Shown here in pieces: positions 1-64,000 of a stretch of DNA of 64,000 nt; within the stretch, counting starts at the first letter, position 1; each line of letters opens with the position of its first letter. The DNA is from Selenomonas sp. AE3005 (GTDB lineage: Bacteria; Bacillota; Negativicutes; Selenomonadales; Selenomonadaceae), in assembly GCF_000686945.1 (NCBI RefSeq), contig NZ_JMME01000012.1, forward strand, positions 62,001-126,000, written 5' to 3'. A model generated the notes under the pieces. The model saw only the letters and a list, made by a program, of their open reading frames with translations. It was not told where the DNA came from and searched no databases. The translations under genes were made by a program, and so were the position numbers.

Positions 1-1194
1 CTGGGCGTTTTATCCACCGCGGTGAAAAATCAGGCTCTGCTGGCCATGGCTGACGCTCTGGAACAGGGCTGCGATAAGATTCTGGCAGCTAATGCACAGG
101 ATATGACAGCTGCCCGGGAAAAGGGGATTAAGAAATCATATCTTGACCGGCTGCTGCTCGATGAGAGCCGTATTGCCGGTATGGCCGAAGGCCTGCGGCA
201 GACGGCCGCCCTGCCTGACCCCATTGGCCAGGAGGACGCCGGTTCAGTGCGTCCTAACGGGCTCTCCATCCGCCGGGTGCATGTGCCTTTAGGCGTGGTT
301 GGCATCATCTACGAGGCCCGTCCTAATGTGACCGCTGACGCTTTGGGCTTATGCCTGAAATCAGGTAATGCGGTGCTGCTCAGAGGCGGCAGTGAGGCTT
401 TGCAGTCCAATATTGCCATCAGCAGCCTGCTGGCCAAAGCCGCCTATACTCATGGCATTCCCGAGGGCGCTGTACAGTTCGTGGATTTTACGGACAGGGA
501 GGCTGTCGGGGTTATGACGCATTTGACGGGGCTTTTGGATGTCATCATTCCCCGGGGTGGTGCCGGCCTGATTAAACGTGTGGTTGAAGACAGTTCTGTG
601 CCGGTCATTGAAACGGGTACCGGTGTTTGTCACACCTTTGTGGACGAAAGTGCTGATTTTAAGATGGCTTTAGATATTGCCATCAATGCCAAGACCAGCC
701 GTCCTTCTGTCTGCAATGCCATGGAAACCCTGCTGGTGCATGAGCATATTGCGCCTGAGTTCCTGCCACAGCTCAGCCAGGCTATGGCGGAAAAAGGTGT
801 AGAACTGCGCGGTTGTGACAAGGCAAGAGCTGTCTGTCCGGATATGCAGCCAGCCGAAGAAATTGACTGGTCAACGGAGTATGGTGATTTAATTCTGTCG
901 GTCAAAGTCGTAGCTGACGTGACGGCGGCCATTGCCCATATTAACCGTTACAATACCGGACATTCTGAAACCATTGTCACCAATGATTTGGTGAATGCTG
1001 CGCGATTCCAGCAGGAAGTGGACGCAGCGGCGGTGTATGTCAATGCCTCCACGCGTTTTACGGACGGCTTTGAGTTCGGCTTTGGTGCGGAAATCGGTAT
1101 CAGTACACAGAAACTGCATGCCCGCGGTCCGATGGGACTGATGGAGCTGACCAGCACCAAGTATCTGATTAACGGCAACGGACAGGTTCGCTAG
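1..1194 (+). CDS. proA: Gamma-glutamyl phosphate reductase, 5' end cut by window
   Basis: Second step of proline synthesis: NADPH-dependent reduction of gamma-glutamyl phosphate to glutamate semialdehyde in the cytoplasm. The reading frame is open from base 1 (LGVLSTA before the first GTG at 22), and that stretch matches the usual ProA N-terminal region, so the true start lies upstream of the window and about 15-25 residues are missing. The aldehyde-dehydrogenase fold is clear, with the catalytic cysteine in SRPSVCNAMETLLVH and the ETGTGVCH and FGFGAEIGIST blocks. Its TAG stop overlaps the GTG of the next small gene by one base, which suggests translational coupling. proB would be expected just upstream. 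Confidence 0.97.
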   Translation: MGVLSTAVKNQALLAMADALEQGCDKILAANAQDMTAAREKGIKKSYLDRLLLDESRIAGMAEGLRQTAALPDPIGQEDAGSVRPNGLSIRRVHVPLGVVGIIYEARPNVTADALGLCLKSGNAVLLRGGSEALQSNIAISSLLAKAAYTHGIPEGAVQFVDFTDREAVGVMTHLTGLLDVIIPRGGAGLIKRVVEDSSVPVIETGTGVCHTFVDESADFKMALDIAINAKTSRPSVCNAMETLLVHEHIAPEFLPQLSQAMAEKGVELRGCDKARAVCPDMQPAEEIDWSTEYGDLILSVKVVADVTAAIAHINRYNTGHSETIVTNDLVNAARFQQEVDAAAVYVNASTRFTDGFEFGFGAEIGISTQKLHARGPMGLMELTSTKYLINGNGQVR

Positions 1195-1349
1195 TGCGTA
1201 AGCTGTATGGCTACATAAGAACCTGGCGTGCTTATGTAAAGACACCCAAGGGGAGCCATGATACCAGGGATTACGGCAGGGCGCTGCTGCTCATCGCAGC
1301 TACCGTGCTGCTTGTCTGGCTCCTGCTTTATATCGGGGGAGGATTTTAA
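1194..1349 (+). CDS. Small single-pass membrane protein, unknown
   Basis: A 51-residue frame starts with a GTG that overlaps the proA stop (TAGTG) and ends two bases before nadD. It has a basic, aromatic N-terminal half (RKLYGYIRTWRAYVKTPKGSHD) followed by one hydrophobic helix at about residues 30-46 (ALLLIAATVLLVWLLLYI). Its last codons (GGGGGAGGA) supply the Shine-Dalgarno site of nadD, so the whole proA-nadD gap is used. I do not recognise a family. The tight packing and the clear membrane segment favour a real gene; the alternative is a chance open frame in a 155-bp gap. Confidence 0.5.
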   Translation: MRKLYGYIRTWRAYVKTPKGSHDTRDYGRALLLIAATVLLVWLLLYIGGGF

Positions 1350-1351
1350 TT

Positions 1352-1954
1352 ATGGGAGAGCGAATCGGCATAATGGGCGGCACTTTTGACCCTATCCATA
1401 TCGCTCATTTGGTCATTGCCGAGGAGGCGCGGCAGGCATATAAACTGGACCGGGTAATCTTTATCCCGGCCTATATTCCGCCCCATAAACTGGATAGAAA
1501 AATCACCGGTGTATATGACCGCGTGAAGATGACAGAATTGGCCATTGCAGATAATCCGGCTTTTTCCTTGTCGCTGATGGAAATTGAACGGCAGGGCCCG
1601 TCGTACTCCCTGCTGACCATTAAGGAATTGCAGCGTGAGTATGGCCATGAGGCTGAGTTTTACTTCATTACCGGCAGTGACTCCATAAACGAACTGCATA
1701 CCTGGTATCATGCTGAGGAACTGGTGCGGGCGTGTCATTTTATCGGCACTACCCGGCCGGACAGTCCGCTGGACGAGGCAGCTTTAGCTGAGCGCTGGGG
1801 AGAATTGTGGAGCCGTATTCACCTGTTGCCAATACCGCAGCTGGATATATCATCGACAATGCTGCGGCAGCGGCTGGCAAAAGGTGAGTCGGTACGGTAT
1901 TTCCTGCCCTTCCCGGTGGCTGCGTATATTGCGGAAATGGGGCTGTATCAATGA
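1352..1954 (+). CDS. nadD: Nicotinate-nucleotide adenylyltransferase
   Basis: Transfers AMP from ATP to nicotinate mononucleotide to form deamido-NAD in NAD synthesis. The 200-residue length is normal. The nucleotidyltransferase signature GGTFDPIHIAH is at residues 9-19, with His16 and His19 as the HxxH pair, and the ISSTMLRQRL motif near residue 165 matches the family's ISSTxIR block. The ATG is preceded by GGGGGAGGA. The last four bases (ATGA) overlap the start of yqeK; nadD-yqeK-rsfS is a conserved Firmicutes arrangement. Confidence 0.98.
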   Translation: MGERIGIMGGTFDPIHIAHLVIAEEARQAYKLDRVIFIPAYIPPHKLDRKITGVYDRVKMTELAIADNPAFSLSLMEIERQGPSYSLLTIKELQREYGHEAEFYFITGSDSINELHTWYHAEELVRACHFIGTTRPDSPLDEAALAERWGELWSRIHLLPIPQLDISSTMLRQRLAKGESVRYFLPFPVAAYIAEMGLYQ

Positions 1955-2535
1955 GTATGAGCATGGATTATGAAAGTATGCGGAGCCTGCTGCAAAAGAG
2001 TTTGAAACCCTCGCGTTATGAGCACAGCTTAGGCGTGGCGGAAACGGCGGCAGCTTTGGCCCGGCGGTTTGGTGTGGCGGAAGAACAGGCCCGGGTGGCC
2101 GGTTTATTGCATGACTGTGCCCGGGAGTTTCCCAATGAGAATCTCATTGCGGAGGCCGAGGCGCGGCAGATTGTGGTAGAACCGATTGAACGGCAGATGC
2201 CGTTGCTGCTGCATGCTTATGTAGGAGCCAGGCTGGTCCGTGAAAAATACGGCGTGGACGATACGGCGGTGTCGCAGGCTATTTGGCGGCATACCGTGGG
2301 CGGCGCCGATATGACAAAGCTGGATAAGATAATCTGGTTTGCTGATATGATAGAACCCCGGCGTGATTATCCCGGGGTGGAGGAACTAAGGGCATTGGCC
2401 CAAACCGCAGACTTAGACGCGATGGTGCTGGCTGGTCTTACCCAGTCCATCATCTTTGTGGCCCAGCGTGGCGGACTCATTCATCCGGCTACGATTACGG
2501 CCCGTAATGAGATTTTACTGCGGAATAAAGGATAA
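1951..2535 (+). CDS. yqeK: HD-domain diadenosine tetraphosphatase, YqeK family
   Basis: YqeK-family HD hydrolases cleave Ap4A symmetrically to ADP. Visible metal-binding residues are His25 (SRYEHSLGVAE), the His54-Asp55 pair (GLLHDCARE), His114 (IWRHTVGG) and Asp132 (WFADMIEP). The 194-residue length fits the family. The start overlaps the nadD stop in ATGA; in-frame ATGs at 1957 and 1966 are possible alternatives. Co-transcription with nadD and rsfS is the usual context in Firmicutes. Confidence 0.95.
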   Translation: MSMSMDYESMRSLLQKSLKPSRYEHSLGVAETAAALARRFGVAEEQARVAGLLHDCAREFPNENLIAEAEARQIVVEPIERQMPLLLHAYVGARLVREKYGVDDTAVSQAIWRHTVGGADMTKLDKIIWFADMIEPRRDYPGVEELRALAQTADLDAMVLAGLTQSIIFVAQRGGLIHPATITARNEILLRNKG

Positions 2536-2549
2536 AGAAGGAAGAGCCA

Positions 2550-3587
2550 ATGGACAGCCGGGGAAGAGATAACCGGAAAGTAAATGTCACCAAACAAAAT
2601 ATACTTCGCAAGCGGCGGGAAATGGCCCGGCGGCGGCGCAGGGCTATTCTGCGGCTGATATTGCTCATTATTTTTGTGATACTGGTGCTGACAGGCATTG
2701 TTGCTGTGGGTTATGGCCTGGTGACGGTGGGCTCGATGGTCAACCGGGAATATCAGGCCATGTACGATGGCTATACGACGCGGCAGCAGCTGCGTCGCGG
2801 CAATGTTGACCCGAAGTTTGACGGGTATACCAATGTGCTGATTATGGGCATTGATGATGGTCTTGATAGTGACGGCGGCGATGAAAAACGTGCCGACGCT
2901 ATTATGGTGGCCAGTCTGGAAAATGAAACCGGCAAGCTGCGCCTGATTCACATTCCCCGTGATACCTGGATAAATGAAATCAGCACCGGCCAGCAGATGA
3001 AGATAAAGAATCTCTATGCCTTGGGCGGCGCACCGCTCATGGTGCGGCAGATAAATAATGTTCTGGGGATTTCTATCCATCAGTACGCAGTGCTGGATAT
3101 GAATGTGTTCAGTGAACTGATTGACGTGCTCGGCGGCGTGGATATTTATGTCGAAAGCGACATGAATTACGATGACCAGGAGGCCGGGATTGCAATTCAC
3201 CTGCCCAAGGGCTATCAGCATCTCGACGGAAAACAGGCGCAGCAGTATCTGCGCTATCGCAGTGAGGACCTGGGCGATGAGGGGCGTGTGCAGCGCCAGC
3301 AGCGTTTCTGCAAGGCCTTGTATCAGAATCTCCTGCAGGTACGGACGGTGGCCAAACTGCCGGAAATTGCGGAGATTTGCAAAAAACGGGTTGATTACAG
3401 TGCGGAGATTTTTGACTCCATGCACCTGGCCAATGTACTGCGGCGCCTGAACAGCGATACGCCGGTCAGTGTAATCCTGCCCGGTGAGCCGGCGGCTGAT
3501 GACCAAACCATCTGGGTTATGGATGATCTGGCTGCGGCCGAACGGATGAAGGAATTATTCCCTACAGAGGGATTGGATAAACAGTGA
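2550..3587 (+). CDS. LCP family protein (LytR-CpsA-Psr)
   Basis: LCP proteins transfer undecaprenyl-linked glycopolymers onto the cell envelope outside the membrane. The 345-residue protein has a very basic N-terminus (RKRREMARRRRRA), one membrane helix at about 34-57, and then the LCP domain with NVLIMGIDDG, the arginine in LIHIPRDTW, the KIKNLYALGG block and VLGGVDIYV. An ATG at 2550 follows GAAGGAAG. It sits 14 bp after yqeK and 21 bp before rsfS. What it attaches in an outer-membrane organism is not evident from the sequence. Confidence 0.93.
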   Translation: MDSRGRDNRKVNVTKQNILRKRREMARRRRRAILRLILLIIFVILVLTGIVAVGYGLVTVGSMVNREYQAMYDGYTTRQQLRRGNVDPKFDGYTNVLIMGIDDGLDSDGGDEKRADAIMVASLENETGKLRLIHIPRDTWINEISTGQQMKIKNLYALGGAPLMVRQINNVLGISIHQYAVLDMNVFSELIDVLGGVDIYVESDMNYDDQEAGIAIHLPKGYQHLDGKQAQQYLRYRSEDLGDEGRVQRQQRFCKALYQNLLQVRTVAKLPEIAEICKKRVDYSAEIFDSMHLANVLRRLNSDTPVSVILPGEPAADDQTIWVMDDLAAAERMKELFPTEGLDKQ

Positions 3588-3608
3588 GTTTTATAGGAGG
3601 TAAATAAA

Positions 3609-3953
3609 GTGACGATTGAAGAAATGAGCCAGGCCATTTGTAAGGCCGCCAGTGATAAGAAAGCCCGTGATATTGTCATCATGGATATGCAGGGGATTTC
3701 TTCCTCTACGGATTATTTTGTGATTTGCTCTGCCAACACCGCTACCCAGGTACGGGCGATTGCTGACAACATCGAAGAAGAACTTGGCAAGGCCGGTGTG
3801 GATTTCAACCACAAGGAAGGCTACCGGGAAGGTGAATGGGTGCTGCTCGATTACGGTGATGTAGTGGCGCATGTGTTCATGCAGGAGGCCCGTGAGTACT
3901 ACGCTTTGGAACAGCTGTGGGGCGACGCCAAGCTGACCGTTTATGAAGACTAA
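3609..3953 (+). CDS. rsfS: Ribosomal silencing factor RsfS
   Basis: Binds L14 on the large subunit and blocks subunit joining when translation must slow. The 114 residues cover the whole Oligomerisation/RsfS fold, with STDYFVICSANTATQVRAIAD and the C-terminal block GEWVLLDYGDVVAHVF. The start is GTG at 3609 behind AGGAGG. The last bases overlap the longest possible frame of the following gene. Confidence 0.97.
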   Translation: MTIEEMSQAICKAASDKKARDIVIMDMQGISSSTDYFVICSANTATQVRAIADNIEEELGKAGVDFNHKEGYREGEWVLLDYGDVVAHVFMQEAREYYALEQLWGDAKLTVYED

Positions 3954-3969
3954 GACTGCTGAGGCCGAT

Positions 3970-4848
3970 ATGGAAGAACAAGTAAAACGCAAGTATGGCC
4001 CGAGCTCCGTGGCTGTCCTGAAAGTGGTGCGCGAGTCGGAGTTAGGCGCTTTCCTCGATGCGGAAACCGGCAATACCAGCGATGATATCCTGCTCCATAA
4101 GAATCAGCAGACACATCCCGTAAGTATCGGTGATGAGGTGGAGGTATTCCTGTATCTTGACCCCAAGCGCAAGCTGACCGCCAGTATGCGTGTGCCGAAA
4201 ATGAAGGAAGGGCAGATTGCCCGGCTGCAGGTCATCAATGTGAGCCGGGACGGCGCTTTTGTTGATGTAGGAGCGGAACGCGGTATTTTCATGCCCTATG
4301 CCGGCATGCGCGGCCGTCCGCAGATTGGCGAAGTTGTCTGGGCCAAGCTCTACACGGATAAATCCGGACGTCTGGCGGTGACCATGGAAGTAGAGGACGA
4401 AATGCGCCGGGCCTCCCAGCCGGCGGTCAAGGTGAAAAAAGGCCAGATGGTGACGGGGGCTATTTACAATTACACCGACGCCGGGGCCTTTATGTTCAGT
4501 GAAGAACGCTATATTGTCTTTATCGCCAACAAGGAAATGCCGGAACAGAACCGTCCCCGGGTGGGCGAAGTCGTCACGGCCCGGGTGACCTTTGTACGTC
4601 CTGACGGCCGTTTGAACGCGTCCCTGCGTGAGGCCAAGGAAAAGGCACTCATTTCCGATTCCCAGCGCATTCTGGAACTGCTCACGAGCCGCGGCGGAAA
4701 AATGCCTTACAGTGACGAATCCTCCCCGGAGGTAATCCGTGACAAATTTGGTATTTCCAAAGCTGCTTTTAAGCGGGCTTTAGGTCATTTATTACGCGAA
4801 AAACGCATCGAAGAAAAAGATGGCTGGACATATCTCAAAGAATCTTAA
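3970..4848 (+). CDS. S1-like RNA-binding protein, CvfB/YitL family
   Basis: About 292 residues containing two or three S1-like OB modules (for example VINVSRDGAFVDVGAERGIFMPY and VTGAIYNYTDAGAFMF) and a C-terminal winged-helix segment (RDKFGISKAAFKRALGHLLREKRI), which is the CvfB/YitL architecture. These cytoplasmic proteins bind RNA and influence gene expression post-transcriptionally; the exact role here is unknown. An upstream in-frame ATG at 3943 overlaps rsfS and has no Shine-Dalgarno site. ATG 3970 has TGAGG five bases upstream, so I prefer it. Confidence 0.88.
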   Translation: MEEQVKRKYGPSSVAVLKVVRESELGAFLDAETGNTSDDILLHKNQQTHPVSIGDEVEVFLYLDPKRKLTASMRVPKMKEGQIARLQVINVSRDGAFVDVGAERGIFMPYAGMRGRPQIGEVVWAKLYTDKSGRLAVTMEVEDEMRRASQPAVKVKKGQMVTGAIYNYTDAGAFMFSEERYIVFIANKEMPEQNRPRVGEVVTARVTFVRPDGRLNASLREAKEKALISDSQRILELLTSRGGKMPYSDESSPEVIRDKFGISKAAFKRALGHLLREKRIEEKDGWTYLKES

Positions 4849-4946
4849 GAAAATTTCATGACTTTGAAGGATTTTATACTTCAAAGGCGAATATGAAAGC
4901 TAGAGACGAAATTTGATGGGATATAAAATATATGGGGGCGAAGTAG

Positions 4947-5900
4947 ATGGCAGCAGAAACGAGTGGAGATAAGAAAGGAATCTTGCTGGAGACCGGCACC
5001 AACGAGTTTGAGATTGTCGAATTCAGCATTGGTCAGGTTAATTATGGTATCAATGTGGCCAAGGTCCGTGAAGTAATCACGTGTCCGCCGGTGACAGCGA
5101 TGCCGCAGGCACATCCGTATATCGATGGCCTCTTTACCCTGCGTGGCAAGGCTATACCTTTGGTTAATCTGCCCCGCTGCTTAAATGTGCAGTCCAAGGC
5201 AGAACCTCGTAACGTCATCGTTACGGAGATAAACAATTACAACATCGGTTTCCTTGTGGAAAATGTTTCCCGTATTCATCGTATTTCCTGGAAGGATATG
5301 GAACCGGCACCTGAGGTCGGTGACCAGTCCCGTGTTGTTGGTATCATCAAGATGGAAGACCGCATTGTACTTCTTATTGACTTTGAAACCATCATTGCGG
5401 AAATCAATCCGGAAATCAACGCTAAGCTCACTACCTATGAAGAGGCTACGGAGGACGTCAAGAGCAAACGTTCTGATGTTCATGTTGTAGTCGCAGAAGA
5501 TTCGCCGATGCTGCGTGACCTGCTGGTTACGACGCTGCATGAGTCCGGCTATCGTTATGTCCGCGACTTTGGCAATGGTCAGGATGCCTGGGATTATCTG
5601 CGCGGCCTGGCCAAGAAGGATGGCCCCATCGACAAACATGTACGGGTTATTATTTCCGACGTGGAAATGCCCAAGATGGATGGTCACCGTCTCTTGAAAC
5701 TGGTGCGCGAGGATGAAGTTCTGCAAGATGTGCCGCTGGTACTCTTCTCCTCCCTGATTAGTGAAGAAATGCGTATCAAGGGCGAGCAGCTGGGGGCTTC
5801 CGGACAGATTGCCAAACCGGAAATCAATCAGCTTATCGGTTTGCTCGATAACCTTATCTTCGGTGTGCCCATAAAGGACAAGAATGCCGAAGAAGATTGA
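4947..5900 (+). CDS. cheV: Chemotaxis coupling protein CheV
   Basis: CheV links chemoreceptors to CheA and tunes adaptation through its receiver domain. Residues ~20-160 form a CheW-like domain (FSIGQVNYGINVAKVREV, LRGKAIPLVNLP). Residues ~177-305 are a response-regulator receiver with acidic Glu184-Asp185, phosphoacceptor Asp238 in IISDVEMPKMDG and a conserved lysine in IAKPE. The gene is alone, without other che genes nearby. The gap upstream holds a short inverted repeat (4862-4869 with 4879-4886) that has no T-tract. A strong terminator follows at 5939. Confidence 0.96.
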   Translation: MAAETSGDKKGILLETGTNEFEIVEFSIGQVNYGINVAKVREVITCPPVTAMPQAHPYIDGLFTLRGKAIPLVNLPRCLNVQSKAEPRNVIVTEINNYNIGFLVENVSRIHRISWKDMEPAPEVGDQSRVVGIIKMEDRIVLLIDFETIIAEINPEINAKLTTYEEATEDVKSKRSDVHVVVAEDSPMLRDLLVTTLHESGYRYVRDFGNGQDAWDYLRGLAKKDGPIDKHVRVIISDVEMPKMDGHRLLKLVREDEVLQDVPLVLFSSLISEEMRIKGEQLGASGQIAKPEINQLIGLLDNLIFGVPIKDKNAEED

Positions 5901-5938
5901 GCGTATAGACCTTAGTGGCATTTAGTTTAATTGTGGAT

Positions 5939-5970
5939 AAAAGGCTGTTGCTGTTGCGACAGCCTTTTTA
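5939..5970 (+). terminator. Intrinsic terminator of cheV
   Basis: An 11-bp stem (AAGGCTGTTGC at 5941-5951 with GCGACAGCCTT at 5956-5966, one G-T pair), a 4-base loop and a run of five T. Confidence 0.9.
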
Positions 5971-6020
5971 TTGTGATAGAATGGTTATAATTGCTAAGTG
6001 TATAAATGAGGTAATTTCAG

Positions 6021-7064
6021 ATGAGAAGATATACATCCCTGCTGCTCACTGCCTTTTGCCTGTTCATGTTGGTGGTGGCCGGTTCGGCGTACTTTGCCGG
6101 TGCCGGGCAGGATGCTGTGCGACGGCCGATGCGTGAGGTGACGGTTTATACCACCTTGCCTGCTGAGCATGCTTCGATACTGACAGCCGCTTACGAGGAG
6201 GCCAAGGGCGTCCGGATAAACTTTGTTCCGCTGGCCAGCGAGGAAATCCTGAACCGGCTTAAGAGTCAGGTCGAAAATGGTGGTGACCAGGCCGCGGCTA
6301 TGGTGCTGGCAGATAAGGAAACTCTGACCAGGGCTGCAGCTGCAGGTTATTTGGTGCCCTATATATCCGAGGCCGGGGACCAGGTTCCGGAATCATTCCG
6401 CCAGAGCGACGGCTATTGGACTGGTGTCTGGTATGACCCCATCGTCTTTTGCATGAACCGCGATTATCTGCTGACACTGTCACGGGTGCCGGACACCTGG
6501 AAGGATTTAGCAGCTCAGCCGCAGATGCGCGTCGGTATTACCGATTTTCTGGCAGCTGACGCGTCCGCGAATTTATTTATGAGCATGCTGGCGCAGTTTG
6601 GAGATGCGGCCACTTACGATATCTGGCGGCAGATTCATCCTAAAGTGGTGCAGTATGCCCGTTATCTTTCCAACCCTGTGCGGCAGGCCGGTATGGGCGA
6701 AGTCGATGTAGCCATTGCCGTGGAAAGTGAGGCCGTGCGCTATATGCAGGGGGGCTATCCTTTGAAAATCGTCTATCCTGCTGATGGGACGGCGGCGATG
6801 ATTACCGGGACAGGCATTGCTTTCCGGGCTAAGAACACCGACGCGGCAGCAGCTAAGGAATTTGCTGACTGGCTGCTTACGGACGAGGCCCAGCAGGCAC
6901 TGCAAACGCAGGATTTCTACTTTGTACCGACGAACCCCGGTACACTGGCGTATAAGTCGTTTGCCGGCAAGAATATGATACTCTTTGACCAGCCGGCTAT
7001 GTTTACGGCCCAGCAGAAACATGATTTTCTGGACAGATGGGTCAAGGAAGTGCGGTTCAAGTAA
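6021..7064 (+). CDS. ABC-type solute-binding protein, Fe(III)/AfuA-like
   Basis: A 347-residue secreted binding protein: basic start MRRY, hydrophobic segment at about 5-27, then a type-II periplasmic-binding fold beginning VTVYTTLPAEHASILTAAYEE. The segments GYWTGVWYDPIVFCMN and IAFRAKNTDAAAAKEFADWLL are typical of the iron(III)/2-aminoethylphosphonate binding-protein group. No lipobox cysteine is visible at the end of the signal. There is no permease or ATPase next to it, so the substrate cannot be assigned and it may work with a transporter elsewhere. Confidence 0.85.
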   Translation: MRRYTSLLLTAFCLFMLVVAGSAYFAGAGQDAVRRPMREVTVYTTLPAEHASILTAAYEEAKGVRINFVPLASEEILNRLKSQVENGGDQAAAMVLADKETLTRAAAAGYLVPYISEAGDQVPESFRQSDGYWTGVWYDPIVFCMNRDYLLTLSRVPDTWKDLAAQPQMRVGITDFLAADASANLFMSMLAQFGDAATYDIWRQIHPKVVQYARYLSNPVRQAGMGEVDVAIAVESEAVRYMQGGYPLKIVYPADGTAAMITGTGIAFRAKNTDAAAAKEFADWLLTDEAQQALQTQDFYFVPTNPGTLAYKSFAGKNMILFDQPAMFTAQQKHDFLDRWVKEVRFK

Positions 7065-7075
7065 GTGTGAGCTAT

Positions 7076-7117
7076 AGAGGGTGCTGCCTGTCTTTGCGCA
7101 GGCTGTATCCTCTTTCC
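7076..7117 (+). terminator. Probable terminator after the binding-protein gene
   Basis: Inverted repeat AGAGG...CCTCT (7076-7080 with 7109-7113) enclosing GCCTG/CAGGC, followed by a short T-rich run. The T-tract is weak. Confidence 0.5.
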
Positions 7118-7159
7118 GTTGTTTTAGACGTATAAAACGTTATTTTAGGAGGTTTGGCT

Positions 7160-8488
7160 GTGAAAGCAGGTTTTATTAGTCTTGGCTGTTCCAAGAATCT
7201 TGTAGATACAGAAGTTATGCTGGGCGAGCTCCAAAGCCACGGCATTGAATTAACCAATAACCCGGCAGAGGCTGACATTTTGATTGTCAACACCTGTGCC
7301 TTTATTCAGTCCGCTAAAGAGGAATCCATCACCACGGTGCTCAATATGGCTGATTATAAGGAATCCGGCCGCTGCCGCAGCCTGATTGTGGCCGGCTGTC
7401 TGGGCCAGCGTTACAAGCAGGAACTGCTCGATGAACTGCCCGAGGCTGACGCTATTTTGGGCACGGGGGCCTGGAACCGTATTATGGAGGCTGTGGAGGA
7501 AACGCTGAAGGGCCGCCGGGTAGTTATTGCCGGGGAGGACGAATCCCTGTACGATGAAAAGACACCCCGTATCAGAACAACACCTGACTATACGGCTTAT
7601 GTGAAAATCGCTGAGGGCTGTGACAACCGTTGTGCTTTCTGCGCCATTCCGCAGATTCGCGGCCGGTTCCGCAGCCGTAAGATTGAGGATATCTGTGCGG
7701 AAGTGGAAAGACTCACGGAACAGGGCGTACGCGAAGTGGTATTCATCGCACAGGACAGCACCAACTATGGCCGGGATATTTACAACCGCCCGGCGCTGGC
7801 CGAACTGCTGCGTGAAGTGGTAAAGGTACCGAAACTCAAATGGGTGCGGACGCTGTATTTGTATCCGAAATTCTTTACCGATGAGCTCATCGATGTATAT
7901 GCGACGGAGCCCAAGGTCTGCAAATATGTGGACCTGCCCCTGCAGCATGCGCATGATTCGGTGCTGCGGTCCATGCACCGCCCGGATACGCAGGAACAGA
8001 TGATTACGCTGATTAAGAAACTGCGTGAGCGCATTCCCGGCGTGACCATCCGCTCGACCTTTATCGTTGGTTTCCCCGGGGAAACGGACGCCCAGTATCA
8101 GACACTGCGCAACTTCTTAATTGAGCAGCGTCTCGATAAAGTAGGCGTGTTCACTTATTCCCGGGAAGAAGATACGCCGGCCTACAATATGGAAAATCAA
8201 ATTTCGGAAGAGGTTATGCAGGAGCGTTATCATGATTTGATGAGCGTGCAGAGCAAGATTTCCGAGGAAGTCAACCAGAGCTTTGAGGGCAAGGTCATTG
8301 AAGTCATGGTAGAAGGCCGGGACGAGGAACAGCCCAACATCGCTGTAGGCCGCTCCTATCGTGAGGCGCCTGAGGTTGATGGTCAGGTCTATATCGAAGG
8401 CGATACGGACAGCAAGCCCGGAGATATCATTAAGGTGCGTATCCTGCAGGGATTCACCTATGATGTAGTAGGTGAGCCGGTGGAATAA
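7160..8488 (+). CDS. rimO: Ribosomal protein S12 methylthiotransferase
   Basis: Radical-SAM enzyme that adds a methylthio group to an aspartate of ribosomal protein S12; the target protein is encoded in this window at 55702. N-terminal MTTase cluster cysteines are Cys10 (SLGCSKNL), Cys46 (NTCAF) and Cys80 (AGCLGQ). The radical-SAM CxxxCxxC is Cys154, Cys158, Cys161 (GCDNRCAFCAIP), and a TRAM domain ends the 442-residue protein. GTG 7160 lies seven bases after TAGGAGG; the in-frame TTG at 7154 is too close to that site to be the start. Confidence 0.96.
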   Translation: MKAGFISLGCSKNLVDTEVMLGELQSHGIELTNNPAEADILIVNTCAFIQSAKEESITTVLNMADYKESGRCRSLIVAGCLGQRYKQELLDELPEADAILGTGAWNRIMEAVEETLKGRRVVIAGEDESLYDEKTPRIRTTPDYTAYVKIAEGCDNRCAFCAIPQIRGRFRSRKIEDICAEVERLTEQGVREVVFIAQDSTNYGRDIYNRPALAELLREVVKVPKLKWVRTLYLYPKFFTDELIDVYATEPKVCKYVDLPLQHAHDSVLRSMHRPDTQEQMITLIKKLRERIPGVTIRSTFIVGFPGETDAQYQTLRNFLIEQRLDKVGVFTYSREEDTPAYNMENQISEEVMQERYHDLMSVQSKISEEVNQSFEGKVIEVMVEGRDEEQPNIAVGRSYREAPEVDGQVYIEGDTDSKPGDIIKVRILQGFTYDVVGEPVE

Positions 8489-8516
8489 TGCGTGGTGGCG
8501 ATATACCGCGACTTTA

Positions 8517-8568
8517 TGCCTTCCCCTTGAGGGGAAGGTGGCAGCCGACACGCTGACGGATGAGGTGG
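8517..8568 (+). repeat. Short palindromic intergenic element
   Basis: A perfect 8-bp hairpin CCTTCCCC-TTGA-GGGGAAGG (8519-8526 with 8531-8538) is followed by a small CAGC/GCTG hairpin (8542-8545 with 8552-8555) and the tail GGATGAGGTGG. There is no T-tract, so it is not an ordinary terminator. The layout resembles short hairpin repeats I associate with intergenic regions of gut Firmicutes; only one copy is in this window. Confidence 0.55.
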
Positions 8569-8611
8569 GAAAACCACTGCATTTACTTTTTATATATTTT
8601 GGAGGAACTTT

Positions 8612-10189
8612 TTGAAACAGGAACTTAAAAACTTTGGTGAGATTGAACTTAGCCGGAAATTACTGCAGGCGCTTAGGGAGATGGGCTTTGAGGAGCCGTC
8701 ACCGATTCAGGCGCAGACGATTCCCCTGACGCTGGAGGGACATGACGTAATCGGTCAGGCCCAGACAGGTACGGGAAAGACGGCGGCGTTTGGGATTCCG
8801 ACGGTGGAGAAAGTCACGGAGAAAATCCATCGGGTACAGGCGCTTATTCTGACGCCGACGCGGGAACTGGCTATTCAGACGGCCGAAGAGCTGAATAAAA
8901 TCGGCAAGTTTAAACGGGTGCGGACGCTGCCCATATACGGCGGCCAGTCTATCGACAGACAGATTCGGGCTTTGAAACGCGGTGTGCACATTGTTGTAGG
9001 CACGCCGGGGCGTCTGCTTGACCATCTGAATCGCGGCACGCTGGCCCTGGATACGGTTAATACACTGGTGCTCGATGAGGCCGATGAAATGCTGGATATG
9101 GGCTTTATAGATGATATCGAAAATATCCTGCGCCAGATTCCCGATGGGCGGCAGACACTGCTGTTCTCGGCTACGATGCCGGCACCTATTGAAAAACTGT
9201 CACGCCGCTATATGCAGCATCCGCAGCGTGTGACTATCACCAAAGAAAACCTGACAGTTCCTTTGATTGACCAGCTTTACTACGAAACCCGGGAAAAGTT
9301 TGAAGGCTTGTGCCGGGTGCTGGATGTGGAAGAAACTGGCAAACTGATTATCTTCTGCCGGACAAAACGGGCGGTTGATGACCTGACGGCCTCCCTGGAG
9401 GCCCGCGGCTATTCCGCTGGCGGCCTGCATGGGGACTTATCACAGATTCAGCGTGACCGGGTGATGAAACGTTTCCGCGAAGGACGTATTGATATTCTGA
9501 TTGCCACGGACGTGGCAGCCCGGGGCATTGATATTGACGATATCACGCATGTTATCAACTACGATATTCCGCAGGACCACGAATCTTATGTGCACCGTAT
9601 CGGCCGTACCGGTCGGGCAGGCCGCAAGGGCGTGGCTATGACCTTTATCGAGCCCAAGGAATACCGCCAGCTGCGCCTTATCATGAAACTGGCGCATACG
9701 AAAATCCAGCGCAAGGAACTGCCTACGGCGTCTGATATGCTGGAACACCAAAAGGAATTAGTGCAGGAGCGCCTTATTAAGACTTTGCAGCAGAATCATT
9801 ACGATGATTATCATGAAATCATCTCCGATGTGGCAGCGGAAGGTTTTGATATGGTGGACATCGCCGCTGCGGCCCTGAAATTATCCCTGGAGGGATTCAA
9901 GGATGTGGACAAGGAGTCCGGGGCCTTTGGTGACACTGGGGGCGCGCCCGGTATGGTGCGCCTGTTCCTCAACATCGGCCGCAGCCAGAAAATCCGTCCG
10001 GCAGATATTGTCCGGGCTATCGCTGACGAGGCCGATATTCCCGGTGCTACCATCGGGGTTATCAATATTTACGATAAATTCACTTTCGTGGAAGTTCCCG
10101 AGGATGTGGCGGAACGAGTTATGAGCATCATGCACCGCAATACGGTGAAGGGCTACAAGGTAAATGTAGAACCTGCCCGCAAGCGGTGA
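8612..10189 (+). CDS. DEAD-box ATP-dependent RNA helicase (CshA/DeaD type)
   Basis: Cytoplasmic RNA helicase of 525 residues. Ordered motifs: Q motif PSPIQAQTIP, Walker A AQTGTGKT, PTRELA, GTPGR, VLDEADEMLDMG, SAT in LLFSATMP, and HRIGRTGRAG. After about residue 440 comes a DbpA/DeaD-type RNA-binding domain (MVRLFLNIGRSQKIRPADIVRAI...FTFVEVP). The start is TTG 8612, six bases after GGAGG. Likely roles are ribosome assembly or mRNA decay; the sequence alone does not separate these. Confidence 0.95.
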   Translation: MKQELKNFGEIELSRKLLQALREMGFEEPSPIQAQTIPLTLEGHDVIGQAQTGTGKTAAFGIPTVEKVTEKIHRVQALILTPTRELAIQTAEELNKIGKFKRVRTLPIYGGQSIDRQIRALKRGVHIVVGTPGRLLDHLNRGTLALDTVNTLVLDEADEMLDMGFIDDIENILRQIPDGRQTLLFSATMPAPIEKLSRRYMQHPQRVTITKENLTVPLIDQLYYETREKFEGLCRVLDVEETGKLIIFCRTKRAVDDLTASLEARGYSAGGLHGDLSQIQRDRVMKRFREGRIDILIATDVAARGIDIDDITHVINYDIPQDHESYVHRIGRTGRAGRKGVAMTFIEPKEYRQLRLIMKLAHTKIQRKELPTASDMLEHQKELVQERLIKTLQQNHYDDYHEIISDVAAEGFDMVDIAAAALKLSLEGFKDVDKESGAFGDTGGAPGMVRLFLNIGRSQKIRPADIVRAIADEADIPGATIGVINIYDKFTFVEVPEDVAERVMSIMHRNTVKGYKVNVEPARKR

Positions 10190-10254
10190 TGATATATACG
10201 AAATAGAGAATTATAGGAATACCCATTAACACTGAAAGAAAGAGGTAATGCAAC

Positions 10255-10899
10255 ATGCAGAAACAAGCAAAGATTATCGCAGCTTTAGGTCTTATGGGAG
10301 CTCTCTTTATGGGAACCGGTATGACAGGCACGGAGGCCGCTGCGGCTCCGGCTGCCCAGACGGCAAGCGCAGACACGCAGGCTGCTGTTCCTTACGTATA
10401 CACCAGCAAGGAATACGGTTATACGATTAACTGCCCGAAAAAACCTAATGTTGTGCCGGCTCATCTCATCTATGAAAACAAGAAGGGCGAAGTCCTGGTC
10501 TTTGATAACGAAGGCTACACCATTAAAAATGCCTGGGTTATCATCAAAGATGCTTTCGAGGAAAAGAGCATGCCGGACCTTAACAAAATCAATGAGGAAG
10601 AGGCCAAAAAGTATTGCTCGGCACTGATGGCCAGCAACGGCTACGAGGCTATTGAACTCATCAGCCGCACCAAAAAGGACAAGGCTATTTATGCTATCAC
10701 TGCCAAGGAAGTCGAAATCGACAGCAACGGTGACGGCAAGCCGGATATGACGGCTAAGGCTGACACCCAGATGGCCGTGACATTCTTCCGCGGCAACAAG
10801 GGCGGCCGTTACTCCATTCAGCTCATTGACAACCCTGACCTGCGTAATAGTGCCATTGCACTGTTCCAGAAGGGTGTAACCACCTTTAAGGAAAAATAA
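10255..10899 (+). CDS. Secreted protein of unknown function
   Basis: 214 residues with a classical signal peptide (MQKQAKIIAALGLMGALFMGTGMTGTEAAAA), then a soluble domain with YTSKEYGYTINCPKKP near the N-terminus and DSNGDGKPDMTAKADTQMAVTFFRG later. The aspartate- and glycine-rich DSNGDGKPD stretch could bind calcium, but I see no full EF-hand or dockerin repeat. AGAGG precedes the ATG. It has its own strong terminator downstream. Family not recognised. Confidence 0.8.
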   Translation: MQKQAKIIAALGLMGALFMGTGMTGTEAAAAPAAQTASADTQAAVPYVYTSKEYGYTINCPKKPNVVPAHLIYENKKGEVLVFDNEGYTIKNAWVIIKDAFEEKSMPDLNKINEEEAKKYCSALMASNGYEAIELISRTKKDKAIYAITAKEVEIDSNGDGKPDMTAKADTQMAVTFFRGNKGGRYSIQLIDNPDLRNSAIALFQKGVTTFKEK

Positions 10900-10945
10900 T
10901 TCGGCAGATGTTCCCAAGCCTGGCAACGGGAAGAGGAAATTTAAT

Positions 10946-10986
10946 AAAATTCGGCAGGACTTTTGTGGGCTCCTGCCGAATTTTTA
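10946..10986 (+). terminator. Intrinsic terminator
   Basis: Stem AATTCGGCAGGA / TCCTGCCGAATT around an 11-base loop, followed by TTTTT. Confidence 0.92.
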
Positions 10987-11034
10987 TTTATGTGTTTAAA
11001 AATACCTTATGGGGTAAACCATTGGAGGCTATAG

Positions 11035-11718
11035 ATGATGAAGTATAGTAGCAAGGCTTTGGGCATGGCTGTCAGCATGCTGTTGCTGGGGAATGTGGCG
11101 TTTGCCGCTGATACAGGAGCAGGAGAAAACAGTGATTTTGCCCGTTCCCTTATGATACAGGACCAGCCGCAGGCAGACAGCAAGCAAAAGGCGGCCAAGG
11201 CCGTAGATAATGCGATAAGCAACCTGCCGGAATTAAATACCAGGCTGCGCTGGGCCGCGGTAAAGAGTCCGCAGGAACTCGCGGAGGAGCAGAAGGCCGC
11301 GCAGCGTCAGCATAAGGCTATACCAATTATCATTACGGCCGCAGATGTGGATAAGGCCCGTAAGGAAGAGAAAAAGCAAGGCAAAAAAACAACGGAGCAG
11401 ATTATTTCGCCGCGCCCCTTGCAGCAGCCTGAACTTAAGCCGCAAATGCCGGTTAAGCCGCAGACCGTCGTCCAGCCACAGGCACCACAGCCGGTTAGGG
11501 AAAATGTGGTAGAGCTGCCGCCGATACAGCCCATTGGCCAGAGCCAGCCTGTCAGTCAGCCGCCTACGGAAACGGTGGAACTGTCACCTGTACAGCCGGT
11601 AGCACCAGCTGCCAGCACCCTGCTCGACGCATTGGTGGAAGTGACCAGTGTGGAACTGCAGGTTCGGCCTGTAGGGGACAGCAATATCATGGAACTTACT
11701 ATTCAGCCGGTGCGCTGA
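11035..11718 (+). CDS. Secreted proline/glutamine-rich protein, unknown
   Basis: 227 residues starting with a signal peptide (KALGMAVSMLLLGNVAFAADTG). The middle (about residues 120-195) is low-complexity Pro/Gln/Val sequence with repeated VQPQAPQPV, PIQPIG and SPVQPV units, which suggests an extended spacer across periplasm or wall. The last 25 residues (VELQVRPVGDSNIMELTIQPVR) are more ordered. GGAGG lies six bases before the first of two tandem ATGs (11035, 11038). No family recognised; it is monocistronic, between two terminators. Confidence 0.72.
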   Translation: MMKYSSKALGMAVSMLLLGNVAFAADTGAGENSDFARSLMIQDQPQADSKQKAAKAVDNAISNLPELNTRLRWAAVKSPQELAEEQKAAQRQHKAIPIIITAADVDKARKEEKKQGKKTTEQIISPRPLQQPELKPQMPVKPQTVVQPQAPQPVRENVVELPPIQPIGQSQPVSQPPTETVELSPVQPVAPAASTLLDALVEVTSVELQVRPVGDSNIMELTIQPVR

Positions 11719-11722
11719 ATCT

Positions 11723-11756
11723 AAAAACCTCCCGGCGTTGTGCCGGGAGGTTTTTG
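11723..11756 (+). terminator. Intrinsic terminator
   Basis: A 13-14 bp perfect stem AAAAACCTCCCGGC / GCCGGGAGGTTTTT with a 5-base loop; the A and T flanks make it usable in both directions. Confidence 0.93.
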
Positions 11757-11772
11757 TTTTTAGACAGAGAAA

Positions 11773-11803
11773 AGACCACGGAGTGGGATTGACTCCGTGG
11801 TCT
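11773..11803 (-). terminator. Perfect 12-bp hairpin, possible minus-strand terminator
   Basis: AGACCACGGAGT (11773-11784) pairs perfectly with ACTCCGTGGTCT (11792-11803). On the plus strand no T-run follows; on the minus strand the stem is followed by TTTTCTC, so it could stop antisense transcription. No minus-strand gene lies upstream, so its purpose is unclear. Confidence 0.4.
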
Positions 11804-11962
11804 TCATAGGGAAGGGATGATAAAAAATTTGAGAAATGGGAAGCAAGAAGGGTGGGATGTTCCTTCTTGTCTAGGGAATCAACAAGAGATAAATATCTAG
11901 GGGATTGACTAGCTTTTCTCTTATTGACAAACTCATTATAACCAAGATTTCTGAAAAGAATA

Positions 11963-11978
11963 TGTAACCCGAGTTACA
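11963..11978. promoter_or_regulatory. 16-bp palindrome, candidate operator
   Basis: TGTAAC-CCGA-GTTACA is an inverted repeat with 6-bp arms about 100 bp upstream of the M48 protease gene. The surrounding 11804-12060 gap is AT-rich and holds no other clear signal. The cognate regulator is unknown. Confidence 0.35.
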
Positions 11979-12079
11979 AAAGAGAAAAAATGTAGAATTT
12001 TTTTTGCGGGCAATTTTCATTTCCTTCTAACCATATTATGTTAGAATAGGTAAGAGCTAAGAAAGTCGAGGTGATTATC

Positions 12080-13885
12080 TTGCAGAGAAAGATTTTAAAT
12101 ACGATTATGGCCGGCTGTGTGGGGCTGAGTGCCGCTATGCTCCCTTTGTCCAAGGCTGAGGCTGTGGACGGCTGGGGCGCGGCAGCGCAGGCTTTGGGCG
12201 TGTATGCTGCCTATAAATCAAGCCTGGCCAGCATTTTGGCGCTGGGCAACGATGTTAACGCTCAGGTGCAGAGCCGGGCTCAGGACATTAAACAAAATGG
12301 ACTGGATCCCAATCCTAATGACGTGCGCGTGGTAGATGAGGTTATGCAGCAGCTGGTCTTTCACGGGGACTATGTGCTGAAAAATAATTCCCTGCCGTTT
12401 ATTTGGGCAGTGAATGACAGCAAGGACTTCAATGCTGCCTGTTATCCCACCAATTACATCAGTATCAACCGGGCGCTCGTAAGAGGGCTCAATCTGGACC
12501 AGGACGAACTGGCGGCCGTGCTGGCGCATGAAATGACGCACGGGCTGGAACAGCACAGCGCCAGCAATTACGCCAAGGCTGTGGCGCAGTACATGGGTAT
12601 GAGTTTCCTAAACATGGATACCAATTCCATGGACTGGAACAAATTAAACGGGCTGGCCAATTACTCCATCGCCAAAAACATAACCCTGCCCACAGAGTAT
12701 GAGGCTGATGCCGGCGGCTTTTATATCATGACCAGTGCCGGTTTTAATCCCGGCGGCGGTGCCGCGGCTATGGCGCGTATGGCCTATTATCTGACCTATG
12801 AAACGCAGAACTTCCTCGAACATCAGAGCCCGAATGCTGAGGAAAATGAACGGGAGCATTACAGCGACCACCCGGAAACCAAACTGCGCGAAGAACGGCT
12901 GGCCAAGATGATGACAGAGTATGGTTTTGGCCATGTCACCGTACAGAATCAGCAGGATATCTATATTGATGGGGAAAAACTTCTGTCAGTAGAGTGGACG
13001 GGCGAAGGCTATGACAATAAAGCTGAAAATGCTTATTATGTGGCCGGGGCTATTGCCAAGGCCTTCCATGATTACAATAACATAACCGGCTGGGATTTCC
13101 GTAAGGACAGCACCGGCAAGGTTACCTGCCTGCCGGAAACGCGGGTAAATAAAACCTTACAGGAATTCCTGCGCCTGCGCAACGCCGGGGAAACACTGCA
13201 GCAGCTCGTGACCAAGGCCTATGCGGCGGAACAGGCTGCTGGTACCCGGCAAAAATACCGGGAGGCAGAGGAAAAACGCTGGCAGGAAATGCAGAAACTG
13301 CGGGCGGCCAATTTGCAGGCTGATGTGAAAACCGTCAAGAAACTGCGGGAAAATGCTGACGCCTACAGCGATTATGCCCTGGGGGACAAGGCCCTTGAAC
13401 AAATGCAGCGTGTGTTTGCCTGCCAGAATATGGACGACCTGGGTGAAAGCCTGGCTATCAATGCCAGAGCTTTGGCGGTAAAGGGGGACTTTGCGGCAGC
13501 CCTGGCGGAGGCCGATAAGGCTGTCAGCACCAATCCGCAAAATGTCTACACCTTCCTGAATCGCAGCGATATTTACCATATGCAGGGCAATACCACAGCT
13601 GCCTTGGCTGACTTGTCAAAGGCTAAGGAAATTGACAAGTCAAATATCTACGTCTACCTGCTGTCCGCCCAGATTTATGATGAACTGGGGAATAAGGAAC
13701 AGGCCAAGGAAAACTACCGCGAGTTCTACAAACTGCGCTCCAAGGCCTACAGAAACATTCCTGAAGAATACCTGCAGGAAATTGCCCCAAAGGAATATAA
13801 GGAACTAACCAAGGCTAAAGCTGAGGCCAGGGAGAAATACGAGAAAGAATGGCGTAAGCAGAAAGCTGATAAAGACAGCAAGTAA
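12080..13885 (+). CDS. M48 metalloprotease with C-terminal TPR repeats (BepA-like layout)
   Basis: Secreted zinc protease of about 601 residues. A signal sequence (KILNTIMAGCVGLSAAMLPLSKAEA) is followed by the M48 domain with His150-Glu151-xx-His154 (LAHEMTHGLEQHS) and third ligand Glu208 (PTEYEADAGGFY). The C-terminal third contains TPR-like units (ALAEADKAVSTNPQNVYTFLNRSDIY) and ends in a long charged helix. This layout resembles BepA/LoiP proteins that police outer-membrane assembly, which fits an outer-membrane Firmicute. TTG 12080 is chosen because GAGGTG lies seven bases upstream; GTG 12071 is inside that site. Confidence 0.88.
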   Translation: MQRKILNTIMAGCVGLSAAMLPLSKAEAVDGWGAAAQALGVYAAYKSSLASILALGNDVNAQVQSRAQDIKQNGLDPNPNDVRVVDEVMQQLVFHGDYVLKNNSLPFIWAVNDSKDFNAACYPTNYISINRALVRGLNLDQDELAAVLAHEMTHGLEQHSASNYAKAVAQYMGMSFLNMDTNSMDWNKLNGLANYSIAKNITLPTEYEADAGGFYIMTSAGFNPGGGAAAMARMAYYLTYETQNFLEHQSPNAEENEREHYSDHPETKLREERLAKMMTEYGFGHVTVQNQQDIYIDGEKLLSVEWTGEGYDNKAENAYYVAGAIAKAFHDYNNITGWDFRKDSTGKVTCLPETRVNKTLQEFLRLRNAGETLQQLVTKAYAAEQAAGTRQKYREAEEKRWQEMQKLRAANLQADVKTVKKLRENADAYSDYALGDKALEQMQRVFACQNMDDLGESLAINARALAVKGDFAAALAEADKAVSTNPQNVYTFLNRSDIYHMQGNTTAALADLSKAKEIDKSNIYVYLLSAQIYDELGNKEQAKENYREFYKLRSKAYRNIPEEYLQEIAPKEYKELTKAKAEAREKYEKEWRKQKADKDSK

Positions 13886-13914
13886 TTGACAAGAATCCCG
13901 TACTTTGTTAAAAT
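13886..13914 (+). promoter_or_regulatory. Sigma-A promoter of glyQS
   Basis: TTGACA (13886-13891), 17-base spacer, TAAAAT (13909-13914). Transcription would start near 13921 and enter the T-box leader. Confidence 0.88.
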
Positions 13915-13920
13915 TGTTGA

Positions 13921-14127
13921 CAGCGATGAAAAAGAGGAGTAGCGCAGGCAAGCGAGACCGGGACGGTGTGAGCCGGTCAGGGCGTGAAGGGCACTTTGGA
14001 GCACAAGACAAGAGAAAACTTTGAGGTGGGCTTTCGCTGAGCGGAAACCAATCAGGGTGGAACCGCGGGAATATAGAAATATAGTCTCGTCCCTGTAACG
14101 AGTGCGTTACGGGGACGGGACTTTTTA
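13921..14127 (+). promoter_or_regulatory. Glycine T-box riboswitch with terminator
   Basis: Leader that senses uncharged tRNA-Gly and prevents termination ahead of glyQS. The T-box sequence AGGGTGGAACCGCG is at 14054-14067. A long terminator stem follows (14083-14122, AGTCTCGTCCC...GGGACGGGACT) with a T-run to 14127. Stem I (about 13925-14005) shows AGGAGTAG on its 5' side and GAAGGGCAC on its 3' side, which places the specifier triplet GGC (Gly) at 13990-13992. The specifier position is my reading of the sequence, not a modelled structure. Confidence 0.95.
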
Positions 14128-14164
14128 GTTATGTCAACGTAACAGAGAAAAAGGAGTTGTACCT

Positions 14165-15043
14165 ATGAAATTTCAGGAAATCATCCTGGCTCTGCAGAAC
14201 TTCTGGTCAGAGCAGGGCTGTATCTTAGCACAGCCTTATGATGTGGAAAAAGGTGCCGGCACCATGAACCCTTCCACTTTTTTGCGTGTACTCGGCCCCG
14301 AGCCGTGGAACGTGGCTTATGTTGAGCCGTCGCGCCGTCCGGCTGACGGCCGCTATGGCGATAACCCGAACCGCCTGTATCAGCACCATCAGTTCCAGGT
14401 TATCATGAAACCGTCTCCAGATAACATTCAGGAACTCTATCTCGAGAGTCTGGAACGTTTGGGCATTGACCCGAAACAGCACGATATCCGTTTTGTAGAG
14501 GATAACTGGGAATCTCCGACGCTGGGCGCCTGGGGCCTGGGCTGGGAAGTATGGCTCGACGGCATGGAAATCACCCAGTTCACCTACTTCCAGCAGGTAG
14601 GCAGCCAGGACGTTAAACCGGTAGCCTCGGAAATCACCTATGGTCTGGAGAGACTTGCCATGTACATTCAGGGTGTCGAAAATGTTTACGACATTCAGTG
14701 GACGGACGATTACACCTATGGCGATGTATTCCATCAGAATGAGTACGAGCAGTCCGCTTATGCTTTTGACCTCTCCGACGAAAAACTGCTGTTTGAGATG
14801 TTTGACAAGTACGAGGCCGAGGCTGTTCGCGTAATTGCGGAAGGCTATGTACACCCGGCCTATGACTATGTGCTCAAATGCTCCCATACCTTCAACCTGC
14901 TGGATGCGCGCGGTGCTATCTCCGTGTCCCAGCGTACCGCCTTTATCGGCCGCGTGCGTAAGCTCGCACGTCTGTGTGCAGAGTGTTACTTAAAACAGCG
15001 TGAGGAACTTGGTTATCCCATGCTGCACAGGGGGGAGAAATAA
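14165..15043 (+). CDS. glyQ: Glycyl-tRNA synthetase alpha subunit
   Basis: Catalytic subunit of the alpha2-beta2 bacterial glycyl-tRNA synthetase. The 292 residues show the class-II signatures [30 protein letters not shown] and [12 protein letters not shown] is preceded by AAAGGAG. Its TAA stop shares one base with the glyS ATG (TAATG), coupling translation of the two subunits. Expression is controlled by the upstream glycine T-box. Confidence 0.98.
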
Positions 15044-17094
15044 TGAGCAAGGACTTACTGTTAGAAATCGGCACGGAAGAAGTACCGGCACACGTAATGC
15101 CGGGTATCCTTGCCCAGTTGAAGGAAAATGCCGCTAAGGCTTTTGCTGACAGCCGCATTGCCTGCGGGGAAATCCGCACCATCGGTACGCCGCGCCGCAC
15201 GGCTCTTTTGGTCAAAGACCTGGCCGAAAAGCAGGAAGATGTGGAAAGTGAAAACCGCGGCCCGTCCGCAGCTATCGCTTTTGACGCTGACGGCAATCCG
15301 ACCAAGGCAGCTCAAGGCTTTGCCCGTGGTCAGGGCATTGACCCGAAAGACCTCGTGGAAAAAGACGGCTATGTCTATGCCATGGTACACGAAAAAGGCA
15401 AGGAAACGGCGCAGCTCCTGCAGACCATTCTGCCGGAACTCATCTGCGGCCTGAATTTCCCGAACAATATGCGCTGGCGCGACCTGGACTTCAAGTTCAT
15501 CCGTCCGCTGCGCTGGATTGTAGCCCTCTATGATACCGAAGTTGTGCCTTTTGAAGTGGCTGAAGTAAAATCCGGCAAGGTTTCCCGCGGCCATCGTTTC
15601 CTGTCGCAGGGCGATTTCACCATTGAGAGTGCTGCAGCATACGAGAAAGCCTGCGAAGAAAACTTTGTCATCGTTGACCAGGAAAAGCGCAAGGCCATGA
15701 TTCGCGAGCAGATTGTCGAAGTTGCCAAGCAGAATGGCGGCCAGGCTGAAATCACTGAAGATCTGCTTGAAGAAGTGCTTTATCTTGTTGAATATCCGAC
15801 GGCTCTGTGTGGCAAGTTCGAGGAAAAATATCTGGAACTGCCGCCGGAAACGGTTATCACGCCGATGCGTGACCATCAGCGTTACTTCCCGGTTAAGACG
15901 GCAGACGGCAAACTCCTGCCGCTCTTTATCACGGTACGCAATGGCGGCAGTGAACACCTCGAAACCGTACAGCACGGCAACGAGCGCGTACTGCGTGCCA
16001 GACTGGCTGACGCGCAGTTCTTCTTTGACGAGGACCGCAAGAAGAGCCTCGAAGAACACCGCGAAAAGCTCAAGACCGTTGTATTCCAGCAGGGCCTTGG
16101 CACCATGTATGAAAAATCCGAGCGCCTCGTGGAACTGGCCGGCTTTATCGCTGATGAAATCGGTGCTGATGAAAAAGCCCATAAACATGCACAGCGTGCT
16201 GCACTCCTGTGTAAAGCTGACCTCGTAACCGGCATGGTTACCGAGTTTACGGAACTGCAGGGCATTATGGGCCGCGAATACGCTAAGCTGGATGGCGAAT
16301 GTGAAAACGTAGCTATCGCTATCGACGAGCATTATATGCCGCGCTTTGCCGGCGACAATCAGCCGCAGACCGCTGCCGGCCGTATTGTCAGCATGGCTGA
16401 TAAGATTGATACCATCGTTGGTACGTTCAGCCGCGGCAAGATTCCCACGGGTTCCCAGGACCCCTTCGCCCTGCGCCGTCAGGCTTTGGGCCTTGTAAAT
16501 ATGCTGATTGAGGCTAAGTGGGACGTGAGTCTGGCCAAGGTCGTGGCTAAGTCCATGGACCTGTACGGTCTGAAGGACGAGGCTGTCCGCACGAAGATGC
16601 AGTCTGATGTAGCTGACTTTATGCGCCTGCGTCTGAAGAACGTTCTCGAGGCTGTCCGCTACGATGTGGTGGACGCTGTGCTCGAAAATGTGGATGATAT
16701 CTACGCTGTTGACCTGCGCGCTGCCGCTGTGGCTAAGTTTGTAGAAGGCAGCGATGCTGCCGCCAACATTCAGGCCTTTGTTCGTGCCTCCAACCTGGCG
16801 AAAAAAGCCGAGGCTGGTGAAATCAGTGAAAGCCTGTTTGCTGCTGACGAGGAAAAGAATCTGTACGATGTCTACAAGTCCACGGCCAGCTCCGTAGCCA
16901 GCCTGGTGGACGGTCAGGACTATGCCGGCGCTATCGATGCCTTGAAGGAACTGGCTAAACCGATTGACGCTTTCTTTGATGCTGTCATGGTTATGGACAA
17001 GGACGAAAAGGTAAAGAACAACCGTCTGTCCCTGCTTAAGGCTATTGACACATTGGTGAACCGTGTAGCTGACTTCAGCAAAATCGTACTTTAA
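15043..17094 (+). CDS. glyS: Glycyl-tRNA synthetase beta subunit
   Basis: tRNA-binding subunit of 683 residues. The N-terminus LLLEIGTEEVPAHVMPG and the blocks LNFPNNMRW, TPMRDHQRYFPV and GRIVSMADKIDTI are family hallmarks; the C-terminal part is the anticodon-binding region. The start overlaps the glyQ stop. A terminator at 17135 closes the operon. Confidence 0.98.
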   Translation: MSKDLLLEIGTEEVPAHVMPGILAQLKENAAKAFADSRIACGEIRTIGTPRRTALLVKDLAEKQEDVESENRGPSAAIAFDADGNPTKAAQGFARGQGIDPKDLVEKDGYVYAMVHEKGKETAQLLQTILPELICGLNFPNNMRWRDLDFKFIRPLRWIVALYDTEVVPFEVAEVKSGKVSRGHRFLSQGDFTIESAAAYEKACEENFVIVDQEKRKAMIREQIVEVAKQNGGQAEITEDLLEEVLYLVEYPTALCGKFEEKYLELPPETVITPMRDHQRYFPVKTADGKLLPLFITVRNGGSEHLETVQHGNERVLRARLADAQFFFDEDRKKSLEEHREKLKTVVFQQGLGTMYEKSERLVELAGFIADEIGADEKAHKHAQRAALLCKADLVTGMVTEFTELQGIMGREYAKLDGECENVAIAIDEHYMPRFAGDNQPQTAAGRIVSMADKIDTIVGTFSRGKIPTGSQDPFALRRQALGLVNMLIEAKWDVSLAKVVAKSMDLYGLKDEAVRTKMQSDVADFMRLRLKNVLEAVRYDVVDAVLENVDDIYAVDLRAAAVAKFVEGSDAAANIQAFVRASNLAKKAEAGEISESLFAADEEKNLYDVYKSTASSVASLVDGQDYAGAIDALKELAKPIDAFFDAVMVMDKDEKVKNNRLSLLKAIDTLVNRVADFSKIVL

Positions 17095-17134
17095 AAATGC
17101 ATAAGAGGAAGAGATATTTCTTCCGTATAACTGG

Positions 17135-17167
17135 AAAAGTCCGTTGATGAAATCAGCGGACTTTTTT
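17135..17167 (+). terminator. Intrinsic terminator of glyQS
   Basis: 14-bp stem AAAAGTCCGTTGAT / ATCAGCGGACTTTT (one G-T pair), 3-base loop, six T. The 610-bp repeat begins three bases later. Confidence 0.92.
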
Positions 17168-17169
17168 AC

Positions 17170-17781
17170 ATAAATTGCAGTTTGATTGTTAGTGCGTGCT
17201 TACTTTTTGTTGTTACAGCTCAGTGGGGTGGAGGTGGTAATACTTTTCGCTGTTGCACTGAATGGCCCACCAGCAAAAGTTTGGATTTTTTTAGCTGCAT
17301 GCGCCGGCAAGCAGTCGGCGCGATTGTTCATCTCAGTTTCCAGATACTGTTGTTTGTGGGCCAGTCCTCACTGCGTTCGGACAGTCGTTCCACTGCGAAA
17401 AGCATCACCACCTCCGCCCTAAGCAGCGTCAATATAAAACGTCTTTTTCTCAGTGACAGGGAACAAGTACATCGATGTTCTTGTAACAGGAGCAACGGGT
17501 TCGTGACAATTGTAAATAGCGTTGCTGGGGCGAACGGGGGAGTGATTTTTATGCGGGGAGCTACTGCCTGAGCGCAGCGAAGGCCGGCACACTGTTGGGC
17601 TCAGCTAAGCAACTACGCTGAAAGGAGCGCCGTTGGCCTGCCCGGCGCAGGTAACTGGATAGCTATTTTTTCCGAAGTGTGTCGTTTAGCGGAGGCAGAA
17701 AAATTACTCCCCCGTGAACCCTATGCACGTATGAACGGGATACTTTTAAGAACTCTTTGACCGTCAAACTTCAACTTACAT
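17170..17781 (+). repeat. ~610-bp structured repeat, copy 1 (candidate large ncRNA or mobile element)
   Basis: First of three dispersed copies. It begins ATAAATTGCAGTTTG and ends with a partly complementary CAAACTTCAACTTA. Internally it holds a long interrupted helix formed by GGTGGAGGTGGTAATACTTT and the later GCGAAAAGCATCACCACC segment, hairpins of the type GCGCCG...CGGCGC, and the helix CGGGGGAGT (17535-17543) with ACTCCCCCG (17706-17714). Copy 1 is the most diverged, differing from the others by scattered substitutions with few indels. An open frame of 78 codons (from 17186) exists but has no Shine-Dalgarno site and shows no sign of codon-level conservation. Confidence 0.85.
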
Positions 17782-17826
17782 TCGTGCAATACAGATAATA
17801 TTTTTACCAAGCAGATTTTGGTGAAT

Positions 17827-17880
17827 ATAAAGTCAAAAAGTCAATAAAACATTTGACTTTTTGACTTTATCCTGTATAAT
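17827..17880 (+). promoter_or_regulatory. clpB promoter inside a long dyad operator
   Basis: A perfect inverted repeat with 18-bp arms (17827-17844 with 17853-17870) and an 8-base centre; each arm contains two GTCAA units eight bases apart. The -35 TTGACT (17853-17858) lies in the right arm, with a 16-base spacer to TATAAT (17875-17880). The AGTCAAA heptads resemble CtsR boxes, but CtsR heptads are normally separated by three bases rather than one. Binding here should block RNA polymerase. Confidence 0.8.
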
Positions 17881-17929
17881 AAGATTTAGAAATGAGGATT
17901 TAACCGCGAGTTTAACGGAGGAATACATT

Positions 17930-20506
17930 ATGGGACAGGAAAAATATACTGCCAAGACTATGGCTGCCCTGCAGGGGGCACAACAGATGGCCGCTATGCG
18001 TTATCATCAGGAAATCACTTCCTTGCATGTGCTGCTGGCACTAGCCAAGGAGCCGGAAGGGCTGTTAAATGACATTTTCACTGAGTGTCAGACGGATGTG
18101 CCCATGCTCAAAGCCCGGCTGGAACAGGAACTGGGCAAGATTCCGAGCGTCCGCGGAACGGACAGGCTGTCGATGGGCATGGATATGGTACGCGTACTGG
18201 CCCGGGCGGAAGAGTTTGCCAAATCCATGCAGGACGAGTATTTGTCAACGGAGCATTTGCTGCTGGGGCTGGCTGTTGATGGCAGCAGTGATGTGCAGAA
18301 TATCTGCAAGGAATTTAAACTGACCAAGAGCAATATTCAAAGTGCTATCAAAAAACATCGTAAGCAGAATGTCACCAGCGATAATCCTGAAGATGGGTAT
18401 AAGTCGTTGGAAAAATTTGGCCGTGACCTGACCGCGGCTGCCCGTCAGGGGAAACTGGACCCCGTGATTGGCCGCGATGAAGAAATTCGCCGGACGATTG
18501 AAATTCTTTCTCGGCGCACGAAGAACAATCCGGTGCTGATTGGTGAGCCGGGTGTCGGCAAGACGGCTATTGTCGAAGGCCTGGCCCGGCGTATCGTAGC
18601 AGGTGATGTGCCGGAATCCTTGAAGAACAAAACCCTGTATTCGCTCGATATGGGTTCACTTATTGCCGGGGCCAAGTTCCGCGGCGAATTTGAGGAGCGG
18701 TTAAAGTCCGTACTCAATGAAATCACCAAGTCCGATGGGCAGATTCTGCTCTTTATCGATGAAGTACATACGGTGGTGGGTGCCGGTGCTGCTGAAGGGG
18801 CCATGGATGCCGGCAACCTCTTAAAGCCGATGATGGCCCGTGGCGAACTGCGCTGTATCGGTGCAACGACGCTGAACGAATACCGCAAGTACATCGAAAA
18901 GGATACGGCTCTGGAGCGGCGTTTCCAGCCGGTAATGGTGGGGCAGCCCAGCGTGGAGGACACGATTTCCATTCTGCGCGGCCTCAAAGAGCGCTATGAA
19001 GTGCACCACGGCGTGCGTATCCGTGACGCAGCACTGGTGTCGGCGGCTGTACTGTCTGACCGCTATATTTCCGACAGATTCCTGCCGGATAAGGCCATTG
19101 ACCTGGTGGATGAGGCCGCAGCTAAACTGCGTACGGAAATCGAATCCATGCCGGCACCTATCGATGAAATCCGCCGCAAAATCATGCAGCTGGAGATTGA
19201 AGAGCAGGCGTTAAAGAAGGAAACAGATGCTGCCTCCCAGGAAAAGCTGACGGAAATCACCAATGAAAAGGCTAAATTACAGGCTGAGGAAAACACGCTC
19301 AAAGGCAAATGGGACAGTGAAAAGCAGGCTATCCTGCGCGTCCGGGCTATCAAGAAGGAAATCGATGATGTCAACAGCCAGATGGAAAGTGCCGAAAGGG
19401 CGTATGACCTCAACCGCCTGTCGGAACTGAAATACGGTAAGCTGCCGCAGCTCCAGCAGCAGTTAAAGGAAGAGGAAGAAAAAATCGCTGCCCGGGCGCA
19501 GGGGGAAACTCTCTTAAAAGAGGAAGTGGGCGAGGAAGATATCGCCAAAGTCATCAGCCGCTGGACGGGGATTCCTGTCAGCAAAATGCTCACCGGTGAA
19601 CGGGAAAAACTCATTCATCTGGAAGATGTACTTCATGAGCGTGTCGTCGGTCAGGATGAGGCCGTAAAGGCGGTCAGCGAGGCTATCCTGCGTGCCCGTG
19701 CCGGCATAAAAGACCCCAACCGCCCCATTGGTTCCTTCATCTTCCTGGGGCCGACGGGCGTGGGCAAGACCGAACTGGCCAAGACACTGGCGGAGGCGCT
19801 CTTTGATGATGAACGCAGCATGATTCGCATTGATATGAGCGAGTATATGGAAAAGCACAGTGTGGCGCGTCTGATTGGTGCGCCTCCGGGATATGTGGGC
19901 TATGATGAAGGCGGCCAGCTGACTGAGGCTGTGCGCCGTCGTCCCTATAGTGTCATTCTGCTCGACGAAATCGAAAAAGCTCATCGTGATGTATTCAACG
20001 TACTGCTGCAGATTCTCGATGACGGCCGCCTGACTGATGGCAAGGGCCGGGTGGTGAACTTCAAGAATACGGTAATCATTATGACGAGTAATCTGGGCTC
20101 GCATGAAATCCTCAATAAGAATTATGAAGAGGCCCAAAGTGCGGTCAAGGAGATACTGAAGGAATATTTCCGTCCGGAATTCCTCAACCGTGTGGACGAT
20201 ATCATCGTGTTCAAGGCTTTGGCCAAGGAACAGGTGAAGAATATCGCCGGGATTCTCTTAAAGGCTCTGGGTGAACGTCTGGAACGTCAGGTGAAGATTA
20301 CCCTGGGCTGGAATGATGCCGCCTTGACGGCCCTGGCTGACCAGGGCTTTGACCCGAATTTTGGTGCCCGTCCGCTGCGTCGTCTGCTGGTACATACGGT
20401 AGAAACGGAGTTGTCCAAGGCTATTATCCGCGGCGATGTGCAGGAAGGTGATAAGGTCAGCATTGGGTTTGTAGATGGGAAGTTTACCTTTAGTAAAGAG
20501 GCGTAA
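17930..20506 (+). CDS. clpB: ClpB disaggregase
   Basis: Hexameric AAA+ chaperone that works with DnaK to dissolve aggregates. The 858 residues comprise the Clp N-domain ([20 protein letters not shown]), first AAA+ with GEPGVGKT and [14 protein letters not shown], a long coiled-coil middle domain (about 400-520, rich in Lys/Glu), second AAA+ with [12 protein letters not shown] and [10 protein letters not shown], and a C-terminal small domain. ATG 17930 follows ACGGAGG. Regulation through the dyad at 17827 suggests a heat-shock repressor. Confidence 0.98.
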
Positions 20507-20520
20507 GTGCAGCGTGCTAT

Positions 20521-20686
20521 AACGAGGCAAGAAAATGTCCCCCACCTCAGCAGGTGGGGGCACGAATACCAAAACAGGCGGCGAGCATAACTCTCGCCTC
20601 GTTGAAACGCCAAGAGGAAGTTTTGCCTATGGCAAAACTGGAACAACGGCGTTATAAAGACGTCCATAAATATTTTTACCTAACAG
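20521..20686 (+). ncRNA. Candidate structured RNA or palindromic element after clpB
   Basis: Between clpB and a strong terminator lie several nested inverted repeats. AACGAGGC (20521-20528) can pair with GCCTCGTT (20596-20603). Inside are CCCCCACCT-CAGC-AGGTGGGGG (20539-20560) and GGCGAG/CTCGCC (20580-20585 with 20593-20598). Then comes AACGCC (20606-20611) with GGCGTT (20648-20653), enclosing AGTTTTGCC-TAT-GGCAAAACT (20619-20639). An extended -10 (TGCTATAAC, 20515-20523) could start a transcript. The hairpin style also recalls ends of IS200/IS605 elements, so a remnant of such an element is the main alternative. No matching named RNA recognised. Confidence 0.45.
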
Positions 20687-20729
20687 AAAAATCTGTTGAC
20701 TGCAAATGTAGTCAGCAGATTTTTTTTTT
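20687..20729 (+). terminator. Strong intrinsic terminator
   Basis: 15-bp stem AAAAATCTGTTGACT / AGTCAGCAGATTTTT with an 8-base loop and ten consecutive T. Confidence 0.95.
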
Positions 20730-20783
20730 GCCAATAAAGCTGTTATGTGGTATAATCACATTAACAAATGAATGAGTGTTCAT
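20728..20783 (+). promoter_or_regulatory. Promoter and ArsR/SmtB-like operator of the Zn/Cd ATPase
   Basis: TTGCCA (20728-20733), 17-base spacer, TATAAT (20751-20756). Just past the expected start is ATGAA-TGAGTG-TTCAT (20768-20783), the TGAA-N6-TTCA pattern of ArsR/SmtB metal-sensor operators. The -35 overlaps the T-tract of the preceding terminator. No ArsR-family gene is in the window. Confidence 0.75.
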
Positions 20784-20824
20784 ATATTGGTAATGGCTCC
20801 GGTGGGTGAGAGAGGAGACAGGTT

Positions 20825-22759
20825 ATGAATAAAAAGCAGAAGAAAAATCTGGTGCGGATTATCATTGCGGCTGTGCTGATGATTGTACTTGCCTTTACAG
20901 AGCTGGCAGGAATGCCGCGATTTTTTGCATATCTCGTGCCGTACCTTATTGTGGGCTATGATATTTTATATAAGGCCGGCAAGGGGATTAAGAACCGGCA
21001 GGCTTTTGATGAAAGCCTGTTGATGTCGATAGCCACTATCGGGGCGATGGCGCTGGCCATTTATGAAGACGGTGATTATACAGAGGCTATCGCGGTAATG
21101 CTGTTCTACCAGATAGGTGAATGGTTCCAGGCCTATGCGGTGGGGCGCAGCCGCCGGGATATCAGCGCTTTGATGGATATCCGGCCGGATTATGCCAATA
21201 TTGAGCAAGCAGACGGTACACTGGAAAAGGTTGAGCCGGATGAAGTGGAAATCGGCAGCATAATCGTGGTTAAGCCCGGGGAAAAAATTCCCCTTGACGG
21301 GATAGTGGTGTCCGGAGCCTCGAGCCTGAATACCGTGGCGCTGACAGGTGAGGCTCTGCCCCGGGAGGCCCAAGAGGGCGATGAGGTTATCAGCGGCTGT
21401 GTGAATCTGAATGGCCTGTTAAAAATTAAGACTACCAAGGATTTTGACGAGTCAACTGCCTCCAAGATTCTCGAAATGGTAGAGGACGCCAGTTCGCGCA
21501 AGTCCAAATCCGAAAACTTTATTGCTAAATTTGCCCGGGTATATACTCCTATCGTAGTTTATGCCGCCTTGGCGCTCGCTGTTCTGCCGCCATTGGTAAG
21601 AATATTGGGCATGGGACTGGCGCCGGAATGGGGGACGTGGATTTACCGTGCCCTGACGTTTCTGGTTATCAGCTGTCCCTGTGCCCTGGTGGTCAGTACT
21701 CCGCTGTCTTTCTTTGCCGGCATTGGCGGTGCCAGCCGTCAGGGGGTGCTGGTGAAAGGCTCCAACTATCTGGAAACTCTGTCGGAGGTAGCAACCATCG
21801 TCTTTGATAAGACGGGCACATTGACCAAGGGCGTTTTTCAAGTTACGGCCATTCACTCGGATAAATTGAATGAAGAACAATTGCTGCACCTGGCAGCCCA
21901 TGTGGAGCGTTATTCCACGCACCCCATTGCTGAGTCGCTGCGCAATGCCTACGGGCAGGAGGCAGACGGCTGTACTGTGGAACAGGTGGAGGAAATTGCC
22001 GGACAGGGTATCCGCGCACAGGTGAACGGGCAGACTGTCTACGTTGGTAATGCCAAGCTGATGGCGGCCATCGGTGCTGACTGGTATGAGTGTGATGCTG
22101 TCGGCACAATTATCCATGTGGCCATTGGCCAGGAATACGCCGGACATATCATCATTGCTGATGTGGTGAAAGAACATGCCGCCGAGGCGATTAAGGCCTT
22201 AAGGAAAAGTGGTATCCGGCAGACGGTTATGCTGACTGGTGATAATGCGGTCATAGCAGACAAAGTGGCGGCTGATTTACAGCTGGATACGGTTTACAGC
22301 CAGCTGCTGCCGCAGGATAAGGTGACGAAAGTCGAAGAACTTTTAGCACAGCAGGGAACTGGTAAACTAGCCTTTGTCGGTGATGGCATCAACGATGCAC
22401 CCGTGCTTTCCCGGGCTGATGTGGGGATTGCTATGGGAGCTATGGGTTCTGATGCGGCTATTGAGGCTGCAGATATTGTGCTCATGGACGATGACCCGTT
22501 AAAGATTGCGACAGCTATGAAGATTGCGCGCAAGACACTGAGAATTGTAAAACAGAATATCTGGTTCTCCATCGGTATCAAGGTGCTGGTATTGCTGCTC
22601 GGGGCCCTGGGCCTGGCCAATATGTGGGCGGCTATCTTTGCTGATGTGGGGGTAATGGTACTGGCGGTACTCAATGCCGTACGAGCCTTGTTTGTACCGC
22701 AAAGCGATGTTGTAAAAGCGGCTGGCAGTCAAATGCATACAGATGTGACTGCAGCCTGA
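20825..22759 (+). CDS. P1B-type Zn/Cd/Pb efflux ATPase without an N-terminal metal-binding domain
   Basis: Inner-membrane pump of 644 residues. The transport site CPC is Cys284-Pro-Cys286, the phosphorylated aspartate is Asp328 (FDKTGTLTKG), the actuator loop reads LTGEALPRE, and [15 protein letters not shown] follows. The last helices contain IFADVGVMVLAVLNAVRAL, whose DxG pattern is typical of the Zn/Cd (P1B-2) group. The protein starts directly with membrane helices; the HMA domain usually fused in front is instead a separate gene at 22796. GAGAGGAGA precedes the ATG. Confidence 0.95.
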   Translation: MNKKQKKNLVRIIIAAVLMIVLAFTELAGMPRFFAYLVPYLIVGYDILYKAGKGIKNRQAFDESLLMSIATIGAMALAIYEDGDYTEAIAVMLFYQIGEWFQAYAVGRSRRDISALMDIRPDYANIEQADGTLEKVEPDEVEIGSIIVVKPGEKIPLDGIVVSGASSLNTVALTGEALPREAQEGDEVISGCVNLNGLLKIKTTKDFDESTASKILEMVEDASSRKSKSENFIAKFARVYTPIVVYAALALAVLPPLVRILGMGLAPEWGTWIYRALTFLVISCPCALVVSTPLSFFAGIGGASRQGVLVKGSNYLETLSEVATIVFDKTGTLTKGVFQVTAIHSDKLNEEQLLHLAAHVERYSTHPIAESLRNAYGQEADGCTVEQVEEIAGQGIRAQVNGQTVYVGNAKLMAAIGADWYECDAVGTIIHVAIGQEYAGHIIIADVVKEHAAEAIKALRKSGIRQTVMLTGDNAVIADKVAADLQLDTVYSQLLPQDKVTKVEELLAQQGTGKLAFVGDGINDAPVLSRADVGIAMGAMGSDAAIEAADIVLMDDDPLKIATAMKIARKTLRIVKQNIWFSIGIKVLVLLLGALGLANMWAAIFADVGVMVLAVLNAVRALFVPQSDVVKAAGSQMHTDVTAA

Positions 22760-22795
22760 TATTTAATAAGCTAATGAGGAAAGGGCGTATTTATC

Positions 22796-23014
22796 ATGAA
22801 GAAAACTTACAAAATTGAAGTAGACTGTGCTAACTGTGCAAATCTGATGGAAGAGGCTGCCAAAAACACGGCCGGGGTTAAAGACGCCAGCGTCAATTTC
22901 ATGACTTTGAAAATGAAGGTGGAATTTGAAGAAGGCCAGGATGTACAGGCTGTTATGGAAAATGTCCGCAATAACTGCAAGCGTGTCGAAGATGACTGTG
23001 AGGTCTTTATCTGA
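22796..23014 (+). CDS. Stand-alone heavy-metal-associated (HMA) domain protein
   Basis: 72 residues forming one ferredoxin-like HMA domain. The metal site is CANC in EVDCANCANLMEEAA, the variant seen in Zn/Cd ATPase N-domains rather than in copper chaperones. It lies 36 bp after the Zn/Cd ATPase that lacks this domain, so it probably delivers metal to that pump or regulates it. The C-terminus carries extra cysteines (NNCKRVEDDCEVF). Confidence 0.9.
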   Translation: MKKTYKIEVDCANCANLMEEAAKNTAGVKDASVNFMTLKMKVEFEEGQDVQAVMENVRNNCKRVEDDCEVFI

Positions 23015-23026
23015 TTGCCGGCAATC

Positions 23027-23076
23027 TTGACATATACCCCCTATAGGTATAAAATTTATACCTATAGGGGGTATAT
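23027..23076 (+). promoter_or_regulatory. csoR-copA promoter embedded in a 45-bp palindrome
   Basis: TTGACA (23027-23032), 17-base spacer and TAAAAT (23050-23055). The sequence 23032-23076 is a perfect palindrome with 22-bp arms around one central base; each arm contains ATACC-N7-GGTAT with a run of five C or G. This matches the GC-flanked CsoR operator style, in two mirror-image sites. CsoR bound to it would cover the promoter, and copper would release it. Confidence 0.88.
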
Positions 23077-23094
23077 TTGTGTATGGAGGCTTTT

Positions 23095-23415
23095 ATGGAA
23101 ACAAGTGCTGCAGGCTGCTGTGGCGGTGAAGTAAGACATAAACACCGCGATAAGGATGGCAGGGAATACAAGAAACTGATATCCCGGCTGAACCGTATTG
23201 AAGGGCAGGTACGGGGCATTCGCCGTATGGTGGAAGATGACAGGTACTGTGTGGATATCATGACGCAGGTCAGTGCAATTCAAGCCGCCTTGGGCGCTTT
23301 TAATAAGGAGCTTTTGTCTGAGCATATCAAAAGCTGCGTAGTGCATGATATCCGTGAAGGTGATGACGCAGTGGTGGACGAGCTCGTAATGCTATTGAGC
23401 AAAATGGTTCGCTGA
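23095..23415 (+). CDS. csoR: Copper-sensing repressor, CsoR family
   Basis: 106-residue all-helical repressor. The copper ligands of the family are present as Cys52 (DRYCVDIM), His77 and Cys81 ([11 protein letters not shown]). The fold signature [15 protein letters not shown] is intact. ATG 23095 has GGAGG five bases upstream; earlier in-frame starts (TTG 23077, ATG 23083) lie before or inside that site. An N-terminal tail with CC and several His ([11 protein letters not shown]) is longer than in many CsoR proteins. It is autoregulated through the palindrome upstream and leads the copA transcript. Confidence 0.93.
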
Positions 23416-23429
23416 GGCGAGGTGATAAA

Positions 23430-26003
23430 ATGAAAAAAGAACGGTTTACGATTACAGGCATGACCTGTTCGGCTTGTTCGGCCAGAGTGGAAAAAGCTGT
23501 GACGAAACTGGCTGGCACGCAGGACGTGAGCGTAAATCTGTTGACTAATTCCCTGCAGCTTGCTTATGATGAAGGGCAGCTAAGTCCGGCGCAAATCATT
23601 GCGGCTGTGGAACAGGCAGGCTATGGGGCCAGTCTGAAGGACACAAAGCAGACAAGTGAGCCGCAGGCTGACGGCGATGATATATGGGCTAAGGACGCAG
23701 CGGCATTGCAACAACGGCTTTGTTTATCACTTGTGTTTTTACTGCCGCTTATGTATATCGCCATGCACCAGATGGTTTATGGCTGGCTGGGCCTGCCAGT
23801 GCCGGAAATTATACAGACGATTTTTGCCGGCCCGGAAAATGCCTTAACCTTTACTTTGGTCCAGTTTTTGTTGTTGCTGCCCATAATGTACCTGAACAGG
23901 AAATACTATATAAATGGTTTCCGCAATCTGTTTCAAGGTGCGCCGAATATGGACAGCCTCGTGGGCATGGGCTCGATGGCGGCGGCCGTATTCGGGGCCT
24001 TTGCCATGTTTCGCATGAGCTGGGGACTCGGCCATGGTGACTGGGGACTGGTAGCTGAGTACAGCCGTAATCTTTATTTTGAATCGGCAGGTATGATAGT
24101 TACGCTGATTACCGTGGGAAAATTCATGGAGGCCAAGGCCAAAGGCAAAACAGGTGCGGCACTGGCCGGGCTTATGGCTTTGGCACCACAGCAGGCCGTT
24201 GTCATGCGCGGCGGTCAGGAAGTCACTATCCCGGCCGACAGTCTGGCCGTGGGCGATGAAATAGTCGTGCGTCCCGGAGAACGACTGCCGGCTGATGGTG
24301 TGGTGCTTTCCGGCCAGACCAGTGTGGACGAGTCGGCGCTGACGGGGGAGAGCCTGCCGGTGTTTAAGCAGCCCGGTGACAAGGTTACGGCGGCCACGTT
24401 GAATAAAAACGGCGCAATTCATTTCCGGGCGGAAAAAGTGGGCGGTGATACGGCTATCAGCCAGATAATCCGCCTGGTAGAAGAGGCCAGCGCCAGCAAA
24501 GCACCACTGGCCAGACTGGCTGACCGCATAGCCGGGGTGTTTGTGCCGGTGGTTATCATCATTGCGCTGGCTGCCGGTGGTATCTGGCTGGCCTTAGGCG
24601 AGAGTGTGGAATTTGCGTTTTCGATGGCGATTTCCGTGCTCGTCATTTCCTGTCCATGTGCCCTGGGACTGGCTACGCCGGTGGCGATTATGGTAGGGAC
24701 CGGCAAGGGAGCGGAGAACGGCATTCTCATAAAATCCGGTGAAGTACTGGAAAATGCCCAGGCCGTAGATACGGTGGTCATGGATAAGACAGGAACCATT
24801 ACAGAGGGCAAGCCTGTGGTTACTGATGTAATTCCCCTGGCCTTATCCGAATCTGAGCTGACAGCATTGGCGGCAGGGCTGGAGAAAAACAGTGAACATC
24901 CGTTGGCTGAGGCCGTTATGGCCTATGCGGCGGAAAAGGGGCTGACGCCTGTGCCGGTAAATGATTTTCAGGCTGTTATTGGCAAGGGGCTTACAGGCCG
25001 TGCCGGTGCCAGCCTGTGCCTGGCTGGCAATGCGGCCTTTATGGAGGAACAGGGCGTAGATACGGCGTCCTGCCATAAGGAATTGACAAGGCTCACTGCT
25101 GAGGGGAAAACACCGCTGCTGTTCGCACAGGACGGCAGGCTGGCCGGGATTATCGCTGCCGCTGACAGGGTGAAGGAATCCAGCAGCGAGGCTATCAGGC
25201 AGCTGAAACAAATGGGGCTGGAAGTCATAATGCTGACCGGTGATAATGAACGTACCGCCGAGGCCGTGCGCCGCCGTCTGGGATTGACAAAATGCATTGC
25301 CGGGGTGCTGCCGGCCATGAAGGAGCAGCATATTGCTGCTTTGCAGGCCGCAGGGCACAAGGTGGCTATGATTGGTGATGGTATCAATGACGCTCCGGCC
25401 CTGGCACGGGCAGACGCAGGCATTGCCATTGGTGCCGGTACAGATGTGGCTATGGATAGTGCTGACGCTGTGCTTATCAGGAGCAATCTGCTCGATGCGG
25501 TAAGTGCCATCAAGCTGTCCCGGGCCGTAATCCGCAATATCAAAGAAAATTGGTTTTGGGCATTTATCTACAATATCATTTGCATACCTTTGGCCGCAGG
25601 TCTTTTGTACCCGGCTTTTGGGCTAAAGCTCTCCCCGATGATAGGGGCAGCGGCCATGAGTATGTCCAGTGTTTGTGTGGTTCTGAACGCATTGCGGCTG
25701 CGGTCTTTCCGGCCGGAGCGCAGTGACGCCGGGAGTGAAAATACACAAGGTAATCAGGAAAGACAGGTATCTGTCGGAAAGGAAGGAATAAAAATGGCTA
25801 TGGAAACTGAATTAAAGATTGAGGGCATGATGTGTGCTCATTGTCAGAAACATGTAAATGACGCCCTGAGCAAGATGGCCGGTGTCACGGCTGTGGAGGT
25901 AAATCTGGAGGCTGGTACGGCTAAAGTTACCGCCGGAAGGGACATTTCCCGGGATGAATTTGCGCAGGTAATCACCGATGCCGGGTATGAACTGGTAGGT
26001 TAA
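23430..26003 (+). CDS. copA: Copper-exporting P1B-type ATPase with N- and C-terminal HMA domains
   Basis: 857-residue Cu(I) pump of the inner membrane. The N-terminal HMA has GMTCSAC (Cys13, Cys16), the transport site is CPC (Cys408, Cys410), the phosphorylation site is Asp452 ([10 protein letters not shown]), and [12 protein letters not shown] is present. [11 protein letters not shown] and [13 protein letters not shown] are P1B-1 copper signatures. Unusually, a second HMA (MMCAHC, Cys802 and Cys805) follows a polar linker at about 740-788. That region includes a ribosome-binding site and ATG in frame, so the tail can also be made alone. It lies 14 bp after csoR. Confidence 0.96.
25794..26003 (+). 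CDS. copZ: CopZ-like copper chaperone from an internal start in copA
   Basis: In-frame ATG at 25794 (codon 789 of copA) is preceded by GGAAGGA at 25781-25787, spacing six, as good as the starts of neighbouring genes. Translation from it yields a free 69-residue HMA protein, [17 protein letters not shown]..., the size and motif of CopZ, which hands Cu(I) to CopA. Either this is a nested gene giving both fused and free forms, or a former copZ gene recently joined to copA by loss of a stop codon. The internal start is inferred from sequence only. Confidence 0.6.
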
Positions 26004-26055
26004 TCAGTGACAAAAAGGTGCTGTGCAAAAAGTATACTATAGCTTATCGACAAAC

Positions 26056-26665
26056 ATAAATTGCAGTTTAACGTTTGGTGCGTGCTTATTTTTATTTGTT
26101 ACAGCTCAGTCGGGTGGAGGTGGTAATACTTTTCGCTGTTTCACTGAATGGCCCACCAGCAAAAGTATGTACTTTTCTAGTAACATGCGCCGGCAAGCAG
26201 TCGGCGCGATTGTTCATCTCGGTTTCTAGAAACTGTTGTTTGTGGGCCAGTCCTCACTGCGTTCGGACAGTCGTTCCACTGCGAAAAGCATCACCACCTC
26301 CGCCCTAAGCGACGTTTGTGTAAACTGATTCTTTCGCAGTGACAGGGAGCAGGCACATCGATGTTCTTGTAACAGGAGCAACGGGTTCGTGACAATTGTA
26401 AATAGCGTTGCTGGGGGCGAACGGGGGAGTGATTTTTATGCGGGGAGCGACTGCCTGAGCGCAGCGAAGGCCGGCACACTGCAGGACATCACTAAGCAAC
26501 TACGCTGAAAGGAGCGCCGTTGGCCTGCCCGGCGCAGGTAACTGGACAGCTATCTTTTCCGAGGTGTGTCGTTTAGCGGAGGCAGAAAAATTACTCCCCC
26601 GTGAACCCCATGCACGTATGAACGGGATATTTTTAAGAACTCTTTGACCGTCAAACTTCAATTTA
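26056..26665 (+). repeat. ~610-bp structured repeat, copy 2
   Basis: Very similar to copy 3 and somewhat less to copy 1. Paired helices include CGGGGGAGT (26422-26430) with ACTCCCCCG (26593-26601), and a GCAGGCACAT/ATGTTCTTGT hairpin in which two A-to-G changes relative to copy 3 leave G-U pairs on the plus strand. It lies after copA, without a terminator in front, and runs directly into a bidirectional terminator at 26665. No minus- or plus-strand frame inside looks like a protein. Confidence 0.87.
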
Positions 26666-26703
26666 AAAAAGTCCATTGACATTTTTTGTCAACGGACTTT
26701 TTA
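26665..26703 (+). terminator. Bidirectional terminator between copy 2 and the deacetylase gene
   Basis: Stem AAAAAGTCCATTGAC / GTCAACGGACTTTTT with one mismatch, A-rich on the left and T-rich on the right, so it can end both the plus transcript and the converging minus-strand gene. Confidence 0.88.
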
Positions 26704-26707
26704 GGTT

Positions 26708-26733
26708 AAGGGATTTTTCACAGTCCCTTTTTT
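26708..26733 (+). terminator. Second plus-strand terminator
   Basis: AAGGGA (26708-26713) with TCCCTT (26724-26729) followed by T to 26733; it overlaps the stop codon of the converging gene. Confidence 0.6.
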
Positions 26734-27577
26734 ATGGCGTGGGAATAAATCTGGCGATAAAGGTATGATTGTTATCCAATAATTGTTTGTGGATTTGAGC
26801 CAGCGGCGCGAATATCGGAGCGTACTGTAAGCGCATTTTAAACCGCATCAGGGTGTGATTGGTGCAGCCGAAGATGGGCACGCGGTCCAGTATATAGCGG
26901 TTGGCGTCCTTGTCCGCAAAGCCGAAGTTGACGGTAAAGGCACCTTTATATCCGGCCTCTTTTACCTTGCTTTGCAATTCCTCATCATAGAAACCACAGG
27001 GGTAGGCCAGGAAGTTTACATCTGTTTTCAAATACCATTCCAAAGCCTTTTTGGAGTTGTACAGCTGATTCCACGTTTCTTCCGGACTCGTGGTGTCCAG
27101 CTGAGCATGGGACAGCGTATGGCTTTCAAAGTTCATCAGGCCGCTTTCCTGCATTTCCAGGATTTGCGCCCAGGTCAGATAGTTGGGATACGTGCTGATG
27201 AAATCAGAAACCAAAAAGATGGTGCCTTTGAGGTTGTACTTTTGCAGTATAGGGTAAGCACAACGGTAGTTGTCAGCATAGCCGTCATCAAAAGTGATGA
27301 TAACGGGCTTTTCCGGCAAAGGAGTGCCTGATTCCCAGGCGGACACCATTTCATCGGGCGTAATGGTATGATAGCCATTATCTGCCAGATACTTCATTTG
27401 GGAGTCAAACTGATCCGTGTGTACGGTCAGGGCGTTTTCATCCCGGTCGTTAATCTGATGGTAGTTCAGTACCGGCACAGGCTGGTTGGGCTTGTGCATA
27501 ATGTAAAAAACAATCCCGAACAGGGCTGCACAGATGACCAGCATGATGATTGCCAGCCGTTTTATCCAGATTATCAT
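26732..27577 (-). CDS. Membrane-anchored polysaccharide deacetylase (NodB domain)
   Basis: 281 residues: an N-terminal membrane helix (RLAIIMLVICAALFGIVFYI), then a NodB homology domain with VLNYHQIND, the metal/catalytic motif ITFDDGYADN, and ESHTLSHAQLD supplying the HxxxH metal pair. This family removes N-acetyl or similar groups from cell-surface polysaccharide. ATG 27577 is chosen because AGAGGA lies just upstream; a longer frame to 27628 would begin before that site. It is the only gene on the minus strand between the copper locus and purC. Confidence 0.9.
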   Translation of the reverse strand: MIIWIKRLAIIMLVICAALFGIVFYIMHKPNQPVPVLNYHQINDRDENALTVHTDQFDSQMKYLADNGYHTITPDEMVSAWESGTPLPEKPVIITFDDGYADNYRCAYPILQKYNLKGTIFLVSDFISTYPNYLTWAQILEMQESGLMNFESHTLSHAQLDTTSPEETWNQLYNSKKALEWYLKTDVNFLAYPCGFYDEELQSKVKEAGYKGAFTVNFGFADKDANRYILDRVPIFGCTNHTLMRFKMRLQYAPIFAPLAQIHKQLLDNNHTFIARFIPTP

Positions 27578-27715
27578 TCGTATACATCCTCTTAATATTC
27601 TTTTAATACGTTCACTAATATATAACAATGGGCAGGCTATGTCAAATGAAAAAGGACATTATCCCCTGACTATTTGCAGGTGGCAACAATTCAAGGACAT
27701 GTGTCCTAAAAATCG

Positions 27716-27744
27716 TTGACAGGTAAAAAAAATATCGATATGAT
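27716..27744 (+). promoter_or_regulatory. Promoter of the purine operon
   Basis: TTGACA (27716-27721), 17-base spacer, TATGAT (27739-27744). Immediately upstream is AGGACA-TG-TGTCCT (27694-27707), a dyad that could be an operator, and a second AGGACA copy lies about 40 bp further up. The leader to purC is only about 45 bases, so there is no room for a purine riboswitch. Confidence 0.8.
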
Positions 27745-27795
27745 GTAAGAGTCGATGATTTATTTTCTAGTATTTTATGGGAGACGATAAAATCA

Positions 27796-28671
27796 ATGAA
27801 AACGTACAAACCTTTCAAATCCGGTAAAGTTCGCGAGGTTTATGAGGCTGATGACAGCATCATCATGGTGGCTACGGACCGTATTTCGGCCTTTGACCAC
27901 ATCCTGAAGAACAAGATTACGGACAAGGGGGCTATACTCACCCAGATGTCCCGGTTCTGGTTTGATTTCACCAGTGATATCATTCCTAACCACATGCTGT
28001 CGGTGGACAATGCCGATATGCCGGAATACTTCCAGCAGGAGGAATTTCAGGGCAACAGCATGAAGTGCAAGAAACTGCACATGATTCCGATGGAGTGCAT
28101 TGTTCGCGGCTATATTACCGGCAGCGGCTGGGAAAGCTATAAGGAAAACGGCACGATCTGCGGTATTGAGCTGCCGGCAGGTTTGCAGGAATCAGAAAAA
28201 CTGCCTGAGCCGATTTTTACCCCCAGCACCAAAGCTGAACTGGGCGACCATGACGAAAACGTCTCCCTGGAACAGGGCGCCAAGGTTTTGGAAAAGGAAT
28301 TCCCTGGTCACGGTCAGGAATATGCAGAAAAGATTCGTGATTATACCATCGCCATTTACAAGAAATGTGCTGAGTATGCACTGACTAAGGGCATTATCAT
28401 TGCTGATACGAAATTTGAGTTTGGTGTTGACGAGGATGGCAATATCGTACTGGGTGATGAAGTGCTGACTCCGGACAGCTCCCGTTTCTGGCCGCTGGCA
28501 GGATATGAAAAAGGCAAGAGCCAGCCTTCTTATGACAAGCAGTTTGTACGCGATTGGTTAAAGGCAAATCCGGACAGTGATTATCAGCTGCCGCAGGATA
28601 TCATCGACAAGACCATTGCAAAATACAAAGAGGCTTACGAGCTTTTGACTGGTAAAGGATTTTCCCGTTAA
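27796..28671 (+). CDS. purC: Phosphoribosylaminoimidazole-succinocarboxamide synthase
   Basis: Joins CAIR and aspartate in purine synthesis. 291 residues with KSGKVREVYE, ATDRISAFDHIL, VRGYITGSGW and the ADTKFEFGVD block. At the longer end of the family, close to the yeast-like/Firmicutes long form with a distinct C-terminal extension (KPNPDSDYQLPQDIIDKTIAKYKEAYELLTG type). First gene of purC-E-F-M-N-H-D. Confidence 0.97.
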   Translation: MKTYKPFKSGKVREVYEADDSIIMVATDRISAFDHILKNKITDKGAILTQMSRFWFDFTSDIIPNHMLSVDNADMPEYFQQEEFQGNSMKCKKLHMIPMECIVRGYITGSGWESYKENGTICGIELPAGLQESEKLPEPIFTPSTKAELGDHDENVSLEQGAKVLEKEFPGHGQEYAEKIRDYTIAIYKKCAEYALTKGIIIADTKFEFGVDEDGNIVLGDEVLTPDSSRFWPLAGYEKGKSQPSYDKQFVRDWLKANPDSDYQLPQDIIDKTIAKYKEAYELLTGKGFSR

Positions 28672-28677
28672 GGAAAT

Positions 28678-28712
28678 GCGGACGTAAATCCCGGCATGTG
28701 CTTTACGTCCGC
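28678..28712 (+). other. Intercistronic hairpin between purC and purE
   Basis: GCGGACGTAAA (28678-28688) pairs perfectly with TTTACGTCCGC (28702-28712). No T-run follows, so it is more likely an mRNA stability or processing structure than a terminator. The gap to purE (133 bp) is the longest in the operon and also contains a second smaller GC-rich hairpin from 28711. Confidence 0.6.
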
Positions 28713-28804
28713 CGGTTCCCGGCGGGGAGCGCATGTGATTACTATGAAAAACAAGTATCTATAGGTTCGCTATAAGATGCTTGGTGAAAGGAGAACAAAC
28801 TTTA

Positions 28805-29290
28805 ATGAAAGCAGCAATCCTTATGGGCAGTGATTCTGACTGGCCGATTCTGAAACCGGCGGCAGATTTGCTCAAAAGTTTTGGGATAGAGATTGAAGTT
28901 GTGGTGGCCTCCGCTCATCGTACCCCGGCTAAGGTGCGTGAGTTTGTTTTGTCTGCACCGGAAAAAGGCGTGGGTGTATTTATTGTGGCGGCTGGCGCAG
29001 CAGCTCACCTGGCAGGTGTGGTAGCCAGCTATACTACGCTGCCCGTTATTGGTGTGCCCATCAATGCCACGGCCTTAAATGGTATGGACGCGCTCCTGAG
29101 CACGGTGCAGATGCCTTCCGGTGTGCCGGTGGCAACTATGGCCATTAACGGGGCCAAGAATGCGGCGATTTTTGCTGTGCAGATTTTTGCTGTGGGCAAT
29201 TCTGACCTGGCGGCAAAGCTGGCGGCTTATCGTGAAAAAATGGTAGAAGAAGTGGACAAGAAAGCAGCCCGTGTTGCTGCGCAGCTTTAA
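28805..29290 (+). CDS. purE: N5-carboxyaminoimidazole ribonucleotide mutase
   Basis: Converts N5-CAIR to CAIR. 161 residues with the signature GSDSDWP and the SAHRTP loop carrying the catalytic histidine, and the octamer-core block [25 protein letters not shown] 28805 has AAAGGAGA about ten bases upstream; an in-frame TTG at 28781 precedes that site. No purK is adjacent. Confidence 0.96.
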
Positions 29291-29356
29291 AGCGCGCGGC
29301 AGCGGACTGTTTTTTTGTAAAAAATTATTTATACGAAGTGAGAGATAAACATAACC

Positions 29357-30799
29357 ATGTATGAAAATGGCTATAACTTAGAACCGAAATGGAAAGAAGA
29401 GTGCGGTGTTTACGGTGTATATTCCCATACGGAAGATGTGTCAGCTCTGACATATCTGGGACTCTATGCCTTGCAGCACCGCGGACAGGAAAGCGCCGGT
29501 ATCGCGATTACGGACGGTGCCTGGATGGATGTAAACCGGGGCATGGGGCTGGTAAATGAGGTTTTCCGTCATCAGATTCCCCATATGGATAATCAGTGCA
29601 TTGCCATTGGGCATGTGCGGTATTCCACCACGGGCTCCAGCCTGTTATGCAATACCCAGCCGCTGATGGTAAATTACTCCGGCGGCAAAATTGCCCTGGC
29701 TCATAACGGTAATCTGACCAATGCGGCGGAAATCCGCCATGAGCTCGAGGAGCAGGGGACGATTTTCCAGACGTCCATTGACTCCGAGGTTTTTGTCAAT
29801 CTCATTGCGCGCAGCCGGGAAGAAACGGTGGAAGAGAAGATTATCGAAAGTCTGAAAAAAATCCGCGGTGCCTACTGCCTGACCATTATGACAGAGGATA
29901 AGCTGATTGGTGCCCGTGACCCGCAGGGATTCCGTCCGTTATGCCTGGGCAAAACGGAGGAGGGCAGCTATATTATTTCCTCCGAAAGCTGCGGCCTCGA
30001 TGTGGCCGGCGCGGAGTTTGTCCGTGATATTGCTCCCGGGGAAATGGTGGTCATTGATGAAAGCGGCGTGAAGTCCTATCCGTTTGCCACGGAGGAAAAG
30101 AAGGCTTCCTGTATCTTTGAGTACATTTACTTTGCCCGTCCGGACTCGGTGATTGACGGTCAAAGCGTCCATGACGCCAGATTTATGATGGGCCGGGTAT
30201 TGGCCCGGGAATCCGGCTTTAAGGGTGATATTGTCATTTCTGTGCCGGACTCCGGTACTACGGCCGCCACAGGCTTTGCCTATGAGTCAGGGATTCCCTT
30301 TGTGGAAGGTCTGATTAAAAACCGTTATATCGGACGTACCTTCATTCAGCCGACGCAGAAAAAACGTGATAACAGCGTGAAATTAAAGCTCAATGCCATT
30401 CGTTCCGTGGTGGAGGGCAAGTCGGTTATCATGGTTGATGATTCCATTGTCCGGGGCACGACGAGTGGTAAAATCGTGCGCCTGCTCCGCCAGGCCGGAG
30501 CCAAAGAGGTTCACATGTGTATCAGCAGTCCGCCTATCGGTTATCCCTGCTTTTATGGCATTGATACATCGGTACGTAAGGAACTGATTGCTGCCACCAA
30601 GAGTGTGGAGGAAATCCGCCAGTTTATCGGGGCAGATAGTCTGCACTTCCTGTCCCTGGACGGGCTGAAGTCCTGTGTGTCGGCGGTTAATGCCGAGGAC
30701 ATGTGCTATGCCTGCTTTAACAGCGCTTACCCCATTGCCGAGGGAGAAAAGCCTGCAGGCGACAGCAAGTATGTATTTGAACAGCGTAAACAAAATTGA
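29357..30799 (+). CDS. purF: Amidophosphoribosyltransferase
   Basis: Committed step of purine synthesis: glutamine plus PRPP to phosphoribosylamine. 480 residues. The N-terminal nucleophile is Cys17, after a 16-residue propeptide (EECGVYGVYS), followed by ALQHRGQESAGI. The PRPP-binding loop is VIMVDDSIVRGTT. Cysteines near the C-terminus (CFYGIDT, CYACFNSAYP) match the iron-sulphur form found in Bacillus. End product feedback is expected from the family. Confidence 0.97.
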   Translation: MYENGYNLEPKWKEECGVYGVYSHTEDVSALTYLGLYALQHRGQESAGIAITDGAWMDVNRGMGLVNEVFRHQIPHMDNQCIAIGHVRYSTTGSSLLCNTQPLMVNYSGGKIALAHNGNLTNAAEIRHELEEQGTIFQTSIDSEVFVNLIARSREETVEEKIIESLKKIRGAYCLTIMTEDKLIGARDPQGFRPLCLGKTEEGSYIISSESCGLDVAGAEFVRDIAPGEMVVIDESGVKSYPFATEEKKASCIFEYIYFARPDSVIDGQSVHDARFMMGRVLARESGFKGDIVISVPDSGTTAATGFAYESGIPFVEGLIKNRYIGRTFIQPTQKKRDNSVKLKLNAIRSVVEGKSVIMVDDSIVRGTTSGKIVRLLRQAGAKEVHMCISSPPIGYPCFYGIDTSVRKELIAATKSVEEIRQFIGADSLHFLSLDGLKSCVSAVNAEDMCYACFNSAYPIAEGEKPAGDSKYVFEQRKQN

Positions 30800-30821
30800 T
30801 AAAGTGAGGAAACAGCTGACA

Positions 30822-31883
30822 ATGACGGAGAACAAAGCAGGAATTACCTATAAAGATGCCGGGGTGGATATTGATGCCGGCAATAAGTCGGTGGAACTCA
30901 TTAAGGAAAGCGTCAGAGCGACCTACCGCCCGGAGGTATTGGGAGATTTAGGCGGCTTTGGCGGCCTCTTTGCCTTAAACAGCGGCAAGTACAAGGAACC
31001 GGTGCTCGTGTCCGGTACGGACGGTGTAGGCACCAAGCTCAAACTGGCCTTTATGCTGGATAAGCATGATACCATCGGTCAGGACGCCGTAGCCATGTGC
31101 GTCAATGATATTCTGGTGCAGGGCGCAGAACCGCTCTTTTTCCTGGATTATCTGGCGGTGGGCAAGCTGGACCCGGAACAGGTGGCTGATGTGGTTAAAG
31201 GTGTTGCCGGGGCCTGCAAGGAGTCAGGCTGTGCACTGATTGGCGGCGAAACGGCCGAGATGAACGGTTTTTATCCGCAGGGTGAATATGATATTGCCGG
31301 TTTTGCTGTCGGTGTGGTGGAAAAGAGCAAGCTCATCACCAGTGCCAAGGTACAGGAAGGTGATGTAATTCTCGGCCTGCCGTCCTCGGGTGTACATTCC
31401 AATGGTTACTCACTCGTGCGCCGTATTGTCTTTGACCACAAGGGCTTTAAGGGCGACGAATACATGGAAGAACTGGGCAAGACCATCGGGGAGGAACTCT
31501 TAACCCCCACCCGTCTTTATCCTAAGTCCTGCCTGCCATTGATAGAGAAGTTTGACATACACGGCATGGTACATATCACGGGCGGCGGTTTCTATGAAAA
31601 TATTCCCCGCGCCCTGCCGCAGGACCTGGCCGTTGAAATCGATACGGGCAAATGGGAAATGCCGGCTATCTTCCGCCTGCTGCAGCAGTGGGGCAATGTG
31701 GAATGGCCGGAAATGTACCGCACCTTCAACATGGGCATTGGCATGATTCTCATCGTGCCGGCAGCCGAGGTTGAGGCGGTCAAGGCCCATTTGCAGCAGG
31801 CTGCTGAAAATGTATATGAAATCGGCCGGGTAGTTAAAGGCAATCATGATGTGACGTTGCAGGGCGGTGTGTTTGGTGCATAA
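30822..31883 (+). CDS. purM: Phosphoribosylformylglycinamidine cyclo-ligase
   Basis: AIR synthetase, 353 residues, with ITYKDAGVDIDAGN at the start, SGTDGVGTKLKLAF and GGETAEMNGFYP. ATG 30822 follows GAGGA by 11 bases; the frame is open further upstream inside purF but that part is in a different frame from purF and not PurM-like. 22 bp separate it from purF. Confidence 0.96.
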   Translation: MTENKAGITYKDAGVDIDAGNKSVELIKESVRATYRPEVLGDLGGFGGLFALNSGKYKEPVLVSGTDGVGTKLKLAFMLDKHDTIGQDAVAMCVNDILVQGAEPLFFLDYLAVGKLDPEQVADVVKGVAGACKESGCALIGGETAEMNGFYPQGEYDIAGFAVGVVEKSKLITSAKVQEGDVILGLPSSGVHSNGYSLVRRIVFDHKGFKGDEYMEELGKTIGEELLTPTRLYPKSCLPLIEKFDIHGMVHITGGGFYENIPRALPQDLAVEIDTGKWEMPAIFRLLQQWGNVEWPEMYRTFNMGIGMILIVPAAEVEAVKAHLQQAAENVYEIGRVVKGNHDVTLQGGVFGA

Positions 31884-32484
31884 GGAAAAACTAGGCGTAC
31901 TCTGCTCCGGCCGGGGCACGGATTTGCAGTCCATCATTGATGCCATTGCCGCCGGCAAGGTACCGGCAGAAATTGCCATTGTGCTGACGGATAAGGAGGC
32001 CTATGCCCTGGAGCGGGCCCGTAAGGCCGGCATTGAGGCTGTCTGCGTTGACCGCACACAGTATGATGGGCGGGAACCATTTGAAAAAGCCCTGATTGAA
32101 AAGCTCGAGGCCGCTGGTGTTACCTTGGTGGTATTGGCCGGTTTCATGCGGATTTTGACGCCGTATTTTGTCGGGCATTTTGCTGGACGGATTATGAACA
32201 TTCACCCGGCGCTGCTGCCCAGTTTCCCCGGCGCACATGCGCATCGTGATGTGCTGGCTTATGGTGTCAAGGTCAGTGGCTGTACCGTGCATTTTGTGGA
32301 CGAGGGCACGGATTCCGGCCCGATTATCATGCAGGCAGCGGTGCCTGTACTGGCTGACGACACGGAAGAAACTCTGGGAGCCAGAGTCCTCAAGGAGGAG
32401 CACCGGATTTATCCTGAGTGTATCCGCCTGTACTGTGAAGGCAAGTTGAAAGTAGATGGCCGTAAGGTGACGATTTTAGAGTAA
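31876..32484 (+). CDS. purN: Phosphoribosylglycinamide formyltransferase
   Basis: Folate-dependent GAR transformylase of about 202 residues. The fold start LGVLCSGRGTDLQSII, the catalytic Asn-His region MNIHPALLPSFPGAHAH and the Asp in VDEGTDSGPII are present. It overlaps the purM stop. GTG 31876 (MHKEKLGV) is preferred because AGGGCGG lies upstream; GTG 31867 and TTG 31873 are in frame too. Confidence 0.95.
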   Translation: MHKEKLGVLCSGRGTDLQSIIDAIAAGKVPAEIAIVLTDKEAYALERARKAGIEAVCVDRTQYDGREPFEKALIEKLEAAGVTLVVLAGFMRILTPYFVGHFAGRIMNIHPALLPSFPGAHAHRDVLAYGVKVSGCTVHFVDEGTDSGPIIMQAAVPVLADDTEETLGARVLKEEHRIYPECIRLYCEGKLKVDGRKVTILE

Positions 32485-32506
32485 ATGTCGTAAAGGAGAC
32501 AGATAA

Positions 32507-33100
32507 ATGCAGATTAAGCGTGCCCTGATTAGCGTATCCAATAAAGAAGGCGTGGTGGAGTTTGCCCGTCAGCTGCATGAGGCTGGCGTGGAAATCATTT
32601 CCACGGGTGGTACCATGAAAGCCATCAAGGAGGCCGGAATTCCTGTAACCTACGTCAGTGATGTAACGGGCTTTCCTGAAATCATGGACGGCCGTGTGAA
32701 AACCTTGAATCCCTATATTCATGGCGGCATTTTGGCTGTACGTGACAATGCAGAACATGTGGCCCAGATGGAAAAACACGGGATTAAGGGGATTGACCTC
32801 GTAGCTGTCAATCTCTATCCCTTCAAGGAAACCATTGCCAAGCCTAATGTAACGCTGGCTGAGGCCATTGAAAACATTGATATCGGCGGCCCGGCGATGG
32901 TGCGTGCGTCGGCTAAAAACTTTAAATTTGTCACCATCGTAACCAATCCGGCAAAATATAATGATGTCATTGACCAGATTAAGAAAAATGGCGGTGTAGA
33001 TGACAAAACCCGTATGGAGCTGGCACAGGAGGCTTTTGCACATACGGCGGCTTATGACACGATGATTCAGGATTACTTAAAACAGCAGTTGGCAAAATAA
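32507..33100 (+). CDS. purH: IMP cyclohydrolase (PurH N-terminal domain only)
   Basis: 197 residues covering only the MGS-like IMP cyclohydrolase half of Pur[54 protein letters not shown] and [11 protein letters not shown] are all intact. It stops at [19 protein letters not shown], exactly where the ~310-residue AICAR transformylase domain would begin, and purD starts 13 bp later with its own ribosome-binding site. There is no relic of the second domain in any frame, so this is a clean single-domain gene and AICAR formylation must be encoded elsewhere. Confidence 0.93.
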
Positions 33101-33112
33101 GGGGTAAGTAAA

Positions 33113-34384
33113 ATGAATATACTGGTAATCGGCAGCGGCGGCCGTGAACACACGTTAGTTTGGAAAATTGCCCAATCGCCCAAGACGGACAGGCTGTATG
33201 CCCTGCCGGGCAATCCGGGCATGGCGGATAAGGCCATGTGCGTGGATGGCATTGAGATAACGGACAATCAGGCCATTGTGGATTTTGCCCAGCAGCACCA
33301 TATTGATTTGGTCGTGGTGGGACCGGAAGTGCCCCTGACCAACGGCCTGGTAGACGCTGTGGAGGCAGCCGGCATACGGGCCTTTGGACCGTCACAGGCG
33401 GCTGCACAAATCGAAGGCTCCAAGTCTTTCTCCAAGGAACTGATGAAGAAGTACCATATCCCCACGGCTAAGTACGAAGTATTCACGGAGGCGGAAAAGG
33501 CCAAGGCCTACATTCGTCAGGAGGGTGCACCCATTGTCATCAAGGCTGACGGTCTGGCCGCCGGCAAAGGCGTTGTGGTGGCCATGACGGAAACGGAGGC
33601 TCTGGCGGCCATTACCGATATTATGGAGGACAAGGAATTCGGCACAGCCGGCAGCCGGGTGGTCATTGAGGAATTCATGGCTGGAGAAGAGGCCTCCCTG
33701 CTTTGCTTTACCGATGGCCAAACAATTTGCCCCATGATCAGCTCGCAGGACCATAAACGTGCTTATGATGGCGACAAAGGCCCCAATACCGGCGGCATGG
33801 GAACTTATGCCCCGGCACCGGTGATGACGGAGGCGCTTTTGCAGGAAACCTATGACAAAATACTGTTGCCAGTCATCAAGGCTATGTCCCAGGAAGGTAA
33901 AACCTATAAAGGCTGTCTTTATGCCGGTCTGATGATTACGGCAGACGGCCCCAAGGTAGTGGAATTTAACGCCCGGTTTGGTGACCCGGAAACCCAGGTG
34001 GTACTGCCCTTGCTCGAAAGTGATTTGGTGGAAATAATGACTGCCTGCTGTGACGGAACTCTGGCCGCGCAGCAGATTGACTGGAGCAAAGGGGCCGCTG
34101 TTTGTGTGGTCATGGCCGCTGGCGGTTATCCCCGGGCTTACCGCAAGGGCGATAAAATAAAAGGACTGGCAGAGGCCCGGGCAGCCGGCAGCCTCGTGTT
34201 CCATGCCGGTACAGCGCAAAAGGGGGCAGACATTGTCACCAATGGCGGACGTGTCCTGGGCGTTGTGGCCAAGGCTGATAACGTGCGTGCAGCTGTAGAC
34301 AAGGCCTATCAGGGGGCAGCCATGATTTCCTTTAAGGACGCATTCTATCGTAAGGACATTGCCCATCGTGCCTTGAACCGGTAA
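33113..34384 (+). CDS. purD: Phosphoribosylamine-glycine ligase
   Basis: GAR synthetase, ATP-grasp enzyme of 423 residues. NILVIGSGGREHTLVWKI opens the N-domain; KADGLAAGKGVVVA is the ATP-grasp lysine region and EFNARFGDPETQ binds metal. Last gene of the purine operon; purL, purQ, purS, purB and an AICAR transformylase are not in the window. Confidence 0.97.
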   Translation: MNILVIGSGGREHTLVWKIAQSPKTDRLYALPGNPGMADKAMCVDGIEITDNQAIVDFAQQHHIDLVVVGPEVPLTNGLVDAVEAAGIRAFGPSQAAAQIEGSKSFSKELMKKYHIPTAKYEVFTEAEKAKAYIRQEGAPIVIKADGLAAGKGVVVAMTETEALAAITDIMEDKEFGTAGSRVVIEEFMAGEEASLLCFTDGQTICPMISSQDHKRAYDGDKGPNTGGMGTYAPAPVMTEALLQETYDKILLPVIKAMSQEGKTYKGCLYAGLMITADGPKVVEFNARFGDPETQVVLPLLESDLVEIMTACCDGTLAAQQIDWSKGAAVCVVMAAGGYPRAYRKGDKIKGLAEARAAGSLVFHAGTAQKGADIVTNGGRVLGVVAKADNVRAAVDKAYQGAAMISFKDAFYRKDIAHRALNR

Positions 34385-34397
34385 ATGTGCTTTGTGG

Positions 34398-34424
34398 TTT
34401 TTTCCCATGAATACATGGGAAAAA
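34398..34424 (+). terminator. Hairpin after purD, weak terminator
   Basis: TTTTTCCCATG pairs with CATGGGAAAAA around AATA. Only a short T-containing run (TATTTA) follows, so termination may be inefficient. Confidence 0.4.
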
Positions 34425-34426
34425 TA

Positions 34427-34455
34427 TTTACAAGATTACAAGAGTCTATTATAAT
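34427..34455 (+). promoter_or_regulatory. Promoter of the AGCS symporter gene
   Basis: TTTACA (34427-34432), 17-base spacer, TATAAT (34450-34455), giving a leader of about 80 bases. Confidence 0.82.
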
Positions 34456-34479
34456 ACTACACGTAGACGTCAAAGACAG

Positions 34480-34524
34480 ACGCTCTCCTGTATGATTTTC
34501 AGCAGGGGAGTGTTCTTATTTTAT
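34480..34524 (+). promoter_or_regulatory. Terminator-like hairpin in the symporter leader
   Basis: An 11-bp stem (ACGCTCTCCTG 34480-34490 with CAGGGGAGTGT 34503-34513, two G-T pairs) is followed by TCTTATTTTATT and lies downstream of the promoter but upstream of the start codon. It could be an attenuator. I see no leader peptide or recognisable aptamer ahead of it. Confidence 0.5.
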
Positions 34525-34542
34525 TAGTAGGGATGTGGATGT

Positions 34543-35952
34543 ATGGATTTTGCAGCTTTAATGGCGGATATAAACAATTTCGTCTGGGGGCCGATAATGC
34601 TGGCCTTGTTGGTGGGAACAGGTGTTTTTCTCACCCTGCGCCTGCGTTTTTTGCCATGGATAAATCTGGGCTATGCAATACGCATGATATTCCGGCACAA
34701 GGCTGACCATGAGGGTGATATTTCCCCGTTCCAGTCGCTGATGACGGCGCTGTCGGCAACGGTGGGAACCGGTAATATCGTAGGTGTGGCCACGGCCATG
34801 GTACTGGGTGGACCTGGTGCTTTGGTTTGGATGTGGATAAGCGCGGCCTTTGGCCTGTCTACCAAATATGCAGAGTCGGTATTGGCGGTCAAGTACCGTG
34901 TAACCAACGGCGTTGGGGAAATGTCCGGCGGCCCCATGTATGCCATGCGCTATGGTATCAGAAATAAATTTATTGGCCGGACACTGGCGTTTTTGTTTGC
35001 ATTGTTTGTCGTACTGGCCTCCTTTGGTATCGGTAATATGACGCAGGCCAATTCCATTGCGATGGCCCTGTCACACAGTTATGCGATACCTGCTTATGCC
35101 ACCGGCGCGGTGATTACTGTGCTGGCGCTGGCAGTGCTGATTCGCGGCATTCACAGCATTGGCAAGGTGTCCAGTGTCGTGGTGCCGGGGATGGCGGCAT
35201 TCTACTTTGTAACGGCGGCGATTGTGATTATTGCCAATTTCTCTGCTGTGCCGGCCGGTGTGGCCGAAATGTTCCGCATGGCCTTCTCCTTTGATTCCGT
35301 GGCCGGCGGTGTGGGCGGCTCTATCGTAGCGTCAATGCTGACCTCCATGCGCTGGGGTGTGGCCCGTGGCGTGTTTTCCAATGAGGCCGGCCTGGGTTCT
35401 GCACCTATTGCTGCGGCTGCTGCTCAGACGGACCATGCGTCCCGGCAGGGCTATGTCAATATGACTGGCACGTTCTTTGATACGATGATTGTCTGCATGC
35501 TGACAGGTCTGGTTATTGCCTCCTCCGGCATGTTGGGCATGACCAATCCGGCAACTGGGGAACTGCTCTCCGGTGCCGAGCTCACCATTGCGGCGTTCAG
35601 TACAGTCTTTGGTGAATACGGCAAGCTGATTATTTCTATCTCCCTGAGCCTGTTTGCTTTTTCCACCATTTTGGGCTGGGAATATTACGGCGAAAAAGCG
35701 TTGGAGTATTTGATTAAGAAACGGCCGGTGATTATGGGCTATCGGGTGCTTTTCAGTCTGGTGACCTTTGTCGGCGCGACCACCGCTTTGGAAGTTGTCT
35801 GGAACTTTTCTGATACCATGAATGGCCTGATGGCGATTCCTAACCTTATCTGCCTGCTTATCCTGCATAAGGATATTGCCGATGAGTGCTTTGATTTTCA
35901 GCGTAATGTAGTTGTTAAGGAAAAAAAGGGCCAAGTCGTAGATATGTCCTGA
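34543..35952 (+). CDS. Sodium/alanine (AGCS family) symporter
   Basis: 469-residue inner-membrane carrier with about 10-11 hydrophobic helices. Family signatures: SPFQSLMTALSATVGTGNIVGVATA near the N-terminus, GGPGALVWMW and FSNEAGLGSAPIAAAAA. AGCS proteins import alanine or glycine with Na+; the exact substrate is not visible. The leader hairpin hints at regulation after initiation. A strong bidirectional terminator separates it from the converging LptA-like gene. Confidence 0.93.
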   Translation: MDFAALMADINNFVWGPIMLALLVGTGVFLTLRLRFLPWINLGYAIRMIFRHKADHEGDISPFQSLMTALSATVGTGNIVGVATAMVLGGPGALVWMWISAAFGLSTKYAESVLAVKYRVTNGVGEMSGGPMYAMRYGIRNKFIGRTLAFLFALFVVLASFGIGNMTQANSIAMALSHSYAIPAYATGAVITVLALAVLIRGIHSIGKVSSVVVPGMAAFYFVTAAIVIIANFSAVPAGVAEMFRMAFSFDSVAGGVGGSIVASMLTSMRWGVARGVFSNEAGLGSAPIAAAAAQTDHASRQGYVNMTGTFFDTMIVCMLTGLVIASSGMLGMTNPATGELLSGAELTIAAFSTVFGEYGKLIISISLSLFAFSTILGWEYYGEKALEYLIKKRPVIMGYRVLFSLVTFVGATTALEVVWNFSDTMNGLMAIPNLICLLILHKDIADECFDFQRNVVVKEKKGQVVDMS

Positions 35953-35965
35953 CTTAATAAACAAT

Positions 35966-36012
35966 GAAAAAGCCCGATGGACTGTTTTAAAAACAGTTTC
36001 ATCGGGCTTTTT
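35966..36012 (+). terminator. Bidirectional terminator
   Basis: AAAAAGCCCGATG / CATCGGGCTTTTT with an inner CTGTTTT/AAAACAG stem; it serves the symporter gene and the converging gene at 36032. Confidence 0.93.
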
Positions 36013-36031
36013 GGCTGGATAAGGCGTAATC

Positions 36032-36565
36032 TTACCGCACGATATCGTTCTTATCCAGGTCAAATTCCAAATGGCTGGCAGTGGTGCTCTTTCCTTTTTG
36101 TACACACAAGACATGGCCGTCAAAGGTGACGATATGGGTATCCCAGTTGTACTGCATATTATCACCATGAATGACAAGTCCCGGACGTTCAACGCCGCAA
36201 CGGGTGCCAAAGCACCAGACGGTATTTCCGGAAAGCTCGGCATACATGGCATCGCAGGTAAAATGCAGCTCGCCTTCGATAATTTCCGAACCGCCGTCAG
36301 TCCAGAGCAGCAGGGAGACAGGATTTATTCTGGCAGTTTGTGTAAGGAAGGTACGCTCTGCCAGTTTGATGCGAACATTGCCTGCCAGTGCGTAAAGGCC
36401 GGTATCTTCATGATAGTTTACATTTTCGGCAGAAACGGTAGGGCGGGCTTTGCTTTTGGCCATATCGGCGTTGATGTTGTGGCCACTGCCGGATTCAGCA
36501 TAGACAAAAGGACTGCTCACCAGTAAAAAACAAAGCATGATGAGGGTCAGCAGGCGAATAGGCAT
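36032..36565 (-). CDS. LptA/OstA-like periplasmic protein
   Basis: 177 residues: signal peptide (MPIRLLTLIMLCFLLVSSPFVYA) and an OstA-type beta-jellyroll with the repeating pattern VSAENVNYHEDTGLYALAGNVRI, GELHFTCDAMYAEL and GLVIHGDNMQYNWDTHIVTFDGHV. LptA proteins bridge inner and outer membranes in lipopolysaccharide export, so this supports a diderm cell. No lpt genes are adjacent; it is a lone gene, so it may be a paralogue. Two cysteines (WCFGTRCG) could form a disulfide. GGAGGGG precedes the ATG. Confidence 0.82.
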   Translation of the reverse strand: MPIRLLTLIMLCFLLVSSPFVYAESGSGHNINADMAKSKARPTVSAENVNYHEDTGLYALAGNVRIKLAERTFLTQTARINPVSLLLWTDGGSEIIEGELHFTCDAMYAELSGNTVWCFGTRCGVERPGLVIHGDNMQYNWDTHIVTFDGHVLCVQKGKSTTASHLEFDLDKNDIVR

Positions 36566-36600
36566 GAAATCCCCTCCTTTAAATGAATTTATTAACTTAT

Positions 36601-36629
36601 ATTTTACAGCAAAAACTTATTTTTGGCAA
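36601..36629 (-). promoter_or_regulatory. Promoter of the LptA-like gene
   Basis: On the minus strand TTGCCA (36629-36624), 17-base spacer, TAAAAT (36606-36601). Confidence 0.75.
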
Positions 36630-36707
36630 AATTGCAGGACTTTTATTTTATCTGCTAGTATTGTATAATTAAACATCTGTTATATATTGAAACAGGAGGT
36701 GGCGAAG

Positions 36708-37730
36708 GTGACTGTCAGGGAGCGCACTGAGGAACAGGAATATCAGATATTATCGCCATTGGCGGCCAAGAGCCGGGAGGCCAGAAGAAAACAGCCTATC
36801 GAGGAATGTGCCTTTCGTACAAAATTTCAGCGGGACCGGGACAGAATCCTGCATTCGAAGTCTTTCCGCCGCCTGAAACATAAAACTCAGGTGTATATCG
36901 TGGCCGGGGACCATTATCGTACCCGGATGACGCATAGCCTGGAAGTGTCACAGATATCCCGGACTATTGCCCGGGGGCTGCGGTTAAACGAAGATTTGGC
37001 CGAGGCCATTTCCTTGGGGCACGATGTAGGACATACGCCCTTCGGTCATGCCGGGGAATCGGTCATGGACGATTTGACAGGTCATTTTACCCACAATGAG
37101 CAGAGCCTGCGTGTCGTAGAATTTTTGGAACTGGGTGGCAAGGGACTTAATCTGACTTTTGAAGTCAAGGACGGCATTGTCAACCATACAGGGCCAACGC
37201 TGCCCCGGACCTTGGAAGGCCGGATTGTGCGCGTAGCTGACAGAATTGCCTATCTATGCCACGATTATGATGACAGCCTGCGGGCCGGCCTGCTGACGCC
37301 GGGGGACCTGCCGGCAGAGATTTACAAAGGTCTGGGGGAAAGTACCTCCCAGATGATTACGACCATGGTTGAGGATATGATTGTCAGCTCTGAAGGGCAG
37401 GGCGATATTCTGCAGTCAGCCAGAATCAAGGGGCTTATGGATGTTTTTCGCGAGTTTATGTTTAAAAACATCTATCACTCGGACATGCTGTCCCGGGAAC
37501 GCCGTCAGGCAGCCTTTGTTTTAAGGGAACTTTATCATTATTTTATGGAGAATTTTCTGGAGCTGCCGCCGGAATACATCGGCCGGGAAGAATGCTGGGG
37601 GCGGCAGAAGGTGGTTACGGATTATGTAGCCGGTCTTACGGACAGTTACGCCGTGGAACTCTTTAATGATATTTTTATGCCGCCGGTAGGCCATACGGCC
37701 AGTCCGGCAAAAAATAAAAAGGGATATTGA
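36708..37730 (+). CDS. dgt: Deoxyguanosinetriphosphate triphosphohydrolase-like HD protein
   Basis: About 340 residues. HD-domain metal ligands are visible as His in RTRMTHSLEVSQI and His-Asp in ISLGHDVGHTPFGHAGE, with Asp in YLCHDYDDSL. These enzymes release triphosphate from dNTPs and help shape nucleotide pools. GTG 36708 lies eight bases after AGGAGGT; the in-frame TTG at 36687 precedes that site. A TATAAT at 36664 could be its -10, with no good -35. It lies upstream of dnaG, a common Firmicutes order. Confidence 0.93.
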   Translation: MTVRERTEEQEYQILSPLAAKSREARRKQPIEECAFRTKFQRDRDRILHSKSFRRLKHKTQVYIVAGDHYRTRMTHSLEVSQISRTIARGLRLNEDLAEAISLGHDVGHTPFGHAGESVMDDLTGHFTHNEQSLRVVEFLELGGKGLNLTFEVKDGIVNHTGPTLPRTLEGRIVRVADRIAYLCHDYDDSLRAGLLTPGDLPAEIYKGLGESTSQMITTMVEDMIVSSEGQGDILQSARIKGLMDVFREFMFKNIYHSDMLSRERRQAAFVLRELYHYFMENFLELPPEYIGREECWGRQKVVTDYVAGLTDSYAVELFNDIFMPPVGHTASPAKNKKGY

Positions 37731-37898
37731 CAAATAGAGTAGAATAATATACTGTAAAAGAACTGTATGCAAAAATGTTATATTTTCAAGAAAAATTATT
37801 TATAAAAAGCAGGATTTTGAGTATAAAGCACGAATAGTATACAGCATGCTTGTTATAGTTAGTAACGGGATATTGGTTATCTGGTAAGGGGTTAGGTC

Positions 37899-39701
37899 AT
37901 GCGCAATGAACAATTGGATGAATTTGTTGAGCAGGTTCGTGCTCAGTCAGATATCCTGCAGGTTGTGCAGACCTATGTTTCCCTGAAAAAAAAGGGCAAC
38001 CGCTATTGGGGCTGCTGCCCTTTCCATGGTGAAAAGACGCCGTCTTTTTCCGTGGTACCGGATAAAGGTTTTTTTTATTGCTTTGGCTGCCATGCAGGTG
38101 GAAATGTTTTCAAGTTTATATCATTGATTGAAAATGTCACGTATTTCGAGGCGATTAAGCTTCAGGCAGAAAAGCTAGGTATTCCCCTGCCCCAGCGGCA
38201 GCGTACCCCACAGGAACTGGCCCGTGACCAGCAAAAAGCTGACCTGCGCAAGGTCAATGAAATGGCGCGGGATTTTTTTCACAACTGTTTGACGCTGACA
38301 AAACTCGGTGAGCCCGGTAAGGCATATTTTGCCAAGAGAAGTATTTCGCCGGAGACGATTGAAGAGTTTAAGTTAGGCTATGCCCCCGAGGCATGGGATA
38401 AACTGTCCACAGCCTTTGTAAAACGCGGGGTTAAAGAAGAGTTCCTGTTGGAGGCCGGGCTGGCTGCGGAGCGCAAGAACAGCCAGGGGATTTATGACCG
38501 TTTTCGGCACCGGGTTATCATACCGATAGCTGATGAACGGGGACGTGTCGTCGGTTTTGGCGGCCGCGTGCTGGATGACAGTACGCCGAAGTACCTCAAT
38601 ACTCCGGAAACTATCTTATTTAATAAGCGTAGACTTCTTTTTGGCTTGGACCGCTCGCATCGGGCTATAAGCAAGGCCGGCTATGCCATAGTCGTGGAAG
38701 GCTACATGGACGCGATTTCTGTATTCAGTGCCGGAATCCGTAATGTGGTGGCATCGCTGGGCACGGCTTTTACAGCAGAGCACTGCAAGCTGATTATGCG
38801 TTATGCACCGGCAATTTATTTCTGTTACGACAGTGATGAGGCCGGGCAAAAGGCTACTATCCGGGCGCTGTCCATTGTCCGGGATTCCGGGGCAACGGTG
38901 CGCGTGATTGTGGTGCCGGATGGCAAGGATCCGGATGAATTTATTCGTAAGCATGGGGCACAGGCCTTTCAGGAACTGGTGCAAAAAGCCCTGCCGCTGG
39001 TGGAATACCGGCTGCAGTATGTGCTAAAGCATATCAATCACGATACGCTGGAAGGCAAGGTAAAGGCACTTCATGCTATGCTGCCGGTTTTGGCCGGCAT
39101 TCGCGAATCAGCTGTAGTTATTGAGTATCAAAAAAAATTGTCCAGTGCGTTGCTTTTGGAAGAAGGCATTATTCAGGAGGAACTGCGGCGGTATGGCCGC
39201 AATCCGCAAATGCCGGAGGAGGGAGCTGTGGCCAGCACACCTATCCGGCAGGCAACCAGGCAGGTGGATTCAGCTCTGAAACGGGCTGGACGCATTGTTT
39301 TGCGTATGGCCTGGCAGGATATGGGGATTTTAATCCATTTACAGACAATGGTACCCCTGGATAGTATTGCAGATGACAATCAGCGAGAAGTTTTGCTTTA
39401 CTTGCAGGAATTAGCGGCAAGCAGGCAGAATCCTAATGAAGTACAGGCTGCGGAAAAAATAAGTGAGGCAGCAATGGCCGAACTGTCCCGGGCACTGGTG
39501 GAGGATTTAGGCAACAGAAACGAAGCTGATGCATATAACGACGCCATACGGGTATTGCGTCACGCATATTTAAATGCCTGTTACACGCGGCATGCCCGGC
39601 TGGCGGAGGAGTATCTGCAGGCTGGCAACACCGCCTATATTGCGGAGTTAAACGAAGCAAAAAAAATAAAAAGTGAAATGGAAGAGTTGCAATTTGAGTG
39701 A
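37899..39701 (+). CDS. dnaG: DNA primase
   Basis: Makes RNA primers at the replication fork. 600 residues: CHC2 zinc ribbon with Cys40, His43, Cys61, Cys64 (CCPFHGEKTPSF...YCFGCHAGGN), catalytic core with VVEGYMDAI (TOPRIM Glu) and DSDEAGQKA, and a C-terminal helicase-binding region. The 168-bp gap in front is AT-rich with a TTGACA (37727) and TATACT (37748) only 15 bases apart, a weak promoter candidate. rpoD follows 41 bp later, the usual dnaG-rpoD operon. Confidence 0.97.
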   Translation: MRNEQLDEFVEQVRAQSDILQVVQTYVSLKKKGNRYWGCCPFHGEKTPSFSVVPDKGFFYCFGCHAGGNVFKFISLIENVTYFEAIKLQAEKLGIPLPQRQRTPQELARDQQKADLRKVNEMARDFFHNCLTLTKLGEPGKAYFAKRSISPETIEEFKLGYAPEAWDKLSTAFVKRGVKEEFLLEAGLAAERKNSQGIYDRFRHRVIIPIADERGRVVGFGGRVLDDSTPKYLNTPETILFNKRRLLFGLDRSHRAISKAGYAIVVEGYMDAISVFSAGIRNVVASLGTAFTAEHCKLIMRYAPAIYFCYDSDEAGQKATIRALSIVRDSGATVRVIVVPDGKDPDEFIRKHGAQAFQELVQKALPLVEYRLQYVLKHINHDTLEGKVKALHAMLPVLAGIRESAVVIEYQKKLSSALLLEEGIIQEELRRYGRNPQMPEEGAVASTPIRQATRQVDSALKRAGRIVLRMAWQDMGILIHLQTMVPLDSIADDNQREVLLYLQELAASRQNPNEVQAAEKISEAAMAELSRALVEDLGNRNEADAYNDAIRVLRHAYLNACYTRHARLAEEYLQAGNTAYIAELNEAKKIKSEMEELQFE

Positions 39702-39742
39702 ATTTGTATGGAGTTATGAAGTCGTGGAAAGGGGAATTCTGA

Positions 39743-40879
39743 ATGGCTGAGGCTAAGAAGAAGATAAGCGTTCAGGCTGAGGCTGGCAGTAAGAACCACA
39801 GTTCGGAGATTGTGGAAAATTTATTGGCCAAAGGTGCGAAGAATGGCGGTACATTAACGTATGGCGAACTTGTGGAAGCCTTGCAGCAGGAAGACCTTTC
39901 ACCGGACGAAATCGACCGTATGTATGACACGTTCAGTCAGCAGGGTATCGAAATTGTTGATGATTCCAGCAATGTGGATACTGTTGACGATGAAATAGAT
40001 GATAAGGAGACCGAGGACGTGGAGATTGACCTCTCTGTGCCCGAAGGTATCAGCATTGATGACCCGGTACGCATGTACCTTAAAGAAATCGGCCGTGTGC
40101 CCCTGCTCACAGCTGATGAAGAAGTGGCATTGGCCAAGCGCATGCAGGACGGCGATGAAATCGCCCAGAAACGTCTGGCAGAGGCCAATCTGCGACTGGT
40201 AGTAAGCATTGCCAAGCGCTATGTGGGCCGTGGTATGCTGTTCCTGGATTTGATTCAGGAGGGCAATCTGGGCCTTATTAAGGCTGTGGAAAAGTTTGAC
40301 TACACCAAGGGCTATAAGTTCAGTACCTATGCTACGTGGTGGATTCGTCAGGCCATTACCCGTGCCATTGCAGACCAGGCGCGTACTATCCGTATCCCTG
40401 TGCATATGGTAGAGACCATCAATAAGCTGATTCGCGTGTCCCGTCAGCTCCTGCAGCAGCTGGGACGTGAACCGTCGCCGGAAGAAATCGCCAAGGAGAT
40501 GGATATCAGCGTAGAGCGCGTCCGGGAAATCATGAAGATTGCCCAGGAGCCTGTATCCTTGGAAACGCCTATCGGTGAAGAAGAAGATTCCCATCTCGGT
40601 GACTTCATCGAGGACCAGGATGCACCGGCACCGGCTGACGCGGCGTCCTTCATGCTCCTGAAGGAACAGCTCGAGGAAGTTCTGGACACTTTGACGCCGC
40701 GTGAGGAAAAAGTTCTGCGCCTGCGTTTTGGTCTGGACGATGGCCGCGCCCGTACTTTGGAAGAGGTCGGCCAGAACTTTGGTGTTACCCGTGAGCGTAT
40801 CCGCCAGATTGAGGCCAAGGCCCTGCGCAAACTGCGTCATCCCAGCCGCAGCCGCAAGCTCAAGGACTTCCTGGACTAA
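39743..40879 (+). CDS. rpoD: Primary sigma factor
   Basis: Housekeeping sigma factor of 378 residues. Region 1.2 [16 protein letters not shown], region 2 [27 protein letters not shown] and [22 protein letters not shown] (-10 recognition), region 3 and region 4 [23 protein letters not shown] (-35 recognition). A short region 1.1 is as in Firmicutes SigA. The TTGACA/TATAAT promoters annotated in this window match its expected specificity. Confidence 0.97.
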
Positions 40880-40889
40880 TAACATTTCC

Positions 40890-40918
40890 TTGACATTAAA
40901 GATTCTGTTTAATATAAT
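40890..40918 (+). promoter_or_regulatory. Perfect consensus promoter of tRNA-Asn
   Basis: TTGACA (40890-40895), exactly 17 bases, TATAAT (40913-40918). Confidence 0.93.
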
Positions 40919-40951
40919 TATCCCTGTTGGTGCGTAGGCATCGATGTATAT

Positions 40952-41027
40952 TCCCCGATAGTTCAGTTGGTAGAACGGTGGACTGTTAATCCATATGTCG
41001 CAGGTTCGAGTCCCGCTCGGGGAGCCA
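40952..41027 (+). tRNA. tRNA-Asn (anticodon GTT)
   Basis: 76 bases. The acceptor stem TCCCCGA pairs with TCGGGGA, discriminator G, CCA encoded (41025-41027). The anticodon loop reads CTGTTAA with GTT, and the T-loop GGTTCGAGTCC is canonical. It has its own promoter and terminator. Confidence 0.98.
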
Positions 41028-41036
41028 TGTATACTC

Positions 41037-41070
41037 AAGGGTGTAACGTAATGGTTACACCCTTTTTCTT
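41037..41070 (+). terminator. Terminator of tRNA-Asn
   Basis: AAGGGTGTAAC / GTTACACCCTT, 6-base loop, T-rich tail. Confidence 0.92.
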
Positions 41071-41091
41071 ATGATTAAAGGAGGCATCCTT

Positions 41092-41781
41092 ATGCATTTA
41101 GATGAAAGATTGCAAGCCCTGGCTGATTTCGTGCCGGAGGGCTGCCGGGCTGCAGATATTGGCACGGACCACGGCTATCTGGCGGCAGCACTTATTCAGC
41201 AGGGCAAAGCGGCCTTTGTAGTGGCTGGTGACAAGAATCGCGGCCCCTATGAGGCTGCGATACGCACGGTGAAAGAGCAGGCGCTGATGGAAAACCAGAT
41301 TGCCGTGCGGTTAGGTGACGGCCTGGCGGTTTTACAGCCCGGTGAAGTGGATACGGTGTGCATAGCCGGTATGGGCGGTGTACTGATAGCCTCGATACTC
41401 GAGGCGCAGCCGGAGGTGACTGCGGCCTTGGGGACGCTGGTGCTGCAGCCCATGAACGGTGCCGCAGAATTGCGCGAATGGCTCTATGATAATGCCTGGC
41501 ATATCAGTGATGAGAATCTCGTCATTGCTGATGGGCGTATCTACGAGGTCATCAAGGCGGAGAAAGGCAGCCGGAAAAAGCCGGGGCCGTTGGATTTGCT
41601 GGTGGGACCAAAGCTGTGGCAGAAAAAACCGCCGCTGCTGCGTAATCATATTGAGGCCCTGCTTTTCCAGCAGCGCCGGATTATTAACGGCATGGAGAAA
41701 AGTGACCGGGCTAAGGGTGATAAACGTTTTGCCCGGGTAAAACGTCTGGTAAGGTCATTGGAGGGACGGCTGAAATGGTAA
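41092..41781 (+). CDS. trmK: tRNA (adenine(22)-N1)-methyltransferase
   Basis: 229-residue SAM-dependent methyltransferase of the TrmK family, which methylates A22 of certain tRNAs. The SAM loop is AADIGTDHGYLAAALI and the following blocks CIAGMGG and LVLQPMNGAAELREWL are family-specific. ATG 41092 is seven bases after AAAGGAGG; an in-frame ATG at 41071 precedes that site. The next gene overlaps by seven bases, a typical trmK-NIF3 pair. Confidence 0.94.
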   Translation: MHLDERLQALADFVPEGCRAADIGTDHGYLAAALIQQGKAAFVVAGDKNRGPYEAAIRTVKEQALMENQIAVRLGDGLAVLQPGEVDTVCIAGMGGVLIASILEAQPEVTAALGTLVLQPMNGAAELREWLYDNAWHISDENLVIADGRIYEVIKAEKGSRKKPGPLDLLVGPKLWQKKPPLLRNHIEALLFQQRRIINGMEKSDRAKGDKRFARVKRLVRSLEGRLKW

Positions 41782-42578
41782 AATGCCAAGTGGTGATGGA
41801 TGCCATAGAACGGCTGGCTCCGAAACGGCTGGCCGAGGACTGGGATAATCCCGGGCTGTTGGTCGGTTCCTTTAAGCAAAATGTGCGGCGTATTCTGGTA
41901 TGCCTGGATGTCAGTGACGCAGTGGTCGAGCAGGCCATTGCCTGTGAGGCCGATATGATAGTGGCTCACCATCCTTTGATATTTAAAGGCCTGAAAAAAA
42001 TCCGCACGGACCTGCCGCTGGGAGCACGGCTGCAGCAGCTGTTGAAGCACGATATAGCCGTGGCCGCAGCACATACAAATCTTGATATCGCTGTGGGCGG
42101 CGTTAATGATGTTCTGGCGACAGCGATTGGTCTGGAAAAGTTGTCCACGTTTGTTATTACCTCGCAGGCTGAGGACGGTACGGTGGAAAGTCTGGGCCGT
42201 ATGGGTACCTTGCCGGCACCCATGGCGGTGGAGGATTTTGCCCGGCAGGTGCGCGATGCTCTGCCTGCCAGTCATGTGCGTCTGGTTAATGCCGGCAAAC
42301 GGGCTGTGCGCAAGGTGGCTTTATGCAGCGGCAGCGGTGCAGAATTTATTCAAAAGGCCGCCTTTATGGGGGCTGACGCCTACGTTACCGGTGATGTAAA
42401 ATACCATGAGGCCCAGCAGGCCGTGGAGCTGGGGATGCACGTTATTGACGCCGGTCATTTTGCCACGGAGTTCCCCGTGGTGGAAGTTCTCAGGGAAAAA
42501 CTTTCCCAGGAGCTGGCGGAATATGACGTGGAAGTTATCGCTGACAGGGAGTCTACGGACTTTTTCCAAATCATGTGA
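41775..42578 (+). CDS. NIF3-family dinuclear metal-binding protein
   Basis: 267 residues of the NIF3/YbgI/YqfO family. Metal ligands are seen in MIVAHHPLIFKGLK (His-His), AAHTNLDI, and HVIDAGHFATEFP near the end. It is sometimes annotated as a GTP cyclohydrolase I type 2, but the true activity is unsettled. The regulatory PII-like insert of longer homologues is absent or minimal at this length. GGAGG precedes ATG 41775. Confidence 0.93.
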   Translation: MVKCQVVMDAIERLAPKRLAEDWDNPGLLVGSFKQNVRRILVCLDVSDAVVEQAIACEADMIVAHHPLIFKGLKKIRTDLPLGARLQQLLKHDIAVAAAHTNLDIAVGGVNDVLATAIGLEKLSTFVITSQAEDGTVESLGRMGTLPAPMAVEDFARQVRDALPASHVRLVNAGKRAVRKVALCSGSGAEFIQKAAFMGADAYVTGDVKYHEAQQAVELGMHVIDAGHFATEFPVVEVLREKLSQELAEYDVEVIADRESTDFFQIM

Positions 42579-42614
42579 TGACAAAAAATGCAGAGAAAGT
42601 TTTAGAGCAAAAAT

Positions 42615-43544
42615 ATGACAAAGAATGAATTGCGAAAGCAGACCGTACGTTATATCCAGATTACACTGGGCGCGCTGATTGTCTGCCTGGGCTTTAATCT
42701 TTTTATTATACCGGCGCACCTTCTCACCGGAGGTATCAGCGGTATTGCCCTGATTATCTACTATCTGACGGACCTGCCGGTAGGTATGCAGAACATAGTC
42801 TACAATCTGCCGATACTGTATCTGGCCTATAAGGTGTTTGGCCGGCTGTATGCCTGGGATACAGTGGTGGGAACGGTGGTACTGTCCCTGATTCTGGATG
42901 CTACGCATTTTCTGGTGGACTGGAACATCACGCAGGACGGCATGCTCAATGCCATTTTCGGTGGTGTGATGGCAGGCATAGGCTTTGGTATTATCTTTCG
43001 GGCCAATGCCAATACCGGCGGCCTTGATGTAGTGGGGGCCGTGGTCAAAAAGTTTTATTCCGTGGATATGGGCACGGTGATATTCCTGATGAATTTCATC
43101 ATCGTCATGTCCTCGGCCTGGATGTTTAACATTGATGAGGCCTTGTATACGCTGGTGTCCATTTACGTTACGGCGGAGCTGACCAATCGTGTGGCTGCCG
43201 GACTCAACCGCGAAAAATCGATTTTTATCGTGTCGCCGGCGGCGGAGCAAATCTGTCAGGACATCATGGAAAATGTCCATCGCGGCGTGACCTTCCTGGA
43301 AGGGAAGGGCGGTTTTGCGCAGGAACACAAGGATATTTTGTTCATTGTGGTACGTCTTACGCAGGTCAGCCGCGTCAAGGCCATCGTTGACCATTATGAC
43401 CGGCAGGCCTTTATGATTGTGTCGGATACCTCGGAGGTTTCCGGCAAGGGCTTTACCCTGGAATGTGAGACGTATGAGGACGCCCGTGCCAAGTGGCAGG
43501 AAGAACAGAAAAGACATAAGGAGCTTACTGGCGGACATATCTGA
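42615..43544 (+). CDS. YitT family membrane protein
   Basis: 309 residues with five or six membrane helices (first FNLFIIPAHLLTGGISGIALIIYYL) and a C-terminal DUF2179 cytoplasmic domain (GVTFLEGKGGF, KAIVDHYDRQAFMIVSDTSEVSGKGF). Function unknown; possibly a transporter. Gene starts 36 bp after the NIF3 gene with little visible Shine-Dalgarno, so translation may depend on coupling. Confidence 0.92.
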   Translation: MTKNELRKQTVRYIQITLGALIVCLGFNLFIIPAHLLTGGISGIALIIYYLTDLPVGMQNIVYNLPILYLAYKVFGRLYAWDTVVGTVVLSLILDATHFLVDWNITQDGMLNAIFGGVMAGIGFGIIFRANANTGGLDVVGAVVKKFYSVDMGTVIFLMNFIIVMSSAWMFNIDEALYTLVSIYVTAELTNRVAAGLNREKSIFIVSPAAEQICQDIMENVHRGVTFLEGKGGFAQEHKDILFIVVRLTQVSRVKAIVDHYDRQAFMIVSDTSEVSGKGFTLECETYEDARAKWQEEQKRHKELTGGHI

Positions 43545-43551
43545 CCAATGG

Positions 43552-43580
43552 TTGCGATTTTGCCCCAGTTACGGTATAAT
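43552..43580 (+). promoter_or_regulatory. Promoter of leuS
   Basis: TTGCGA (43552-43557), 17-base spacer, TATAAT (43575-43580). The short leader leaves no room for a T-box, unlike glyQS. Confidence 0.72.
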
Positions 43581-43616
43581 ACACCTAATTGTGAACATTA
43601 TTAGGAGGAGATAGGC

Positions 43617-46091
43617 TTGGATAAGTATTCACCCCAGGAGATAGAAAAGAAATGGCAGGATAAATGGGAAAAAGATGCTGCCTTTAAAACAGAGATGGAC
43701 GCGAACCGTCCGAAGTATTATGCGCTGGAGATGTTCCCGTATCCTTCCGGCAATCTGCATATGGGACATGTCCGCAATTACTCCATCGGTGATGTGATGG
43801 CCCGTTATAAGACCATGGAGGGCTTTAATGTCCTGCATCCCATGGGCTTTGACTCCTTCGGTATGCCGGCGGAAAATGCAGCCATCAAGAATAATGTCAA
43901 GCCTGCGGATTGGACGTACAGCAATATCGAGAACATGAAACGCCAGCAGCGTTCCATGGGCCTGTCCTATGACTGGGACAGGGAGGCTATCACCTGCAGC
44001 CCGGAATACTACAAGTGGACGCAGTGGCTCTTTGAACTCTTCTACAAGAAGGGGCTGGCATACAAGAAAAAGGCGTCCGTAAACTGGTGCGATACCTGCG
44101 GTACGGTACTGGCTAACGAGCAGGTTATCGACGGCAAGTGCTGGCGCTGTGACTCTGAAGTACAGAAGAAGGACCTGTCCCAGTGGTTCCTGAAAATCAC
44201 GGATTATGCCGATGTGCTCTTAAAAGACCTTGATAAGCTCAAAGGCTGGCCGGAGCGTGTTAAGACCATGCAGGACAACTGGATTGGCCGCAGTGAAGGC
44301 CTCGAATTCGAGATGCCTGTAGAAGGACTGGATGAGAAACTTTCCGTCTACACCACCCGTCCCGATACGGCTTATGGTATTACTTTCGTGGCTCTGGCTG
44401 CCGAAAATCCGCTCGTGGAAAAAATCTGCGAAAACAACCCGAAAGCTGCGGAAATCAAGGCTTTCTGTGATAAAGTCCGCAATCAGTCGGAAATGGAACG
44501 TACTTCCAGTGAGTCGGAGAAGGAAGGTATCTTTACCGGCGTTTATGCTATCAATCCGTTCAACGGCAACAAGGCTCAGCTTTGGGTGACCAACTACGTG
44601 CTGGCTGATTATGGTACCGGCGCTGTTATGGGCGTGCCCTCCGGTGACCAGCGCGACTGGATGTTTGCCAAGAAGTACGACCTGCCCATTATCCTGACGC
44701 TGCAGCCGAAGGACAAGGAACTCAAGCTCGAGGAAATGGACGCTGCTTATACGGATAAGGACGGTGTACTGGTTAACTCCGGCAAATTTACCGGCATGGA
44801 AATCCACAAAGCCATGAGCGGCATTATCGATGAAGCTGAGGCGCAGGGCTTTGGTAAGCGTAAAGTTAACTACCGCCTGCGTGACTGGCTGATTTCCCGT
44901 CAGCGTTACTGGGGCGCACCGATTCCGGTTATCCACTGCCCGCATTGCGGTGAAGTGCTCGTGCCGGAAAAAGACCTGCCGGTCAGACTGCCGGAAGACG
45001 TGTCCTTCGACAGTGGTGCGCTGTCGCCATTGGCTACCAGCGAGGCCTTTGTCAACTGCAAGTGCCCGCAGTGTGGTGCTGATGCCAAGCGTGAAACGGA
45101 TACCATGGATACCTTTATCTGTTCTTCCTGGTATTACCTGCGCTATACTGACCCGAAAAATGACCAGGCACCGTTTGACAAGGAAAAAGTCAATTACTGG
45201 GCTCCGGTTGACCAGTATATCGGCGGTATCGAGCATGCTATCCTGCACCTCCTGTACTCGCGTTTCTTTACGAAGGTGCTCCATGATGCCGGCCTCGTAG
45301 ACTTTGACGAACCGTTTGCCAATCTGCTTACGCAGGGCATGGTTCTGAAAGACGGCTCCAAGATGAGTAAGTCCAAGGGCAATGTTGTTTCCCCGGAAGA
45401 AATCATCGCCAAGTACGGCGCTGATACCGCCCGTCTGTTTATCCTGTTTGCGGCTCCGGCTGACCGTGACCTCGAGTGGAGCGACCAGGGCGTGGAAGGT
45501 GCTTTCCGTTTCTTAGGCCGTGTATGGCGTATCCTCGACCACTTTGAGGATATGGTCAAGGCCGGCAAGGACGACTACGATGTGTCCGCGCTGACCAAGG
45601 AAGAAAAAGAACTGCGCCGTGTACTCCATGTGACCATCAAAAAGGTTACGGAGGATATTCGCGACCGCTTTATGTTCAATACGGCTATTTCCTCAATTAT
45701 GGAACTGGTCAATGCGGCGTATGTATTCCAGGATAAGGAACTCAATGCCGGTCTGGCCAGAGAGTTCGCTGGCAGCCTCGTGAAGATGCTGGCTCCGTTT
45801 GCACCGCATATTACGGAAGAACTCTGGCATAATCTCTTCGGTGAGGGCAGCGTGCATCAGCAGCAGTGGCCAGCGTTTGAAGAAGAGGCCACGAAACTGG
45901 CCGAAATTGAAATCGTGCTGCAGATTAACGGCAAGGTAAGGGATAGAATCACCCTGCCGGCAGATATTGACAGAGCTGCGATGGAAGAGGCTGTCAAGGA
46001 ATTGCCCCGGGCTAAGGAGCTCACTGCAGGCAAGACTATTGTCAAGGTTATCTGTGTTCCGAAGAAACTTGTTAATATCGTAGTAAAATAA
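43617..46091 (+). CDS. leuS: Leucyl-tRNA synthetase
   Basis: 824-residue class-I synthetase. The HIGH motif appears as HMGH in [14 protein letters not shown], the CP1 editing domain includes [13 protein letters not shown] and [10 protein letters not shown], a zinc-like CxxC region is at CPHCGEVLV, and KMSKS is in [13 protein letters not shown]. The start is TTG 43617, eight bases after AGGAGG. Confidence 0.98.
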
Positions 46092-46106
46092 TATGGCTGA
46101 TAAATG

Positions 46107-46143
46107 CAGGCAAGGGTGAAAAATACCTTGCCTGTGTATTTAT
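46107..46143 (+). terminator. Probable terminator of leuS
   Basis: CAGGCAAGG (46107-46115) pairs perfectly with CCTTGCCTG (46126-46134); a modest T-containing tail follows. Confidence 0.65.
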
Positions 46144-46166
46144 ATGTAGCGATTTGTACTATTGTA

Positions 46167-46175
46167 TGCTATAAT
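46167..46175 (+). promoter_or_regulatory. Extended -10 promoter element
   Basis: TGC-TATAAT, an extended -10 with no clear -35, about 65 bp before the HD-GYP gene. Confidence 0.6.
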
Positions 46176-46239
46176 GGGAATAATGATAAGAATCAATATT
46201 TAATTATGCAAAAGCTGGGATTAGGGAGGATGATGGCTG

Positions 46240-47322
46240 ATGTTGAAGGTATACGCAGTTGAGAATCTGCGCTCGGGGATGCGGGTTGGCCGTGATATCA
46301 TGGATGAAAACGACCAGATACTTATTGGTACGGGCACGAATCTGACTAAGGAAATGATTTATGGCCTGCTTGACAGACCAATTTTTGCCGTATATATCGA
46401 AGAAGAAGAAACTCACGGAGAAATACCAGGCAAGGAACATCTGCTGGACGACAGTTATACCAACTGCTACAATGAAGTTTATGATAAGCTCAGTGTTCTC
46501 TTTACGGGATTGGCAGAGCGCGGTGAGTTTAATGCTGCGGATTTGCAGTCTATTATGGATGAGAAAAACTTCACGGAACTAAGTGATGGGGCCAAGGCTG
46601 TGTCCCAGATTCATAACATGGAGCAAAGCGGTTCATATCTGATACATCATTGCCTGCATGTAGGGATTTTGGCCGGACTTATGGCCAAGTGGCTGGGCAT
46701 GTCGGTACTCGACCAGTACAATCTGGTTATTGCCGGCCTCTTTCTGGATATCGGTAAGCTGCGTGTTCCCCGCGAGATTTTGGAAAAACAGGGCAGCCTT
46801 ACCGACAGCGAGTTTGAAATGGTGAAAAAACATGCGCAGTTTGGCTATGATATGCTGTCGCAGACGACGATGAATGCGAATCAGGATATTATGCAGGGCG
46901 TGTTGCAGCACCATGAACGCTGCGATGGTTCTGGCTATCCCAACGGCTTAAAGGGAGATAAGATTTCCAAGTTTGGCAAGATACTGGCTATTTTGGATAT
47001 TTATGATGCCATGGCCAGTGACCGCGTCTTTGCCAAGCGCAAATCTCCCTTTGACGTATTTTCAACCTTGTATGACGATATTCTGGATGGCAAGCTGGAT
47101 ACGGAGTATGGTGTGTTATTCATCAAACATCTGTGCCATGCCTTGAATGGTAACTGGGTAGGCCTGAGCAATGGCGATAAAGGCCGGATTGTGTACCTGG
47201 ATGAAAGCCGTGTGCGCTCCCTGCCGGTTGTGCAGACTGCCGGGGGCGAGTTCATTGACCTGGGGCAGAGACGTGATATAAAAGTGACGTGCATTCTGAC
47301 GGCCAATGAGGTTATGGGATAA
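46240..47322 (+). CDS. HD-GYP domain protein with a degenerate HD motif
   Basis: 360 residues. An N-terminal region of unknown fold (1-125) precedes an HD-GYP domain, the family that degrades cyclic di-GMP. The GYP signature is intact (His224-His225-Glu-Arg, DGSGYPNGLKGD), as are His137 and His198. The HD pair reads Leu169-Asp170 (AGLFLDIGK instead of LLHDIGK), so one metal-ligand histidine is gone. The codon is CTG, two changes from a His codon. The protein may be weakly active, use fewer metals, or act as a sensor or binder. Confidence 0.92.
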   Translation: MLKVYAVENLRSGMRVGRDIMDENDQILIGTGTNLTKEMIYGLLDRPIFAVYIEEEETHGEIPGKEHLLDDSYTNCYNEVYDKLSVLFTGLAERGEFNAADLQSIMDEKNFTELSDGAKAVSQIHNMEQSGSYLIHHCLHVGILAGLMAKWLGMSVLDQYNLVIAGLFLDIGKLRVPREILEKQGSLTDSEFEMVKKHAQFGYDMLSQTTMNANQDIMQGVLQHHERCDGSGYPNGLKGDKISKFGKILAILDIYDAMASDRVFAKRKSPFDVFSTLYDDILDGKLDTEYGVLFIKHLCHALNGNWVGLSNGDKGRIVYLDESRVRSLPVVQTAGGEFIDLGQRRDIKVTCILTANEVMG

Positions 47323-47337
47323 GTTAAAATAAAAGGC

Positions 47338-47367
47338 AGCCGTCCCCATGTGGGGGCGGCTTTGTTA
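47338..47367 (+). terminator. Hairpin between the HD-GYP gene and uvrB
   Basis: AGCCGTCCCC / GGGGGCGGCT, 4-base loop, followed by TTGTTAT; partial terminator. Confidence 0.6.
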
Positions 47368-47381
47368 TAGGAGGATTCACT

Positions 47382-49424
47382 ATGGCTATGGTGCCGAAGT
47401 TAAATACCATGCAGTTTGATAAGGAAACGCCGTTTAAGGTCGTGGCACCGTTTGAGCCGATGGGTGACCAGCCGCAGGCTATTGCCGACCTGGCCGCCGG
47501 CATAGAAAATGGCCAGCAGGCGCAGGTTTTGCTCGGGGCTACCGGCACAGGCAAGACCTACACCATAGCCAAGGTCATTGAAAAAGTGCAAAAGCCGACG
47601 CTGGTCATTGCGCATAATAAGACGCTGGCGGCACAGCTGGCCAGTGAGTTCAAGGCGTTTTTTCCGGAAAATTATGTGGGCTATTTCGTCAGCTACTATG
47701 ATTATTATCAGCCGGAGGCCTATATTGCCTCAACTGATACCTATATTGAAAAGGACAGTTCCATCAATGATGAAATCGATGAGCTGCGTCATTCCGCTAC
47801 CTGTTCCCTGTTTGAGCGGCGCGACGTGATTATCGTGGCCTCAGTGTCCTGCATTTACGGCCTGGGCTCTCCGGAAAGCTATCATGAAATGGTGCTGTCC
47901 CTGCACAAGGGGCAGGAAGTGCCGCGTGATGATATCCTGCATAAGCTGGTACAAATGCGCTATGAGCGCAATGATATTGCCTTTGAACGCGGCCGGTTCC
48001 GGGTACGCGGCGACGTTGTCGAGGTATTTCCGGCCGGCTATAATAACCGGGCTGTGCGCATAGAACTCTTTGGTGATGAAATCGACCGTATGGTGGAATA
48101 CGATGTGGTGACCGGCGAGGTTTACGGTGAACGCACGCATTTGATGGTATTCCCGGCATCACACTATGTCACGGAAGACGAGGATATGAAAATTGCCATG
48201 CAGGATATCCGGAACGAGCTGGATGAGCAGCTGAAATTGTTTCGGGAAAATGGCAAGCTGCTGGAGGCACAGCGCATAGAACAGCGCACGAATTACGATT
48301 TGGAAATGATGCAGGAAATGGGTTACTGTTCCGGGATTGAAAACTACTCCCGGCATTTAACACATAGAAAGGCCGGGGAGGCACCATATACACTGCTCGA
48401 TTATTTCCCGGAGGACTTTCTGATTGTGGTGGACGAGTCTCATGTAACCCTGCCCCAGGTGCACGCGATGTACGCCGGGGACAGGAGCCGCAAGGTGTCA
48501 CTTGTGGAAAATGGTTTCCGCCTGCCCTCAGCCTTTGACAATCGTCCGCTGACTTTTGAGGAATTTGCGGCCCGGATAAATCAGATTATCTATGTATCGG
48601 CTACGCCAGGAAAGTATGAACAGGAACAGGCGCAGCAGATTGCCCAGCAGGTAATCCGCCCCACGGGCCTGGTGGACCCGGAAATCGAGGTGCGTCCGCT
48701 GGAAGGTCAGATTGATGATTTGCTGACGGAAATCCGCCTGCGTATTGAGCGCAATGAGCGTGTGCTGGTCACCACGCTGACCAAGAAAATGGCAGAAAAT
48801 CTGACGGATTATCTCAAAGAGGCCGGCGTGAAGGTGCGTTATCTGCATTCGGACATTGCTACCATCGAACGGGCGGAAATCATTCATGATTTACGGGCCG
48901 GGGAGTTTGATGTACTCGTAGGCATAAATCTCTTGCGTGAGGGCCTGGATATGCCGGAGGTTTCCCTGATTGCGATTCTCGATGCCGACAAGGAAGGTTT
49001 CCTGCGCTCGGATACATCCCTGATTCAGATAATCGGCCGTGCTGCCCGTAATGCCAACGGCCGGGTAATCATGTACGCCGACAGAATTACGGATTCCATG
49101 AAACGGGCCATGGACGAAACGGAACGCCGCCGGGAAATTCAGCAGGCTTATAATAAAGAACATGGGATTGTGCCCAAGACTATTATTAAGCCGATTAAGC
49201 CACTGATAGAAACTACTTTGGTGGCTGAGTCCGCTGCCGGATATACGGCAGGTGAGGGGCGGAAGAAAAAGAAACTCAACAAAAAGGATAAGGAAAATCT
49301 GGTTAAAACCCTGCTGCGCGAAATGCAGCAGGCGTCCAGGGCGCTGGAGTTCGAGCGGGCTGCTGAACTGCGCGATATGATACTGGAATTGGATGGGACA
49401 TTGCCGCAGGGCAAAGGAAAGTGA
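47382..49424 (+). CDS. uvrB: Excinuclease ABC subunit B
   Basis: Damage-verifying helicase of nucleotide excision repair, 680 residues. Walker A is GATGTGKT, the beta-hairpin region is [18 protein letters not shown], the helicase core has [10 protein letters not shown] and QIIGRAARN, and the C-terminal UVR domain is [15 protein letters not shown], which contacts UvrC. AGGAGGA precedes the ATG. It is not directly followed by uvrA as in many genomes. Confidence 0.98.
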
Positions 49425-49430
49425 GCAGGG

Positions 49431-49478
49431 AAAAGCCCCCATAAGCCGGAAGAAGAAATCTGGCTTATGGGGGCTTTG
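49431..49478 (+). terminator. Terminator of uvrB with short T-tract
   Basis: 16-bp perfect stem (AAAGCCCCCATAAGCC 49432-49447 with GGCTTATGGGGGCTTT 49462-49477). The T-run is only TTTG and the repeat copy 3 begins at the next base, as if the original T-tract was interrupted. Confidence 0.88.
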
Positions 49479-50088
49479 ATAAATTGCAGTTTGTTGGTTA
49501 GTGCGTGCTTATTTTTATTTGTTACAGCTCAGTGAGGTGGATGTGGTAATACTTTTCGCTGTTTCACTGAATGGCCCACCAGCAAAAGTATGTACTTTTC
49601 TAGTAACATGCGCCGGCAAGCAGTCGGCGCGATTGTTCATCTCGGTTTCTAGAAACTGTTGTTTGTGGGCCAGTCCTCACTGCGTTCGGACAGTCGTTCC
49701 ACTGCGAAAAGCATCACCACCTCCGCCCTAAGCGTCGTCCGTTTAAAAGAATTATTTCGCAGTGACAGGGAACAAGAACATCGATGTTCTTGTAACGGGA
49801 GCAACGAGTTCGTGCCAATTGTACAGGCCTTGCCGGGGGCGAACGGGGTAGTGATTTTTATGCGGGGAGCGACTGCCTGAGCGCAGCGAAGGCCGGCACA
49901 CTGTAGTACGCAGCTAAGCACCTACGCTGAAAGGAGCGCCGTTGGCCTGCCCGGCGCAGGTAACTGGACAGTTCTTTTTAGCGAGGTGTGTCGTTCAGCG
50001 GAGGCAGAAAAATTACTACCCCGTGAACCCCATGCACATATTAACGGGATATTTTTAAGAACTCATTAACTGTCAAATTGCAATTTAT
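49479..50088 (+). repeat. ~610-bp structured repeat, copy 3
   Basis: Copy with the clearest end pairing: 49479-49500 pairs with 50067-50088 over 22 bases with one mismatch and three G-T pairs. Other helices: 49536-49559 with 49704-49727 (long, interrupted), GGCCCAC (49573-49579) with GTGGGCC (49665-49671), GCGCCG (49610-49615) with CGGCGC (49625-49630), ACAAGAACAT with ATGTTCTTGT around 49782, and CGGGGTAGT (49844-49852) with ACTACCCCG (50015-50023). No protein-coding signal; an open frame of 76 codons lacks a ribosome-binding site. Confidence 0.87.
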
Positions 50089-50112
50089 ATGTGTGAGCTG
50101 ATTTTTGCGGAT

Positions 50113-51078
50113 TTATTTGTTGGTAAGCCCCAATTTTTCCAGCAGGGCGAGGTCTTCTTTGATGGTGGTGCCGGAGGTGGTGAGCATGTTGCCGGTGATG
50201 GAGGCCGAGGCTCCGGACTGGAAGGCGGTAGCGCCGTTTTCGGGGAGGAGTTTGCGGCCGGCGGCCAGGCGGATATTGGCCTCGGGATTGATGAGGCGGA
50301 AGATGGCTACGGTGCGGAGGATATCTTCTGCCGGCAGAGGCGGCTGTCCTTCCATGCCGGTGCCTTTTATTGCCATCAGGGCATTTATCGGAATGGACTT
50401 TATATGCAGTTCGGCCAGACTAAGGGCCATATCGAGCCTGTCTTCCCAGGTTTCCCCCATACCGATAATGCCGCCGGAACAAACATCAAGGCCTTCTGAC
50501 TGAGCCAGGCGGATGGTGTTGATACGGTCATCATAGCTGTGAGTGGTACAGATATGGGGGAAATAGCGGCGTGAGGTTTCGATATTATGATGATAGCTTT
50601 TTACCCCGGCAGCTCTGAGCCGCTGGAACTGCTGCCGATTTAGTATGCCATGCGAGGCACAGAGGTCAATCTTTAATGTCGCAAACATTTTTTCATAGGC
50701 TTGGAGGGCCTGCTCAAATTCCTCACCACCAAGCGCCCGGCCGGAGGTGACAATGGCAAAGCGGTTTACGCCGGCCTGTTCGTTAGCTTGGGCACTATGC
50801 AGAATTTCTTCTGCCGGCAGGAAGGCGTATTCATCAACGCCGGTATGGTGGCAGGCTGCCTGGGCACAGTACTTGCAGTCCTCACTGCAGCGGCCGCTGC
50901 GCCCGTTGATAATGGTACATAAATCCACGTGATTGCCGCAAAAATGTTTTTGCAGTCTGCCGGCGCAGGCCAGCAGGTCATCAAGCGGGGCGATAATCAG
51001 CCAGTTTAAATCGTCCTGCCGCGAAAGGCGATAGCCTTGCAGGATTTCTTTTTCCAAGTCGTGCAGTTGTGTTGTCAT
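50113..51078 (-). CDS. bioB: Biotin synthase
   Basis: Radical-SAM enzyme that inserts sulphur into dethiobiotin. 321 residues; the SAM cluster cysteines are Cys64, Cys68, Cys71 (GRCSEDCKYCAQ). The YHHNIETS block, GIIGMGETWEDR and the C-terminal AAGRKLLPENG are conserved. The first ~35 residues (EKEILQGYRLSRQDDLNWLI) are the usual N-terminal extension. It is a lone bio gene lying between uvrB and uvrA on the opposite strand, with its own promoter at 51109-51137. Confidence 0.96.
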   Translation of the reverse strand: MTTQLHDLEKEILQGYRLSRQDDLNWLIIAPLDDLLACAGRLQKHFCGNHVDLCTIINGRSGRCSEDCKYCAQAACHHTGVDEYAFLPAEEILHSAQANEQAGVNRFAIVTSGRALGGEEFEQALQAYEKMFATLKIDLCASHGILNRQQFQRLRAAGVKSYHHNIETSRRYFPHICTTHSYDDRINTIRLAQSEGLDVCSGGIIGMGETWEDRLDMALSLAELHIKSIPINALMAIKGTGMEGQPPLPAEDILRTVAIFRLINPEANIRLAAGRKLLPENGATAFQSGASASITGNMLTTSGTTIKEDLALLEKLGLTNK

Positions 51079-51108
51079 ATCATCATATCCTTTGTTAGTG
51101 ATATTTTT

Positions 51109-51137
51109 AAGATATACGATTGCTTGGTTATTGTCAA
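51109..51137 (-). promoter_or_regulatory. Promoter of bioB
   Basis: Minus strand TTGACA (51137-51132), 17-base spacer, TATCTT (51114-51109). A clear BirA-type dyad is not evident. Confidence 0.75.
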
Positions 51138-51176
51138 CAAATAAATGTATAAAGGTTTACTAAGCGGATTGTCAAA

Positions 51177-51205
51177 TTGACATAAGGGTTTCGTTGTAAT
51201 AAACT
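51177..51205 (+). promoter_or_regulatory. Promoter of uvrA
   Basis: TTGACA (51177-51182), 17-base spacer, TAAACT (51200-51205). The -35 is the right half of a dyad TGTCAA-A-TTGACA (51170-51182), a possible operator. No GAAC-N4-GTTC LexA box is visible. Confidence 0.75.
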
Positions 51206-51250
51206 ATTTTACAATAAAAGTGATTGTGATTGCGTGAAAGAGGTATTTTC

Positions 51251-54079
51251 ATGGAACAATATATAAAAATCAAGGGGGCCAGAGCCCACAACTTAAAAAA
51301 TATCAATGTGGATATTCCCCGGGATAAACTCGTAGTGGTTACAGGATTGTCAGGTTCGGGCAAATCTTCGCTGGCCTTTGATACTGTGTATGCGGAAGGG
51401 CAGCGGCGTTATGTGGAATCCTTGTCCTCTTATGCCCGGCAGTTTTTGGGGCAGATGGATAAGCCGGACGTGGACAATATTGACGGGCTGTCCCCGGCAA
51501 TCTCCATTGACCAGAAGACCACCAGTCATAATCCCCGTTCGACGGTCGGGACGGTGACGGAGATTTACGATTACCTGCGCCTGCTTTTTGCCCGCGCCGG
51601 ACGGCCGCACTGTCCTAAATGCGGCAAGCCCATTACCCAGCAGACCGTGGACCAGATGGTGGACCAGATAAAAGAACTGCCGGAGCGCACTAAATTGCTG
51701 ATTATGGCACAGGTGGTACGAGGCAAGAAGGGCGAGCATCGAAAAATTCTCGACCATATCCGTCATGAGGGCTATGTCCGTGTGCGTATCGATGGGGAAA
51801 TTTTTGACATTAACGATGATATCAATCTGGAAAAAAATAAAAAACATACCATTGAAGTAGTGGTGGACCGTCTGGTGGTACGGGAAGGCATGGACCAGCG
51901 GCTGGCAGATTCCCTGGAAACAGCCTTGAAACTGGGGGACGGCGTGGTCTATGTACAGGTGGTTGATGGTGAACTGTTGATGTTCAGCGAAAACTTTGCC
52001 TGTGTGGACTGCGGTATCAGTCTGCCGGAAATCACGCCACGCATGTTTTCTTTTAATAATCCTTACGGGGCCTGTCCTGTTTGTATGGGGCTGGGCAGCC
52101 ATATGGAGTTCGATGAGGATTTGGTGATTCCTGATCCGAAATTGTCGGTGGGCGATGGCGTATTTGCGCCCTTGTCCAAGAATCCTCATTCCTATGCCAT
52201 GTGTGCCATGGAGGCTGTACTGCGTGATTATGGCTGTGACCTTAATACACCGTGGAAGGATTTGGACAAGAAAACGCAAAAGGTGCTTTTATACGGGGCG
52301 AAAGATGAAAAATTCCGTTTTTATTACACCAATATGTTTGGTGAAAACAAGGAATACAACGTGGAGTTTGAAGGTGTAATGCCCCTGCTCTCGCGCCGTT
52401 ATCATGAAACGGATTCTGATGAAATGCGGGAGTCCTATGAAAATTACATGACGGAGATTCCCTGCTCCGCCTGTCATGGTGCCCGTTTGAAACCGGAAAC
52501 ATTATCGGTACTGGTGGGCGGCAAAAATATCAGTGAAGTCACCCAGCTGAATATCCGCGAGGCGGAAGTGTTTTTCCAGAATCTGGATTTAAACAAACGC
52601 GAGGCCAAAATTGCCCGGCAGATTCTGAAAGAAATTCATGCGCGCCTGAACTTTCTTTTAAATGTCGGTTTGGATTACCTGACACTTTCGCGGGCTGCAG
52701 GTACGCTTTCCGGCGGTGAGGCCCAGCGCATAAGACTGGCTACGCAGATTGGTTCGGGCTTGCAGGGTGTGCTTTATGTACTTGATGAACCGAGTATCGG
52801 CCTGCATCAGCGCGACAATAACCGGCTGCTGGAAACTTTGAAAAATCTGCGGGATTTAGGCAACACTTTGCTGGTGGTAGAGCATGATGAAGATACCATG
52901 TATGCCGCAGACCATATCATTGATATAGGCCCGGGTGCCGGCGAACATGGCGGCCAGGTGGTAGCCCAGGGTACGGCGCAGGAAATCATGCAGGTGCCGG
53001 AGTCGGTGACAGGCCAGTATTTATCCCGGAAAAAGTTTATACCGGTACCGGCACGGCGCCGTCCTGGTAATGGCAAGTTCCTGGAAGTGCAGGGGGCCGG
53101 GGAAAATAACCTCAAAGACATCAATGTAAAATTCCCCTTGGGCACGCTTACCCTGGTCACAGGTGTATCCGGTTCAGGCAAGAGTACGCTGGTCAATGAG
53201 ATTCTGTTTAAAGGCATTGCCTCACGTTTGTACCATGCCAAGGGTAAACCGGGGAAACATAAAAAAATCAAGGGCCTGGAGCATATCGATAAGATTATTG
53301 ATATCGACCAGCAGCCTATTGGCCGTACGCCCCGTTCCAACCCGGCTACTTACACCGGGGTGTTCGACGCTATCCGGGAACTGTTCAGCATGACCAGCGA
53401 GTCCAAGGTCAGGGGCTATAAGGCCGGGCGGTTCAGTTTCAATGTGAAAGGCGGCCGCTGTGAGGCCTGCAAGGGTGATGGCATTTTGAAAATCGAAATG
53501 CACTTCCTGCCCGACGTCTATGTGCCCTGTGAAGTCTGCAAGGGCGCACGGTATAACCGGGAAACACTTGAAGTCCGCTACAAAGGCAAGACCATTGCCG
53601 ATGTGCTGGACATGACCATTGATGAGGCCGTGGCTTTCTTTGCCAATGTGCCGAAGATTGCCCGCAAACTACAGGTCATTCAGGATGTAGGGCTGGGCTA
53701 TATTAAGCTGGGGCAGCCGGCGACAACGCTTTCCGGCGGTGAGGCACAGCGTGTGAAATTGGCCACGGAATTGTCGCGGCGCAGTACAGGCAAGACACTT
53801 TATATTCTGGATGAGCCGACAACCGGCCTGCATTCGGCGGATATTCACAAGCTGCTGGGCATTTTGCAAAGGCTCGTAGATGGCGGTGATACCGTGGTGG
53901 TCATTGAGCACAACCTTGATGTGATTAAGACGGCTGATTATATAATTGACCTGGGCCCGGAAGGCGGAGACAAGGGCGGCACGATTGTGGCGACAGGCCG
54001 GCCGGAAGATATAGTCAAAGTGCCGCTTTCCTATACAGGCAAATTCCTCAAACCGCTGTTGGAGGAAAAGAACGTATAA
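51251..54079 (+). CDS. uvrA: Excinuclease ABC subunit A
   Basis: Damage-recognition ATPase of nucleotide excision repair, 942 residues. Two ABC cassettes: Walker [10 protein letters not shown] and GVSGSGKST, signatures LSGGEAQRI and LSGGEAQRV. Zinc fingers show [19 protein letters not shown] and [20 protein letters not shown] 51251 has AAAGAGG upstream; an in-frame TTG at 51230 precedes that site. Confidence 0.98.
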
Positions 54080-54177
54080 TATCTAATATCCGTGTTGTGA
54101 GTAAACGCGCTTAATGTTTCACTTGTTTGTACGATATAACAAATAGAAGGATTAGGTACATTCAAGGAGGGGCGGTT

Positions 54178-54447
54178 ATGCGGATATTACAGAATCTAAG
54201 CCGGGGAGAGCTGGATTTTTACACCAAACAGCCCACTGCCAAAAAGCTGCTGGAGAAAGTCAGACGGGACGGTATCAATGTGCCGCCGGGAGACAAAAAA
54301 GCTGCGGCGGCATATATGGCTGGACGCTCAACGGCTGATAGTGGACATGATGAAGTGGAGATTTCTGCTGCCGGGTACAGTCTGCAGGTGCAGGAACAAG
54401 CCGCAGGCAGGCGGAAAAGCCTATGCCCCATATGTCTGCGGAGCTGA
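54178..54447 (+). CDS. Small protein of unknown function, possibly frameshifted
   Basis: 89 residues from an ATG behind AAGGAGGGG, a strong ribosome-binding site. The N-terminus MRILQNLSRGELDFYTKQPTA leads into a basic and alanine-rich stretch and then EVEISAAGYSLQVQEQ. The frame ends in KSLCPICLRS, while the -1 frame over the same bases continues as AEKPMPHMSAELTVDLGAEMP to a stop at about 54510, which looks more like the natural acidic tail. A one-base change near 54400-54415 (GCAGGCAGGCGG) would join them. Family not recognised. Confidence 0.55.
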   Translation: MRILQNLSRGELDFYTKQPTAKKLLEKVRRDGINVPPGDKKAAAAYMAGRSTADSGHDEVEISAAGYSLQVQEQAAGRRKSLCPICLRS

Positions 54448-54514
54448 CTGTGGATTTAGGCGCTGAGATGCCAGTGGCTGGCGAGGCTGAGGCTGTGTTA
54501 AGTGAATGATGGAT

Positions 54515-54549
54515 AATGCCAGGGCACAGTTATGTGCCTTGGTATTTTG
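54515..54549 (+). terminator. Intrinsic terminator after the small gene
   Basis: ATGCCAGGGCACA (54516-54528) with TGTGCCTTGGTAT (54533-54545), two G-T pairs, loop GTTA, then TTTTG. Confidence 0.8.
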
Positions 54550-54572
54550 TTGGGAGAGGCAGGAGGTAAAAC

Positions 54573-55133
54573 TTGCAAACGGTCAGCAATGTTTTGAATT
54601 TGGCAAAACAGGCGATTTTGCCGGTCCTGGAACAGGCGAAAGTGGTGGTGGACGCAACTGCCGGCAATGGCAATGATACTTTGTTTTTGGCTGAGCATAC
54701 GGCAGCTGCAGCCAAAATATATGCTTTTGACATTCAGGCGGCGGCGTTGGCGCATACCAGGGAAAAGACGGCTGCTTATGCCGGCAGGATAGAGTATATT
54801 CTGGATAGTCATGAAAATATTGATTCTATTGTGCACAGCAGCATAGATGTGGCGGTATTCAATCTGGGGTATTTGCCAGGGGATGAGCATAATGTCACCA
54901 CGCAGACGGCCAGTACTTTGACTGCGGTGCGGAAAGTATTGACTAAGCTGAGCCGCAATGGTGTTTGTGTTATTGCTGCCTATCCCGGCCATGCGGCAGG
55001 CGCTTTGGAGGCTGCCGCCCTGGACGAGTTTTTGTCTGCCTTGCCGGTAAAAGAATTTACTGCTGGCTGTTACCGGCTGCTGAATCATCGGCAGACAGCG
55101 CCATACATTTATGTTGTAGAAAAAGTTTTGTAA
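54573..55133 (+). CDS. Class I SAM-dependent methyltransferase, YtqB family
   Basis: 186 residues of the rRNA-methylase-like YtqB family. SAM loop VVVDATAGNGNDTLFLAEH, Asp in YAFDIQ, and the catalytic-region block VAVFNLGYLPGDEHNV are visible. The homologue in Bacillus methylates a tRNA wobble-position side chain, but the target here is not evident. TTG start after GGAGG. Confidence 0.9.
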   Translation: MQTVSNVLNLAKQAILPVLEQAKVVVDATAGNGNDTLFLAEHTAAAAKIYAFDIQAAALAHTREKTAAYAGRIEYILDSHENIDSIVHSSIDVAVFNLGYLPGDEHNVTTQTASTLTAVRKVLTKLSRNGVCVIAAYPGHAAGALEAAALDEFLSALPVKEFTAGCYRLLNHRQTAPYIYVVEKVL

Positions 55134-55153
55134 AAAAATATCCATATATGGGG

Positions 55154-55189
55154 AAAATCGTCGCAATCTGTTCGGTTGCGGCGATTTTT
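55154..55189 (+). terminator. Intrinsic terminator
   Basis: AAAATCGTCGCAA / TTGCGGCGATTTT (one G-T pair) followed by T; separates the methyltransferase gene from the ribosomal operon. Confidence 0.92.
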
Positions 55190-55286
55190 AATGCGTATTT
55201 TTTAGCGTTGATAGGGAATTTTTAAATTTTTTTTGGCTTTTGATACGCCAGGCAACGTGTACACGAAAAACTTTGAAAAATAAGTG

Positions 55287-55315
55287 TTGACATGGATTTT
55301 GACGGGTGCTAATAT
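55287..55315 (+). promoter_or_regulatory. Promoter of the str ribosomal operon
   Basis: TTGACA (55287-55292), 17-base spacer, TAATAT (55310-55315). Confidence 0.85.
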
Positions 55316-55369
55316 ATAGAAGTGCCTGATTCGAGCGCATGATTTTAGTGATACAGGGGAGTGAAAACA

Positions 55370-55621
55370 ATGACACTGGAAACACTGAAAAACGCCAAGC
55401 GGGTCATTGGTATCAAGCAGGTTGCAAAGGCTGTAAAAAAAGACACAGTCGAGGCAGTTTTCATTGCCGATGACGCTGAGCCGAAGGTGGTAGAACCGAT
55501 AGAAATGCTCTGTGGTGAGCATGGGGTTCCCATCAGCCGGGTGGCGACCATGAAAGAGCTTGGCACGGCTTGCAGCATCGAGGTTGGTGCCGCAGCGGCC
55601 GCAGCAGTCAAGCAAAGTTAA
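55370..55621 (+). CDS. L7Ae-family ribosomal protein (YbxF-like)
   Basis: 83-residue kink-turn-binding protein of the L7Ae/L30e/S12e/Gadd45 family: KRVIGIKQVAKAV, VEAVFIADDAEPKVV, LCGEHGVPISRVATMKELG. Firmicutes carry such a gene ahead of rpsL. ATG 55370 lies after AGGGGAG. It is the first gene of the operon. Confidence 0.94.
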   Translation: MTLETLKNAKRVIGIKQVAKAVKKDTVEAVFIADDAEPKVVEPIEMLCGEHGVPISRVATMKELGTACSIEVGAAAAAAVKQS

Positions 55622-55701
55622 GCCTATTTGTTAAAAATCGCAAGCTTGCTTGCGGTTTTAATAAATAATAAATTCTCAATATGAAGGAAGGAGGTGCATG
55701 T

Positions 55702-56079
55702 ATGCCTACTATTAACCAGTTAGTTCGTAAGAGCAGAAAGAGCATGCAGGAGAAGTCCAAAGCACCAGCACTTAAGAATTGCCCGCAGAAACGTGGCGTT
55801 TGCACGCGTGTTTACACGTCTACGCCGAAAAAGCCGAACTCGGCTCTGCGTAAGGTAGCTCGTGTTCGTTTGACGAATAGCATCGAAGTTACCGCATATA
55901 TTCCGGGCATTGGTCATAATCTTCAGGAGCATAGTGTTGTTCTGATCCGTGGCGGTCGTGTTAAGGATCTGCCGGGTGTTCGTTACCACATCATTCGTGG
56001 TTCTCTCGATACTGCCGGTGTGCAGGATCGTGCTCAGGGCCGTTCGAAGTACGGTGCGAAACGCGCTAAGAAGAAATAA
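55702..56079 (+). CDS. rpsL: 30S ribosomal protein S12
   Basis: 125 residues; decoding-centre protein. [19 protein letters not shown] holds the streptomycin-site lysine. Asp89 in [13 protein letters not shown] is the residue methylthiolated by RimO, whose gene is at 7160. AAGGAGG precedes ATG 55702. Confidence 0.99.
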
Positions 56080-56108
56080 TACAGCTTCGCAAATGAAGAC
56101 TATGATAA

Positions 56109-56591
<483 letters not shown>

Positions 56592-56623
56592 TCTTTTCTA
56601 TTATATAAGGAGCGATATTAAAA

Positions 56624-58702
56624 GTGGCAAGAGAGTATTCCCTTGAAAAAACTCGTAATATCGGTATCATGGCTCACATCGATGCCGGTAAGACGACTAC
56701 TACTGAGCGTATCCTCTTCTACACCGGTGTAAATCACAAGATCGGTGAAGTTCACGACGGTGCTGCTACCATGGACTGGATGGTTCAGGAGCAGGAACGC
56801 GGCATTACGATTACGTCTGCTGCTACCACCTGTCATTGGAAAGACCATCGTATCAACATCATTGATACTCCGGGTCACGTGGACTTTACGGTAGAAGTTG
56901 AACGTTCCCTGCGCGTGCTCGATGGTACCGTAGCAGTTCTGACTGCCCGCGGCGGCGTTGAGCCTCAGACTGAAACCGTATGGCGTCAGGCTGAGAAGTA
57001 CAATGTTCCTCGTATGGCTTATGTCAACAAGATGGACATCACGGGCGCAGATTTCTACAATGTTATCAACATGATGCATGAACGTCTCCAGGCCAACGCT
57101 GTAGCTATTCAGCTGCCGATCGGTGCTGAAGATACGTTCGCCGGCATCATCGACCTCGTTAAGAACGAAGCCATCGTTTATGAAGACGACCTCGGCAAAG
57201 TTGCTGACGAAGTTGAAATTCCTGATGACATGAAGGAAAAAGCTGAAGAGTACCGCGAAAAGTTGCTCGAAGCTCTTTCCGAACTCGATGACGAATTCAT
57301 GGAGAAATACCTCGGTGGCGAAGATATCTCTGAAGAAGATATCAAGAAAGTAATCCGTAAGGGCACTGTTGAGTGTAAACTCGTTCCGGTAACCTGCGGT
57401 ACTTCCTATCGCAACAAGGGCGTTCAGCCCCTGCTCGATGCCATCGTTGATTATATGCCGGCTCCGGTTGACATTCCGCCCATCAAGGGCATCAACCCGG
57501 ATTCCGGTGAAGAAGACCATCGTCCGTCCAGCGACTCTGAGCCGTTCTCGGCCCTGGCCTTCAAGATCATGACCGACCCCTATGTTGGTAAGCTGGCATT
57601 CTTCCGCGTTTACTCCGGTGTGCTCGATGCTGGTTCCTACGTGTTCAACTCCACGAAGGGCAAGAAAGAGCGTATCGGCCGTATCCTGCAGATGCACGCT
57701 AACAACCGTAAGGAAATCGAAAAGGTTTACAGCGGTGACATCGCTGCTGCAGTTGGTCTGAAAGATACCACGACTGGTGACACGCTGTGCGATGAAGCAC
57801 ATCCCATTATCCTCGAATCCATGGAATTCCCGGATCCCGTTATCTCCGTTGCTGTTGAACCGGCTACGAAGAACGACCAGGAAAAGATGGGCGTAGCTCT
57901 CCAGAAACTGGCTGAAGAAGATCCGACTTTCCGTGTACGTACCGACCAGGAAACTGGCCAGTGCATCATCTCCGGTATGGGTGAGCTTCACCTCCAGATT
58001 ATCGTTGACCGTATGCTCCGCGAATTCAAAGTGGACTGCAAGGTTGGCGAACCGCAGGTTGCTTATCGTGAAACGATCCGCAAGACTGTTAAGTCCGAAG
58101 GTAAGTTCGTTCGTCAGTCCGGTGGTCACGGTCAGTATGGTCATTGCTGGCTTGAACTCATTCCGCAGGAACCGGGTGAAGGCTTCAGCTTTGAAAATAA
58201 AGTTGTCGGTGGTGCAATTCCGAAGGAATTCATCAACCCGATCGAAGCCGGCGTAAAGCAGGCTATGGAAACTGGTGTTGTTGCCGGTTATCCGATGGTG
58301 GACATCAAAGCTATCGTTTACGATGGTTCGTTCCACGAAGTTGACTCCTCTGAAGCAGCGTTCAAGGTTGCCGGTTCCATGGCATTCAAGAGCGGTGCAG
58401 AGAAGGCAAATCCGGTTCTGCTTGAACCGTATGTTAAGGTCGAAGTCGTCGTTCCTGAAGAATACATGGGCGATGTCATCGGCGACCTGAACTCCCGTCG
58501 CGGCCGTATCGATGGTATGGAAGCACGCAACGGTGCTCAGGTAATCAACGGGTTCGTGCCCCTTTCCGAAATGTTCGGTTACTCCACGGATCTCCGTTCC
58601 AAAACTCAGGGCCGAGGGAACTACAGCATGGAAGTTGCTTTCTATGACGAAGTTCCTAAGAATATAGCCGAAAAGGTTATTGCTAAAAACAAAGGCGAAT
58701 AA
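56624..58702 (+). CDS. fusA: Elongation factor G
   Basis: Translocase GTPase of 692 residues. G1 [16 protein letters not shown]3 DTPGHVDFT and G4 NKMD are present, as are domain IV and V blocks ([18 protein letters not shown]). GTG start after AAGGAGCG. The long open antisense frame over this gene is a codon-usage shadow. Confidence 0.99.
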
Positions 58703-58719
58703 GGGAGGAAAAAACACAA

Positions 58720-59907
58720 ATGGCTAAAGAAAAGTTTGAGAGAACTAAACCGCATGTAAACATCGGCACCATTGGTCACGTTGACCATGGCAAGACGACG
58801 CTGACGGCTGCAATCACGAAGTGCCTGTCCGAAAAGGGTATGGCTAAATTCGAAGATTACGCTGATATCGATAAGGCTCCGGAAGAGCGTGAACGCGGTA
58901 TCACCATCAACACGGCACACGTTGAGTATGAGACTGAAAAACGTCACTATGCACACGTTGACTGCCCGGGCCATGCTGACTATGTAAAGAACATGATCAC
59001 TGGCGCTGCTCAGATGGATGGTGCTATCCTGGTTGTTTCCGCAGCTGATGGTCCTATGCCGCAGACTCGTGAGCACATCCTGCTCGCTCGTCAGGTAGGC
59101 GTTCCTGCAATCGTTGTTTTCCTGAACAAGGTTGACCAGGTTGATGACCCTGAACTGCTCGAACTGGTTGAAATGGAAGTTCGCGAGCTGCTCTCCAGCT
59201 ACGAATTCCCTGGCGATGACATCCCTGTTATTGCTGGTTCCGCTCTGAAGGCTCTGGAAGATGATGCTGACATGAAGGCTAAGATCTATGAGCTGATGGA
59301 TGCTGTTGATGAATACATCCCGACTCCGACTCGTGACACGGATAAGCCGTTCCTGATGCCGGTCGAAGACGTGTTCACCATCACTGGTCGTGGTACTGTT
59401 GCTACTGGCCGTGTAGAACGTGGCGAACTCAAGCTGAACGACACTGTTGAAATCGTTGGTCTCCAGGATGAACCGAAATCCACGGTTGTAACTGGTATCG
59501 AAATGTTCCGCAAGATGCTCGACAGCGCTGTTGCTGGTGATAACATCGGTGCTCTGCTCCGTGGTATCGACCGTAAGGAAATCGAACGCGGTCAGGTTCT
59601 GGCTAAGCCGGGTTCCATCAACCCGCACACGAAGTTCAAAGGTCAGGTTTACGTTCTGACTAAGGAAGAAGGCGGCCGTCATACTCCGTTCTTCACGAAC
59701 TATCGTCCCCAGTTCTACTTCCGTACGACTGACGTTACGGGCGTAGTTACCCTGCCGGCTGGCACGGAAATGGTTATGCCTGGCGATAACATCGAGATGG
59801 ATGTTGAACTCATCACTCCGATCGCTATCGAAAAAGGTCTGCGTTTCGCTATCCGTGAAGGTGGCCACACTGTTGGTGCAGGCCGCGTAACGGATGTTGA
59901 AGCCTAA
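58720..59907 (+). CDS. tuf: Elongation factor Tu
   Basis: Delivers aminoacyl-tRNA to the ribosome. 395 residues with [34 protein letters not shown] and NKVD. GGGAGG precedes the ATG, 17 bp after fusA. A long hairpin follows. Confidence 0.99.
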
Positions 59908-59917
59908 TTTCAGTTAA

Positions 59918-59966
59918 TTAACCCATGATAAGAGCGGCGCCCGCGCCGCTCTTATTTAAGGGTTAA
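59918..59966 (+). other. Long hairpin between tuf and rpsJ
   Basis: ATAAGAGCGGCGC / GCGCCGCTCTTAT is extended by TTAACCC (59918-59924) with GGGTTAA (59960-59966). There is no T-run after it, so it may be a partial terminator, an mRNA processing site or a 3' end stabiliser separating tuf from the S10 genes. Confidence 0.7.
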
Positions 59967-60080
59967 AATAATATGGTACCCCCCAACGCGATGACGTGGC
60001 AGATGGCTCGGCAGCGTCCGAGGGAACTGTTACGGAGAAATGTTTGGGCCAAGAGTCCGGACGATAAGGAGGAAAACAAA
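59967..60080 (+). promoter_or_regulatory. Candidate S10-operon leader
   Basis: The 114 bases before rpsJ include TAATAT (59968-59973) and a stem CGTCCG (60015-60020) with CGGACG (60058-60063) ending just ahead of the rpsJ ribosome-binding site. This is where ribosomal-protein feedback (L4 in some bacteria) acts on S10 operons, but I cannot match a specific leader motif. Confidence 0.4.
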
Positions 60081-60392
60081 TTGTCTAAGAACCAAAAGAT
60101 TAGAATCCGTTTGAAGGCTTATGATCACAAAGCCCTCGATCAGAGCGCAGTAAAGATTGTGGATACTGCAAAGAAGACTGGTGCTATGGTTTCCGGTCCG
60201 ATTCCACTCCCGACGGAGAAGAATATCTACACGATTTTGCGTTCCCCGCATGTCAATAAGGATTCCCGCGAGCAGTTCGAAATGAGAACTCATAAGCGTC
60301 TTATCGACATCCTGCAGCCGACTAACAAGACGGTAGATGCGCTGATGCGTCTCGACCTTCCGGCTGGTGTAGACATCGAAATCAAATTATAA
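60081..60392 (+). CDS. rpsJ: 30S ribosomal protein S10
   Basis: 103 residues, [21 protein letters not shown] through [16 protein letters not shown] 60081 lies eight bases after AAGGAGG. The frame is open further upstream, but that part is the leader, not S10. Confidence 0.98.
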
Positions 60393-60410
60393 TCCGAGGA
60401 GGTGGAATGA

Positions 60411-61055
60411 ATGTCTAAAGCAATCTTAGGTAGAAAACTGGGCATGACCCAGATCTTCACGGAAGAGGGCAAGGTTGTTCCCGTTACTGTTGTAGAATCT
60501 GGCAACAATATCGTTATCCAGAACAAGACGGTTGAAAATGACGGTTACAATGCTGTTCAGCTTGGCTTCGGTGAAGTTAAAGAACATAAAGTAAACAAAC
60601 CAATGAAGGGCCATTTCGACAAGGCCGGTGTTAAGCCGGTTAAGTTTATCCGCGAAATGCGTCTTCAGGATCCTTCTGAATACAAAGTCGGTGATTCCAT
60701 CGGCGTTGACATATTTAGCGAAGGTGAGTTAGTCGATGTTACTGGTACTTCCAAGGGTAAAGGTTTTGCCGGCGGTATCAAACGTCACAACTTTGCTCGT
60801 GGTCCTATGGGACATGGTTCCAAATCTCATCGTGAGCCGGGTTCCACTGGTGCGATGATTTCCGGTCCTGGTGGACGCGTGCTGAAAGGCAAGAAACTGC
60901 CTGGCCGCATGGGTGGCGAACGCGTTACGGTTCAGCGCCTCACGGTTGTCCGTGTAGATGCAGACCGCAACCTGATCCTCATCAAGGGCGCTATTCCGGG
61001 CCCGAAGAAGAGCTTCGTTGTGATTAAGAACACCGTTAAACCGGGCAAAAACTAA
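60411..61055 (+). CDS. rplC: 50S ribosomal protein L3
   Basis: 214 residues; [16 protein letters not shown] and the peptidyl-transferase-proximal loop [14 protein letters not shown] are visible. GAGGAGG precedes the ATG. Confidence 0.99.
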
Positions 61056-61078
61056 TTGGAAGGAGGAAAACCTAAATT

Positions 61079-61702
61079 ATGGCTACAGTAGCAGTTTATG
61101 ACATCACCAACAAGCAGGTTGGCGATATCGAATTGAATGACAGCATCTTCGGCGTAGAGATGAACGCAGGTCTTCTCCATCAGGCCGTTGTAATGCAGCT
61201 TGCAGCACAGCGTCTTGGTACGCATGCAACAAAGACGAGAAGCTTCGTCCGCGGTGGCGGTCGTAAGCCTTGGAAGCAGAAGGGCACCGGTCGTGCTCGT
61301 GCTGGTTCCACGCGCAGCCCACTGTGGGTAGGCGGCGGTACGGTATTTGGTCCGCATCCGCGCAAGTATGCTTTCAGCATGCCCCGCAAGCAGCGCCGTC
61401 TCGCTATCAAGTGCGCACTTTCCGATAAAGTAAAGAACGGCGAACTGGTAGTTCTCGACAGCCTCGATTTCGATGCTCCGAAAACCAAGCAGGTCGTTAA
61501 GATGATGAGCGATTTCGCAGTAGAGAAGAAAGCTCTTCTCATCACTGCTGATGAAGCTCTCAATGTGGAGAAATCCGCACGCAACATTCCGGGTGTGAAG
61601 GCAATCAACACGATGGGCCTCAATGTTCATGACATCATGAACCACGACAAGCTCTTCATCACGAAGGATGCCGTAACCCGTATCGAGGAGGTATTTGCAT
61701 AA
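61079..61702 (+). CDS. rplD: 50S ribosomal protein L4
   Basis: 207 residues; the exit-tunnel extension [19 protein letters not shown] is intact. Its stop overlaps the rplW start (TAATG), coupling the two. L4 is the classical autogenous regulator of this operon in enterobacteria. Confidence 0.99.
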
Positions 61703-61983
61703 TGGAAGCACGTGATATCCTGATCCGTCCGCTGATTACGGAAAGAACGACTCAGCTCATGGCTGAAGGCAAATACGTCTTCGTTGTTGCAAAAGCAGCT
61801 AACAAGATTGAAATTGCTAAAGCAGTTGCTGAAATCTTCAATGTAAAAGTTGAAAAGGTCAATACGGTTAACGTACTTGGCAAAACGAAGCGCATGGGCC
61901 GCAACGTTGGCAAGCGCGCTGATTATAAGAAAGCTATCGTTAAACTCGCCGCTGGCAACAGCATTGAGCTTTTCGAAGCGTAA
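61702..61983 (+). CDS. rplW: 50S ribosomal protein L23
   Basis: 93 residues; exit-site protein that docks trigger factor and [18 protein letters not shown] and [15 protein letters not shown] mark the family. Confidence 0.99.
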
Positions 61984-62006
61984 ACCCTTGCAAGGAGGAA
62001 AATTAA

Positions 62007-62834
62007 GTGGCAGTAAAGAGTTTTAAACCTTACTCTGCAGGTCGCCGTTTCATGACCGTCGCTTCTTTCGACGAAATCACGGCTGATAAACCTGAAAAAT
62101 CCCTGACTGAGCGCCTGGTGAAAAAAGGCGGCCGTAACCAGCAGGGCAAGCTGACTGTTCGCCATCAGGGCGGCGGTCACAAGCGTCTGTATCGTGTAAT
62201 CGACTTCAAGCGCAATAAGGATGGCATCCCCGCTCGCGTGGCTACCATCGAATATGACCCGAACCGCAGCGCTCGTATCGCTCTCCTCAATTACGTTGAT
62301 GGTGAAAAGCGCTACATCCTGGCACCGAATGGTCTCAAAGTTGGTGACAAGGTTGTTTCCGGTCCGGATTCCGATATCAAGGTGGGTAACGCTCTTCCGC
62401 TGAAGAACATCCCCGTTGGTACGACTATCCACAACGTTGAGCTGAAAATCGGCAAGGGCGCACAGCTCGTTCGCAGTGCTGGTACGTCCGCACAGCTCAT
62501 GGCTAAGGAAGGCGATTACGCACTCCTCCGCATGCCGTCTGGCGAACTTCGCAAGGTGCATATCAACTGCCGTGCTACCATCGGCGAAGTTGGTAACCTG
62601 GAGCATGAAAACATTACGATTGGTAAGGCTGGCCGTAACCGTTGGCTGGGCGTTCGTCCGGAGAACCGCGGTACTGCTATGAACCCGAACGACCATCCGC
62701 ATGGTGGTGGTGAAGGCCGCAGCCCTGTTGGCCGCAAGAACCCTGTTACCAAGTGGGGCAAATGCGCTATGGGTGCCAAGACTCGTCGCAAGAAAGCTTC
62801 GGATCGTCTCATCGTCAGAGGCCGTACGAAATAA
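62007..62834 (+). CDS. rplB: 50S ribosomal protein L2
   Basis: 275 residues; [13 protein letters not shown] at the start and the conserved [18 protein letters not shown] loop needed for peptidyl transfer. GTG start after AAGGAGG. Confidence 0.99.
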
Positions 62835-62886
62835 GTATAGAATTAGGCAGGCAGCATAACGCCGCCTGACGGAAGGAGGAGACACT

Positions 62887-63168
62887 TTGTCAAGATCTAT
62901 TAAAAAGGGACCTTTCGTTGCAGAAAGCCTCATGAAGAAAATCACGGCTCTCAACGAAGCTAACGATAAAAAAGTAGTAAAGACCTGGTCTAGAAGCTCC
63001 ACGATTTTCCCGGACTTCGTAGGTCATACGATTGCTGTTCATGATGGCCGCAAGCATGTTCCCGTTTATGTAACGGAAGACATGGTTGGTCATAAACTCG
63101 GTGAGTTCGCTCCCACCCGTACCTTCAAAGGTCATGCTGGTGAAGAGCGCAAGACCGGACTCAAGTAA
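62887..63168 (+). CDS. rpsS: 30S ribosomal protein S19
   Basis: 93 residues; [41 protein letters not shown] start after GGAAGGAGG. A small GC-rich hairpin (62845-62852 with 62861-62867) lies in the gap after rplB. Confidence 0.98.
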
Positions 63169-63189
63169 TTTTGCGAAAGGAGAATCCTT

Positions 63190-63525
63190 GTGGAATCTAA
63201 AGCAGTAGCTAAGTTCGTTCGCATCACTCCGCGCAAAGTTCGTGTTGTCCTGGATCTCATCCGTGGCAAGAACGTTGCAGAGGCCTTTGCGATTCTGAAA
63301 TTCACGCCGAAAGCTGGCGCTGTAGTAGTAGAAAAAGTTCTGCGTTCTGCTGTAGCAAACGCTGAGAACAATTATGATATGGACGTTGACAAGCTCGTCA
63401 TCAAGACGGCTTTCGCTGATGACGGCCCAACGATGAAACGCATCCATCCGCGTTCCCGTGGGCAGGCCTTCAAGATTTTGAAGCGCACGTCCCATGTAAC
63501 CATCGTCGTAGACGAGAAGAACTAA
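63190..63525 (+). CDS. rplV: 50S ribosomal protein L22
   Basis: 111 residues; [20 protein letters not shown] and the tunnel loop region [19 protein letters not shown] start after AAAGGAG. Confidence 0.99.
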
Positions 63526-63541
63526 GAAGGAGGGAAACGGA

Positions 63542-64000
63542 TTGGGTCAGAAAGTAAATCCGCATGGTATTCGTCTTGGCATTGTCAAGACTTGGGATGC
63601 TAAGTGGTATGCAGATAAAGATTTTGCAGATAACCTGCATGAAGATATTAAAATCCGCGATTATCTGAAGCAGAGCCTTCAGGCAGCTGGTGTTTCTCGT
63701 GTTGAGACGGAGCGTAGCAAGAACCGCCTCAAAATCACGATTCACACGGCTAAACCGGGTATGGTAATCGGTCGCGGTGGTTCCGGTATCGAACAGATCA
63801 AAGAAGGTCTGAAGAAGTACACGGAAAAGAAGGTTGACATCAATATCGCTGAAATCAAGCAGCCGGATATGGATGCAACTCTCGTTGCTGAAAACATTGC
63901 TCAGCAGCTCGAACGCCGTATTGCTTTCCGCCGTGCTATGAAGCAGGCTGTTGGCCGTACGATGCGTCTTGGCGCCAAGGGTATCAAGGTTGCTCTGAGC
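63542..64000 (+). CDS. rpsC: 30S ribosomal protein S3, 3' end cut by window
   Basis: 153 codons are visible from a TTG start behind [29 protein letters not shown], the KH domain [18 protein letters not shown] and [20 protein letters not shown]. The frame is still open at base 64000; roughly 60-80 residues remain beyond the window. Confidence 0.98.

Follow-up and report, generated by a model that had tools for sequence, protein, structure and literature searches.

What is the ~610-nt sequence that recurs three times in a 64,000-nt window of the Selenomonas sp. AE3005 genome (the window being the whole stretch of DNA analysed), and is it an undescribed large ncRNA, a non-autonomous mobile element or something else? 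The source genome (G000) comprises 2.82 Mb in 25 contigs; L-numbers below label loci. The three copies lie at 17170..17781, 26056..26665 and 49479..50088, where the first-pass annotation had placed them, and all are on the + strand. It called them near-identical; they are clearly alike, and at 88-94% identity in ungapped blocks and 89-92% over the full length "similar" is the fairer word. Each copy begins with ATAAATTGCAG, and its left and right ends form inverted repeats, so the common and mutually pairing ends described earlier are real, with the right end of copy 1 partly decayed. The view that the copies hold no convincing gene also stands: the 129-aa frame seen in copy 1 stays open in 3 of the 75 copies aligned.

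Copy 1 sits between glyS (15043-17094) and clpB (17861-20506) and runs from a left terminal inverted repeat, ATAAATTGCAGTTTGAT (17170..17186, +), to a right one at 17763..17781 (+). Between them lie arm I, a structured unit with its sense on the - strand (17225..17419; inner core 17253-17393), a centre (17420..17526) whose conserved palindrome, CAAGTACATCGATGTTCTTG, lies at 17464-17483, and arm II, with its sense on the + strand (17527..17721; inner core 17555-17694). R1, a model of the unit core, scores the two arms at 129.8 and 132.2 bits, respectively. The arm cores of copy 2 are found at 26139-26279 (-) and 26442-26581 (+), and those of copy 3 at 49562-49702 (-) and 49864-50003 (+). The same left-minus, right-plus order is returned by R1 in divergent subfamilies of three other genomes (G001, G002 and G012) and in plasmid pSR1.

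Because the reverse complement of arm II can be aligned with arm I from end to end, at 56-62% identity in the four elements scored, the ~610-nt element is shown to be one ~195-nt unit duplicated in inverted orientation, with the two units facing outward round a ~107-nt centre. Both arms contain the stretches GCGCCGGGCAGGCC and GGGCCGGCCTTCACTGCGTTCAGGCAGTCG, and each unit combines a conserved, branched core with a long basal stem. The general layout emerges from an alignment of 75 copies from 12 genomes, which leaves out eight split, tandem or arm-deleted loci of the source genome. The left terminal inverted repeat, ATAAATTGCAGTTTGAC, is followed by a conserved GTTACAGCTCAGT and then by arm I; the centre contains the conserved palindrome CAAGNACATCGATGTTCTTG; and beyond arm II come a conserved stretch near TATGAACGGGAT and the terminal repeat of the right end. 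The terminal repeats (ATAAATTGCAGTTTGAC / GTCAAACTGCAATTTA) are ~16 nt long and vary among copies.

This architecture bears on the large-ncRNA reading. For the + strand of copy 1 the folding energy is -231.8 kcal/mol, whereas 20 shuffles average -191.6 (z -5.5), and the - strand fold is comparably strong for its composition (z -5.7); in the 75-copy alignment the whole-element + and - strands are equal in folding (-288.0 and -296.3 kcal/mol). A single 610-nt ncRNA is rejected, as the arms are inverted copies of one unit and both whole strands fold equally. The outward sense of each arm folds better than its complement, on the - strand for arm I in 69/75 copies and on the + strand for arm II in 66/75. 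The earlier failure to recognise a known RNA family was borne out by an Rfam search, in which a tRNA is the only window match at gathering score; seven stretches searched with E up to 10 gave nothing near gathering score (best E 0.097). ROOL, GOLLD, OLE and HEARO, large bacterial ncRNAs of Rfam, resemble the repeat in size range and heavy folding; it differs from them in having no Rfam match, two inverted units and tens of copies per genome. We found no description of the repeat in the literature searched. A structured-RNA paper that mentions Selenomonadales describes, in the part drawn on here, a gltD motif upstream of gltD genes that is unlike this repeat (PMC8632094).

That three copies in one window imply many in the genome proved correct: the source genome holds at least 37 copies at 36 loci, a lower bound given that 40 of 54 candidates were scored and adjacent partial matches were read as one copy, and the 68 arm matches of the arm model are compatible with it. 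Twenty-eight copies are full or nearly full, two lie almost head-to-tail at one locus with a gap of Ns between them, six are without one arm and one is split by an insertion. In the split copy (L050:1110-2600; G000:C3, 156100-159600) an IS110-family transposase gene (Pfam Transposase_20 and DEDD_Tnp_IS110) is inserted in arm II, by eye within its conserved GCC..GGC hairpin region. A second genome, G010, contributed at least 33 copies (40 of 43 candidates scored), and its 74 arm matches indicate somewhat more than 33. The source genome and its close relatives thus have about 30 to 40 copies.

All three window copies abut a terminator-like hairpin: copy 1 at its left end (17135..17165, +), copy 2 at its right end (26667..26701) and copy 3 at its left end (49431..49477), the last seen by eye and absent from the computed hairpin list. 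Across five genomes, a strong hairpin occurs within 62 nt of an element end at 90/116 loci, which include related genomes and are hence not independent, compared with 8/232 shuffled windows and 10/229 distant windows. The hairpin is on the left only at 40 loci, on the right only at 42, on both sides at 8 and on neither at 26. A loose stem motif assigns it to the AAAAGTCCGTTGAC type at 47/116 loci. This bidirectional terminator-like type, AAAAGTCCGTTGAC..GTCAACGGACTTTT, recurs in the window at 17135-17165, 20687-20724 and 26667-26701, and the hairpin at 20687-20724 has no element beside it. Gene-direction statistics from longest open frames were set aside as unreliable, antisense frames being long.

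How the copies evolve is clearest from two close species, G010 (one contig) and G011 (a draft in 20 contigs), with flanks mostly 92-98% identical. All 28 of the G010 sites tested are occupied in G011, 17 in the same orientation and 11 inverted; of the 33 G010 copies, L117 and L122 (flanks as L116), L118 (repeated flank), L121 and L123 were left out. A detailed set comprises 21 pairs, of which 20 match on both flanks and L112/L136 on one only; 13 of the 21, L112/L136 included, keep the same orientation and 8 are inverted, with positions equal to within a few bases. Six further pairs read from coordinates divide into three same and three inverted, and L099/L135, outside the 21 with a repeated flank and a contig end, has the same orientation. 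The flanks of L114 fall at two G011 contig ends, one of which bears a piece of the element, and L142 of G011 has no single matching place in G010. These inversions are not merely errors of draft assembly, because G010 compared with the 3.0-Mb contig of a third genome, G017, also shows them (two of three common sites inverted, one the same). The site of L046 of the source genome is occupied in five species, with G010 and G011 opposite in orientation to G000, G013 and G017.

Position and content are inherited differently at these sites. Reciprocal best matches between G010 and G011 are found in 6/13 same-orientation pairs (93.5-98.0% identity) and in 0/8 inverted pairs, a difference that rests on few pairs (one-sided Fisher p 0.03). 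In three mosaic pairs (L104/L140, L105/L152 and L116/L150) the left 50-150 bp are inherited and the remainder is at random level. The eight inverted pairs have, on average, the identity of random pairs, the sole near exception being L098/L128 (92.0%), and in-place inversion of one and the same copy is rejected for the other seven by their random-level content. Among more distant species, 20 same-site comparisons at nine sites, which are not independent and include four sites matched on one flank only (L027, L028, L042 and L043), deviate from random pairs by z -1.1 to +1.5. Copies of G000, G010 and G017 cluster by genome, with 86-94% identity within and 71-78% between genomes; those of G010 and G011 are unseparated (86.9% between, 86.1 and 87.6% within), and those of G013 and G017 separate only in part (84.5%). 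Sites persist between close species while their content is homogenised within species, which demonstrates concerted evolution, and the mosaic pairs show conversion directly.

We therefore favour, at roughly even odds (about 0.5), a formerly mobile, terminator-linked palindromic repeat whose copies convert one another and are thereby homogenised and flipped, while selection acts on the fold of its unit. The paired element would have arisen by tail-to-tail joining of two units and would have spread in the past through a mobiliser. Its long hairpins may stall or break replication and be cleaved by an SbcCD-type activity, and the break could then be repaired from another copy; given the near two-fold symmetry and inverted ends, the donor might be copied in either direction, which would lead to conversion, random orientation and the loss of single arms. 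We infer a hairpin trigger because long hairpins are formed, an SbcD-family gene is present in 22/22 genomes (SbcD is common in bacteria) and one-armed copies fit hairpin loss. Repair from a donor is preferred to template switching because switching, as described in part of PMC8604942, would keep the content, whereas the inversions carry new content.

The usual view is that dispersed bacterial repeats move or decay. Here, short non-coding copies hold their sites between close species while their content is swapped or evened and their orientation is near random. Such sites amount to a natural assay that would reveal how dispersed copies convert one another and how long hairpins affect a bacterial chromosome.

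Symmetric placement to the left or right of hairpins, terminal inverted repeats and the random-level content of inverted pairs are also what one would see if a transposase restricted to a narrow target, the terminators at gene ends, re-inserted a MITE-like element in either direction, so that common sites would be hot spots and not the result of inheritance. MITEs are short, non-coding, dispersed elements with terminal inverted repeats, and the present repeat is like them in each of these respects and in having sites that differ between distant species. One source-genome site, L031, is indeed empty in G010, G017 and G003. We nevertheless find this account doubtful. A target-site duplication is absent from the 82 scorable copies among 116, beyond single copies, at offsets 0-7 and lengths 3-8 in comparison with permuted pairs. 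In the source genome the terminal 13-mer (with up to one mismatch) occurs at 55 places, nine of them outside copies and none of these paired, against six for a backwards control, and no second element with the same ends emerges as a partner. The occupation of every tested G010 site in G011 and the homogenisation of content in place set the repeat apart from a MITE, and mosaics with inherited ends are not expected from re-insertion.

Nor does a Y1 transposase account for its mobility. Matches to PF01797 occur in 13/22 genomes, but none in the copy-rich G001, G002, G005, G010, G011 and G017, and a Y1/RAYT mobiliser is rejected in view of this lack of correlation with copies. The question arises from the likeness to BIMEs, which are combinations of REP sequences: like REP and BIME, the repeat is extragenic and multicopy, lies near gene ends and contains palindromic units in opposite orientation. 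REPs, in the part of PMC3733652 used here, are repetitive extragenic palindromes of 20-40 bp whose GTAG families are tied to RAYT transposases; in contrast, the present unit is ~195 nt with a branched conserved core, and several copy-rich genomes have no Y1 match. The repeat works like a giant BIME, yet it falls outside that class by size and by its relation to RAYT.

A cleanly empty site was sought and this approach failed. At two G011 sites, L134 and L144, G010 has no element and the entire intergenic stretch differs, and L031 is too diverged to reveal a target. The preferred reading, conversion between resident copies, gives no account of the differing G010 DNA at L134 and L144. At the G010 locus corresponding to L144 (L392) there is another hairpin-rich stretch, CCTTCCCCTAGAGGGGAAGG..GCTGACGGATGAGGTG, where G011 and G017 have the element, and the intergenic modules look as if they were replacing one another. 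Sites matching L109 in G003, G008 and G016 (L163, L165 and L162) carry other long-hairpin repeats in the same gene gap, with possible small hydrophobic toxin-like genes by eye.

Opposite orientation also invites comparison with invertible DNA segments, which lie between inverted repeats. The resemblance lies in the same site being found in opposite orientation in close relatives and in the short terminal inverted repeats; the differences are that inverted copies here mostly differ in content and that the centre offers no clear promoter for an inversion to switch. When the centres of 75 copies were scanned for promoters, the mean best sigma-70-like score was 6.83 rightward (shuffles 7.06) and 7.64 leftward (shuffles 7.05), the latter a slight excess. 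Divergent promoters in the centre find no clear support in these sigma-70-like scores, though copy 1 has one promoter-like site, a sigma-70-like match at 17459-17431 aimed into arm I.

The fold of the unit was evaluated with 41 units from both arms, 18 pairs and 500 shuffles. Of 738 cells, 99.5% are paired compared with 93.4% in shuffles, 70 cells are changed on both sides compared with 21.6, and the covariation score is 0.242 compared with 0.119, each value reached in 0/500 shuffles; structures slid along the alignment are at most 39.4% paired. Substitutions thus respect the proposed helices. Four pairs alternate between U-A and C-G or between A-U and G-C with zero broken cells. Among the 41 units there is no excess of pairs with changes on both sides (5, with 3.5 in shuffles, reached in 55/500) or in further pair types (8, with 11.2 in shuffles, reached in 500/500), and the paired changes divide chiefly arms and subfamilies, which implies few independent events. 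In 15 distant or divergent units, aligned by fitting to the model and hence leaning towards it, 92.4% of 236 cells are paired and seven pairs are changed on both sides (0/500 shuffles), with no excess of further pair types (10, with 8.7 in shuffles, 126/500). The basal stem lies outside the unit-core model and was scored separately by duplex energy, which is more than 2 SD better than shuffles in 12 of 13 distant or divergent units. The exception is the G007 unit, which has no basal stem by this measure, and the G014 stem is just over threshold (2.2 SD), with one of its shuffles better. Basal stems of 21 and 23 pairs in G236 and G257 are unrelated in sequence.

G-U pairs hint at the strand on which the fold may act. 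When the predicted structures of the two strands are taken in union, the sense strand has more G-U than A-C cells, 293 to 125 in arm I and 301 to 78 in arm II, a suggestive signal in cells that share history; the pairs common to both predictions lack such a bias (arm I, 7 and 6 cells; arm II, 5 and 7). We infer that the unit fold is under selection, probably in the sense strand, where it may act as RNA within gene-end transcripts or as single-stranded DNA. Of the two-way proposal of the first-pass annotation, either a large ncRNA new to the literature or a non-autonomous mobile element carrying such an RNA, there survive the lack of an Rfam match, the respect for helices and the missing published description; a single 610-nt RNA and a classical MITE, with its target-site duplication and a partner element in the source genome, do not. 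The repeat is real and, as far as the literature searched extends, undescribed, and its architecture and in-place evolution outweigh its interest as a large ncRNA.

Paired stems need not imply function if the element were an inert hairpin relic, with template switching during replication keeping stems paired and inverting spacers under no selection. Part of PMC8604942 reports that template switching homogenises repeat arms and inverts spacers, and part of PMC8794818 that it yields compensatory changes. Several unpaired core bases, however, are invariant across the 41 units, and inverted copies mostly lose their content. G-U cells also persist, in 73/74 arm-I units at one basal-stem pair and in 139/148 units at another, which counts against a relic because template correction should remove such cells. 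We regard this explanation as very improbable.

The same conservation could instead reflect a multicopy ncRNA gene family in which each element yields one or two outward RNAs of ~200 nt and gene conversion maintains the likeness of the copies, as it does for rRNA genes. The conserved core with its covariation, the sense-strand G-U bias in the union structure, the better folding of both arms in the sense direction and the promoter-like site of copy 1 would all agree with such genes, as would lone units elsewhere with long basal stems of unrelated sequence and tandem units that follow the direction of an operon. The centre of the 75 copies, however, is without a clear conserved promoter, several copies lack one arm, and four of 22 genomes of the genus (G009, G018, G019 and G021) give no match to the unit model; we judge the family reading to be rather improbable. 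A further candidate, slightly less so but still unlikely, would be a new class of ~195-nt branched RNA arranged as outward pairs at 30-40 terminator-linked sites, with within-species conversion, random reversal of pairs and a homogenising mechanism of its own.

Distribution separates the unit from the pair. By DNA search the element is found in 14/21 other Selenomonas genomes and in 0/19 genomes outside the genus, and by the unit model in 18/22 genomes of the genus, the source genome included. In a 250-genome sample of the class, searched with stricter filters that missed G007 (matched in the 22-genome search), 14 genomes are matched, ten in the genus and four spread over three further genera of its family. 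Among the matches listed outside the genus there is no inverted pair; some are lone units and some are same-direction tandems. In G052, three tandem units occupy the purN-purH gap in the direction of the operon, and within the genus the one unit of G007 lies, by eye, apparently in the same gap; in G236, a unit is located upstream of glyQ. A conserved branched unit that occurs singly in neighbouring genera is a candidate structured RNA or protein-binding hairpin. Phage records and two pattern scans of viral contigs gave no match.

A relative is carried by the Selenomonas ruminantium plasmid pSR1, at 73.5% identity over 42% of the query. The plasmid (L320, NC_002139.1) has one element spanning the origin of the record (4369-4692 and 1-80), and it also has radical-SAM and HAMP-domain genes of chromosomal look; pSR1 might represent a circle or fragment of chromosome with elements at its borders.

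The window has two other palindromic sequences of note. A perfect palindrome, ATATACCCCC..GGGGGTATAT (23032-23076), precedes a metal-sensitive repressor gene (23077-23415), which is followed by a heavy-metal P-type ATPase gene (23430-26003); judging by its motif, the palindrome is probably the operator. Immediately before clpB, an inverted repeat, TAAAGTCAAAAAGTCA..TGACTTTTTGACTTTA (17828-17869), resembles a CtsR/heat-shock operator.
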